From the NCBI GenBank assembly GCA_009787775.1, contig WQSQ01000011.1:1-41645 (forward strand): a DNA stretch of 41,645 bases, written 5' to 3'. A program made the translations under genes and the position numbers. Under the pieces are notes generated by a model. The model searched no databases and was not told the origin of the DNA. It was given only the letters and a program-made list of their open reading frames with translations. Positions 1-41,645 of the stretch are shown here, in pieces. Numbering within the stretch: the stretch's first letter is position 1; the number at the start of each line of letters is the position of its first letter. Origin of the DNA: Treponema sp. Its GTDB lineage: Bacteria > Spirochaetota > Spirochaetia > Treponematales > Breznakiellaceae.

Positions 1-1841
1 CACAAGCCGCATCCTGTACAAAGCGGAGAATTGATTACAGCTTTTCCGTCCGCAAGACTCATGGCAGGGCAGCCAAGTTTTCTGACGCATGCGGTGCATC
101 CTGTGCATTTATCCGCTTTTATTTCAGCTTTCTCTGATCTTTGGTCACCGGCGGCTGATCCCTTTATATTAACGCATGGCGCTTCAAATAAAAGCACCCG
201 CACTCCTTTCATTTCCATTAAACTACGGACCGCTTCCATTGATTCTTTCTGATCAAAGGGATTTACTTTTACAATTGCCGAAACGCCGATAGCTGCCACA
301 ATTTTTTCGATGCTGATTTTATCCGGTCTGGTGTTCATCATTGTAATGCCCATTCCCGGATGCGGCTGGTTGCCTGTCATTGCGGTTGTCGAGTTATCAA
401 GAATAACAACGATAATATCGCTCTGGTTGTAAACAGCGTTTATTATTCCTGTAATGCCTGAATGGAAAAAAGTAGAATCCCCGATAAAAGCGAAATGCGC
501 AGTGTCAGGTTCAATACGCTGCAGTCCCTGCGCGACAGTGATGCCGGCGCCCATACATAAACATGTGTCTACCATATTGAGCGGTTCAGCGTTTCCAAGC
601 GTATAACAGCCGATGTCGCCGGAAAAAACCGCGCGTTTTCCATTTGCACGCTGCATTTGCTGCGACGCTTCCTTAACCGCGAAGAAAGATGCGCGGTGCG
701 GACATCCCGCGCACAGCACAGGAGGACGGACAGGAAGAGATGGGAGTGTAGAATGAGAAGTCAGGAATGAAGAATCAGGTGGACTGGTTGTTATTGATTC
801 AGAATTATCAAAGAAAACCTTAATCGCTTTCATAACAGTATCCGGAGAGTTTTCTCCGGCGATTTGAATGTGACCGCTTCCTTTGCCGAATATCTTTACA
901 TTAAGATGATGAACTCCGCAAAGGCGAAGGAGTTCGCTCTCAATTACAGGATCAAGTTCTTCGATAACAAGTACCTCATCAAGTTCTTGTAAAAATCTAA
1001 GCGCGAGTTTTTCCGGGAAAGGATATGTAGATATTTTCAGAAGTTTGCATTTTATATTTTCTCTGATTTCTTCACATGATGCTTTAGTATATAACGCTTC
1101 AAGCGTATAGGCGTAACTGACTCCTCCGGATACAATCCCCTTGCTGACTGGCTCAGGGGTGATGTTTATAACAGAATTATATCTGTAATCAGAAAACTCT
1201 TCGCTCATCGCTTTAAGGTTTTCTATCATTTTAAATTTATTAGCGTATGCAAGGCGCGGGAAAATTACCCAGCCGGGATCTTTTATAAATCCGCCGGGTT
1301 TAATTTTCGGAAGATTATCAAGGATTTCAACGGAAGCGCAGCTGTGGCAGACGCGCGTTGTTGGACGGAACAACACAGGAGAGCCGTACTTTTCCGAATG
1401 AGCGAACGCGTCCGCAATCATTGTGTACGCTTCTTCCGGCGTGGACGGATCGAACAGCGCGACTTTCGCGTGTTTTGAAAAATAGCGGGTATCCTGCTCT
1501 GTCTGGGAAGAAATCGGTCCCGGATCGTCAGCAACAACTATTACCATTCCGCCTTTCACGCCAAGATACGCAAGACTCATCAGCGGATCGGATGCAACGT
1601 TAAGGCCGACCTGTTTCATCGTTACCATAACGCGCGCGCCGGCGAACGCGGCGCCGACCGCGGCCTCAAGCGCCGCTTTTTCATTAACAGACCACTCAAC
1701 ATATATACTGCCGTCATTGTGCTTTGCCACTGTTTCAAGCACTTCCGTAGAAGGAGTGCCGGGGTAACCTGTGACAAAACTTACACCTGAGCGAATCGCG
1801 CCAAGGGCAATTGCTTCATTGCCCATTAAAAGGCGTTTCAT
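1..1841 (-). CDS. iorA: Indolepyruvate ferredoxin oxidoreductase, alpha subunit (cut by window edge)
   Basis: The reading frame begins with ATG at 1841 and stays open to base 1, giving 613 codons without the C-terminus. IorA oxidatively decarboxylates aryl-2-oxo acids such as indolepyruvate to aryl-acyl-CoA, passing electrons to ferredoxin in the cytoplasm. Visible parts in order: an N-terminal pyrimidine-binding region (GYPGTPSTEV, then VEWSVNEKAALEAA), a thiamine-diphosphate region with GDIGCYTLG, GDSTFFHSGI and LDNSTTAMTGNQPHPG, and a C-terminal ferredoxin-like part with CTGCTAC and CTGCG cysteine motifs running into the edge. The ATG overlaps the TGA of the upstream transporter gene (ATGA), so translation is probably coupled. 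The beta subunit gene iorB would be expected to the left, outside the window. Confidence 0.93.
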   Translation of the reverse strand, partial: MKRLLMGNEAIALGAIRSGVSFVTGYPGTPSTEVLETVAKHNDGSIYVEWSVNEKAALEAAVGAAFAGARVMVTMKQVGLNVASDPLMSLAYLGVKGGMVIVVADDPGPISSQTEQDTRYFSKHAKVALFDPSTPEEAYTMIADAFAHSEKYGSPVLFRPTTRVCHSCASVEILDNLPKIKPGGFIKDPGWVIFPRLAYANKFKMIENLKAMSEEFSDYRYNSVINITPEPVSKGIVSGGVSYAYTLEALYTKASCEEIRENIKCKLLKISTYPFPEKLALRFLQELDEVLVIEELDPVIESELLRLCGVHHLNVKIFGKGSGHIQIAGENSPDTVMKAIKVFFDNSESITTSPPDSSFLTSHSTLPSLPVRPPVLCAGCPHRASFFAVKEASQQMQRANGKRAVFSGDIGCYTLGNAEPLNMVDTCLCMGAGITVAQGLQRIEPDTAHFAFIGDSTFFHSGITGIINAVYNQSDIIVVILDNSTTAMTGNQPHPGMGITMMNTRPDKISIEKIVAAIGVSAIVKVNPFDQKESMEAVRSLMEMKGVRVLLFEAPCVNIKGSAAGDQRSEKAEIKADKCTGCTACVRKLGCPAMSLADGKAVINSPLCTGCGL

Positions 1842-3046
1842 TCATTTGAATCCTTTGCTTTTTTTGAATTAATTATTTTTAGAATAACAACAAGAACCGC
1901 TCCAAGGGCGGCAAGAATGCCGAGTATCATAAACTTTGTGATCTGATTTTCAATTTGATTTACAATGACAGGGAATAAAAGCGCCGAAAGCATAAACCCG
2001 ATCATTACGGCACCGTAGTTGGAGCCGATGTTTTTTATTCCGAAATTTTCCGATGTCAGAACCGGATAAAGCCCTGAATACCCGCCGTAACAAAACGCGA
2101 CAAAGGCGATTATTACGATCAGCGGAATACCCTGGGCAAAGCATAGCCCAAATGCGCCCAGCGCTGTTACCGACAAAATGATGATGTCAGCGCCTTCCCT
2201 TCCAATCTTGTCAGAAAGAAGCGGCGCGCCAAGCCTGCCGAGCGCGTTCGCGATGCCTACAAACATAACAAGGTATGTCGCAAATGATTCCATTCCCCTG
2301 CTGTCAGCCAGATCTTTAAGATCCGGATTGATGATAAAGAAAACTGATGTGCCGAACATCAATGACAGCGCAATTAAATAAAAGCGCGGCGTCTTTATCA
2401 TTTCAAGTGTTGTGTACTGCCTTCCTTTAAGAGCGGCAGGAGCGGAGTTTGGAATTTGTTCGGGTGTTTTTATAAAACTGAATAATAAAAGCACAGCAGC
2501 CGCGAAGACGCCCGCTAAAATAAAGAAGGTATAGTTAATATTGGATTTAAAAATATTATTAAGCATTGTAACAAGCGGAGCGAAAATCACGGTAGAAAGC
2601 CCGAACGCGCAGACTGATATGCCTGTCGCGAATCCTCTGTTCTTGGGAAACCATTTCTGCGCGGCGGTAATAATTGAGTTATACGCAACTCCCACGCCAA
2701 AACCGCCAATCACGCCGTAAAACAGGTATATAAGGAATACAGGTGCAGTATTCTGGGGAATAAGCGCGGTAAAGAACATTCCCAGCGCGACCATAATCCC
2801 GCCTGCTAAAACTAAAACACGGACGCTGTATTTACTTTGGGCTTTTCCTCCCGCGAGTATCCCAATAACAAAAAAACAGAGCATGAACGAAGCTGTAAGC
2901 CCGACATCAGGAGGAGCCCAGCCGTAATACGCGCTGACAGGATTTTTAAAAACGCTCCAGACATAAATAATTCCGAGAAAAAGCTGAAGACACGCTCCGG
3001 CGGACAGTACCTTTAAACCTTGTTTGTTTTCTGTAATTGCAGACAT
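1838..3046 (-). CDS. MFS transporter, oxalate/formate antiporter (OFA) type
   Basis: A 402-residue inner-membrane protein with about 12 hydrophobic segments. The N-terminal LFLGIIYVWSVFKNPV followed by YYGWAPPDVGLTASF is typical of OFA-family major facilitator carriers, which move small carboxylates. A good Shine-Dalgarno (GGGGAGTTTAT before ATG) supports the start. Its stop codon overlaps the iorA start, so the two form an operon. That pairing suggests the carrier handles an aryl or other monocarboxylate made or used by the oxidoreductase (inference). Family assignment is firm; substrate is not. Confidence 0.85.
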   Translation of the reverse strand: MSAITENKQGLKVLSAGACLQLFLGIIYVWSVFKNPVSAYYGWAPPDVGLTASFMLCFFVIGILAGGKAQSKYSVRVLVLAGGIMVALGMFFTALIPQNTAPVFLIYLFYGVIGGFGVGVAYNSIITAAQKWFPKNRGFATGISVCAFGLSTVIFAPLVTMLNNIFKSNINYTFFILAGVFAAAVLLLFSFIKTPEQIPNSAPAALKGRQYTTLEMIKTPRFYLIALSLMFGTSVFFIINPDLKDLADSRGMESFATYLVMFVGIANALGRLGAPLLSDKIGREGADIIILSVTALGAFGLCFAQGIPLIVIIAFVAFCYGGYSGLYPVLTSENFGIKNIGSNYGAVMIGFMLSALLFPVIVNQIENQITKFMILGILAALGAVLVVILKIINSKKAKDSNE

Positions 3047-3099
3047 ATAAACTCCCCTGATTAATAATATATAAAAAATAAAAAAGAATGGCTATATAG

Positions 3100-3135
3100 A
3101 GTTTGTCTATAATGTGAACACCTTATAGACAAACT
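3100..3135. promoter_or_regulatory. 36-bp near-perfect palindrome upstream of the MFS-iorA operon
   Basis: Two perfect 13-bp inverted arms (AGTTTGTCTATAA and TTATAGACAAACT) enclose TGTGAACACC, whose GTG/CAC continues the symmetry, leaving one mismatched pair and an AA centre. It lies about 54 bp upstream of the transporter start. No T-tract follows on either strand, so it is a poor terminator candidate. A regulator-binding operator is the likeliest reading, but no regulator gene is adjacent. Confidence 0.6.
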
Positions 3136-3174
3136 ACCTTAAAAACAGCTATACAAATCAGGTGAATAAAAATT

Positions 3175-4539
3175 TTATCCTTGTTCCGCCCTGTTCATTT
3201 CATCAATATTGTCAAGGAAAGCTTTTTCAAGATCGGATAATGTACCAGTTATCGCGGCTTTTCTGTCTTCATTATATTGACTAAGGCGCTCTGTCAGATT
3301 AATGACCGGAGCTGCCTTGATAATCACTTTTCGCGGAAAGATGCTTACCCTATTCGCGTAAGCGCCGCCCATTGTGCGGTTGGCAAAATCATGGAGGTTT
3401 TGAATAAATTCAATTTTTGTATGAAGAGCGTCATTTTCAGCCGGCAGGTGTCCGCGGAAGTACCAGCAAAGGTCTGCAAGTTCCTGATGCCGTGAAATAT
3501 ACCATGCTTCTCCCGCTTTTAGATCCATAACGCTGCGCTTGATTTGCGTCATGCTATTCAGAGTGTCTTTATATACGCCGGGCAGATAAATCCGATCCCA
3601 GCAAATTTGGCGCACCCTGTGCTGCCGTGTGAAAAAATCACCTTCTTTTTTTAAACCCAGTTTTCGCTCGGCTGTTTCCAGCGCGGTATTGGCGATTATC
3701 TCCATGCGGTCTTCTGCTGAAAGCGAAGGGGCATTTTTTATACCGTAGCGTTCTTCGTTTATTTCAAGTATATGATCTCTGCATTTGCGGATTCTTTCTT
3801 CAAAAGGAAGTTTTCTTTCTTCCCTGCGGGAATATCCGCAGAATCTTTCAACATACCTTAAAAGTATTTCAACGGTTAATTTTCCCCATGAACCAAAACG
3901 GTAATGAATTGACAGCGGAAGAATTTCTACAGGGCAGTTTGTGTTCTTTTTTTCAAGATGCTGGACGGCGTTAAAACCAATTCTGATGACTCCGGGTTCA
4001 AGGCGCGGAACAGAATCAGTTGAATAAGAAACCTGTCCTTCCGGCGCAATTGCTACAGGAAACGGGCCGTCAGAAATTGCTTTGTATATTCCGGTCATTC
4101 CCTTGGAATCCATTTTTGAATGATAAATCGGCAATGCTCCGACATTTGGCATAACATAACGTGCTACCCAGCCGCCCCATCGAACCACATCATAGCCATA
4201 AACAAATATCGCATGAGGCCAATGTACAAAATGTACACCATGTTTTGCTGCGCATCTTTTTAGATGAAAAAGAAAGAACCATGCCAATAACTGCGGTTCT
4301 CCCCCATTTGGATGCCTGAAGGCGATTATACATCTGCTTTTTCCGGATAATGCCCTGTCAAAAGCTTCAAAGAGAGTCCTTTCCTTATGAAGAACAGCTT
4401 TAGATACGCCGTAAAATAAAAAAAGATAAAGTCTTGCAGTCATTTTTAGCAGGAAAAGAACAAACTTGGATATTCGCGGCTCGGGAAGTTTGATATCAGG
4501 CGAGACCTTCATCACCGGAGTTTTATAAGGTTTGTACAT
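3175..4539 (-). CDS. PlsC-like acyltransferase family protein
   Basis: 454 residues. A hydrophobic stretch (about residues 26-48) precedes an acyltransferase core: RHPNGGE at residues 75-81 sits where lysophosphatidate acyltransferases have HxxxxD, and VAIAPEGQVS is the PEG-type block III. The likely role is acyl transfer to a glycerophosphate-type lipid at the membrane. The catalytic block reads HxxxxE (H76, E81), a variant that could be a conservative change or affect activity. The C-terminal 200 residues are charged and not recognised. No Shine-Dalgarno precedes the ATG; a strong extended -10 promoter lies just upstream. The downstream gene is transcribed in the same direction. The exact lipid substrate is unknown. 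Confidence 0.7.
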   Translation of the reverse strand: MYKPYKTPVMKVSPDIKLPEPRISKFVLFLLKMTARLYLFLFYGVSKAVLHKERTLFEAFDRALSGKSRCIIAFRHPNGGEPQLLAWFFLFHLKRCAAKHGVHFVHWPHAIFVYGYDVVRWGGWVARYVMPNVGALPIYHSKMDSKGMTGIYKAISDGPFPVAIAPEGQVSYSTDSVPRLEPGVIRIGFNAVQHLEKKNTNCPVEILPLSIHYRFGSWGKLTVEILLRYVERFCGYSRREERKLPFEERIRKCRDHILEINEERYGIKNAPSLSAEDRMEIIANTALETAERKLGLKKEGDFFTRQHRVRQICWDRIYLPGVYKDTLNSMTQIKRSVMDLKAGEAWYISRHQELADLCWYFRGHLPAENDALHTKIEFIQNLHDFANRTMGGAYANRVSIFPRKVIIKAAPVINLTERLSQYNEDRKAAITGTLSDLEKAFLDNIDEMNRAEQG

Positions 4540-4554
4540 AAGCTTGTAAAAGAT

Positions 4555-4583
4555 ATTATAACAAAAATCCAGAATGGTATCAA
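4555..4583 (-). promoter_or_regulatory. Sigma-70-type promoter for the acyltransferase gene
   Basis: On the minus strand TTGATA (4578-4583), a 17-bp spacer and TATAAT (4555-4560), with TG one base before the -10 box (extended -10). Transcription would begin near 4548, only about 9 bases before the ATG at 4539, leaving no room for a Shine-Dalgarno. Confidence 0.65.
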
Positions 4584-4665
4584 CGCTTCGAGCCGTGACC
4601 GCAGGTTGTTTTCTGCCTAAACTGAAAACATGCCATATTTGCGATTAAATATTGTTCTTGTATTT

Positions 4666-5226
4666 TTATTTAAATACCGCGGTGATTGCATAATATATCA
4701 TCATTGAACCTATAATAAGCTTGGCTCCTGTACCTAAAATGAAAGCAAGAAATGCGCCGAACGCTACCTTTAACGGATTGGTTTTTTCAGCTGCCGGAGT
4801 CTGCGGTTCTTCATTTTTTTCTGTCTGCTCATTAGCGGCGGCTTTGATTCTTTCTTTTCTTGCAAGAAGCCGGTTATTAAGCACTTCTCCTGCTAGTGCG
4901 CCCAGAAACGGTCCAAGTAAAATTCCTAACGGAGCAAAAAATATTACTCCAACAATAAGCCCCAGAACCGATCCGATTACAGCCTTTCGGGAACCGCCGA
5001 ATTTTTTGGTCATCCATGCTGGCAGCAAATTATCAATTACCATCATTGCTATTGTGACAGCACCCCATATCAGCAGGAAAACAATGCTGTATTCTCCGTA
5101 TCCGCTCCATTGAATCAGTAATAATCCAATAAAGCTTAAAGGAGGACCCGGTAATACAGGAATAACCGAACCCAGAAATCCGGTTAATAGAAACAGGAAA
5201 GCAATTACAACAAGAACAATTTCCAT
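4666..5226 (-). CDS. DUF456 family membrane protein
   Basis: 186 residues, very hydrophobic, with glycine-rich helices. The N-terminus has GSVIPVLPGPPLSFIGLLL and the middle has GSVLGLIVGVIFFAPLGILLGPFLGALAGE, both hallmarks of the DUF456 family, whose function is unknown. A charged cytoplasmic-looking linker (about residues 122-148, rich in K, E and N) separates the last two hydrophobic segments. AAGGCGG six bases before the ATG is a good ribosome-binding site. It lies between the decayed aldo/keto reductase and the acyltransferase on the same strand. Confidence 0.8.
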   Translation of the reverse strand: MEIVLVVIAFLFLLTGFLGSVIPVLPGPPLSFIGLLLIQWSGYGEYSIVFLLIWGAVTIAMMVIDNLLPAWMTKKFGGSRKAVIGSVLGLIVGVIFFAPLGILLGPFLGALAGEVLNNRLLARKERIKAAANEQTEKNEEPQTPAAEKTNPLKVAFGAFLAFILGTGAKLIIGSMMIYYAITAVFK

Positions 5227-5263
5227 GTATTACCGCCTTAAATTATACAGGGTTCATTTAATT

Positions 5264-5792
5264 CTATTTAAAATACATTTCAGCTTTTTCCATATTTTCA
5301 ATTATGGGAACGCTGAAAGGACAGCGGCTTTCACAGTTTCCGCATTTTGTACATTCGCTTCCCTTATGCACGAGACTTTTAACTTTAAAGCATAACCCGC
5401 AATTTCTGATTCAAAAACATTATTGTAATCATCATCGGTATCTATAAAAACAGCATCCCGAATTCAATATGCCCTCCGCATATGCGCAGATGTTCTTCAA
5501 AAAAACGCTTAACTGTGGGCAAGTCGCGGCTTATATCATACTGCTGTCCAATATTTGTTGAGCCGATATGTCCCTGTATTAATACATCCTTACGGCGCGA
5601 TCCCAATGCCCTGGAAATATTTTCGCGGACTTCTTTTCCGGGCATAAACACATCAAAAATATTAATGCCATGATCAAGTGCTGCATCAACTACATCTTTA
5701 ACCTGCTCATAAGATTTACCGTCCAAATGTTCGCTGCCTAACCCGATAATACCTGCTTTCTTTCCTGTTTTTCCGATATCGCGGTAAATCAT
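5264..5792 (-). pseudogene. Decayed aldo/keto reductase with C-terminal 4Fe-4S motif
   Basis: The first 116 codons (5442-5792) encode the N-terminus of an iron-sulfur aldo/keto reductase (GIIGLGSEHLDG, NIFDVFMPGKEVRENI, VLIQGHIGS). The frame then stops at TTT TTA TAG. Adding one T to the T-run restores FFIDTDDDYNNVFESEIAGYA in the next frame, so a one-base frameshift is present. About 25 codons on, the sequence jumps (near 5375) to a third frame carrying the C-terminal SECTKCGNCESRCPF cluster motif and ending at 5264. The central catalytic barrel, which in this family would make the protein over 300 residues, is missing. Two independent lesions mean it is not functional as a reductase. Confidence 0.85.
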
Positions 5793-5798
5793 ATAATT

Positions 5799-5807
5799 AT
5801 CTTAGCA
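5799..5807 (-). promoter_or_regulatory. Extended -10 element of the decayed aldo/keto reductase gene
   Basis: Minus-strand TGC followed by TAAGAT, then six bases, then the ATG at 5792. No Shine-Dalgarno is present. The arrangement matches that before glyA, moxR and yjbQ in this window and would place the transcript start at the initiation codon. Confidence 0.4.
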
Positions 5808-5893
5808 GAAAAAAAGTTTTTTTGATATACTGTTTAAAAGAGTAATACTTGTTTTAATTGTGTCTTTAATGTAAAGGAAAATATGGAGTTTAT

Positions 5894-6901
5894 ATGAGCA
5901 AATTTATTAAACCCGGCAATTATAAATCCGCACTGCCAATATATGAAACGCAGACTGCTATTGGAATTATTAAGCGGCTGTTCGAGGATAATTTATCAAA
6001 AACACTCAACTTAAAGCGTGTATCTGCGCCGTTGTTCGTAGAGCCGCAAAGCGGTCTGAACGACGATTTGAACGGTATTGAACGAGCTGTTGAATTTGAA
6101 ATAAAAGAAACCGGAACAAATGCTGTGATAGTTCATTCGCTTGCAAAGTGGAAACGCATGGCGCTTTATAATTACGGTTTCCCGGCCGGTGAAGGACTTT
6201 ATACCGATATGAACGCAATACGCCGCGATGAGGAGATGGATAATCTGCATTCAATATATGTAGATCAATGGGATTGGGAAAAAGTAATCGACAAGGCGTC
6301 GCGCAATGAAACTCTGCTAAAAACAACTGTTACTGCGATTGTTAACTCAATTTGCGATACAGCAGAAAAAATCAACGAACTATATCCCGCACTGACTGTT
6401 AATCTTTCGCGTAATGTGAAATTCATAACATCGCAGCAGCTTGAGGATATGTATCCGGAAATGTCATGCAAAGAAAGAGAGAATGCCTATGTTAAAGAAC
6501 ACAGGACAGTGTTCATAATGCAAATCGGCGATGTTTTAAAATCCGGCGTCAAACATGACGGACGCGCTCCTGATTATGATGATTGGACATTGAACGGCGA
6601 CATCATGTTTTGGAATGATATACTGGAGTGCGCATTTGAAATTTCTTCAATGGGTATCCGTGTTGACGAAGAATCGCTTAATTCCCAATTGAAAAAAGCG
6701 GACTGCGATAAAAGGCGCGGTTATCCGTTCCATAAAATGCTGCTTGAAGGAAAACTTCCGCTTACAATGGGAGGCGGTATCGGGCAGTCGAGATTATGCA
6801 TGCTCCTGCTTAAAAAAGCGCATATAGGAGAAGTACAGGTTTCAATTTGGGATGAAGAAACGATGGCAAACAGCAAGGCCGCGGGGATAACCTTATTATA
6901 A
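5894..6901 (+). CDS. asnA: Aspartate-ammonia ligase (asparagine synthetase A)
   Basis: 335 residues, the usual length for AsnA, which makes asparagine from aspartate, ammonia and ATP in the cytoplasm. Family sequence is clear: YETQTAIGIIKRLFEDNL at the N-terminus, the APLFVEPQSGLNDDLNG segment, SLAKWKRMAL, GLYTDMNAIRRDEE with DNLHSIYVDQWDWE, and the C-terminal TMGGGIGQSRLCMLLL and VSIWDEE. The enzyme has a class II aminoacyl-tRNA-synthetase-type fold. GGAG six to seven bases before the ATG is a good ribosome-binding site. It stands alone on its strand, divergent from the broken reductase and convergent with the HAD remnant; no clear terminator separates it from the latter. Confidence 0.95.
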   Translation: MSKFIKPGNYKSALPIYETQTAIGIIKRLFEDNLSKTLNLKRVSAPLFVEPQSGLNDDLNGIERAVEFEIKETGTNAVIVHSLAKWKRMALYNYGFPAGEGLYTDMNAIRRDEEMDNLHSIYVDQWDWEKVIDKASRNETLLKTTVTAIVNSICDTAEKINELYPALTVNLSRNVKFITSQQLEDMYPEMSCKERENAYVKEHRTVFIMQIGDVLKSGVKHDGRAPDYDDWTLNGDIMFWNDILECAFEISSMGIRVDEESLNSQLKKADCDKRRGYPFHKMLLEGKLPLTMGGGIGQSRLCMLLLKKAHIGEVQVSIWDEETMANSKAAGITLL

Positions 6902-6916
6902 ATTCTTTCATTACAA

Positions 6917-7060
6917 TCACCATCTTTCGTGCTGTTTATCAATTTTTATATTATTAATATCAATAAAAATATCAATTGCTTTCTTCCATGCCCTGATTGT
7001 TACAAGATCGAATGCCATCAATGTATCGTCAAGATCAAAAAGAACAAGATCGGTTTTCAT
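6917..7060 (-). pseudogene. Truncated HAD-superfamily hydrolase, N-terminal 47 residues
   Basis: ATG at 7058-7060 opens a 47-residue frame starting MKTDLVLFDLDDTLMAFD. DLDDTL is HAD motif I (DxDxT), with the first Asp being the nucleophile in active members. The homology-like sequence fades after about 40 residues and TGA follows at 6917. HAD phosphatases are usually 200 or more residues, so cap domain and motifs II-IV are lost. It lies 25 bp downstream of the diguanylate cyclase on the same strand and is probably the decayed last gene of that operon. Confidence 0.65.
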
Positions 7061-7085
7061 AGACAAATTCAGTATCTTTTCATAT

Positions 7086-8210
7086 TTACTTGCTTACAAC
7101 CGTACAGTTGCGTCCGTTATTTTTCGCGGCGTAAAGCGCTTTGTCAGCCAGATTGTATAAATCTTTAATGTCATGCGAAATACCGCATTCTGCTACGTGT
7201 ATTCCGATGCTGATTGTAACACAAGGCACTACAGAAGATTTTTCGTGAGGTATATTTAAATCCCTTATTAATTGGTTCAAATATAAGCCTATGTTTTCAG
7301 CGTCTGTAGAATCTTTATTATGCCATAACAGGGCAAACTCTTCCCCGCCTACTCTAGCCGCATAAATGCCTTTGTCTTTTTTTAAGCCATTCAGTGCTTT
7401 TCCGATTCTACGCAGACATTCATCGCCCTGAGGATGTCCGTAATGATCATTGTAATTTTTAAAACAATCAATATCCAAAAGAGCGACATAAAGAAATCTG
7501 TCCGATTGCCGGTGATTGGTAAGAAATCTGTTAAAAGTGCTCATGAAATCCCTGCGGTTTTTTAACTGTGTTAATTCGTCAATTGTATTTTCGTCTTTTA
7601 ATTTTTTTGCTTTTGATATCATTGTTAACCGGTTCATAATGATTTGCCAGCCGAAAATCAGACTTAAAGCACCGGCAAAAAAAGCATTCTGAATATCATA
7701 ATTCCATACCGAAGGTACTTTAACAGTGATAATTGCTGTTATATAAAATGCTAAAGTAATAAGGATTAAACATAAATATAACACAGAAGAAATATTAAAA
7801 AGAAATAAAACACATATTATGATTCCAATAAATGATCCGGCAATTTTTTCCGGTTCAGCCCACACAGCCAGAAATAAACCAAAAAACATTACATTCGCGT
7901 AATAAGCAAGTATCAATGCCATAAGAAATCCTTTACTAATATGTTTTTCATTTTGAATCTGCCGGTCTTGGTAGCAAGCAACAAGAAATAATAAAAAAGC
8001 GGCAAAAGCCGAACTAACATAATAACTTGCTTTAACGAAGTTTTTTTCAATGATAACAGGGAAAATGGAAAAAAAGATCGCCAATGCAAAAAAAACCAAA
8101 TTTGCCCAGCGTAAAGCTGCGATATTATTAATGAACGCTGTTTTTATACATGATTTATATTCATCCCGGCCAAGTCCGTAATAACGCCAAAAATTGAAAA
8201 AATTTAACAT
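7086..8210 (-). CDS. Membrane-anchored diguanylate cyclase (GGDEF)
   Basis: 374 residues. About six hydrophobic helices (residues roughly 25-200) form an integral-membrane N-terminus, followed by DELTQLKNRRDF and a GGDEF domain (about 210-372) with signature GGEEF in AARVGGEEFALLW. GGEEF is a catalytically competent variant, so it should make cyclic di-GMP from two GTP at the inner face of the membrane. No RxxD inhibitory site is found five residues before GGEEF, so product inhibition may be absent. It follows the HD-GYP gene by nine bases, pairing a synthase with a probable phosphodiesterase in one operon. The input signal of the membrane part is unknown. Confidence 0.9.
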   Translation of the reverse strand: MLNFFNFWRYYGLGRDEYKSCIKTAFINNIAALRWANLVFFALAIFFSIFPVIIEKNFVKASYYVSSAFAAFLLFLVACYQDRQIQNEKHISKGFLMALILAYYANVMFFGLFLAVWAEPEKIAGSFIGIIICVLFLFNISSVLYLCLILITLAFYITAIITVKVPSVWNYDIQNAFFAGALSLIFGWQIIMNRLTMISKAKKLKDENTIDELTQLKNRRDFMSTFNRFLTNHRQSDRFLYVALLDIDCFKNYNDHYGHPQGDECLRRIGKALNGLKKDKGIYAARVGGEEFALLWHNKDSTDAENIGLYLNQLIRDLNIPHEKSSVVPCVTISIGIHVAECGISHDIKDLYNLADKALYAAKNNGRNCTVVSK

Positions 8211-8219
8211 ATATGTGAA

Positions 8220-11216
8220 TTATCGCGTATTTCCATCATTAATATCAATAATCTTATTAATATTAATCGCGCTAAAGTGATCATTTTCGATCATATCAAT
8301 TACTATTTCAGCAATTTTTGGATCAAATTGTTTTCCCTTACCGTTTTTGAACTCCTCAGCTATTACCTCTTTTGGAAGCCCTTTACGGTAAGAACGATTG
8401 GACGACATTGCGTCATAAGTGTCGGCTGCCGCAATAATACGCCCCTCCAGTGAAATTTTCTCGCCGATAATACCGCGATTATAACCGTTGCCGTCCCATC
8501 GTTCGTGATGCTCAGCGGCTCCAGCAGTAAGATTATTGATCGTAGTGATATCTTTTAAAATTTCCTGTCCGATGTTGGGATGATGCTTCATGGCGTTATA
8601 TTCATCCTCGGTAAGTTTTTCCGGCTTGTTGATGATTTCATTTGGAATTCCAATTTTGCCTACATCATGTAAAAGTCCAACATAATAAAGATTCTCGATA
8701 AAATTTTTATCCATACCCAGACGTCTTGCGATTTCAACGGAATATGCTGCTGTACGCACCGAGTGTCCGCTTGTATAGGAATCTTTCGCGTCTATCGCGT
8801 TTGCGATGGCACTTAAAGCCTGCGAAATGATAGCGCGGTATTCACGCTGCTTTTCACGATCCTTGCGGCTCTTAATCCTTACAATGGCAGCTAACAGCAG
8901 GGCGATTAAAAACAACGCTGTCAACGCAATGGCCAGCCATACAATAAAATATTCAAACCATTTTAACTCTTTAAAAAAACCTACTTCAATAAAATTGCCG
9001 GTATTTCCGGACATATCTTCTGTCCAGATCTGCAGTGTATAATTTCCACCCCTAAGGTTTGTGTATGACAGGTAATAACCGAGCGCTTCGGTTTTTGATA
9101 CAGACCGCGCCTCACTGTCCTGTCCAATTAGTATATAACGCAGCATTGCGTTATCTAAAAATCCGAAGGATAAATAAGACAGTTCTATGGTTAGGCGATC
9201 GGTACCGCGCGGCATTAAAATTTTTTCCGAGAAATTTAAGTATTCCGTACCGTCCACATCAATTCTGGCTATACCGGCAAAAGGAATAAATGAAGTGTTT
9301 CCGGCTTCAAAATCGTATACATTTACGCCGCTTTCGCAGCATATAAAAAGACTGCCGAATTCGTTGATTAAATTCCATGCATTGGAATTTATCGAAGATG
9401 TAAGACCGGAAGACTTGCCCGCGGAAATAAGCTCGAAAGGAAGATCCGGATCAAGCAGCGCGTCAGCGTCTGTGCGCATAACATTTGAGCTGGTCAGTAA
9501 AATAAGTTCGTTATTATGCTGCATGATGTCAAGAAAGGTATACGGAGGAATTTTATTAATTACTCGCACATTTTTATTTTCATCAATATAGCATAAACCG
9601 CGTGAGGATGACACCCAAACACCGTTTGTTTTCTTGTTTACAAACATCCGTAAAATTACTCCGCCAGTCAGACCGTCCGATTCATTATATTGCTTTGTGC
9701 CATCCTTGCTTACGGCATAAATACCGCTGCCGTCAGTGCCGATATACAGCGTTCCATCCGGAGTGCAGACAAGAGATAACACAGTAATTTGCGGAAGTTC
9801 TATTGGTATAACGGTATTAAAAGCTTCAGCGGCTGTTATAACGGTGTCATTTTTTATAAAGCTTACACCCGTGGCTGTACCGATCACAACAACACCGTTG
9901 GGAAGTTCTGTCCAACAACGCGCTCTGTCAGATGCAAGCCCGTCAAGCTGCCGCCATATTCTGTATTCATGCCGCTCTGGATTGTAACGTATCGCTCCTG
10001 CAAATGTGCAAATCCAGATATAATCATTACTGTCGCGGAAAATACCGCGTACGCGGGCGGTGATCAGCGTTGTAAAATCAGTTAGAGAGGGTTTTTCGTC
10101 TTCGTCCAGAATGAAAAGCCCGTTATCGCCTCCGATAAAAGTTTTACCATTGTCAATCAAAACAGCATTTACAGCACCTGTCTCAAATTGATCCAGACTG
10201 TTCAGACTGGAAAATGCGCTCAAGGTAAGCTTCACAATCCCGCCCTGGGTACCGGTAATCCAATAACCGTTTTGGTAATCTTCGTATATGTCGGAATAAA
10301 ATCCAACACTGTTTGGATTGCCGGCATGATTGAAATTCTCTGCTGTATCCAAAAAGCCAATTCCTCTTTCTGAAGATATCCAAATATAATTATTAGAATC
10401 CTCATATAAAGACGAAACATTCAAAAGTTGTGTTTGCTTGATCTTGGGAGAAGAAAAAACTCCGCTTTCGCTTAACTCCGTAATTATTACAGTTCCGTCC
10501 TGCGTACCTGCTATAATTCGGTTTTCAGAAACACATTTTACAGCTCTTATTCCCCTGCCGTATTGATATTGTACTATCCTGCCGTCGCTTGTATAGGCGA
10601 AAAGCTCGCCGCTGTTGAAAACCAAAAATAGATTGTTTTGTGCGTCACAGGAAATGGACACGACAAACGGATGAATTGCGGTATCCAGGGTCACCATCAC
10701 GATGTTATTATCGCCGTCAATATAAAAAAGCCCGTCGGGCGTACCGCAATAGATTCTGCCGTCTGGTGCCTGTACAATGCTGCGGATTGTGTTTGACGGT
10801 ATACCCATTGTATTATCATATACAGTAAAGCTTCCGTTTTTATAAGAAGCAAGTCCCTTGTCGTTTGTACCGATCCAGAGCGTTCCGTCTCTATCCTCGC
10901 ACAGCGTACGCACATTGGAACTGTTGAAACCGTTAGGTGACAAAGCATCCCATATTTTGTATTGTTTCCCGTCGTATCGTACAAGCCCGCTGTACCCTCC
11001 GAACCACATATAACCGTCCTTTGTCTGAAGGACAGCGTTCGCTTCGTCAATGGGAAAATTGTTTATGCCGGTGTTATAAAAGGTAACGGCATAATTGGAC
11101 AGAAAGCGCCTGGAAAGTTCATTGTTTCCTGATCTGTTGTCATCCTGAGCGGCGGAAGAAACCGCAGGATAAATTATAAGAAGCAGTGCAAAAACCAGTA
11201 TTATAAAACTTTTCAC
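8220..11216 (-). CDS. Two-component-type propeller sensor with HD-GYP output domain
   Basis: About 998 residues. The GTG at 11216 is preferred: it is preceded by AAGGA and starts directly at the signal peptide MKSFIILVFALLLIIYPAVSSAAQ; a TTG at 11246 is the alternative. Then come repeated reg_prop blades (GYMWFGGYSGLVRYDG, GTLWIGTNDKGL and others, to about residue 650), a Y_Y_Y-type domain (about 665-735), one membrane helice near 750-775 and an HD-GYP domain. The latter has HDVGKIGIP and HHERWDGNGYN, so the namesake GYP reads GYN. HD-GYP proteins hydrolyse cyclic di-GMP. The architecture implies periplasmic ligand sensing, perhaps of sugars, controlling cytoplasmic hydrolysis (inference). 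Confidence 0.88.
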   Translation of the reverse strand: MKSFIILVFALLLIIYPAVSSAAQDDNRSGNNELSRRFLSNYAVTFYNTGINNFPIDEANAVLQTKDGYMWFGGYSGLVRYDGKQYKIWDALSPNGFNSSNVRTLCEDRDGTLWIGTNDKGLASYKNGSFTVYDNTMGIPSNTIRSIVQAPDGRIYCGTPDGLFYIDGDNNIVMVTLDTAIHPFVVSISCDAQNNLFLVFNSGELFAYTSDGRIVQYQYGRGIRAVKCVSENRIIAGTQDGTVIITELSESGVFSSPKIKQTQLLNVSSLYEDSNNYIWISSERGIGFLDTAENFNHAGNPNSVGFYSDIYEDYQNGYWITGTQGGIVKLTLSAFSSLNSLDQFETGAVNAVLIDNGKTFIGGDNGLFILDEDEKPSLTDFTTLITARVRGIFRDSNDYIWICTFAGAIRYNPERHEYRIWRQLDGLASDRARCWTELPNGVVVIGTATGVSFIKNDTVITAAEAFNTVIPIELPQITVLSLVCTPDGTLYIGTDGSGIYAVSKDGTKQYNESDGLTGGVILRMFVNKKTNGVWVSSSRGLCYIDENKNVRVINKIPPYTFLDIMQHNNELILLTSSNVMRTDADALLDPDLPFELISAGKSSGLTSSINSNAWNLINEFGSLFICCESGVNVYDFEAGNTSFIPFAGIARIDVDGTEYLNFSEKILMPRGTDRLTIELSYLSFGFLDNAMLRYILIGQDSEARSVSKTEALGYYLSYTNLRGGNYTLQIWTEDMSGNTGNFIEVGFFKELKWFEYFIVWLAIALTALFLIALLLAAIVRIKSRKDREKQREYRAIISQALSAIANAIDAKDSYTSGHSVRTAAYSVEIARRLGMDKNFIENLYYVGLLHDVGKIGIPNEIINKPEKLTEDEYNAMKHHPNIGQEILKDITTINNLTAGAAEHHERWDGNGYNRGIIGEKISLEGRIIAAADTYDAMSSNRSYRKGLPKEVIAEEFKNGKGKQFDPKIAEIVIDMIENDHFSAININKIIDINDGNTR

Positions 11217-11291
11217 AAAGAACCATTCCTTATAATTAATATTCAAGAAAAAGACTAATAATGATTTTTCTAAAAGAAATTAGTATAAACA

Positions 11292-11320
11292 ATTCTAAGG
11301 CATCATTATGGCATCGTCAA
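11292..11320 (-). promoter_or_regulatory. Promoter of the HD-GYP/GGDEF operon
   Basis: Minus-strand TTGACG (11315-11320), 17-bp spacer, TAGAAT (11292-11297). Both boxes are one base from consensus. The start site near 11285 leaves a 40-70 base leader depending on which start codon is used. Confidence 0.65.
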
Positions 11321-11328
11321 GAAATTAA

Positions 11329-11355
11329 TTGACAGATATTAGCCGCTGCATTAAT
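11329..11355 (+). promoter_or_regulatory. Promoter of yjbQ, probably leaderless
   Basis: A perfect -35 TTGACA (11329-11334) is followed after 15 bp by TGC-preceded ATTAAT (11350-11355); TAATCT at 11352 with a 17-bp spacer is the alternative -10. Either box lies only three to five bases before the ATG at 11361, and no Shine-Dalgarno is present. Confidence 0.5.
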
Positions 11356-11360
11356 CTCAA

Positions 11361-11768
11361 ATGATTATGGTTAATCTTTGCGAATTTACAGTTCATACCA
11401 ACACTCAGACTGATTGGTTAAATATTACCAGCCAGGTTCAAAAAGCAGTTGCCGCTTCCGGTGTTAACGAAGGAATATGCGTAGTCTTTACTCCGCATAC
11501 CACCGCGGCCGTTACAATAAATGAAAATGCTGATCCGGATGTTCCGCGGGACGTAAATCTATCGTTAAGTCTAATCTCCCCTGATCGCCGCGAATTTCAT
11601 CATAATGAAGGCAATTCTGCTGCTCATACAAAATCAAGCATATTCGGAGCATCACTCACATTAATTATTACAGACGGCAAGCTGTTATTGGGAACATGGC
11701 AGGGCATTTGGTTTACAGAATTTGACGGTCCTCGAAAAAGAAAAGTTCATGTGCGTATAATGGGCTGA
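11361..11768 (+). CDS. yjbQ: YjbQ/UPF0047 family protein (secondary thiamine-phosphate synthase type)
   Basis: 135 residues, the normal length. VVFTPHTTAAVTINEN and HHNEGNSAAHTKSSIFG carry the conserved histidines of the family, and GTWQGIWFTEFDGPRKRKVHVRI is the typical C-terminus. Some members have weak thiamine-phosphate synthase activity, but the physiological role is unsettled. Two in-frame ATGs (11361 and 11367) are possible; the -10 box is so close that the mRNA probably starts at or next to one of them. It stands between divergent and downstream signalling genes with no evident functional link. Confidence 0.9.
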   Translation: MIMVNLCEFTVHTNTQTDWLNITSQVQKAVAASGVNEGICVVFTPHTTAAVTINENADPDVPRDVNLSLSLISPDRREFHHNEGNSAAHTKSSIFGASLTLIITDGKLLLGTWQGIWFTEFDGPRKRKVHVRIMG

Positions 11769-11774
11769 TATAAA

Positions 11775-11804
11775 TTGCCTAATAAATGATTAGTATGATA
11801 TAAT
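11775..11804 (+). promoter_or_regulatory. Promoter of the Cache-GGDEF gene
   Basis: TTGCCT (11775-11780), 18-bp spacer, consensus TATAAT (11799-11804) with an extended TGA before it. AGGG lies eight bases before the ATG at 11826, a modest ribosome-binding site. Confidence 0.65.
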
Positions 11805-11825
11805 GGCATACTCAGGGTTTATGTC

Positions 11826-13454
11826 ATGACAGATAGAAATTTTTTTTCAATACCTATCACCAAAAAACGCCAGACATCCATGAGGCACAGACTGATTATA
11901 TTTTCATCGATTCTGTTTCTTTTTATTCTGATACTTGGAAGTACAGCCTTTATACTTTTAATGTATCAGATTGTACACAACAATTCAAGAAATGAACTGA
12001 TAAAAACCCTGGAAGTTGAACGGCTCAGGCTGGAAGTCTTTATAAATGGAAAAATTGCAATTGTGCTTAAAATGGCCGACTCTCCTTTGGTTAAACGATA
12101 TTTTTCAGATCCTGACGATCCGGTAATACAGCAATTGGCATTTGAAGAAATAGGGGCATATAACCGCGCATTGCTTGAAAAATCCATGTTTTGGATAAAC
12201 GATAAAGATAAAATATTTTATTCTACCGACTTTGAGCCTTATATTATAGATCCGCAAAGTCAGGAAAATTACTGGTACGATTTAACCCTTTATGAAACAG
12301 AAGTCTATAATATTAACATAAATTATAATCCGGATTTGGAAGCGACAAATCTATGGATTAACGCTCCTGTTTTTAACAGTTGGAACGTACCTATAGGGAT
12401 TGTGGGAGCCGGAATAGATTTAACATATTTTATCAGCAGCATTTTTCTGGACTATACCGGCACTGCGGATTTATTTTTATTTAACGACTCAGGTGAAATT
12501 ACCGGAGCGCGTAATATAAATCTTGTTAAGGAAAAAACCAGTTTAGGACATGTAACCGGCAATCAAACCGCATTGGACATCATGCATCATGCAAATGATT
12601 TAATAAGCGGCGAAGTAATATTATTTGATATAAAAGATACAAGCGGAATAGCGGCACTCGGGATAATTGACGCTCTGGACTGGTATATAACAGCAATTCA
12701 CAAATTTTCATTAAGGGAAGCGCTTCAAACAGGAATGACTGTTCTTTTTACGGTAATGATAATTATCATATTTTCTGTCTTTGCGATATTTAATATATTT
12801 GTCGCAAGGCTGCTTGAACCGCTTCACCGCATGATAAACAACATTAGCAGAATATCGGGCGATTGGGAGTTAAATCATCAACATAAAGAAATCTCAAGAA
12901 AAGACGAGATTGGAACCATAGGCGAATTTTTAACCATGACCATAATCGATCAATTGACAGAAATATATAACAGACGTTTCTTTGACGGAAATATGAAAAA
13001 GATTATTAAATCCCTGTCCCGTACAGGAAGCAAACTCAGCCTGTTAATGATAGATATTGATTTTTTCAAAAATTACAATGACACTTACGGTCACGATATG
13101 GGCGATGTTTGCTTAAAAGAAGTTGCAGCAGCCATATCGAAATGCATTGTCAGGGAAGAGGATTTTGCAGCAAGATACGGAGGAGAAGAATTTGTTGTTG
13201 TACTGCCGAACACTGATGAAAACGGAGCGGCTTTTATGGCGGAAAAATTACTTAACAAAGTGCGCAGCTGCAATATACCGCACGAAAGAAATGATGCGGC
13301 AGATTATGTAACAGTATCTATCGGCGGTACAACATGCGTTGTAAATTTCTCACACGAAGAAAACGATTATATTAAACACGCAGATTCAGCGCTGTATAAA
13401 TCCAAGAATAACGGACGCAACCAGTATACGTTTGAAGGTTTTAGAACAACCTGA
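11826..13454 (+). CDS. Cache-sensor diguanylate cyclase (GGDEF)
   Basis: 542 residues. One helix at about 20-43, an extracytoplasmic region to about 290 resembling a double Cache sensor (VGAGIDLTYFISSIF), a second helix at about 300-325, a short HAMP-like linker (RLLEPLHRMINNI, KDEIGTIGEFL) and a GGDEF domain starting at DQLTEIYNRRFFD. The signature is RYGGEEFVVVLPN, active type. REED five residues before GGEEF is an RxxD inhibitory site, so cyclic di-GMP feedback is expected, unlike the other GGDEF protein here. Small organic ligands are usual Cache signals; this ligand is unknown. It is a monocistronic gene with its own promoter. Confidence 0.92.
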   Translation: MTDRNFFSIPITKKRQTSMRHRLIIFSSILFLFILILGSTAFILLMYQIVHNNSRNELIKTLEVERLRLEVFINGKIAIVLKMADSPLVKRYFSDPDDPVIQQLAFEEIGAYNRALLEKSMFWINDKDKIFYSTDFEPYIIDPQSQENYWYDLTLYETEVYNININYNPDLEATNLWINAPVFNSWNVPIGIVGAGIDLTYFISSIFLDYTGTADLFLFNDSGEITGARNINLVKEKTSLGHVTGNQTALDIMHHANDLISGEVILFDIKDTSGIAALGIIDALDWYITAIHKFSLREALQTGMTVLFTVMIIIIFSVFAIFNIFVARLLEPLHRMINNISRISGDWELNHQHKEISRKDEIGTIGEFLTMTIIDQLTEIYNRRFFDGNMKKIIKSLSRTGSKLSLLMIDIDFFKNYNDTYGHDMGDVCLKEVAAAISKCIVREEDFAARYGGEEFVVVLPNTDENGAAFMAEKLLNKVRSCNIPHERNDAADYVTVSIGGTTCVVNFSHEENDYIKHADSALYKSKNNGRNQYTFEGFRTT

Positions 13455-13478
13455 ATTATACTGAATATTTAATGCTGA

Positions 13479-13507
13479 TTGCTAATATAAAATGTTTCTG
13501 TTAAAGT
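13479..13507 (+). promoter_or_regulatory. Promoter of the malic enzyme gene
   Basis: TTGCTA (13479-13484), 17-bp spacer, TAAAGT (13502-13507) with an upstream TGT (extended -10). The -10 abuts the ATG at 13508, so the ATG at 13517 is the more plausible start, nine bases after the box. Confidence 0.5.
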
Positions 13508-13516
13508 ATGTCCATA

Positions 13517-14722
13517 ATGAATTACGCCGAAGAGTCCCTGAAAAAGCATTACCAATGGAAGGGAAAGCTTGAAATTGTTAACAAAATGCCGGTAGCAACA
13601 AGAGAAGATCTTTCTCTCGCGTACACTCCGGGTGTCGCCAGACCCTGCCTTGAAATACAGAAGAATCCTGAAAAAAGCTGGGAGCTTACCGGCCGCTGGA
13701 ATACAGTCGCGGTAGTCACAGACGGAACTGCTGTTCTTGGATTGGGTGACATCGGTCCTGAAGCAGGAATGCCTGTAATGGAAGGCAAGTGCGTTTTGTT
13801 CAAGGCATTCGGCGGCGTGGACGCGGTTCCTCTATGTATAAGATCAAAAGAAATTGATGTGATTGTAGAAACAGTATCTCTGCTGGCCGGAAGTTTCGGC
13901 GGTATAAATCTTGAAGACATCTCCGCTCCGCGGTGTTTTGAAATTGAACGCAAATTAAAAAAGAAATGCGACATTCCGGTCTTTCATGATGATCAGCACG
14001 GCACAGCGATTGTAACATTGGCCGCGCTTTTAAACGCGCTTAAACTTACAGGAAAAAAACTTGAAAACATCAGCGCGGTCATTCTTGGAGCCGGCGCTGC
14101 CGGCATTGCCGTTACCCGTTTATTGCAGACTGTCGGACTTTGCGACGCTGTACTGTGCGATCGCAAGGGTGCAATTTATAAAGGAAGGCCTGATATGAAC
14201 AGCGAAAAGGAAGAAATTGCGCATAACTCAAATAAACAGATGAAAAAGGGAGCTCTTGGCGATGTTCTTCGCAGCGCGGATGTTTTTATCGGTGTTTCAG
14301 CGCCGGGCACGGTAACACAGGAAATGGTAAAATCAATGTCTCCTGGCGCAATACTGTTTCCTATGTCAAACCCTGTACCAGAAATCATGCCTGACGAAGC
14401 TATAGCTGCGGGTGCCGCAGTTGTGGGAACAGGCCGCAGCGATTTTGCCAATCAGATCAACAATGTGCTTGCATTTCCGGGAATCTTCCGCGGAGCCCTT
14501 GATGTACGTGCAAGCGACATCAATGACGAAATGAAAATCGCCGCCGCCTTCGCGCTTGCAAATCTTGTTGATGATAACGATCTTAGAAGCGATTATATAA
14601 TTCCGGCAGCTTTCGACCCGAGAGTAAGAGACGCGGTAGCCCGGGCTGCAGCCGATGCGGCAATTAAGAGCGGCATCGCAGCCAAAGCGGCAAGCACTTC
14701 TAAAGCCGCGGCGCAAGAGTAA
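13517..14722 (+). CDS. NAD(P)-dependent malic enzyme (oxaloacetate-decarboxylating)
   Basis: About 401 residues, the length of the short bacterial malic enzymes that convert malate to pyruvate and CO2 with NAD(P) reduction. Visible motifs: REDLSLAYTPGVARPCLEI, GLGDIGPEAGMPVMEGKCVLFK, DISAPRCFEIE with VFHDDQHGTAIV (metal and substrate region), and the Rossmann loop LGAGAAGIAV. An upstream ATG at 13508 exists, but it touches the -10 box; starting at 13517 gives MNYAEESLKKHYQWKGKLE, matching the usual N-terminus. The C-terminal alanine-rich tail is extra. Thymidine kinase starts four bases after the stop, so the two are co-transcribed. Cofactor preference cannot be judged from sequence alone. 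Confidence 0.93.
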   Translation: MNYAEESLKKHYQWKGKLEIVNKMPVATREDLSLAYTPGVARPCLEIQKNPEKSWELTGRWNTVAVVTDGTAVLGLGDIGPEAGMPVMEGKCVLFKAFGGVDAVPLCIRSKEIDVIVETVSLLAGSFGGINLEDISAPRCFEIERKLKKKCDIPVFHDDQHGTAIVTLAALLNALKLTGKKLENISAVILGAGAAGIAVTRLLQTVGLCDAVLCDRKGAIYKGRPDMNSEKEEIAHNSNKQMKKGALGDVLRSADVFIGVSAPGTVTQEMVKSMSPGAILFPMSNPVPEIMPDEAIAAGAAVVGTGRSDFANQINNVLAFPGIFRGALDVRASDINDEMKIAAAFALANLVDDNDLRSDYIIPAAFDPRVRDAVARAAADAAIKSGIAAKAASTSKAAAQE

Positions 14723-14726
14723 AAAC

Positions 14727-15293
14727 ATGAAGACAGGAAAAGTAACCCTGTTATTGGGACCTATGTTTTCGGGAAAAAGTTCCATTTTATTGAATGAGAT
14801 CGATAAAGCGACAATAGCGAGGATTCCCTGCTGTGTAGTCAGACCGAAAACAGATACAAGAGAATTCTTTACTCATTCAAAATGGGAGTACCGCTGCTTT
14901 GACAATTACAATGTGGACGATCTTAAAGATATCCCTTCAGATAAATATGATGTTATCTGCATAGACGAAGGCCAGTTCTTTAATAACCTTCTTTGCACCC
15001 TTGAATGGGCAAATCAGGGCAAAAGAGTGTTCATTTCAGCATTAAACGGCGACAGGCATCAGCGTGAATGGAAAGCAACGCAGGAAATGATTCCGCTGGC
15101 TGATGATATTATTTTTCTTAAGGCCGTATGCTCAAGATGCGGATCATACGAAGCGTCTTTCTCGTACAAGGTAAACGATACAAGTTCCTCACAGGTTGAT
15201 ATCGGAGGAAGCGCTGAAAGTTTTATTGCCCTGTGCAGGGGATGTTTGGAAGAAGAAAAGCTTCAAATGAAACTGTGGGACACATTGGCGTAA
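14727..15293 (+). CDS. tdk: Thymidine kinase (TK1 type)
   Basis: 188 residues, standard for the TK1 family, which phosphorylates thymidine with ATP for salvage. LLLGPMFSGKSS is the Walker A loop (about residues 8-19), IDEGQFF holds the probable catalytic Glu81, and cysteines C135/C138 and C170/C173 form the zinc site. The ATG at 14727 is chosen because longer upstream frames lie inside the malic enzyme gene and lack family similarity. The four-base gap from that gene implies an operon, though no metabolic link is obvious. Confidence 0.93.
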   Translation: MKTGKVTLLLGPMFSGKSSILLNEIDKATIARIPCCVVRPKTDTREFFTHSKWEYRCFDNYNVDDLKDIPSDKYDVICIDEGQFFNNLLCTLEWANQGKRVFISALNGDRHQREWKATQEMIPLADDIIFLKAVCSRCGSYEASFSYKVNDTSSSQVDIGGSAESFIALCRGCLEEEKLQMKLWDTLA

Positions 15294-15318
15294 AATATAA
15301 TCATTTGATACTTTCCCA

Positions 15319-15339
15319 AAACTTTCAAACCGAAAGTTT
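15319..15339. terminator. Hairpin between convergent thymidine kinase and GH115 genes
   Basis: AAACTTTC and GAAAGTTT form an 8-bp stem around AAACC. It sits in the 62-bp gap between convergent genes, where a bidirectional terminator is expected. The stem is A/T-rich and no clean T-run follows, so it would be weak. Confidence 0.3.
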
Positions 15340-15355
15340 ACGCTTTTGAGAAATA

Positions 15356-18310
15356 TCATTTAACACAAAAACTTTCAGGCGGCCCGAGATAGGATTTTAA
15401 CGGTTCCCTGCCTTTTCCGTATACCAGAATTCGTTCCAGTATCAACCCTGCATCAATCGCTCCTATCGATATTTCCTGAACGCCTTTTGCAAATTTAAAA
15501 ACAGCTTTGCTGATGCGAATATTATCAAGCACACCCTGACACCATTCATTGTAATGAGGGTCTCCGGCCCTAAAGTCAGATGAAATTGCAGTAACAATTT
15601 GTATGTTCTGCGAAGCCATCAGCATAAATCTCAGAGGGCGTTTGTTTTGTACGGAATTGACCGGAGTAGTCCATACTTCAACAGTATAATCTCCCGCCTC
15701 ATCAATTAAGAACCTGTAAGCAAGAGACGGTCTTTCGTCTTTTTCCCTGTTGTAATGTTCATTAAAATCAACAGAGGCCGGGAAAACTTTCATACTGCCG
15801 CACGCTGTATTAGCCGCGAAACTGCTCATACCGGAACTTCTGCCGTAATTTTTAAGCTCGGTAAAACTGCTGCTAATTTTGCAATTCGGGTTTTGTGTAT
15901 CCTTTTTTGAGCAAAAATGATTGGCTTCAATTGCAATTACTCCGTTGTTTTCAAGGAATGTCATTGGCGGAAGATTGTTAATAACTACGGATTTAGCGTT
16001 TATTTCGACAGCGACTTTTGTTTCCCTGTCTTTAATAATCAATTTCGCGGTTTGGATGCCATTAGCTGGAAGTTTTTGCCTGTTACAGCGAACAATAACT
16101 TCTTCAAGAACTTCAGCATTACCTTTCATTTTATTAATTTCAAGCCAGTCACACGCTTCTTTATCTGTGCCTGTTCCCTGCATTTCAATTACATAATCAA
16201 AACTTCCGATACCGTCATTCGCAATTTCAAGAATCACTTCATTATTTCCGGCATAAAGAAAATCATTTATTATAATTTTTTCGGGGTTTCCGTAGGTTTT
16301 TGTATAAATATCTCCGCGATCCTTTCTGGAAACAACCATGCGCGGCTTATACGCAGGCTCTATCTGAATACGCGGCGGATATCTGCAATTATCTTCGTTC
16401 CATTTAACAAAACCGATATGCTGCTCCAACTCCATTCCTTTCCATTTGCCGTTTTTAAACAATGCGAACTCTTCGGCTAACGCACGGTCTTTTTCAATAC
16501 ATCCTGTAACCATGGCGGCGAAGTCGTTTGCGATCTTCCTGCCCTGAAACGCGTAATGCCTGTTCTTACCCGCGTATAAATGCATCCGCAGAAGATTTAT
16601 GCTTGATTTCGCGGGAAAATATATCATGCTGTAATAAGCGTTTTTTGCGTTTTCATTGTTTTCGCAAAGAGCGGAATATACTTCTTCATTCACAGCTTCG
16701 ATGTTTTCAGCAAGAGATAACATTTTGTCAGTTTCCATATAGTGGCACGGATGGTAAATGTTTTCGTTAAGCGCTTCGGGGCGCCTCATTGCGTTCATCC
16801 TGATAAATCCGTGAAGAACCCGTGCCATTTTTTCGCGTAACGCAGCGTTAACGCCGGCGAATGTTTTTTCAAGCCAGATCGCGGTGTATTTATCAATACT
16901 ATTGGGAGAATTTGTTCCCCATTTTTCAAAGTCAAAGGCAAGTTCCATGAAATAAGAAAGAGGCACTTCGTTGAATTTCAAATCACCGACATTGACAATC
17001 CATATCTCCTTTATTCCGTAATCATATGCCATGCACATCTGTTCCCAAGTCCGTTCAAACGACGCAGACGGCATCCACTCATAGGAAACAGGGCCTCCGT
17101 GGTAGTCAAAATGATAATACATGCCAAAGCCGCCTTTGCGTCCGCGTATTTCCCCTGTAGGCAGAGTCCGCATAAAACCGAAATTATCTTCGCATAACAT
17201 ACAGATAACGCCGTCAAGCTCGTCCCAATCCTTTAATCCTTCAGTATCGGAATTGCCGTAAAAATACTCCTCAACTTCCTTGTACAAAGCCAAAACCTGA
17301 CGGACTTTGCCGATATCGGGATTAACATGTTTTTTAATAAGTTCCCGCTGATTTTTAATAATGTCCTTTAATAAATCAATATTCTCTTTAAGGGAGGCTT
17401 TCTCTCCCAGCATGGAGCTGTCATGTTCTCCGCGCATGCCTATGGTTATAATCTTCTCGTATTTGCCGCTCCTTATAAGAGCGTCTTCCCAGTATTTTAA
17501 AAGGCCGTCTTTATTTGTATAATAATTCCAGTCATTGCCGTATACGGAATCCGGTCCCTTGACTTTTACCCATTCTTCGCTGGCGCGAAGGCAGGGTTCA
17601 TGATGAGATGCTCCTACTGCAATACCGTAAATATCTGCAAGCTCTTCGTTAAGGCTTCCGGGCCCGTCCAGTGAAAACGAAGAAGACCACATTGCGGGCC
17701 ACAAATAATTTCCTTTAAGGCGCAGAAGGAGTTCAAAAACATGGTCGTACATTTCTGCCGTAAAACCTCCGAACCGCCCGAATGTCCATTTTCCGAAACA
17801 GGGCCACTCGTCATTGATAAAAAAACCGCGGTATTTAACACTGGGTTCTTTGGAAACTGTTTCGATATCCTTTTTAATTTCAATGTTTTCATTGCGGACA
17901 GGTTCAGCATCGCCCCAGTAATGCAAAGGAGACACCCCGATATATTCACAGAGCGCAAACATACCGTAAATTGTTCCTAGTTTATCGCTTCCGCAGATAA
18001 ACAATACCTTTGCGTCTCCGTTAAAGACACCGTCCATAAATTTAATTTGATAAACTTCATTCCTGCCGTTAATTGCACACGGATCGAATTTTCCTTCGCT
18101 TATTAATTTATCAGTAAAAGGACTGTTTCCGAGTGTCGCAAAGATAACGGTATAATTATTTAATGGTTCACTGTTATCAAAGCCGTTAAATGAATTAAAG
18201 ATATCAGGAGCTTTACCGCATACCTTCTCAAAATCATGCGCAGCTTTTCCCGCGATTCGTTTAATCCCTTCATACGCTTCGTTTTCAACAACGAAAATAA
18301 ACCTGCTCAT
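15356..18310 (-). CDS. Glycoside hydrolase family 115 protein (xylan alpha-1,2-glucuronidase type)
   Basis: 984 residues, a typical GH115 length. The family removes (4-O-methyl-)glucuronic acid side groups from xylan. Diagnostic segments: RGFFINDEWPCFGKWTFGRFGG, LLRLKGNYLWPAMWSSSF, GASHHEPCLRA, and TIGMRGEHDSS, followed by the YYHFDYHGGP and WIVNVGDLK region and a C-terminal beta-rich domain with CBM-like look. The start is the ATG at 18310, preceded by AAAGGAG at eight bases; an upstream ATG at 18331 would put this site inside the gene. No signal peptide is visible, so it probably acts in the cytoplasm on imported oligosaccharides. It diverges from a carbohydrate-deacetylase-like lipoprotein. 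Confidence 0.88.
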   Translation of the reverse strand: MSRFIFVVENEAYEGIKRIAGKAAHDFEKVCGKAPDIFNSFNGFDNSEPLNNYTVIFATLGNSPFTDKLISEGKFDPCAINGRNEVYQIKFMDGVFNGDAKVLFICGSDKLGTIYGMFALCEYIGVSPLHYWGDAEPVRNENIEIKKDIETVSKEPSVKYRGFFINDEWPCFGKWTFGRFGGFTAEMYDHVFELLLRLKGNYLWPAMWSSSFSLDGPGSLNEELADIYGIAVGASHHEPCLRASEEWVKVKGPDSVYGNDWNYYTNKDGLLKYWEDALIRSGKYEKIITIGMRGEHDSSMLGEKASLKENIDLLKDIIKNQRELIKKHVNPDIGKVRQVLALYKEVEEYFYGNSDTEGLKDWDELDGVICMLCEDNFGFMRTLPTGEIRGRKGGFGMYYHFDYHGGPVSYEWMPSASFERTWEQMCMAYDYGIKEIWIVNVGDLKFNEVPLSYFMELAFDFEKWGTNSPNSIDKYTAIWLEKTFAGVNAALREKMARVLHGFIRMNAMRRPEALNENIYHPCHYMETDKMLSLAENIEAVNEEVYSALCENNENAKNAYYSMIYFPAKSSINLLRMHLYAGKNRHYAFQGRKIANDFAAMVTGCIEKDRALAEEFALFKNGKWKGMELEQHIGFVKWNEDNCRYPPRIQIEPAYKPRMVVSRKDRGDIYTKTYGNPEKIIINDFLYAGNNEVILEIANDGIGSFDYVIEMQGTGTDKEACDWLEINKMKGNAEVLEEVIVRCNRQKLPANGIQTAKLIIKDRETKVAVEINAKSVVINNLPPMTFLENNGVIAIEANHFCSKKDTQNPNCKISSSFTELKNYGRSSGMSSFAANTACGSMKVFPASVDFNEHYNREKDERPSLAYRFLIDEAGDYTVEVWTTPVNSVQNKRPLRFMLMASQNIQIVTAISSDFRAGDPHYNEWCQGVLDNIRISKAVFKFAKGVQEISIGAIDAGLILERILVYGKGREPLKSYLGPPESFCVK

Positions 18311-18385
18311 AGCCACCGCTCCTTTAAACATTGGACTTGTTCGGCAGTTCTTGTTATCTGCCTAAAAAGCCGCTCTGTTGTTTAT

Positions 18386-18408
18386 ATTCTACCATAATGT
18401 GATATAAT
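18386..18408. promoter_or_regulatory. Back-to-back extended -10 elements between GH115 and the NodB-like gene
   Basis: Minus strand: TGG then TAGAAT (18386-18391) towards GH115. Plus strand: TGA then TATAAT (18403-18408) towards the lipoprotein gene at 18422. The -35 regions are poor in both directions and must overlap the opposite promoter, so the two genes may be transcribed in competition or under common control. Confidence 0.45.
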
Positions 18409-18421
18409 AATTCATAAACTG

Positions 18422-19462
18422 ATGAAAAAACCTGCAGGACATTTTTTATGTACGCTCCTTGCTGTTTTTTTGGTTTCCTGCGCAAGCCGTCCTGTTACCA
18501 TTGCCAACGATATTTACATCCCTCCGATCGTACCGGAAATCCATCCGGAATTTATGACTGCACCGGTGCTTTCCATTGAACAGGTAATCGAAATAATCAG
18601 GAAAAATGAAGCAAATATAGATAAATACTTCATCTTTGATGAAAACCGGCAAATTACCGTTAAAGCGAATATAACAGACGGAACCAGAAATTTTGAAGTT
18701 ACATATGACTTGAATAATGCCGTAAAATTGCAAAATTCTTCCTATGAAGTACGTTTTATCATACGGGAAAAAGGTACAGGACTGACGCTTGAAGATACAC
18801 TTATATGGATACCGCGGACAGGTAATGCCGGGCTTTTGCTGTCATTTGATGACGACTATATGGACACATGGGAGCAATACCTGGATTTTTTTGATGATTA
18901 CGGAGCTAAAGTTACCTTCTTTATAATAGGCGAATATAATCCGTTTTGCACAATAGCGTTAAACCGCGGGCATGATATAGGCTTCCATACCCTTAGCCAC
19001 CTGGATCTTCGTCAACTGTCGGGAACAGATTTTTATCTGGAAACCATTGAGTCGGTACAATCTTTCAGGCAGGAAGGTATTCCTGTATCTTCCCTGGCCT
19101 TCCCGTATGGTTTTTCCGAAGCGTGGATGTACGATGTTCTGTTGGAATATTATTCCGTTCTTCGCGGCTATGGAACAACATTCCGGCTGTACGATAAAGA
19201 CAATATCGGCTCATCCCACATTATTTCACGGGCTATTGACAATACTGTACTGCAGGGAGAGGACAATTTCGACCATACCATAAGATTAATGCTTATGACA
19301 GTCAAGTTCATGGATAAAAACTGGGTATTACCGCTTACTTCTCATGATATTTCAAACGCTGCCTGGGCCATCAGACACAGGCGGCTGGAATTCCTCCTTG
19401 GCACAGCAGTAGATTTAGGGTTAAAGTTTTATCTTTTCAGCGATTTTAAAGCCGCCCAATGA
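18422..19462 (+). CDS. Lipoprotein with NodB-like polysaccharide deacetylase domain
   Basis: 346 residues. The signal peptide ends in LVSC with Cys20 as the lipidation site. After a linker and an Ig-like stretch (VKANITDGTRNFEVTYDL), a carbohydrate esterase family 4 (NodB) domain runs from about residue 137: LLLSFDDDYMDTW holds the DD metal/catalytic pair, HTLSHLDL matches HxxxH, and LAFPYGFSEAW resembles motif 3. It would be attached to the envelope and remove acetyl groups from a polysaccharide or peptidoglycan. Motif 1 reads FDDD rather than the common FDDG. No Shine-Dalgarno is present, and the -10 box is 13 bases from the ATG. Confidence 0.78.
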   Translation: MKKPAGHFLCTLLAVFLVSCASRPVTIANDIYIPPIVPEIHPEFMTAPVLSIEQVIEIIRKNEANIDKYFIFDENRQITVKANITDGTRNFEVTYDLNNAVKLQNSSYEVRFIIREKGTGLTLEDTLIWIPRTGNAGLLLSFDDDYMDTWEQYLDFFDDYGAKVTFFIIGEYNPFCTIALNRGHDIGFHTLSHLDLRQLSGTDFYLETIESVQSFRQEGIPVSSLAFPYGFSEAWMYDVLLEYYSVLRGYGTTFRLYDKDNIGSSHIISRAIDNTVLQGEDNFDHTIRLMLMTVKFMDKNWVLPLTSHDISNAAWAIRHRRLEFLLGTAVDLGLKFYLFSDFKAAQ

Positions 19463-19568
19463 AGAATCCTGCTCTAAAACCGAACCGGTGGTCAGGACGG
19501 GATATCTGCGTTCTCCCGTGTAATTGCGCCAATAATAAAATTTTTCTCTATACTTTTTTAATGACCTG

Positions 19569-19577
19569 TGCTAGAAT
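19569..19577 (+). promoter_or_regulatory. Extended -10 element upstream of the secreted protein gene
   Basis: TGC followed by TAGAAT (19572-19577), with no convincing -35. AAGGAGG seven bases before the ATG at 19629 is the strongest ribosome-binding site in the window, suggesting high expression. Confidence 0.45.
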
Positions 19578-19628
19578 TGGGGATATATAACATTCCAGAA
19601 AGGAAAAAAATTTTTTAAGGAGGAGTTT

Positions 19629-20276
19629 ATGAAACGCCTTGTTTTATTACTGTTGGTTATGGGTATCGCCGCATCGTTGTTCGCCCAGGTATTACCACAA
19701 CATCAATTTGCTTCAGGAAGCTGGGGGTTAAGCAGCAATAGGCTCTATCAGAATGATGCCAATGCCAGACTCGCAAAGGTTAATATGCAAATACCTCAAA
19801 GTGGTGCCATGCTGTACCCGTTCAACGTCCGTTACGAGGGCGGCTTTGAAGACGGCCACGGCGGATTCGGTATTCATGTTTTTATGGACGCTGCATTCAA
19901 CGGAGCATCATGGGGAGCCGGTAATTCTTATCTTCTGTGGCTGAATTATGATGAAAACCCAATCGCAAATAGCGGTATACCTTATGGTCTTTCAGCTCAG
20001 GTTTATAAAAGTGTCAACAACTCAACAATGAATCTGGTTGGCAACTTCCCTCTGAACGATTATGTGCCGTATCTTTTGGCATCCGGAATCCTTAACCAGC
20101 CCATTCCTGTAAATCTGATGGTTAACGGCAATACAGGGGAAGTCAGAGTATATGATCCCACCGATCGCAGCGGAAATTTCTATTTCTATTTCTATCTCGA
20201 TCAGAAAGACCTTCCTTTAAGGGGCAACTGGATAGCTTTAAGAACAAACGGTATAAAGGCTTCTTTCGGTCAGTAA
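19629..20276 (+). CDS. Secreted protein of unknown function
   Basis: 215 residues with a clear signal peptide (MKRLVLLLLVMGIAASLFAQ, cleavage after FAQ). The mature part is rich in Gly, Asn, Tyr and aromatic residues and looks beta-stranded (GSWGLSSNRLYQND, HGGFGIHVFMDAAFNGASWG, SGNFYFYFYLDQKD), as in small periplasmic or surface beta-sandwich proteins. No family was recognised. Very strong AAGGAGG ribosome-binding site and a good terminator after it indicate an abundant, singly transcribed product. Confidence 0.8.
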   Translation: MKRLVLLLLVMGIAASLFAQVLPQHQFASGSWGLSSNRLYQNDANARLAKVNMQIPQSGAMLYPFNVRYEGGFEDGHGGFGIHVFMDAAFNGASWGAGNSYLLWLNYDENPIANSGIPYGLSAQVYKSVNNSTMNLVGNFPLNDYVPYLLASGILNQPIPVNLMVNGNTGEVRVYDPTDRSGNFYFYFYLDQKDLPLRGNWIALRTNGIKASFGQ

Positions 20277-20324
20277 AGGCAAGTAAACAAACGACACAGC
20301 GGCTCGGGTAGACGCCGCTAAAAC

Positions 20325-20373
20325 AGGGCTGTCTTCGGCGTGTAAATTATGTGCCGAAAGCAGTCCTTTTTTT
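20325..20373 (+). terminator. Rho-independent terminator after the secreted protein gene
   Basis: AGGGCTGTCTTCGGC pairs, with three imperfect positions, to GCCGAAAGCAGTCCT across a 13-base loop and is followed directly by seven T. A smaller hairpin (AGCGGC/GCCGCT, 20298-20319) precedes it and may shield the 3' end. Confidence 0.8.
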
Positions 20374-20542
20374 ATTTGTAACATTACGATTCCTGAAATC
20401 TAATGAAACATTTTTTGTTATAAACCCGCATTCATTTAATGCGTTAAAAGCATTGCCAGAATATAAAGAAACGCCTATTATTATCAAAATAACCGGTGAA
20501 TTGCGGAAATCACCGGAAGAAAATGAAAAAATATACGGGTAA
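20351..20542 (+). pseudogene. Short coding-like remnant, no recognised family
   Basis: A frame ending TAA at 20542 translates to NETFFVINPHSFNALKALPE and then IIIKITGELRKSPEENEKIYG, with codon use like real genes. No plausible start exists: the first possible one, GTG at 20351, lies in the terminator stem. The pattern of an N-x-L-K-A-L helix followed by IIIKITG recalls the start of parallel beta-helix proteins such as pectate lyases, which is only a guess. It ends five bases before the next gene and may be a leftover of a deleted gene. Confidence 0.3.
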
Positions 20543-20547
20543 TACAT

Positions 20548-21600
20548 ATGCAAAAAACCGTTTTTTTGGTTGACGACAACGCCACTAATCTTACCGTAGC
20601 GGAAGAAGCGCTTGTAGAGCAGTACCGGGTAATCGCTCTGTCTTCGGCCGCGAAAATGTTTGTAGCCCTTGAAAAGTTTAAACCAGACCTGATTTTATTG
20701 GATATTGAAATGCCTGAAATGACCGGGTTTGAAGCGATGAAGAAATTAAAATCAAGCGACATGTACGCTGAAATCCCTGTTATATTCCTGACAGGCCGCA
20801 CTGATCCTGTAAGCGAAGCGGTCGGTATCGATCTTGGGGCTGTGGATTTTATAATGAAGCCGTTTTCTGTTCCTGTGCTGCTGAACCGCATCAGAAACCA
20901 TCTTCAGCTTGATGAACTTGTAAGGGAACGCACATCACAGCTTGCAAAACGGACAGAACAGCTTGTGCTTCTTCAAAATGGAATTGTGTATACATTCGCA
21001 GACCTTGTGGAAAACCGCGACAAAAACACCGGAGGCCATATTGACCGCACCGTAACATATTTCAAATTATTAATGGAAGCTATGCTGGAACGCGAAGTCT
21101 ATGCTGATGAGATTCGAAGCTGGAATATGGAGTTAGTAGCTTCATCGGCGCGCCTGCATGATTTGGGGAAAATCGCTATTTCCGATTCTATTTTAAACAA
21201 ACCAGGCCCGCTGACAGAAGAAGAGTTTCAGTCAATGAAAACGCATTCAATAGCAGGCGAGCGCATCATAGACAAAGCCATACAGCAGACAGGCGGCGCG
21301 GAATTTCTGCATAACGCGAAGATGATTGCGGCATATCACCATGAATGCTGGGACGGCTCTGGTTATCCCTATGGATTAAAAGGGACGGATATTCCGCTTC
21401 AGGGACGCCTTATGGCAATCATCGATGTTTATGACGCTCTTGTTTCCGAACGGCCGTACAAAAAAGCATTTACCCATATGGAAGCGGTTAACATAATAAT
21501 GAACGGTTCAGGCAAACATTTTGACCCGTATATCACAAAGGTATTTTACGATGTAAATAACGACTTATTGGCGGCAAAGGACGATCTGATTAAAATATAA
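20548..21600 (+). CDS. Response regulator with HD-GYP phosphodiesterase domain (RpfG type)
   Basis: 350 residues. An N-terminal receiver domain (1-120) has acidic VDDN (D11, D12 region), LLDIEMPEMTG with the phospho-acceptor Asp, and the FLTGR and KPF motifs. A short coiled linker (ERTSQLAKRTEQL) leads to an HD-GYP domain with HDLGKIAISDSILNKPGPL and HHECWDGSGYPYG, here with intact GYP. It should hydrolyse cyclic di-GMP when phosphorylated. No histidine kinase is adjacent, so the partner is elsewhere. The ribosome-binding site is weak (CGGGT). Confidence 0.93.
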   Translation: MQKTVFLVDDNATNLTVAEEALVEQYRVIALSSAAKMFVALEKFKPDLILLDIEMPEMTGFEAMKKLKSSDMYAEIPVIFLTGRTDPVSEAVGIDLGAVDFIMKPFSVPVLLNRIRNHLQLDELVRERTSQLAKRTEQLVLLQNGIVYTFADLVENRDKNTGGHIDRTVTYFKLLMEAMLEREVYADEIRSWNMELVASSARLHDLGKIAISDSILNKPGPLTEEEFQSMKTHSIAGERIIDKAIQQTGGAEFLHNAKMIAAYHHECWDGSGYPYGLKGTDIPLQGRLMAIIDVYDALVSERPYKKAFTHMEAVNIIMNGSGKHFDPYITKVFYDVNNDLLAAKDDLIKI

Positions 21601-21662
21601 TCCGCTGATATGAAGCTTTTTGTTAATACTTGTTCAATGTTTAAAATTATTTTCTTGATTTA

Positions 21663-21691
21663 TTGACAATACGCCTGAATTTGCTTATATT
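21663..21691 (+). promoter_or_regulatory. Consensus-like promoter of the small secreted protein gene
   Basis: Perfect TTGACA (21663-21668), exact 17-bp spacer, TATATT (21686-21691). AGGAAAG precedes the ATG at 21731. This is among the best sigma-70-type promoters in the window. Confidence 0.8.
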
Positions 21692-21730
21692 TTAAGTGTT
21701 CCACAGTACCACTTTATTACAGGAAAGATT

Positions 21731-22084
21731 ATGAAAAACATTATTTTATTAATTTTATTACTGGGGCTTACAGCGATGCTGTTTGCGCAGAATTACAGCG
21801 GTGTTGAACAGCAAATCAATCAGTCTATTCAGGCAAATGCCGCTGAATTTAACAGATTAATGGCTCTGTTGAATGACACAACAAACGAGAGAGATCTTGC
21901 CCAATTGGTCAGATCGTTTAACAGCCGTCAAAATGAGATTAAAGCATTACAGATGGAGATTGAAGAGATGATAAACCGTCCGGCTACAAGACAGTCCATT
22001 AGCGCAAAAATGACTCATTTGCAGGATTTAATGAAAGCTGAGGAAAGGTTTCTGGTACGTCTTAATGAGCTGAGAAACCACTAA
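21731..22084 (+). CDS. Small secreted helical protein of unknown function
   Basis: 117 residues. A signal peptide (MKNIILLILLLGLTAMLFAQ) is followed by about 97 residues that are almost entirely helix-forming and charged, with heptad-like spacing (VEQQINQSIQANAAEFNRLM, LQMEIEEMI, LMKAEERFLVRLNELR), so a periplasmic coiled coil is likely. No family recognised. Promoter and ribosome-binding site are both strong. It ends convergently with the HU-like gene. Confidence 0.75.
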   Translation: MKNIILLILLLGLTAMLFAQNYSGVEQQINQSIQANAAEFNRLMALLNDTTNERDLAQLVRSFNSRQNEIKALQMEIEEMINRPATRQSISAKMTHLQDLMKAEERFLVRLNELRNH

Positions 22085-22207
22085 CAAGAGTAAAAACCTC
22101 CCATTATCGAGATTTTCGCAGAACTTTAGTTTCACAAGGGGCGCTGTCCGGCGTTTATGGAAAAGCTGCCTTGTTTGATTATATTCTCTCCGCTTAAATA
22201 CCGTGCG

Positions 22208-22966
22208 TTATTTCGCATTAGCCGCTTTCACAGTAAAGGAGCTTATGACCGTCCTCGGTTCTTTCAAATCGGTACCGCCGACAGTGTACTGTGTTTTGAT
22301 TTCAATAAAATACCTGCCTGCGGGAAGAGAAGGAATTACGCCGATGACTTTACGGCTCGTGTTTATAAGCAGGGCTTTTTTTACCTTGATCTTTGAATGC
22401 TGGCTCCCCGTTGACACAAAGTAAAGACCGCACTCAGGGTTATCGCCTGATATCTTGATTTTATTGCCCAGCAATGTAAAAAGACCGCCTGAACTCAGCG
22501 ATTTATTATCAAGGCCGGTCTCCATATCGGTAAATTGCTCGATAATACCGTTGGTCTCACCTTTTTCTGTTTCTATAACAATATGCTCACTGAGCCTGCG
22601 CAGCGGAGTACGGGTGCGGAAACGGAAACGTATCGGGTTCTTTCTGCTGTCGCAAGCGTCATCCGCCTTGTTAAAGAAACCGCCGACAGCAGGATGTATG
22701 GAAAAATAACCGGTATTAACCGCAAAGCCGTCGCAAAGCTGGTAAGCGGCTTCGTCAAAAAACTGCTTTACATGATTAACAAGTTCATCATAGTTTCCGC
22801 TGAAGCCGCCCCTTGTTTTAAGAGCGGCGCATACCTCATCAATGGTCAGAACAGCCTCGTTATCTATACGGGCAGAAAAAGCTCCCTTGGCACCCGGAAG
22901 ATTGCTTGGATAAAGCTTGACTCTTATACGGTGCAGAACATCAGTTACTGTATTGGTTATACTCAT
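22208..22966 (-). CDS. HU/IHF-like DNA-binding domain protein with DUF4469 domain
   Basis: 252 residues. The N-terminal 120 or so resemble the HU-like DNA-binding domain (Bvu_2165 type): VLHRIRVKLYPSNLPGAKGA, LTIDEVCAALKTRGGFSGNY, VKQFFDEAAYQLCDGFAV, followed by a basic arm-like strand RKNPIRFRFRTRTPLRRL. The C-terminal 110 match DUF4469, an Ig-like domain: GNKIKISGDNPECGLYFVS and PSLPAGRYFIEIKTQYTVGG with KEPRT. No Shine-Dalgarno precedes the ATG. It is the only gene here with an obvious nucleoid-type DNA-binding domain, and six regularly spaced palindromes lie 22-155 bp upstream of its start, which suggests it may bind and control its own promoter (inference). Family assignment comes from recognised sequence style, not a search. 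Confidence 0.75.
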   Translation of the reverse strand: MSITNTVTDVLHRIRVKLYPSNLPGAKGAFSARIDNEAVLTIDEVCAALKTRGGFSGNYDELVNHVKQFFDEAAYQLCDGFAVNTGYFSIHPAVGGFFNKADDACDSRKNPIRFRFRTRTPLRRLSEHIVIETEKGETNGIIEQFTDMETGLDNKSLSSGGLFTLLGNKIKISGDNPECGLYFVSTGSQHSKIKVKKALLINTSRKVIGVIPSLPAGRYFIEIKTQYTVGGTDLKEPRTVISSFTVKAANAK

Positions 22967-22971
22967 ACTTC

Positions 22972-23000
22972 AGTCTATAATTATCCGTCACTATAGTCAA
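22972..23000 (-). promoter_or_regulatory. Promoter of the HU-like gene, -35 box inside the palindrome array
   Basis: Minus-strand TTGACT (22995-23000), exact 17-bp spacer, TAGACT (22972-22977), then five bases to the ATG at 22966. The -35 box occupies the centre of the gene-proximal palindrome copy, exactly where that copy departs from the consensus of the other five. Confidence 0.5.
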
Positions 23001-23121
23001 CAGTGAACATTCACTATAGGCTATAGTGAACCGTCATTATAGCCTATAGTGAACTGTCACTACAGACTATAGTATACTATCACTATAGACTATAGTGATA
23101 TCTCACTTTAGCCTAAAGTGA
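22988..23121. repeat. Six tandem 19-bp palindromes with exact 23-bp period
   Basis: Units start at 22988, 23011, 23034, 23057, 23080 and 23103. The consensus is TCACTATAG-N-CTATAGTGA with a single central base and 4-bp spacers (ACAT, ACCG, ACTG, ACTA, TATC). Units 2, 5 and 6 are perfect palindromes. Unit 3 has one arm change, unit 4 has a few, and unit 1 is changed in the centre (CTATAGTCAACAG). Unit 6 is TCACTTTAG-C-CTAAAGTGA, with matching changes in both arms. It occupies the 248-bp gap between the GT26 gene and the HU-like gene, upstream of the latter. Multiple operator sites are the simplest reading; a row of RNA hairpins or a repeat family are alternatives. Confidence 0.9.
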
Positions 23122-23214
23122 CAGCCTGTCATTTGCTTGAATTTTAAAAGATTATAAGATGAACCGCCGCCGCATACAGGGCGTGTTTTAAGTAGAATCT
23201 GTTCTTTAACAGCG

Positions 23215-23997
23215 TCATTTCTTAAACAACGCATAGTAAAGCAGCAGGAATTTATAACCAATGTACGGAAAGATTCGGAAAAACTTCAGCGGCTCCTGGA
23301 AGCAATAGCCTATCCATTCAAGTCCGGCGTTAAAGGCGATTCTTGAAGGATGCGTTTTCTTCTCAGCAAAGACATCAAAGATATCGCTGCACCACAGCCT
23401 CATGCCTTCTCCCAGAACTCCATTGTTCCTGTAAATCCACCGTTCCTTGCCGCGGACGCCTTTTCCGGCCAATAACAGTGAAGGAGAGGATTTTTTTATG
23501 GCCTTAATGATGGTGGCTTCCTCATACCGTTTAAAATAACCGGGAAAGCGCCCCACAACACGCAGTTTGGGAAATGTTTGACGAATGTTCTGTTCGGTTT
23601 TCTGCAGAATCTTTCTTTGGCCGCCGAGAAGGTAGCAGGTAAACTCCCGTTTCTCAAGAATGGTAAGTATGCTGACAATAAAGTCGAAAGGCATATACCG
23701 GTGCGCGGTTTTACCTGTAAGGAATTTTAAACCGCTTATTATGCTTTTGGAAATGGGAATAACCAGCGAAGCGTTTACCACATAGCAACGGTATTCGCTG
23801 TTTCTTCTGGCGCGAAGCAAATCCCAAAGAGAAAGAAGAACAATGTTATGCTCTTTCTTCGTTTTTAACAGATCATAAACGATATCACTTAACTGTTCGG
23901 GCGCGACAATGTCAATCGGAACTTTAAGAAATTCCAGTCGCTGCGAACACTGCTCCTGCTGCGAACTTTCCAATTTTACACCTTTTTCAGTTCCCAC
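23215..23997 (-). CDS. Divergent WecG/TagA/CpsF (GT26) family glycosyltransferase
   Basis: About 260 residues. GT26 enzymes move an N-acetylamino sugar onto a lipid-linked precursor at the membrane during surface polymer synthesis. The overall pattern fits: VVNASLVIPISKSIISGLKFL, FTCYLLGG with LQKTEQNIRQTFPKLRVVGRFPGYF, LLLAGKGVRGKERWI and HPSRIAFNAGLEWIGYCFQEP. Two key spots differ: the usual NADG reads NASL, losing an Asp reported to matter for catalysis, and the QEKW region reads GKERW. It may be inactive or altered. The start is uncertain: GTG at 23997, overlapping rsmE by 22 bases, or a TTG inside with AAAGGTG before it. Tight overlap shows co-transcription with rsmE. Confidence 0.75.
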   Translation of the reverse strand: MGTEKGVKLESSQQEQCSQRLEFLKVPIDIVAPEQLSDIVYDLLKTKKEHNIVLLSLWDLLRARRNSEYRCYVVNASLVIPISKSIISGLKFLTGKTAHRYMPFDFIVSILTILEKREFTCYLLGGQRKILQKTEQNIRQTFPKLRVVGRFPGYFKRYEEATIIKAIKKSSPSLLLAGKGVRGKERWIYRNNGVLGEGMRLWCSDIFDVFAEKKTHPSRIAFNAGLEWIGYCFQEPLKFFRIFPYIGYKFLLLYYALFKK

Positions 23998-24830
23998 GAA
24001 TCTCTCTCCAGCAATAAAATACGAATTGCGGCAGCGCAGTAAAGGGCGGCTGTTTCTGTCCGCAAAACAATATCCCCTATTGTAAAAGGTTTAAACCCGT
24101 TTTCAAGAAAGAGGCTTACCTCCTTATCGGAAAATCCTCCTTCCGGCCCGATTGCCAGTACAATAATTTCGGGATTACCTACAAGATACCTGTGAAGGCT
24201 CTCATGTTCAAGACCCCCGGCCCGCTCCTGTAAATGGTGAAACAGAATTCCCAGCCCCGGACGCTGTTTTTGCAAAGAATCATTTATTAATGTTTTCCAG
24301 TAATCCAGCAATTCATTTATTGTTAAAGGCTGCCGCAGCGCTGTTGCAATCCTTGAACCGCTTTGCTGTCTTGCCTCTTTTATAATTCGTTCCCAGCGTG
24401 AAAACTTTTGGCCTGCTGCTTTGGTTCTTCCAATGGTAAATTCCGAAACAAACGGGACTATTTCAGTAATTCCGCCTTCCGCAGCCTGACGCACGATTAA
24501 GTCCATCTTGTCACTTTTTGGAAGCGCCTGAAACAGAATAATTGGAGGAACTGCGTCAGAAGAACCCGCACAAAGACACGCATCTTCGGTCTGAAGCGCA
24601 GGAGAAGAGGAAGATAAATGACTGAGCGAAGGCGGTATACATTTGCCGGTGATAACACCGTTACTGATTGAGATAATATGAACCAGGGTTTCTTTGTTAT
24701 TCGGCAGAAGCGCGGGGAAATACTCACCGGCAGCATAGCGGCGGACATTTACGAGATAGTGGTAGTCCTTTCCTTCGAACCTAACCAGATTATCACTGTC
24801 GGTGCCGCCATTAATAATAAACTGTTTCAA
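23976..24830 (-). CDS. rsmE: 16S rRNA m3U1498 methyltransferase
   Basis: 284 residues, slightly longer than the usual 240-250 owing to inserted stretches near residues 70-90 and 185-210. RsmE methylates U1498 of 16S rRNA. The SPOUT-fold signature is clear near the C-terminus: VLAIGPEGGFSDKEV, then FTIGDIVLRTETAALYCAAAI; the middle has ALPKSDKMDLIVRQAAEGGITEIVPF. The start is a TTG at 24830; an in-frame TAA six codons upstream prevents extension and no ATG lies nearby. It follows ctpA by 65 bases and overlaps the GT26 gene. Confidence 0.92.
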   Translation of the reverse strand: MKQFIINGGTDSDNLVRFEGKDYHYLVNVRRYAAGEYFPALLPNNKETLVHIISISNGVITGKCIPPSLSHLSSSSPALQTEDACLCAGSSDAVPPIILFQALPKSDKMDLIVRQAAEGGITEIVPFVSEFTIGRTKAAGQKFSRWERIIKEARQQSGSRIATALRQPLTINELLDYWKTLINDSLQKQRPGLGILFHHLQERAGGLEHESLHRYLVGNPEIIVLAIGPEGGFSDKEVSLFLENGFKPFTIGDIVLRTETAALYCAAAIRILLLERDSWELKKV

Positions 24831-24895
24831 AATGTTAATCCGCGCAAATTACCTGATAAATAAAACAGATATATCCTGTATTTTCAGCAGGAAAA

Positions 24896-26380
24896 TCAGG
24901 ACGCTATCGCAAGTTCGTTTTCCTTCTCCTCCTGCAATGCCTTGAGAGTTCTTACATTCTGCATCAATATATTATAATTGCCGCCGCGTAAAATGTTCAC
25001 AGCTTCCTGCAGCTGAACATCATATTCAAGATCATATACCGGAGCAAGGATTGTACGGTTTAACTCGTTCCTGATTAGCCGTCTGAGCAGAGACGTATCA
25101 AGCATGTAATCATTTTGAAGGACACGGGCGAAATCATCAACCTGAGCGGCGGAAGCATGAGGATTCTGCTCAACAAAAACCGGAATCCTGTTGGCATTGA
25201 TAAGCTCATTTAAATGGACGGCATCTTCCTCTGTATATTCAGGAAACGATACTTCGCGATCAGGCGGGATACCGACTTTATCTATATTAACATTGCTTGG
25301 CGTAAAATAACGCGCGGTAGTTATCCTGAATCCGACATTGTTTAAGGGGTAAACCTGCTGTACAGAACCCTTGCCGAACGTATTTTCCCCGACAAGGTAT
25401 GCCCTGCCCCTGTCTTTGAGAGCGCCTGCGACAATTTCCGAAGCGGAAGCCGATCCTCTGTTTATAAGGACAATAACCGGAATATTGTCCGGCACAAGAG
25501 CTGTCCGGTTTGCGTTAAAGTCACGATTTTCATAAGTTATTCTTGACCTGATGCTGACAACAGGCCCGCCGTCAAGGAATAGATTTGAAACATCAACAGC
25601 GGAATCCAGCCGTCCGCCGTAATTATTCCGTAAATCAAGAATCAGACTGGTATAGTTGTTTTTCTGAAATTCCAGAATCGCGTCTTTTGCTCTGTCTGCC
25701 GTAAAGGGTGTAAAGGTAAGGAGTTTTAAATAGCCGATATTGCCTATCATGGCGTATTTCGCCGTGGGCACCTCAATAATAGCCCTGGTTATTGTGACAG
25801 GAAATTCCAGTCTGTCGCCGCGCCTTATCATCAGCTTAACGCTCTCTCCCGGTGTCCCTCTTAACATGCCAAGGACTTCATCCATTGTAATTGTTTCAGT
25901 CGGAATTCCGTTAATTTCGGTAATAAAATCGCCTGGATTGATTCCTGCCCTCCACCCCGGAGTATCTTCAATCGGAGAGGCAACTTCTACCCACATTGGT
26001 TTTCCGTCAGGACGCGGAGATGTAGCTTTTGTGATATTCAGCCCTACTCCGCCGAAATTACCCTGCGTTGTGTCGCTGATATCGCTCATGTCGGATTCCG
26101 TCATATAGACAGAGTACGGATCATTCAAAGCGCCGAACATTCCGTTCATTGCGCCTTCAAAAAGCGTATGCGGGTCAACTTCTTCTACATAATTCTGAAT
26201 TATAAAATTATAAACATTTTGCAATAAACTTGCATAATTCTGTCTTTGAGCCTGCGTTATGTTCGAATTGCCCTGCGCTGACGCCGCAGGTATTATCGCG
26301 AAAGTAAACAAAGCGCCGAAAATGACAGTTACTGTAATCCAGACCCATTTAAAGGATTGCTTTTTTTGCTGTATATCCAT
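24896..26380 (-). CDS. ctpA: C-terminal processing peptidase (S41 family)
   Basis: 494 residues. A signal anchor (about 13-36) leads to a periplasmic protease. A PDZ domain spans about 107-195 (GVGLNITKA, GWRAGINPGDFITEINGIP), and the S41 core follows with LILDLRNNYGGRLDSAVDVS, NRGSASASEI and NTFGKGSVQ. Ser312 and Lys337 are 25 apart, as in characterised Ser-Lys dyad members, so it should be active. These proteases trim C-termini of envelope proteins. A helical C-terminal tail of about 90 residues is extra. AGGAG before the ATG supports the start. It diverges from the CHASE2 cyclase across 49 bp. Confidence 0.93.
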   Translation of the reverse strand: MDIQQKKQSFKWVWITVTVIFGALFTFAIIPAASAQGNSNITQAQRQNYASLLQNVYNFIIQNYVEEVDPHTLFEGAMNGMFGALNDPYSVYMTESDMSDISDTTQGNFGGVGLNITKATSPRPDGKPMWVEVASPIEDTPGWRAGINPGDFITEINGIPTETITMDEVLGMLRGTPGESVKLMIRRGDRLEFPVTITRAIIEVPTAKYAMIGNIGYLKLLTFTPFTADRAKDAILEFQKNNYTSLILDLRNNYGGRLDSAVDVSNLFLDGGPVVSIRSRITYENRDFNANRTALVPDNIPVIVLINRGSASASEIVAGALKDRGRAYLVGENTFGKGSVQQVYPLNNVGFRITTARYFTPSNVNIDKVGIPPDREVSFPEYTEEDAVHLNELINANRIPVFVEQNPHASAAQVDDFARVLQNDYMLDTSLLRRLIRNELNRTILAPVYDLEYDVQLQEAVNILRGGNYNILMQNVRTLKALQEEKENELAIAS

Positions 26381-26391
26381 GGTAAACTCCT

Positions 26392-26410
26392 GTTATACTT
26401 ATTATATAAC
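26392..26410. promoter_or_regulatory. Dyad in the 49-bp divergent ctpA/cyclase intergenic region
   Basis: GTTATA and TATAAC are inverted around CTTATTA. Either arm could serve as a -10 box for one of the two divergent genes, so the promoters must overlap. No clear -35 box was identified outside the coding regions. Confidence 0.35.
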
Positions 26411-26429
26411 AAATAAAAAGGATAGTGAT

Positions 26430-29030
26430 ATGGTTACTGTAAAAAAAATAGGAAAAAAACTGACGACTGTGATTATAATCAGCCTTGTATTTCTGGCAAT
26501 TACCGGCCTTCATTTACTTGGCGTCTTTCAGTTTCTGGAAAATAAATCCTATGATTTTAGAGTACGCTTTTGGGCTGATTCGTTTTGGCTTGAACCGTTT
26601 TGGCCTGATTCCTTCTATCGCAGCCCTTCTAATGATATTGTTGTAATCCTGCTGGAGCAGGACAGTCTTGACTGGGCTCAGCTGGAGCGGGGATGGGGAT
26701 GGCCCTGGCCGAGACAGGCATACGCCGATATTGTAAATTACATGAATCTGAGCGGAGCAAGCTCAGTTGCGTTCGACGTAATATTCTCCGAACAATCCAT
26801 TTACAGGAACGCCAAACAGGATGAAATAATCGATAATGCGGTCAATGCGCTGGAAGAGGTTGCCCAGGACACAGGAAGCCGGTCACAACCCGGATTTGAC
26901 CCGGACAACCGCGAATTAACAAGCAGTATAGAGAATTTATACGGTTTTGCAAGGCAGATTGACAGTTCGCAGTTAACAGGTACAGGAAGGTCTTTTCAAT
27001 CCTTATCGGGCGGCCAGCAGCGAACCGGAATGACATCAATGTTTTCTGTATACAACGTTATTATTAACGCGCTGCGCAGTTTAAGCTCAAGAGAAGATGA
27101 TGAATCCTTTATCAGAGCTTCAGCGGATTTCGGCCATGTTGTACAGACAGTTATGTTCTCAAGCCAGACGGGAAACACGCTTTCATGGCCGTCCGGCGTT
27201 GACAAACCATTGTTCCGTACAGATAATTTCGATTCAATACTGGCTAACTTCAGCGTAGGCGAAGGAGAGAAAGCCCAGTTCCCAATCCGGGGATTAATTA
27301 ATTCAGCCGGAGCATTGGGGAGCGTTACAGGCGTTCCGGACTCTGACGGAATTATAAGAAGACTAAAACCTTTTACATTATTTGACGGACGGGCATTACC
27401 TGGTCTTTCCGCCGCTTCTCTTATTGTTTCAGGATACGGAACGCAAATATCTTATAACAGCAAAACCGGTACAATTGAATGGGAAGGTATTTCAATACCT
27501 GTTGACGCAAACGGCAACGCGCTTTTGCGTTATAGGGGAGATTTTCAGGAGAAATATCACCCGTACAGGGTAATGGATATTCTCTTAAGCATAGAAGCCA
27601 ACGAAAGGGGCGATAATCTGGAGTTTGGGAATTACACTACCGCAACGGGAACAAATTGGTGGATGCTTACACCGGAAAACTTCAGCAAAGCCAATGTATT
27701 CTTCGGTTTCTACGCGCAGGGGCTTTATGATATTTTCAGCACGCCAATATCATCGGTTTATCCCGGCATGGGATGTCATATAACAATGCTGGACAATATG
27801 CTGAAGGGGGATTTTATCCGCGAAAGCAGCGAAGCTGTTAACCTGATTATCCTGTTCGCAGTAATAGTATTGGTTGTATGTCTGACAATATCTTCCAGCC
27901 GTATCGCATTGTCTGTCGGAGGAACAATCTTTCTTGTTGTTTTAATCTTGGTAAGCGCGTTCATGTCCTATCAGCTCGGCGGTTTATGGATACCAATGAT
28001 TACATTCATTGCAGGAACGATTGCAGGTTTTATTACCGTAACCATTTATAATTACGCAACAGAAGGCAGCCAGAAACGTTTTATAAAATCAGCTTTCTCG
28101 CAGTATCTGTCGCCGAAAGTTATTGACAGAATTATAGCGGATCCTTCGCAGCTGAAACTTGGCGGCGAAAAGAGGGAGATGACCGCAATCTTTACCGATA
28201 TCCGCGCGTTTTCTACATTCTCCGAAGCGCTTGGCGATCCTGCAAAACTTGTAGAACTTCTTAATTTTTATCTGACAAAAATGAGCAATATCATTCTTAA
28301 CCATCAGGGAACAATAGACAAGTACGAAGGAGACGCAATTATTGCATTCTTCGGCGCGCCGGTACAAATGGACAACCATGCTTCAATGGCCTGCCGCGCA
28401 GTAGTAAACATGAAAAAGGCGGAAAAGGAAATAAACCGTGAGGCGCTTTCGCTTGGACTGGTCACTCCTGAAGTAATGAAGGCCATGGCCGCAAAGAAAG
28501 CGATAAAAAGCATTGATGATCCGCATCCCATTTTCACAAGGCTTGGCATAAATACCGGTGATATGGTTGTAGGCAATATGGGAACCCCCAACAAAATGGA
28601 CTACACAATCATGGGTAACGCCGTCAATCTGGCCGCAAGGCTGGAAGGAGTAAATAAACAGTACGATACAGGCGGTATGCTGATGAGCGAATATACAAGA
28701 ACGGTCATCGGCGATGAGTTCGTTGTACGGCCCTTAAGCAAAGTGAGAGTTGTCGGTATCAATACCCCTCTGCGGCTTTATGAACTTTTAGATATTGCAT
28801 CCGAGGCATCCCCTGAGCTGCTGGATATGGTAAAAAGCTGGGAGCAGGCATTTCAATTTTATGAAGAAAAGAATTTTATAGCCGCTCAGAATATCTTTCA
28901 GTTAATCTACAGCAGAAACAGCGATGATATGGCCGCTAAAAAATACTTAAACAGGTGCAGCACATTAATATCTTCTCCTTTTGATGAAGGAAATTGGGAT
29001 AACGGCGTAGATAACCTGACAGAGAAATAA
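26430..29030 (+). CDS. CHASE2-domain class III adenylate cyclase
   Basis: 866 residues from the ATG at 26430, which has AAGGA eight bases upstream; a frame opening at 26259 is rejected because it lies inside ctpA. One N-terminal helix (about 12-33), a periplasmic CHASE2 sensor (to about 465), three helices (about 470-545) and a class III cyclase domain (about 575-790). Metal aspartates appear in FTDIRAFSTF and KYEGDAIIAFFG. The Lys before YEGD and the Asp in MDYTIMGN are the adenine-specifying pair, and GNAVNLAARLEG holds the transition-state Asn/Arg, so cyclic AMP is the expected product. A C-terminal helical tail (about 90 residues) is extra. Signal unknown. Confidence 0.92.
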   Translation: MVTVKKIGKKLTTVIIISLVFLAITGLHLLGVFQFLENKSYDFRVRFWADSFWLEPFWPDSFYRSPSNDIVVILLEQDSLDWAQLERGWGWPWPRQAYADIVNYMNLSGASSVAFDVIFSEQSIYRNAKQDEIIDNAVNALEEVAQDTGSRSQPGFDPDNRELTSSIENLYGFARQIDSSQLTGTGRSFQSLSGGQQRTGMTSMFSVYNVIINALRSLSSREDDESFIRASADFGHVVQTVMFSSQTGNTLSWPSGVDKPLFRTDNFDSILANFSVGEGEKAQFPIRGLINSAGALGSVTGVPDSDGIIRRLKPFTLFDGRALPGLSAASLIVSGYGTQISYNSKTGTIEWEGISIPVDANGNALLRYRGDFQEKYHPYRVMDILLSIEANERGDNLEFGNYTTATGTNWWMLTPENFSKANVFFGFYAQGLYDIFSTPISSVYPGMGCHITMLDNMLKGDFIRESSEAVNLIILFAVIVLVVCLTISSSRIALSVGGTIFLVVLILVSAFMSYQLGGLWIPMITFIAGTIAGFITVTIYNYATEGSQKRFIKSAFSQYLSPKVIDRIIADPSQLKLGGEKREMTAIFTDIRAFSTFSEALGDPAKLVELLNFYLTKMSNIILNHQGTIDKYEGDAIIAFFGAPVQMDNHASMACRAVVNMKKAEKEINREALSLGLVTPEVMKAMAAKKAIKSIDDPHPIFTRLGINTGDMVVGNMGTPNKMDYTIMGNAVNLAARLEGVNKQYDTGGMLMSEYTRTVIGDEFVVRPLSKVRVVGINTPLRLYELLDIASEASPELLDMVKSWEQAFQFYEEKNFIAAQNIFQLIYSRNSDDMAAKKYLNRCSTLISSPFDEGNWDNGVDNLTEK

Positions 29031-29046
29031 GACGTTAAAAGTTTCA

Positions 29047-29075
29047 TTGATTTTTTTGTATTTCCATATTACAAT
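29047..29075 (+). promoter_or_regulatory. Promoter of the SH3 protein/M48 protease operon
   Basis: TTGATT (29047-29052), exact 17-bp spacer, TACAAT (29070-29075). AGAGG lies before the ATG at 29098. The T-run in the spacer does not follow a stem, so it is not a terminator of the cyclase gene. Confidence 0.65.
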
Positions 29076-29097
29076 GCTTTTTTATGAGAGGTAAAAA

Positions 29098-29574
29098 ATG
29101 AAGAAAGTATTTATTGTTGTTTGTTTAGTGCTGTTTCTTGCAGGTATTGCGGCAGCGCAAGTCTCAAGAGGCGGAACTCTTTATGTATCAGTAAAAAACC
29201 TGCCGCTTAAATCATCAACAGGGTGGTTCGCAAGAACAAACGGAACCCTGGAATACGGAGCCCAGGTTACGGTTTTACAGGTTAACGGAAGGTTTGTTGA
29301 AGTAAGAAGCGCAGCCAATTCATCTGTTACAGGGTGGACTGCATCGTCCAATTTTTCCACAAGACAGGTTGTATCGGGAACATCCAGTACAGCGACAGCA
29401 AGGGAAGTAGCTCTTGCAGGAAAAGGCTTTAATCAGGAAGTTGAACAATCATACAAAACAGGACATCAGGACCTTAACTTTGCTGATGTAGACATGGTTG
29501 AAACGATTTCTGTTAATGAAAATGAGTTTCGATATTTTCTGGAAGAAGGCCATCTGGCAATGGGAGACATATAA
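29098..29574 (+). CDS. Secreted bacterial SH3-domain protein
   Basis: 158 residues. A signal peptide (MKKVFIVVCLVLFLAGIAAAQ) is followed by an SH3b-like domain at about 25-95: LYVSVKNLPLKSSTGWFARTNG, LEYGAQVTVLQVNGRFVEVRS and TGWTASSNFS. Such domains bind cell-wall peptides or partner proteins. The C-terminal 55 residues (GKGFNQEVEQSYKT, MVETISVNENEFRYFLEEG) are not recognised. Its stop overlaps the protease start (TAATG), so the two are made together and may act together in the periplasm. Confidence 0.85.
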   Translation: MKKVFIVVCLVLFLAGIAAAQVSRGGTLYVSVKNLPLKSSTGWFARTNGTLEYGAQVTVLQVNGRFVEVRSAANSSVTGWTASSNFSTRQVVSGTSSTATAREVALAGKGFNQEVEQSYKTGHQDLNFADVDMVETISVNENEFRYFLEEGHLAMGDI

Positions 29575-30485
29575 TGAAAACCAAATTTAGCATTATTATT
29601 GTTGTTTTTATTACTTTTGCCAGTTTAATGTATTCATGCAATACTATCGCAGCAATTACAGATGTCGGCGCTCAGGTAGCCAGCGCGGCGGGAGTTATTG
29701 ACCAAAATATAGCCAATGCCATCAGCCAATCCGCAAGAGCCATCGGTACAGCCGCGGAAGATATTACTCCCGAACAGGAATATTTTATCGGCAGGGCAGT
29801 TGCCGCTAATATCCTCACAAATTACAGCTTATGGAACGCAAACGCATTGCTGACTAATTATTTAAACCTCATATGTACGGCTATTACCATCAATTCACCC
29901 CGTCCAGATGTTTACAACGGTTACCGTGTAGCAATTCTTGACAGCAACGAAATAAACGCTTTTGCGACTTCCGGTGGACATATTTTTGTTACCCGCGGCC
30001 TTATCGCCGCCGCAAGAACTGAGGACGCTCTCGCGGCAGTTATAGCGCATGAGGTAGCTCATATTCAGTTGCAGCACAGCATTAAGGCAATCAAATCCAG
30101 CCGTATAACACAGGCTATTTTGGTTACAGGCACATCGGCAGCGGGAGCGGCAACAGGGATGGATGTAGATGAATTAACCAGTGTCTTTAATGAGTCGGTC
30201 GGAGAAATTGTTCAAACACTTGTTAACAACGGCTATTCCCAGACACAGGAATTTGAAGCAGATGATATGGCAATGAGTCTTATGGGTTCCGCCGGATATA
30301 ATCCGTCAGCTTTAATTGATATGTTAAACGCGTTAAACAGTGTGCAGACAGCAGGTTCAGGTTTTGGAAAGACTCACCCAACACCAGCACAGCGCATAAC
30401 AAATGCGGTAAAATCCGTAGGAAATATTACAGTTGCAGATACAAGCGCGTCAAGACAGGCGCGGTTTGCCGCAGTAGCGAGATAA
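29574..30485 (+). CDS. M48-family metalloprotease lipoprotein
   Basis: 303 residues. The signal ends SLMYSC with Cys22 as the lipidation site. The zinc-protease motif HEVAH (H159-H163) and QEFEAD (near 225-230, third zinc ligand) mark an M48 peptidase of the LoiP/YcaL/BepA type, periplasmic proteases that deal with outer-membrane protein quality. NAFATSGGHIFVTRGLI, before the zinc site, is also typical. The end (KTHPTPAQRI) matches the family, so the gene is full length. It is translationally coupled to the SH3 gene and followed by a perfect hairpin terminator. Confidence 0.92.
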   Translation: MKTKFSIIIVVFITFASLMYSCNTIAAITDVGAQVASAAGVIDQNIANAISQSARAIGTAAEDITPEQEYFIGRAVAANILTNYSLWNANALLTNYLNLICTAITINSPRPDVYNGYRVAILDSNEINAFATSGGHIFVTRGLIAAARTEDALAAVIAHEVAHIQLQHSIKAIKSSRITQAILVTGTSAAGAATGMDVDELTSVFNESVGEIVQTLVNNGYSQTQEFEADDMAMSLMGSAGYNPSALIDMLNALNSVQTAGSGFGKTHPTPAQRITNAVKSVGNITVADTSASRQARFAAVAR

Positions 30486-30495
30486 GCAATTACAG

Positions 30496-30527
30496 CGTAT
30501 GTCCGGAAAATACCGGACATACGTTTT
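30496..30527 (+). terminator. Rho-independent terminator after the M48 protease gene
   Basis: A perfect 11-bp stem (CGTATGTCCGG with CCGGACATACG), a 6-base loop and TTTT directly after. Confidence 0.85.
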
Positions 30528-30589
30528 AAATCAATTTGTCCACAGCATCAATACGATATTCCCAGAACGATAATCCAGTGCGTGTCTAC

Positions 30590-30618
30590 TTCATATATCA
30601 TTAAAAAAGTGCTATCAT
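30590..30618 (+). promoter_or_regulatory. Promoter of glyA, probably leaderless
   Basis: TTCATA (30590-30595), 17-bp spacer, TATCAT (30613-30618) preceded by TGC (extended -10). Only five bases separate the -10 box from the ATG at 30624, and no Shine-Dalgarno is present. Confidence 0.55.
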
Positions 30619-30623
30619 AAATC

Positions 30624-32135
30624 ATGAATACAAATCCGGTCGCGGCATATCTTTCAACCGCCGCTCAAGACAAAATTGATGCAAATCTGCTTGCTTACCT
30701 TTGCAGCCTTACGGAGATTTCCAAAGTTATCCCGGAAATCGCATCATCAATCGTTAAAGAGCTGGAGAACCAGCGAAAAAGAATAAAGCTGATTGCAAGC
30801 GAGAATTACTGCTCCATGGCGGTACAGCTTGCGATGGGTAATTTATTAACAGATAAATACGCCGAAGGAACTGCGTATCACCGATTTTACGGAGGAACCG
30901 AAAACGTTGACGCAATTGAAGCTCTTGCAGCACAGGAAGCGTGCCGTCTTTTCGGTGCGGAATACGCGAACGTTCAGCCGCACTGCGGCTCTGACGCAAA
31001 TTTACTCGCATACTGGGCAATCCTTTGCGCGAAAATCGAGACTCCCTCGTTAAAAAATTGGGGTCAGACAAATCTTTACGGTCTTAATGACGCGCAATGG
31101 AATGAGCTTAAGACAACAATGGGAAACCAGCGCCTTTTAACGCTTGATTATTATTCGGGCGGACATTTGACGCACGGTTACCGGAATAATATATCAAGCA
31201 GAATGTTTGACGTCCACAGCTATTCGGTCTCAGAAAAAGACGGTCTGCTTGATTACGATGAAATAGAGAAACAGGCTCTTGAGTTAAAACCTATAATTCT
31301 TTTAACAGGTTATTCAGCATATCCGCGGAAAATCAATTTTAAACGTATGCGGGAGATCGCAGACAAAGCAGGCAGCATCTTCATGGTAGACATGGCTCAT
31401 TTTGCAGGTTTGGTCGCCGGCAAGGTTTTTACGAACGAATACGATCCTGTTCCTTGGGCGCATGTTGTAACAAGCACAACACATAAAACGCTTCGGGGTC
31501 CGCGCGCAGGACTAATACTTTCAAAAAAAGAATTTGCCGAAGAGCTGGACAAAGGCTGTCCGCTGACAATGGGCGGGCCTCTGCCCCATGTGATAGCGGC
31601 AAAAGCGGCAGCTTTCCGTGAAGCGACAGCTCCTGAGTTCAGACAGTACGCAAGAAATATTGTCAGCAACTGCAGGGCGCTTGCCGCATCCTGCATAAAA
31701 AACGGCCTTGATGTACTTACGGGCGGAACAGATAACCATCTTATGTTAATCAATGTTCATAAAACCGGAATTACCGGCAGACAGGCGGAAAGTGCACTGC
31801 AGGATTGCAATATAACAGTAAACAGGAACAGCCTCCCGCGCGATCCAAACGGCCCGTGGTATACATCTGGATTAAGGATAGGTACTGCTGCAATTACAAC
31901 CCTTGGTATGGGAGAGAACGAGATGTCGGAGATTGCTTCCTTAATAGCGAAAGTTATCAATGGGACAACTCAAGCGCCGGACAGGAAGGATCCTTCAAAG
32001 AACAGCAAGGCAAAATACAACATTAACGAGACTGTAAAAAACGAAATTCACTCACGAGTAAAAACATTAATGGAACGCTTTCCTGTGTATCCAGAGCTGG
32101 ATTTGGAGATGCTTAAAAAACATTTTGTGAATTGA
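30624..32135 (+). CDS. glyA: Serine hydroxymethyltransferase, long form
   Basis: 503 residues against about 417 for the common bacterial enzyme. It interconverts serine and glycine with tetrahydrofolate. Core motifs: LIASENYCSMAVQLAMG, LTDKYAEGTAYHRFYGG, ANVQPHCGSDANLLAYWA, MVDMAHFAGLVAG and TSTTHKTLRGPRAG, the last containing the PLP lysine. Extra length comes from an N-terminal extension of about 40 residues and an insertion near residues 136-170 (LKNWGQTNLYGLNDAQWNEL). Similar long forms occur in treponemes. Transcription probably starts at the ATG. It is monocistronic and convergent with the propeller lipoprotein gene, with an 18-base gap. Confidence 0.95.
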   Translation: MNTNPVAAYLSTAAQDKIDANLLAYLCSLTEISKVIPEIASSIVKELENQRKRIKLIASENYCSMAVQLAMGNLLTDKYAEGTAYHRFYGGTENVDAIEALAAQEACRLFGAEYANVQPHCGSDANLLAYWAILCAKIETPSLKNWGQTNLYGLNDAQWNELKTTMGNQRLLTLDYYSGGHLTHGYRNNISSRMFDVHSYSVSEKDGLLDYDEIEKQALELKPIILLTGYSAYPRKINFKRMREIADKAGSIFMVDMAHFAGLVAGKVFTNEYDPVPWAHVVTSTTHKTLRGPRAGLILSKKEFAEELDKGCPLTMGGPLPHVIAAKAAAFREATAPEFRQYARNIVSNCRALAASCIKNGLDVLTGGTDNHLMLINVHKTGITGRQAESALQDCNITVNRNSLPRDPNGPWYTSGLRIGTAAITTLGMGENEMSEIASLIAKVINGTTQAPDRKDPSKNSKAKYNINETVKNEIHSRVKTLMERFPVYPELDLEMLKKHFVN

Positions 32136-32153
32136 TTGTACTTTACATTCTTC

Positions 32154-33425
32154 TCAGAACACTTCTTCAAGCACATAAAAGACACTTTTATCCGTGCCGA
32201 ATATAACCCTCTTTCCTGCGATAACAGGAGCGGATAAAATTGATCCTTCAGTTTCCATTTGCCACAGCAGCCTGCCGTCACTCGCGGAAATACAAACAAG
32301 CTGAGGCGGAATAAAATCATCCCCGATAAGGCCGAAATAAACACGGCCGTCCGCAAGTGTTGGAGCGGAACTCACAGGAGATGCGAAGATTTGTTCCCAG
32401 CGAAGCTCGCCTGTATTTGCGTCAAAAGCGCGGGCAGTACAGTCTCCGCCTGTGAAGATTACCAAATCCCTCCAGACGGTCGGCGCCATAAAATCAAGAA
32501 TATCGACATTTCTCCAGAAATATTCCCATTCATCAATAAAATCAACGTAATTCAGTATTCCGTCACGGAACTGCCGCCAGACGACTTCTCCTGTATGACG
32601 GTTGTAAGCGTGATAACCAAGATACATTCCTCCGTAGATATCGGCTGTACCCATATACAAAAGATCGCCGCGTATGGCGGAAAAAGAATACCAGACAGCT
32701 TCAAAATCATAATAATCAAGAAACCACAGGAACTCTCTTTTGTTAATATCATATGGGCCGACAAGATCAACGCTTGGACCTGTACCCATGTACATAATAT
32801 CGTCCGACATTAGAAAGGTATAATTTAGCCACCCCGGATTATAAACCCTGAACTGCTCCTCTCCCTGCGGAGAAAGAAAATAAATCGCATCCGCGTCTCC
32901 GACAAAAATGATATAATCGCCGTAGCGCTGTACCTGCGAATTAATCTGGCTCCTTGTCTGAAAAGTCCACATCTCCTGCCCTGTTTCACGCGAAAGCGCG
33001 TAAAGTTTTCCGTCTTTACAGCCGAAGTAAACCTGATCTTTATCCGCATAGGGAATTGAATTAATTTCCGCGCCGCTTTTAAATACCCACCGCATGTAAC
33101 CGCTTTCAACATCAAGCGCGTAAAAGTTTTTGTCATCAGAACCGAAATAAATTGTGTCTCCGATAACAACAGGCGGATTTAGCGATCTGATTATTTCCTC
33201 TCCGGATTGCAGATTGATTTTCCATTTTAATCCAAGCGGCGGCGTAATCCGCGAAGAACTGACACCGCGTCCTCCTTCGCCCCGGAACTGCACCCAGTCG
33301 CTGTTACGCGAGCATGCGCTAAAAAAGAAAATTACAGCTATTATCAAAAATGAATATATATAAAGTATATTACTCGCGTAACATGATTTTAAGTATTTAT
33401 TATTGTTATCAGTCATAGTTTTCAT
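32154..33425 (-). CDS. PQQ-type beta-propeller lipoprotein
   Basis: 423 residues. An unusually long N-region precedes a hydrophobic stretch ending FFSAC, with Cys38 as the probable lipidation site. The rest is made of propeller repeats: DTIYFGSDDKNFYALDVESG, DQVYFGCKDGKLYALSRETG, GELRWEQIF, GRVYFGLIG and GKRVIFGTDKSVFYVLEE, characteristic of PQQ-like (BamB-type) propellers. It is likely a periplasm-facing scaffold, not an enzyme, as no dehydrogenase catalytic site is visible. It starts 21 bp after the TgpA-like gene on the same strand and so is probably the last gene of the MoxR operon. An internal Met4 is a possible start. Confidence 0.85.
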   Translation of the reverse strand: MKTMTDNNNKYLKSCYASNILYIYSFLIIAVIFFFSACSRNSDWVQFRGEGGRGVSSSRITPPLGLKWKINLQSGEEIIRSLNPPVVIGDTIYFGSDDKNFYALDVESGYMRWVFKSGAEINSIPYADKDQVYFGCKDGKLYALSRETGQEMWTFQTRSQINSQVQRYGDYIIFVGDADAIYFLSPQGEEQFRVYNPGWLNYTFLMSDDIMYMGTGPSVDLVGPYDINKREFLWFLDYYDFEAVWYSFSAIRGDLLYMGTADIYGGMYLGYHAYNRHTGEVVWRQFRDGILNYVDFIDEWEYFWRNVDILDFMAPTVWRDLVIFTGGDCTARAFDANTGELRWEQIFASPVSSAPTLADGRVYFGLIGDDFIPPQLVCISASDGRLLWQMETEGSILSAPVIAGKRVIFGTDKSVFYVLEEVF

Positions 33426-33446
33426 AATTGCGTATATTCTCTTTAA

Positions 33447-35789
33447 TTATAAATATGCCAACCCTCTTAAACTTATAATACGTATAAACCATCTGTGTAT
33501 TCCAGGACGGCGGGCTGAGTTAAGTATATTTCGATATTCATCTTTTAATAATTCATTACGTTCATCCAATTCATTCTGATTTTTAAATTCCCGCCATCGA
33601 ATCTCTGAATAAATGTCAGCAAATTTTATTAAACTTGATCGATACATTTCAATTTTTTCCAGATTCTCCATACCACCGTGCTTCCGTGTAATTTTCTTTG
33701 GGAACAATTCTGCGTACTCATGCGCTGTTTTAGACGCGGGCTTAACGGGCCGGCCGTCCGCGGCTAACCGCGCAAGGAGCAGAAGGTAAAGGGAACGTGC
33801 GCCGCTTCTGCCTCCTTTCTTTGAACCGGCGTATAAAATCACTTCGCGGCCGTAGCGGAGAGTATAAGCACAGACAAGAGCGAGAATTACAAGTGTCAAT
33901 ACCGCTCTTCCTACAGCCTGCCACGGAAATTTTTTAACCTGCGAGAAAGTCCGGTTTTGATCGAGAATGGGAATGACAACATCCCAATTGTTAAAATCTC
34001 CCATACCCATCGGCGGAATAGAGAAAGAAGTCGCCTCAAAATCAATCCAGCCGTAGCCGGAAATATAAAACTGTGTCCATGAATGACTGTGAAGATTTGT
34101 AACCATGAACAGGTGCTCAAAAGGGAATTCCTGCAATACCGGGATTTGCCTTTGAAGCAGCGCAAGACCGTTCAGGTGCGCAGGAGTCTGAAGGCTTTCA
34201 GCGGCAAGATAACCTGTAACAACGCGGGAAGGAATGCCGACAAGCCTGCCAAGAAGAGCGAGCGTATTGGAAAATTCAGTACAATCGCCTTCCATATCAT
34301 AAAAAAGAAATTCTTTTAAAGCAGCGATTGAATGATTCTCGCTTACGCTTAAGTTATATTGATAATTATAAAAACTGACAAGCAGCGCGATTATATTTTC
34401 AAGATATGTATTTCCGGATTCAGAAGCGTTTCTAAATATTAATTTCAGATAATCATCGTTTTCTATAATTGAGTCGCGGTTTTTTTTCCAATAATCCAAA
34501 GCATCATTTACATATGTTTCAAATTGATTTCTGTCGCTCTCTTCCAGCGTAACTTCAAGGTATGGAGCGAGCGCGGTTTTTTCATAATCGGATAAAAAAC
34601 GCGTACGCGTATTTACAAGATAAAGAGAATCCTCTGGGTGAATATCGGACACTACCTGATGAATGTAACGCAGAGGGCCCGCGTTATCATGTAATATAAC
34701 AGGATCAGCTGAAAAAGGACGCCATGGGAAATATTTGTGGCGTAAAGTAGAAAGAGAAAATATTTCCTGCCTGACACGCCCTGACTCAAAAACACGTTCA
34801 TTGTTAAACCATGTAACAAAGAGTCTTTGCCCCGCAAGATCATTTACAGGTTCCTCAGGACTTATCTGAAAGCCATTAACCGGATCAAGGATTCCGCGGA
34901 AAGAATTTCCCATATAAACAGGCTCTATTTGGGAGGCGACAATTTTAACCAGATACTGACGGCTTTCTCCGGAGCCTTCTCCATTACCCGGCCACTGGTG
35001 TTCTGAAATACCGCGCAGTTCTCCCTGCCCGTTTTCACCTTCGGGGAGAGTTCTTCTGCCATTGCCCCTTTGAGGTATTCCCCTTTCAGTGCCTGAATCG
35101 ATCCTTTGCGGTATTCGATCTGAAACAAGATTTTCAATTATCATGTTATTTACAAAATCTGCGGGAAGCGCAACAAGCATTACAGCTAAAATTGCCAATG
35201 TGCCGGAAACAAAAACAAGCCCTTCTTTCCATGATCTTGCGCGGCTTTGCGGGTAAAGACAAAGATATATTACAATACTGTGAAATAAAAAAACCACTAA
35301 TGTCCAAACAAGAATAAATTGAGAAAGAACCGAACTCTGCCCTGCGATTTCCTCGCCTGAACGGGAAAGAGAGAGAAGCCGCAGGCAAACCCATGCAAGA
35401 AAAAATGGTTCCAGTGCTGTTATTTTTGCAAACCATAAAGGCAGAGGCATTAAACTGCGATGAAATAATAAAAGAGTAAGTAAAAAACTGATAAAGCCTG
35501 CGATAAACGGCGAAAGTGCGCCTGTGGAAAAACCTGCGGCAATAACAGAAAGAGGAAACAGCAGGATAAAGGCGAGCAGAATCTTTTTCTTTAAGCCTGG
35601 AGCGAACAGCGGCTGGAAAGCGATAATTGCCATAAGCGGGACAATTATAAACCACTGCACCATACCGACACGATCAAAAGAGACAGTGATGCCAGGATGA
35701 ATATAGATTAATGTTATTACGCTGAAGTAGAAAAAAAGCCGGAGAGAAAATAAAATTATCGAAGACGGTTTAACTGTAAAACTGCTCAT
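33447..35789 (-). CDS. TgpA-like transglutaminase-domain membrane protein
   Basis: 780 residues. About six N-terminal membrane helices (to about 220), a large periplasmic region with a transglutaminase-like domain, one helix near 630-650 (VLTLVILALVCAYTL), and a cytoplasmic tail. The catalytic triad is visible: Cys in EGDCTEFSNTLALLGRLVGIPSR, His in HSHSWTQFY and Asp in GWIDFEATSF. A low-complexity Gly/Arg/Glu stretch lies near 235-275. TgpA-type proteins sit next to MoxR and DUF58 genes in many bacteria; the substrate is unknown. The ATG overlaps the DUF58 stop by four bases. Confidence 0.88.
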   Translation of the reverse strand: MSSFTVKPSSIILFSLRLFFYFSVITLIYIHPGITVSFDRVGMVQWFIIVPLMAIIAFQPLFAPGLKKKILLAFILLFPLSVIAAGFSTGALSPFIAGFISFLLTLLLFHRSLMPLPLWFAKITALEPFFLAWVCLRLLSLSRSGEEIAGQSSVLSQFILVWTLVVFLFHSIVIYLCLYPQSRARSWKEGLVFVSGTLAILAVMLVALPADFVNNMIIENLVSDRIPQRIDSGTERGIPQRGNGRRTLPEGENGQGELRGISEHQWPGNGEGSGESRQYLVKIVASQIEPVYMGNSFRGILDPVNGFQISPEEPVNDLAGQRLFVTWFNNERVFESGRVRQEIFSLSTLRHKYFPWRPFSADPVILHDNAGPLRYIHQVVSDIHPEDSLYLVNTRTRFLSDYEKTALAPYLEVTLEESDRNQFETYVNDALDYWKKNRDSIIENDDYLKLIFRNASESGNTYLENIIALLVSFYNYQYNLSVSENHSIAALKEFLFYDMEGDCTEFSNTLALLGRLVGIPSRVVTGYLAAESLQTPAHLNGLALLQRQIPVLQEFPFEHLFMVTNLHSHSWTQFYISGYGWIDFEATSFSIPPMGMGDFNNWDVVIPILDQNRTFSQVKKFPWQAVGRAVLTLVILALVCAYTLRYGREVILYAGSKKGGRSGARSLYLLLLARLAADGRPVKPASKTAHEYAELFPKKITRKHGGMENLEKIEMYRSSLIKFADIYSEIRWREFKNQNELDERNELLKDEYRNILNSARRPGIHRWFIRIISLRGLAYL

Positions 35790-37129
35790 AAATTTACCTC
35801 CGCGTAAAACATTTCTGTTTTTCCGGCGCGGACATTTAACGATTTTACTTTACTTCGGCACAGCAAATCAGGAGGAACTGTAAATCCATTTGAGAAGAAG
35901 TCGCTAAAAAAAAGTTTTTCTGCTTCATTTCCGGTCTTCTGTTCTTCAATTTTCACTTTCATGTTTTCATTTTCAACCTTTAACTGAATCGAAGGAGCGA
36001 ATCTTCCATTTGCTTTTTTGTCTCCGGGCTGCGCCAGAAAAAGAGTCACAGGGCGCGGATTACAGGAAAGAAGAAAAGCAGATAGCCCGAAATCACAGGC
36101 AGTAGAGAAAACATATATGTCGCCGCTGCCCTGCGGAACCTCGGTTTCATTTTGCAGTGAAAAAAATGAAAGCCCGGAAAGTTCTTCAAAGAAAGCATCC
36201 AGATCATTTTGGTTTTCTATCTCCCAGTTTCTTTCCGCCGCGCGTACGTTAAAAATAAAAGAAGAACTTTGCTCCATAAGGCTGCGTATAAAATACATTA
36301 ACTGCGCTTTACAGCGATCCAAAAGCCATAATTCATTAAGTGAAAATCCATGTTTTCTTTTTATTGCAAAATTACGTAAAAAGATTTCTATCCGGCTGAT
36401 CTTTTCCTGATTGTCAGTTGAAATACGGGTAATAAGGGTATCAATCTTATCAGAACTTTTCCAGTTTATATCGCGGAAACGATCTCCGGGAGTGTATTCC
36501 CTCATATGATATCTTTCTATATCGGAAGCAGGTTTATTGCGCTTGTCTTCCGCACCGGTCTGCGGGTTTATTAGAGTCTTCTGTCCAAAGCAGGGAGCAC
36601 TTCTTATATTCGCCGTTTTTTGCTGTGACTGTCCGCAGGAGAAAGAAAAAAACCCGAAAATGTCGCAAAGCCTGCAAAAACCTTCTCCATGGAAAATTCC
36701 TGAAACAGGGAAATCAAGCGGTAACCCAGACGCGCTTTCATTTCTGGGTACAGATGTTTCAAGCAATAAAGGACAGCCGTTATTATTATCCGCGGAGAAA
36801 TCATTTCCGCACGGAAAGAACCTTCCCTTGATAAAAAAGTGCAGGCGAAAAAAAAGAGGGATAGACGTATCAAGACCTGAAATAAATGTCTCTTCCACGG
36901 CGGCGGCTGTCATTGGAAATGGCGGCTTCCATCCTGGTTCCATTGTTTTTAGTTTCTTCGATTTCCACAGACCAATAACAAATAAAACAAGAAGGAGAAA
37001 CAACGCGGAAACAGAAATAATAATTTCATAGGAATTACGGCTGAGAAGGGATCGAATTAATAAAACAAAAGCAACAATGACAACAGCACAGCCAAAAGGC
37101 GTTAAGACAGGCCGAAAGCGTACCTCCAT
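35786..37129 (-). CDS. DUF58 domain protein
   Basis: 447 residues. Two N-terminal helices (about 10-55) are followed by a beta-rich region and a DUF58 domain around ERYHMREYTPGDRFRDINWK, the family signature. DUF58 proteins resemble von Willebrand A domains and are partners of MoxR AAA+ ATPases. The middle is Cys/Phe-rich (GEGFCRLCDIFGFFSFSCG). It starts one base after the moxR stop and overlaps the TgpA-like gene, so the three are translationally linked. Confidence 0.9.
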   Translation of the reverse strand: MEVRFRPVLTPFGCAVVIVAFVLLIRSLLSRNSYEIIISVSALFLLLVLFVIGLWKSKKLKTMEPGWKPPFPMTAAAVEETFISGLDTSIPLFFRLHFFIKGRFFPCGNDFSADNNNGCPLLLETSVPRNESASGLPLDFPVSGIFHGEGFCRLCDIFGFFSFSCGQSQQKTANIRSAPCFGQKTLINPQTGAEDKRNKPASDIERYHMREYTPGDRFRDINWKSSDKIDTLITRISTDNQEKISRIEIFLRNFAIKRKHGFSLNELWLLDRCKAQLMYFIRSLMEQSSSFIFNVRAAERNWEIENQNDLDAFFEELSGLSFFSLQNETEVPQGSGDIYVFSTACDFGLSAFLLSCNPRPVTLFLAQPGDKKANGRFAPSIQLKVENENMKVKIEEQKTGNEAEKLFFSDFFSNGFTVPPDLLCRSKVKSLNVRAGKTEMFYAEVNL

Positions 37130-37130
37130 G

Positions 37131-38129
37131 TTATTCCCGTTTTGATTCTACAGGCACAGTGTTTAAAATACTTTGCAAAGGCGCTTCAGGCGGTATGGAA
37201 GGATCGCGGGTTATTATGCGGTGAGCCATGGCGTGAATAAATATTTCCTTAATTAAATCAATCGGAACATAGTCCATACCGCGGCAAAGCGCAAGGGAAC
37301 GCGCGAGGCGGGAGATACGCACACCGGCGCGGGGACTTGCCGGAGTTTCTATATCGGGATGCTGCCTTGTTATACGGACGCAGTTTACAAGGTAGGCGAT
37401 TACATCGGGATGTATTTGAACTTCATCTACCATTTTTTTCCAGCGGATTAAATCCGCGCTGTCGATGATGCTTTTAAAGTTGTCCCATGCGTCAATCCTT
37501 CCGTGCCGGTTGATTATTTCAGTCTCATCTTCCGCTGTAGGATAACCAAGAGACAGGCGAATCATAAAACGGTCAAGCTGAGGTACTGGAAGCGGAAACA
37601 GGTGAACTCCCTTTAAGTTCATTGTCGCGATAATGAAAAACGGATCTTTCAATCTGTATGATTTTCCTTCTATGGTTACGCTTTGCTCTTCCATTACCTG
37701 GAAAAAACTTCCCTGTGTCTTTGGAGTAAGCAGGTTTATCTCATCGCATAAAACAAAATGAGCGAAAACAGGCCCTTTGTTAAAAATCATCTCCCCTGTG
37801 CTGCCGATAAAGCGGTTAAAACCCAGAATATCCTGCGGAAGAAGATCGACTGTACATTGAACACGGTTAAAGCCTTCCATCCTGACATCGCCGCCGCTTT
37901 CACTGCCGCTTGAGTTTATTACCGCCAAATCCTCAGCTCTCCAGCGTATAGACTGAGCCAGCGCCCGCGCAAGGGATGTTTTCCCCACTCCGTGAGAATC
38001 CGCGAGAATTACATGTCCTCCCGCAATTTGCGCGGCAATAATATATTCCAGTTTTTTGGCGTCTACGGAGATAAGGTTTCTGATATTATTAACAAGCAGG
38101 TCAATTGACGGTTTAATGTTTGAATCCAT
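37131..38129 (-). CDS. MoxR-family AAA+ ATPase
   Basis: 332 residues from the ATG at 38129. The Walker A loop is ADSHGVGKTS, Walker B is FVLCDEINLLTPKTQGSFFQVMEE, and IATMNL with LPVPQLDRFMIRLSLGYP holds sensor 1 and the arginine region. MoxR ATPases act as chaperones that insert cofactors or activate partner complexes, usually with DUF58 and transglutaminase neighbours as here. The start at 38129 is preferred over 38144, whose ATG is part of the extended -10 element. It is the first gene of the operon running to 32154. Confidence 0.92.
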   Translation of the reverse strand: MDSNIKPSIDLLVNNIRNLISVDAKKLEYIIAAQIAGGHVILADSHGVGKTSLARALAQSIRWRAEDLAVINSSGSESGGDVRMEGFNRVQCTVDLLPQDILGFNRFIGSTGEMIFNKGPVFAHFVLCDEINLLTPKTQGSFFQVMEEQSVTIEGKSYRLKDPFFIIATMNLKGVHLFPLPVPQLDRFMIRLSLGYPTAEDETEIINRHGRIDAWDNFKSIIDSADLIRWKKMVDEVQIHPDVIAYLVNCVRITRQHPDIETPASPRAGVRISRLARSLALCRGMDYVPIDLIKEIFIHAMAHRIITRDPSIPPEAPLQSILNTVPVESKRE

Positions 38130-38134
38130 AAATA

Positions 38135-38143
38135 AGGATAGCA
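38135..38143 (-). promoter_or_regulatory. Extended -10 element of the moxR operon
   Basis: Minus-strand TGC followed by TATCCT, then five bases, then the ATG at 38129. Apart from two bases this copies the glyA element (TGC TATCAT, five bases, ATG). The -35 region is weak. Confidence 0.5.
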
Positions 38144-38183
38144 TTAAATCGGTGAAAATATAAGTACATAATAAAACCCGCTC

Positions 38184-38212
38184 TAGTCAGCAATCATTAT
38201 CTCATATACCAT
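38184..38212 (+). promoter_or_regulatory. Possible promoter of the Na/phosphate symporter gene
   Basis: TAGTCA (38184-38189), 17-bp spacer, TACCAT (38207-38212), eight bases before the ATG at 38221. Each box matches four of six consensus bases. No Shine-Dalgarno is present. Confidence 0.3.
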
Positions 38213-38220
38213 AAATATAT

Positions 38221-39930
38221 ATGACCATTGTATTCCTTGTATTGACAATGACAGGCGGCTTGTGCATGTTTATGTACGGCATGAAGCTGATGAGCGACGG
38301 GCTGCAAAAGAGCGCAGGCGAGCGGATGCGAAAAGCGGTAAACTTTATGACAAGTAACCGCTTTGTCGGGGTTTTAACAGGTTTTCTGGTAACAGCCATT
38401 GTTCAGTCTTCATCTGCGGTTTCTGTCATGGTTGTCTCCTTTGTGACAGCGGGGCTTCTGTCTCTTACCCAGTCTATCAGCGTACTGTTCGGAGCGAACA
38501 TAGGAACAACACTGACCGCGTGGATAGTCTCTCTTATCGGTTTTAAAATAAGCATAGACAGCCTTGCAATACCAGCTATAGGCATCGGCTTTATCTTAAA
38601 AGCAATAAACTGGAAACATAAAAGCATCGGTGAGTTCTTATTGGGGTTCGGCTTCCTTTTTTTGGGGCTTTTTTATCTTTCGGACGGAGTGGGACAGATT
38701 AAATTTAATGCTCACGCGATAGAAGTATTCAAGGATTTGGGGTTTACAGCGGTTCTTATCGCTTTTGGTACAAGCTTTATAATGACGCTCATCATCAACT
38801 CATCAACAGCTGCGGTTGCCATGATCATAGTAATGGCGGGAAGCAATATAATAACTTACGAGATGGCAGCTGGTATGATTCTGGGAGCGAATATCGGCAC
38901 AACAACAGACGGCATACTGGCATCTATCGGCGGAACTACGGACGCAAAGCGCTCGGCCCTTTCTCACGTGCTGTTTAATGTAATTCTGGCCTGCTGGGCA
39001 ATTCCCCTTTTAGTACCGGTATTGAAACTGGTTGATATCATAGTCCCGGGGGATCCGCTTGCAATCGCTTACAGCGCAGACGGAAAATTAATAGATAATC
39101 CGGCGATAGGTTTTCATCTTGCCATGCTCCACACAACGTTCAAGGTATTAAATACAATTCTATTCCTGCCCTTTATTAACCAATATGCGAAGCTGCTGAC
39201 ATTTCTTATCCGCGATAAAAAGACAAAAGAGGCTGTTGACACCCATTACAGGTTCGCATACATTACAACATCAGTCGCTGATTCTCCTGAACTGAACATC
39301 GTCCGCGCAGAAAATGAAATTAAAAAAATGTCAGGAATTGTATCAGTCATGTATTCACGTTTTTGCAATGTCCTTCGCAGCATGCACGAAGGCGGCGATT
39401 TTGACAAGGAAAGCGTCGCCTCACTTTGTACGGAACTTCAACAAAAAGAAGACTACATTGATGAAATGCGCGAAATACTGAGCACTATTTTAATAGAGTG
39501 CAGCACGAAGGTAAAACAAAACTCCCAATCAGGAAAACGCATTTCATATCTGCTTCAGATAATAGCGGCGATTGAGTCAATGAGCGATGAATGTTACGCA
39601 ATCAGCCGACTGCTTGAAAAAAGCGTCAGTAAAGACTGCGTTTTTAAGGAAAAGGAAATGAAAAAACTAATTCCCTATGTCGGAATGGTTGAAGAATTCC
39701 TTGTGCTGCTTGAAAACCAGCTTGGACGCACTCCCACTCAGGAACAGAAAGCGCACGCCGCCTCTCTCGAAGAAAGCATCGACAGGAATCGTAAAAAGCT
39801 GCACAAACTGGGACGCAAGCGAATCGAAGCCGGCGGAGACGTTAAAGCGGAACTATTGTTTATCGATCTTGTCCGCCGCATCGAAAAACTCGGCGATTAC
39901 TGTTTTGAGATTTCAGAATCGTACAGGTAA
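38221..39930 (+). CDS. Na/Pi-cotransporter II family protein with PhoU-like tail
   Basis: 569 residues. The membrane part (about 1-330) contains the two inverted repeats of the family: QSSSAVSVMVVSF with FGANIGTTLTAW, and INSSTAAVAMIIVMA with LGANIGTTTDGI, which form the sodium and phosphate sites. The cytoplasmic part (about 350-565) is helical and PhoU-like, probably regulatory. Such proteins import phosphate with sodium across the inner membrane. It diverges from the moxR operon with a 91-base gap and has no Shine-Dalgarno. Confidence 0.92.
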   Translation: MTIVFLVLTMTGGLCMFMYGMKLMSDGLQKSAGERMRKAVNFMTSNRFVGVLTGFLVTAIVQSSSAVSVMVVSFVTAGLLSLTQSISVLFGANIGTTLTAWIVSLIGFKISIDSLAIPAIGIGFILKAINWKHKSIGEFLLGFGFLFLGLFYLSDGVGQIKFNAHAIEVFKDLGFTAVLIAFGTSFIMTLIINSSTAAVAMIIVMAGSNIITYEMAAGMILGANIGTTTDGILASIGGTTDAKRSALSHVLFNVILACWAIPLLVPVLKLVDIIVPGDPLAIAYSADGKLIDNPAIGFHLAMLHTTFKVLNTILFLPFINQYAKLLTFLIRDKKTKEAVDTHYRFAYITTSVADSPELNIVRAENEIKKMSGIVSVMYSRFCNVLRSMHEGGDFDKESVASLCTELQQKEDYIDEMREILSTILIECSTKVKQNSQSGKRISYLLQIIAAIESMSDECYAISRLLEKSVSKDCVFKEKEMKKLIPYVGMVEEFLVLLENQLGRTPTQEQKAHAASLEESIDRNRKKLHKLGRKRIEAGGDVKAELLFIDLVRRIEKLGDYCFEISESYR

Positions 39931-39965
39931 ATTGAATCCCAGCTGAATAAACATCATTCATCTAA

Positions 39966-40004
39966 AATTAAAAAAACGCAGTCTCAGAATGACCTGAAAC
40001 TGCG
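39966..40004 (-). terminator. Rho-independent terminator of the sugar ABC operon
   Basis: On the minus strand, CGCAGTTTCAG and CTGAGACTGCG form an 11-bp stem (one G-U pair) with a 6-base loop, followed by seven T and then AATTTT. It lies about 35 bp past the binding-protein stop. Confidence 0.85.
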
Positions 40005-40038
40005 CTTTAACTAACCAAAAACAGTTACTTTTTACAAA

Positions 40039-41355
40039 CTATCTGGCAAGCCTGTTAACAAGATCCATTACCTGCTGCGCAGCCGCGGCGTTTGTGATAC
40101 GTCCAAAAGCGGCGTTCTGATAGATAAGAAAGAGACCAGAATTCCACTCAGTGTCGTTAGGCATATTGGGGTTAGGCGGTGACGCGTTTTTACCTGCGAC
40201 ATCAAGATACGCAATGATTTTCTGTGTTACAGCATTCGCGTTAGCATTAACCGCAGCTCTTGTCGCCGGTGTAACCGGTACTCCGGGGTCTGCACCCATA
40301 ATCCCCCATACTCTTGGGTCATTCAATCTGAAGTTAAGATATTTTATCGCGTTTTCGGCATTCTTTGTATTCTTGTTAATGCCGATCATCTGGCTCATCT
40401 GCGCCCAAAGTCCTTTGGTAACAGCGGCGTTGGGGAGCATTATTAGATCAAGCTCATCCTGAATCGCGCCTTGATAGCCGTTAAGCTGGTTTGACCAGAC
40501 AAAGGAAAGAGCCGTTCTTCCTGCGATAAGTGACGATGTCGCTTCGTTGGTTTCGGCATAATCAGCGGCAGTCGCAGCGGGAGGAATAACGCCCGCTTCG
40601 CGCCAGCCGGACCACATATCTAAATATCTCTGAACAACGGCGGTTGTAAGTTGAGTTCTTGTACCGTCCCAAACCGGAGTCTGGTTGTCACCTGCCCAGT
40701 AACCAAGGAATACTGAACCCGTTGTTGTAGCGCCGTTATCTGTCATAGCATATGTCCCAGCGGGAAGCCTTGCCTGAACAGCACGGAGCCAAGTATCAAA
40801 TTCCGCCCAAGTCATGTCTACTTTGGGGAGAGGAGCGCCAACCCTTTGCAACAGGGACTTATTATAAACCAATGCCGGCATATTGGTACCCGCGGAGATA
40901 GCGTAAAGCACACCGTCTCTTGTTCCTGCGTTAATAGCTGCCGTATCTACATTCGTCATATTCAAGGCGCCGCTTCTTACATATGGATCAAGAGGGAGAA
41001 GAATATCTGCAATACCAGGCGCGCTCCTGCCATTATCAGGAACATTCAGATTGGTAAACCAGCCGCCAAGCTGAATAATATCAGCCGCTCCACCTCCGCG
41101 GAACTGTGTAAAGAATTTGTTAAAATGCTGATCGGTTCCTGGCGCCGGCTCACCTGCGATAACAATCCCTGTTTCTTCAAGGAAAATGTCGTTTGTAAGC
41201 TGATAATTCCTGATGCGTCCTTCACTACCCCAGAAAGACCAGCGAACGACATTAGACGATGTCGCTGTTGCCGTTGTCTCCTGTTTGTTACCCCCCGCAA
41301 ACACCATACTGAATGCTAAAGCAAACAGTACCATAACCATTAAAGCCTTTTTCAT
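40039..41355 (-). CDS. Sugar ABC transporter substrate-binding protein
   Basis: 438 residues. Signal peptide MKKALMVMVLFALAFSMVFA is followed by GGNKQE, the usual N-terminus of mature treponemal binding proteins; no lipobox Cys is present, so it is probably a free periplasmic protein. VVRWSFWGSEGRIRNYQL, TQFRGGGAADIIQLGGW and YNKSLLQRVGAPLPKVDMTW mark extracellular solute-binding family 1, which captures oligosaccharides. The start at 41355 is chosen because GGAGG lies five to six bases upstream; an earlier ATG at 41367 contains that site. It follows the permease by 32 bases and is the last gene of the operon. Confidence 0.92.
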   Translation of the reverse strand: MKKALMVMVLFALAFSMVFAGGNKQETTATATSSNVVRWSFWGSEGRIRNYQLTNDIFLEETGIVIAGEPAPGTDQHFNKFFTQFRGGGAADIIQLGGWFTNLNVPDNGRSAPGIADILLPLDPYVRSGALNMTNVDTAAINAGTRDGVLYAISAGTNMPALVYNKSLLQRVGAPLPKVDMTWAEFDTWLRAVQARLPAGTYAMTDNGATTTGSVFLGYWAGDNQTPVWDGTRTQLTTAVVQRYLDMWSGWREAGVIPPAATAADYAETNEATSSLIAGRTALSFVWSNQLNGYQGAIQDELDLIMLPNAAVTKGLWAQMSQMIGINKNTKNAENAIKYLNFRLNDPRVWGIMGADPGVPVTPATRAAVNANANAVTQKIIAYLDVAGKNASPPNPNMPNDTEWNSGLFLIYQNAAFGRITNAAAAQQVMDLVNRLAR

Positions 41356-41378
41356 GAAAACCTCCATAAATTTTTATT

Positions 41379-41395
41379 AAGGGTAAACTACCCTT
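41379..41395 (-). other. Intercistronic hairpin between permease and binding protein
   Basis: AAGGGTA-GTT-TACCCTT, a perfect 7-bp stem that overlaps the permease stop codon and is not followed by a T-run. Such a stem could protect the downstream message so that the binding protein is made in excess over the permease (known for malE-type operons; inferred here). Confidence 0.5.
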
Positions 41396-41645
41396 TAATA
41401 CCCGTTGTTGTAATTCCCTGCACAAAGTATCTCTGTAAACTGAAGAATAAAACAAAACAGGGAATAAGCGACAATACCGACATGGCGAACATTGAACCCC
41501 ATGAAGAAACGCCTGAAGAATCCAAAAAGAGCCGTAATCCCAACGGAACTGTGAATAATTGCGGAGTATTCAAGTATATCATTTGGCTGAAAAAATCATC
41601 CCATGTCCACAGAAATTTAAAAAGCAAAGTTGTAATAACGGCAGG
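41388..41645 (-). CDS. Sugar ABC transporter permease, MalG type (cut by window edge)
   Basis: The last 85 codons of a membrane permease; the frame stays open to the right edge, so its beginning lies outside. LLFKFLWTWDDFF, MIYLNTPQLFTVPLGLRLF, then a hydrophobic helix with MSVLSLIPCFVLFFSLQRYFVQGITTTGIKG are typical of the C-terminus of binding-protein-dependent sugar permeases, including the conserved end QRYFVQGI. It precedes the binding-protein gene in the operon. Confidence 0.93.
   Translation of the reverse strand, partial: PAVITTLLFKFLWTWDDFFSQMIYLNTPQLFTVPLGLRLFLDSSGVSSWGSMFAMSVLSLIPCFVLFFSLQRYFVQGITTTGIKG

Follow-up and report, generated by a model that had tools for sequence, protein, structure and literature searches.

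Palindromic 23-bp tandem arrays beside HU–DUF4469 genes in Spirochaetota and Bacteroidota: candidate binding sites for the adjacent protein

The array and its flanking genes

The window, as we call the whole stretch of DNA analysed here, comprises positions 1 to 41,645 (41,645 nucleotides) of contig WQSQ01000011.1 in a Treponema sp. draft assembly (GCA_009787775.1). Two of its genes on the reverse strand are separated by a series of evenly spaced palindromes, and the features of this region are as follows.

22988 to 23121, no strand: array of six 19-bp palindromic units with a 23-bp period and consensus TCACTATAGNCTATAGTGA, defined by motif matching, TRF and shuffles
22965 to 22983, no strand: seventh unit, degenerate (six mismatches), in the same 23-bp register and lying across the HU–DUF4469 start codon
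22208 to 22966, reverse strand: gene with HU-DNA_bdg (PF14848) and DUF4469 (PF14734) domains, 252 aa, proposed partner of the array
22568 to 22921, reverse strand: HU-like DNA-binding domain (PF14848) of this protein
22247 to 22543, reverse strand: Ig-like DUF4469 domain (PF14734) of this protein
23215 to 23997, reverse strand: WecG/TagA-type glycosyltransferase gene, which adjoins the array

When up to three mismatches to TCACTATAGNCTATAGTGA are allowed, units start at 22988, 23011, 23034, 23057, 23080 and 23103, every step being exactly 23 bp and every spacer 4 bp; two of the six are perfect and the other four carry one to three mismatches. In dinucleotide-shuffled sequence the mean number of sites of the TCACTATAGNCTATAGTGA type is 0.01, against six in the window, and TRF reports a period of 23 across 22985–23121, which confirms the six 19-bp palindromes, exact period and 4-bp spacers described in the initial annotation. 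Its remark that such an arrangement is unusual holds against a random genome, but not for the source genome, which contains about 24 such arrays. The leader and tail that accompany most of those copies are absent or decayed in the window, where the units themselves are still good. The window array lies upstream of the HU–DUF4469 gene, which is the minority arrangement, and could thus act there on that gene itself.

Synteny of the WecG/TagA-type gene with the array was considered as a conserved module and rejected; this neighbourhood is not kept in relatives, and the gene is therefore regarded as probably outside the module. The half-site TCACTATAG, found in the window and in all dispersed units, is identical to the final nine bases of the core T7 promoter, a likeness that is probably coincidental because the upstream letters of the promoter are missing. 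Elsewhere in the window, a 15-bp tandem repeat (TTTTGGCCTGATTCG, 2.9 copies) occupies positions 26568–26611 within an ORF at 26259–29030. A homologue of the window protein has been solved (PDB 4FMR), the available part of whose record names neither an array nor a binding site or specific function, and an AlphaFold single-sequence model of the window protein, with a mean pLDDT of 35, was left out of the conclusions.

Constraint within the units

The pattern of conservation was derived from 154 units of the source genome. Positions 3–5, 8, 9, 11 and 15–17 are near-invariant, positions 6/7 and 13/14 show matching variation in the two arms (A or T; T or C), and the centre base and 4-bp spacer are free to vary. 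None of the nine pairs of positions tested in these units has a significant positive association of the kind expected for compensatory change between the arms. Changes in one arm that disrupt pairing are frequent, double changes at 6/14 are rarer than expected (odds ratio 0.21, p 0.004), and between paralogous arrays the core arm positions differ by 3.9% versus 37% for centre and spacer, all of these values being indicative, as units and array pairs are non-independent. Since the half-sites vary independently and without compensatory change, a dimeric protein is favoured over a hairpin, and the unit pattern points to a two-fold protein site that would tolerate one weak half-site rather than to a hairpin kept by pairing. 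The suggestion of the initial annotation that the units are sites for a symmetric regulator thus agrees with constrained core half-sites, free centres and spacers and no compensatory pairing. A structured RNA was rejected, as no Rfam covariance model matched at its gathering score and the arms do not covary.

Dispersed arrays in the source genome

The source genome is a draft of 2.04 Mb, 71% complete, in which the stretches around arrays were examined. It contains 101 sites within two mismatches of the consensus, and these form about 24 arrays of two to eight units, the window's included, all of them intergenic and every step 23 bp. With that number of arrays, the idea of a single operator of one gene was rejected. 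The dispersed arrays lie between tandem (10), convergent (5) and divergent (7) genes with no preference for orientation, which led us to reject a promoter or terminator role for them and implies that most of the 23 dispersed copies cannot be simple operators. Scattering at loci without the gene, which the initial annotation had named as the mark of a neutral repeat family, is indeed seen at about 23 loci.

Most dispersed copies share a leader of about 65–75 bp, which contains TATTCTGATACAAAGTTCCTGCCTTG, and a conserved tail of about 80–120 bp, so that the typical dispersal unit is an element of about 300 bp. No leader or tail without an array was found. No transposase was found with the dispersed element, and the Y1 transposase profile (PF01797), positive in six of 14 controls, had no match in the source genome at its 71% completeness. 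Terminal inverted repeats and target duplications were not recognised by eye at the aligned ends, for which there is no empty site for comparison. A larger left-hand repeat is common to three to five dispersed copies; in those on contigs C12, C33, C1 and C43 (loci L061, L064, L059 and L053) the leader-side repeat shared in addition to the leader is up to about 430 bp long. One further copy (L067, C25:25954-26110) has an inverted leader at both ends, with seven units within, and lies between convergent ORFs.

A phage or plasmid origin was rejected; the element DNA does not occur in phage and plasmid records, the array skeleton was not found in viral contigs, and the window HU–DUF4469 protein has no match in phage records or viral contigs. 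One Parabacteroides homologue does match two unannotated faecal 'phage' scaffolds, with no array directly after the gene.

By its exact letters the array family is almost private to the source genome. A search of 39 genus relatives found one two-unit remnant, in a single genome and beside a DUF4469 fragment, and no palindromic tandem arrays were found in 545 kb of sampled genus relatives. A genus-wide family defined by exact letters was therefore dropped, and arrays emerged only with a relaxed query, the skeleton ACTNNAGNCTNNAGT at 23-bp spacing, which recovered arrays with different unit letters in six more genomes of the family. One of the arrays found in this way belongs to a genus relative, where it sits immediately upstream of a gene homologous to the HU-like gene in the window, the position that the initial annotation had suggested checking in related genomes. 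All eight genomes found with a TCACTATAG-like skeleton encode HU–DUF4469, compared with 71 of 200 family genomes overall. In another of these family genomes, from a different genus, a locus of about 31 units of the CCACTCCAGCCTATAGTGG type, nearly all at 23-bp steps (L171, G183:C56, ~67150-67930), has no HU–DUF4469 gene adjoining within the locus read.

Linkage between gene and array

HU–DUF4469 homologues, present in those 71 of 200 genomes, are often multicopy, the paralogues in a genome numbering as many as 13 or more and having different units. Linkage was assessed at 90 homologue loci across the family, an array being defined as a tandem repeat of 22–24 bp no more than 600 bp away. By this definition an array lies near the gene at 76 of the 90 loci, a figure that is shaped by TRF thresholds, draft genomes and the relatedness of loci within one genome; it becomes 78 when period multiples plus 21 or 25 bp are counted. 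No 22–24-bp array was detected at the remaining 14 family genes, a few of which are at contig ends. The period is 23 bp in 63 of the 76 arrays, 24 bp in seven and 22 bp in six. The association with an HU-like gene noted in the initial annotation is thus a general rule, and an array beside an HU–DUF4469 gene is commoner than chance: control DNA away from these genes in gene-bearing genomes has five 23-bp arrays in 398 kb (one genome accounts for four), and control stretches from genus relatives mostly without the gene have none in 504 kb.

The linked arrays, with a median of 4.5 copies, lie downstream of the gene in 66 cases and upstream in 10, starting at a median of 7.5 bp past the stop codon. 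Because most are just downstream, away from the promoter, simple autoregulation, as first proposed, is not the general arrangement. The unit letters differ widely from gene to gene while palindromy and period persist (a palindromy score of at least 0.6 is reached by 54% of unit consensuses versus 17.5% after shuffling), and the two other HU–DUF4469 homologues of the source genome have arrays of different letters. In a relative (G007), a dispersed copy has the same leader and tail as the 3' flank of one of that genome's own HU genes, which suggests that dispersed elements derive from gene-linked arrays.

Gene and array form a recurring module in Spirochaetota and Bacteroidota. A second spirochaete family has an array at 16 of 22 loci, one of the 16 being short and 581 bp away, and in Parabacteroides distasonis (Bacteroidota) an array lies directly past the stop codon in all six homologues recovered, whose identity to the window protein is about 25% where measured. 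One Parabacteroides gene and its array (L293, NZ_OY725812.1 104315-108977) stand amid an ABC-transporter cluster in the opposite orientation, as if inserted.

Which domain may read the array

The more alike two proteins are, the more alike are their units (Mantel r 0.24; 0 of 1000 permutations), yet units may be unrelated even where the proteins are about 90% identical. Conservation is strong in the HU domain, also between homologues with unrelated arrays, and weaker in DUF4469. In partial tests, unit similarity tracks DUF4469 given HU (0 of 500 permutations) but not HU given DUF4469 (169 of 500), and residues ~227–236 of the protein, within DUF4469, covary most with array type, 227–233 leading in the partial test; as pairs that share an array are also more alike at synonymous sites near the 3' end of the gene, physical linkage of this end to the array may explain part of the DUF4469 correlation. 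Base reading by the HU domain is disfavoured by these partial tests and is unlikely given its conservation across unrelated arrays and the unrelated units of proteins about 90% identical. Array specificity may instead reside in DUF4469, as a working hypothesis.

The gene after the module

The gene that follows the module encodes a lipobox protein in 19 of 87 cases (22%) versus 33 of 694 control genes (4.8%; p 5e-7), in a comparison based on simple ORF calls and non-independent loci, and the gene before the module has no such enrichment in the same comparison. We infer that the protein may coat its own array and affect the next gene, in a local regulatory or structuring role. In a trtA mutant of Treponema denticola, expression falls for both TDE_2259, which combines the two Pfam domains found in the window protein (log2 -5.18), and TDE_2258, the surface antigen gene lrrA (log2 -5.69); the available text of that report, which names PF14734, mentions no array and gives no binding site or specific function for TDE_2259 (PMC12724145). 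A search of the open literature for DUF4469 by name found no paper, and a prior description in subscription papers is possible.

Comparison with described repeats

The initial annotation knew of no matching described element, but a similar one, BrickBuilt, is described in Porphyromonas gingivalis. It is likewise an uninterrupted 23-nt tandem repeat of variable copy number (here a 19-bp dyad plus 4-bp spacer in two to eight units), with a leader and tail and 19 strictly intergenic copies, and most dispersed copies here also have a conserved leader and tail; the likeness, drawn from the available part of the report, is one of architecture (PMC4596501). According to the same text, BrickBuilt is species-specific and has IS5-like terminal inverted repeats, and its shortest copy adjoins an HU-type gene, PGN_0872, listed as PF00216; in contrast to the present proposal, that text suggests no link to an HU–DUF4469 protein (PMC4596501).

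As a gene with its own dispersed palindrome, the closest analogue is the REP/RAYT system, in which a gene is also flanked by its own type of palindrome, with several such pairs per genome and intergenic dispersal; however, RAYT is a tyrosine transposase and REPINs are inverted pairs, whereas here the protein is HU/Ig-like and the units are 23-bp tandem repeats (PMC3116915). Identity with RAYT/REP was rejected, since the draft genome has no Y1 transposase match. BOX elements of Streptococcus pneumoniae have an internal module larger than the 23-bp units found here. Like the present arrays they consist of a leader, variable internal repeats and a tail, and are patchy between species, but their sequences are different and they form structured RNA with terminal inverted repeats and no known cognate gene (PMC3049150).

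Proposed mechanism and alternatives

We propose, with a probability of roughly 0.6, that the array units are clustered cognate sites bound by the adjacent HU–DUF4469 protein, and that such arrays are sometimes dispersed in a MITE-like manner. One HU–DUF4469 dimer would sit on each 19-bp dyad, and with a constant step of 23 bp, or roughly 2.2 helical turns, adjacent dimers could join up in an ordered nucleoprotein filament. Placed usually directly past the stop codon and often ahead of a gene for a lipoprotein or secreted protein, the array may influence the expression of that gene; as array letters turn over fast, each gene would have its own type. In the source genome, copies of this type would have reached about 23 further intergenic loci, in most cases as part of the leader–array–tail element of ~300 bp, which would behave like a non-autonomous repeat.

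We think it unlikely that the array amounts to no more than the repeated core of a MITE-like element, similar to BrickBuilt or BOX and with no partner function, whose mobile unit either includes the HU–DUF4469 genes or has hitch-hiked on them. The ~24 intergenic copies with conserved leader and tail and unbiased orientation fit such an element, as do the G007 copy with the flanks of an HU gene, the presence of HU genes in non-conserved contexts such as the ABC-transporter cluster, and the precedent of the 19 intergenic leader/23-nt-repeat/tail copies in the available BrickBuilt text (PMC4596501). An idle repeat would hardly be expected, however, to keep its core half-sites while centres and spacers drift, to retain good units in copies without flanks such as the window's, or to recur beside the same gene between phyla with unrelated unit letters, and no transposase (Y1 included), terminal inverted repeats or target duplications were found, the ends having been inspected by eye.

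Less probable again is that the arrays act as nucleic-acid structure, either rows of cruciforms or RNA hairpins past the stop codon, whose shape is read by the HU-like protein, so that the transcript is stabilised or terminated. HU-family proteins favour distorted or junction DNA, the HU domain stays conserved as unit letters change, and the arrays begin just past the stop codon; but the 154 units lack arm covariation, with single changes that break pairing common and double ones depleted, no Rfam family matches, and the dispersed arrays stand in any orientation to genes. We would give very little credence to centromere-like or nucleoid-organising sites, on which HU–DUF4469 would structure or partition the chromosome: the HU fold and the number of dispersed arrays in the source genome are compatible with such a role, but the protein is patchily distributed across the family, the arrays are absent from sampled genus relatives, and the many paralogues of one genome have different units.

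Building on the binding-site reading, it is conceivable, though we hold it at distinctly less than even odds, that Spirochaetota and Bacteroidota share an undescribed two-part system in which each protein reads its own, rapidly changing array, controls the next gene and can seed copies elsewhere. Under the same tentative proposal, taken as a whole, the Ig-like DUF4469 domain would confer specificity while the conserved HU domain served as scaffold, a surface lipoprotein would often be encoded by the next gene, and BrickBuilt could be seen as an orphaned outgrowth.

Significance

For DUF4469 and an uncharacterised HU clade, most of the loci examined now supply concrete candidate binding sites, and with such sites beside most HU–DUF4469 genes their function is directly testable by a single gel shift. 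A candidate protein partner is also offered for BrickBuilt and other minisatellite MITEs with 23-nt repeats. A strict 23-bp period combined with fast-changing letters offers a natural series of proteins and sites for the evolution of DNA specificity. Some of the carriers are oral or gut bacteria, and in T. denticola expression of one homologue drops along with that of a surface antigen gene.
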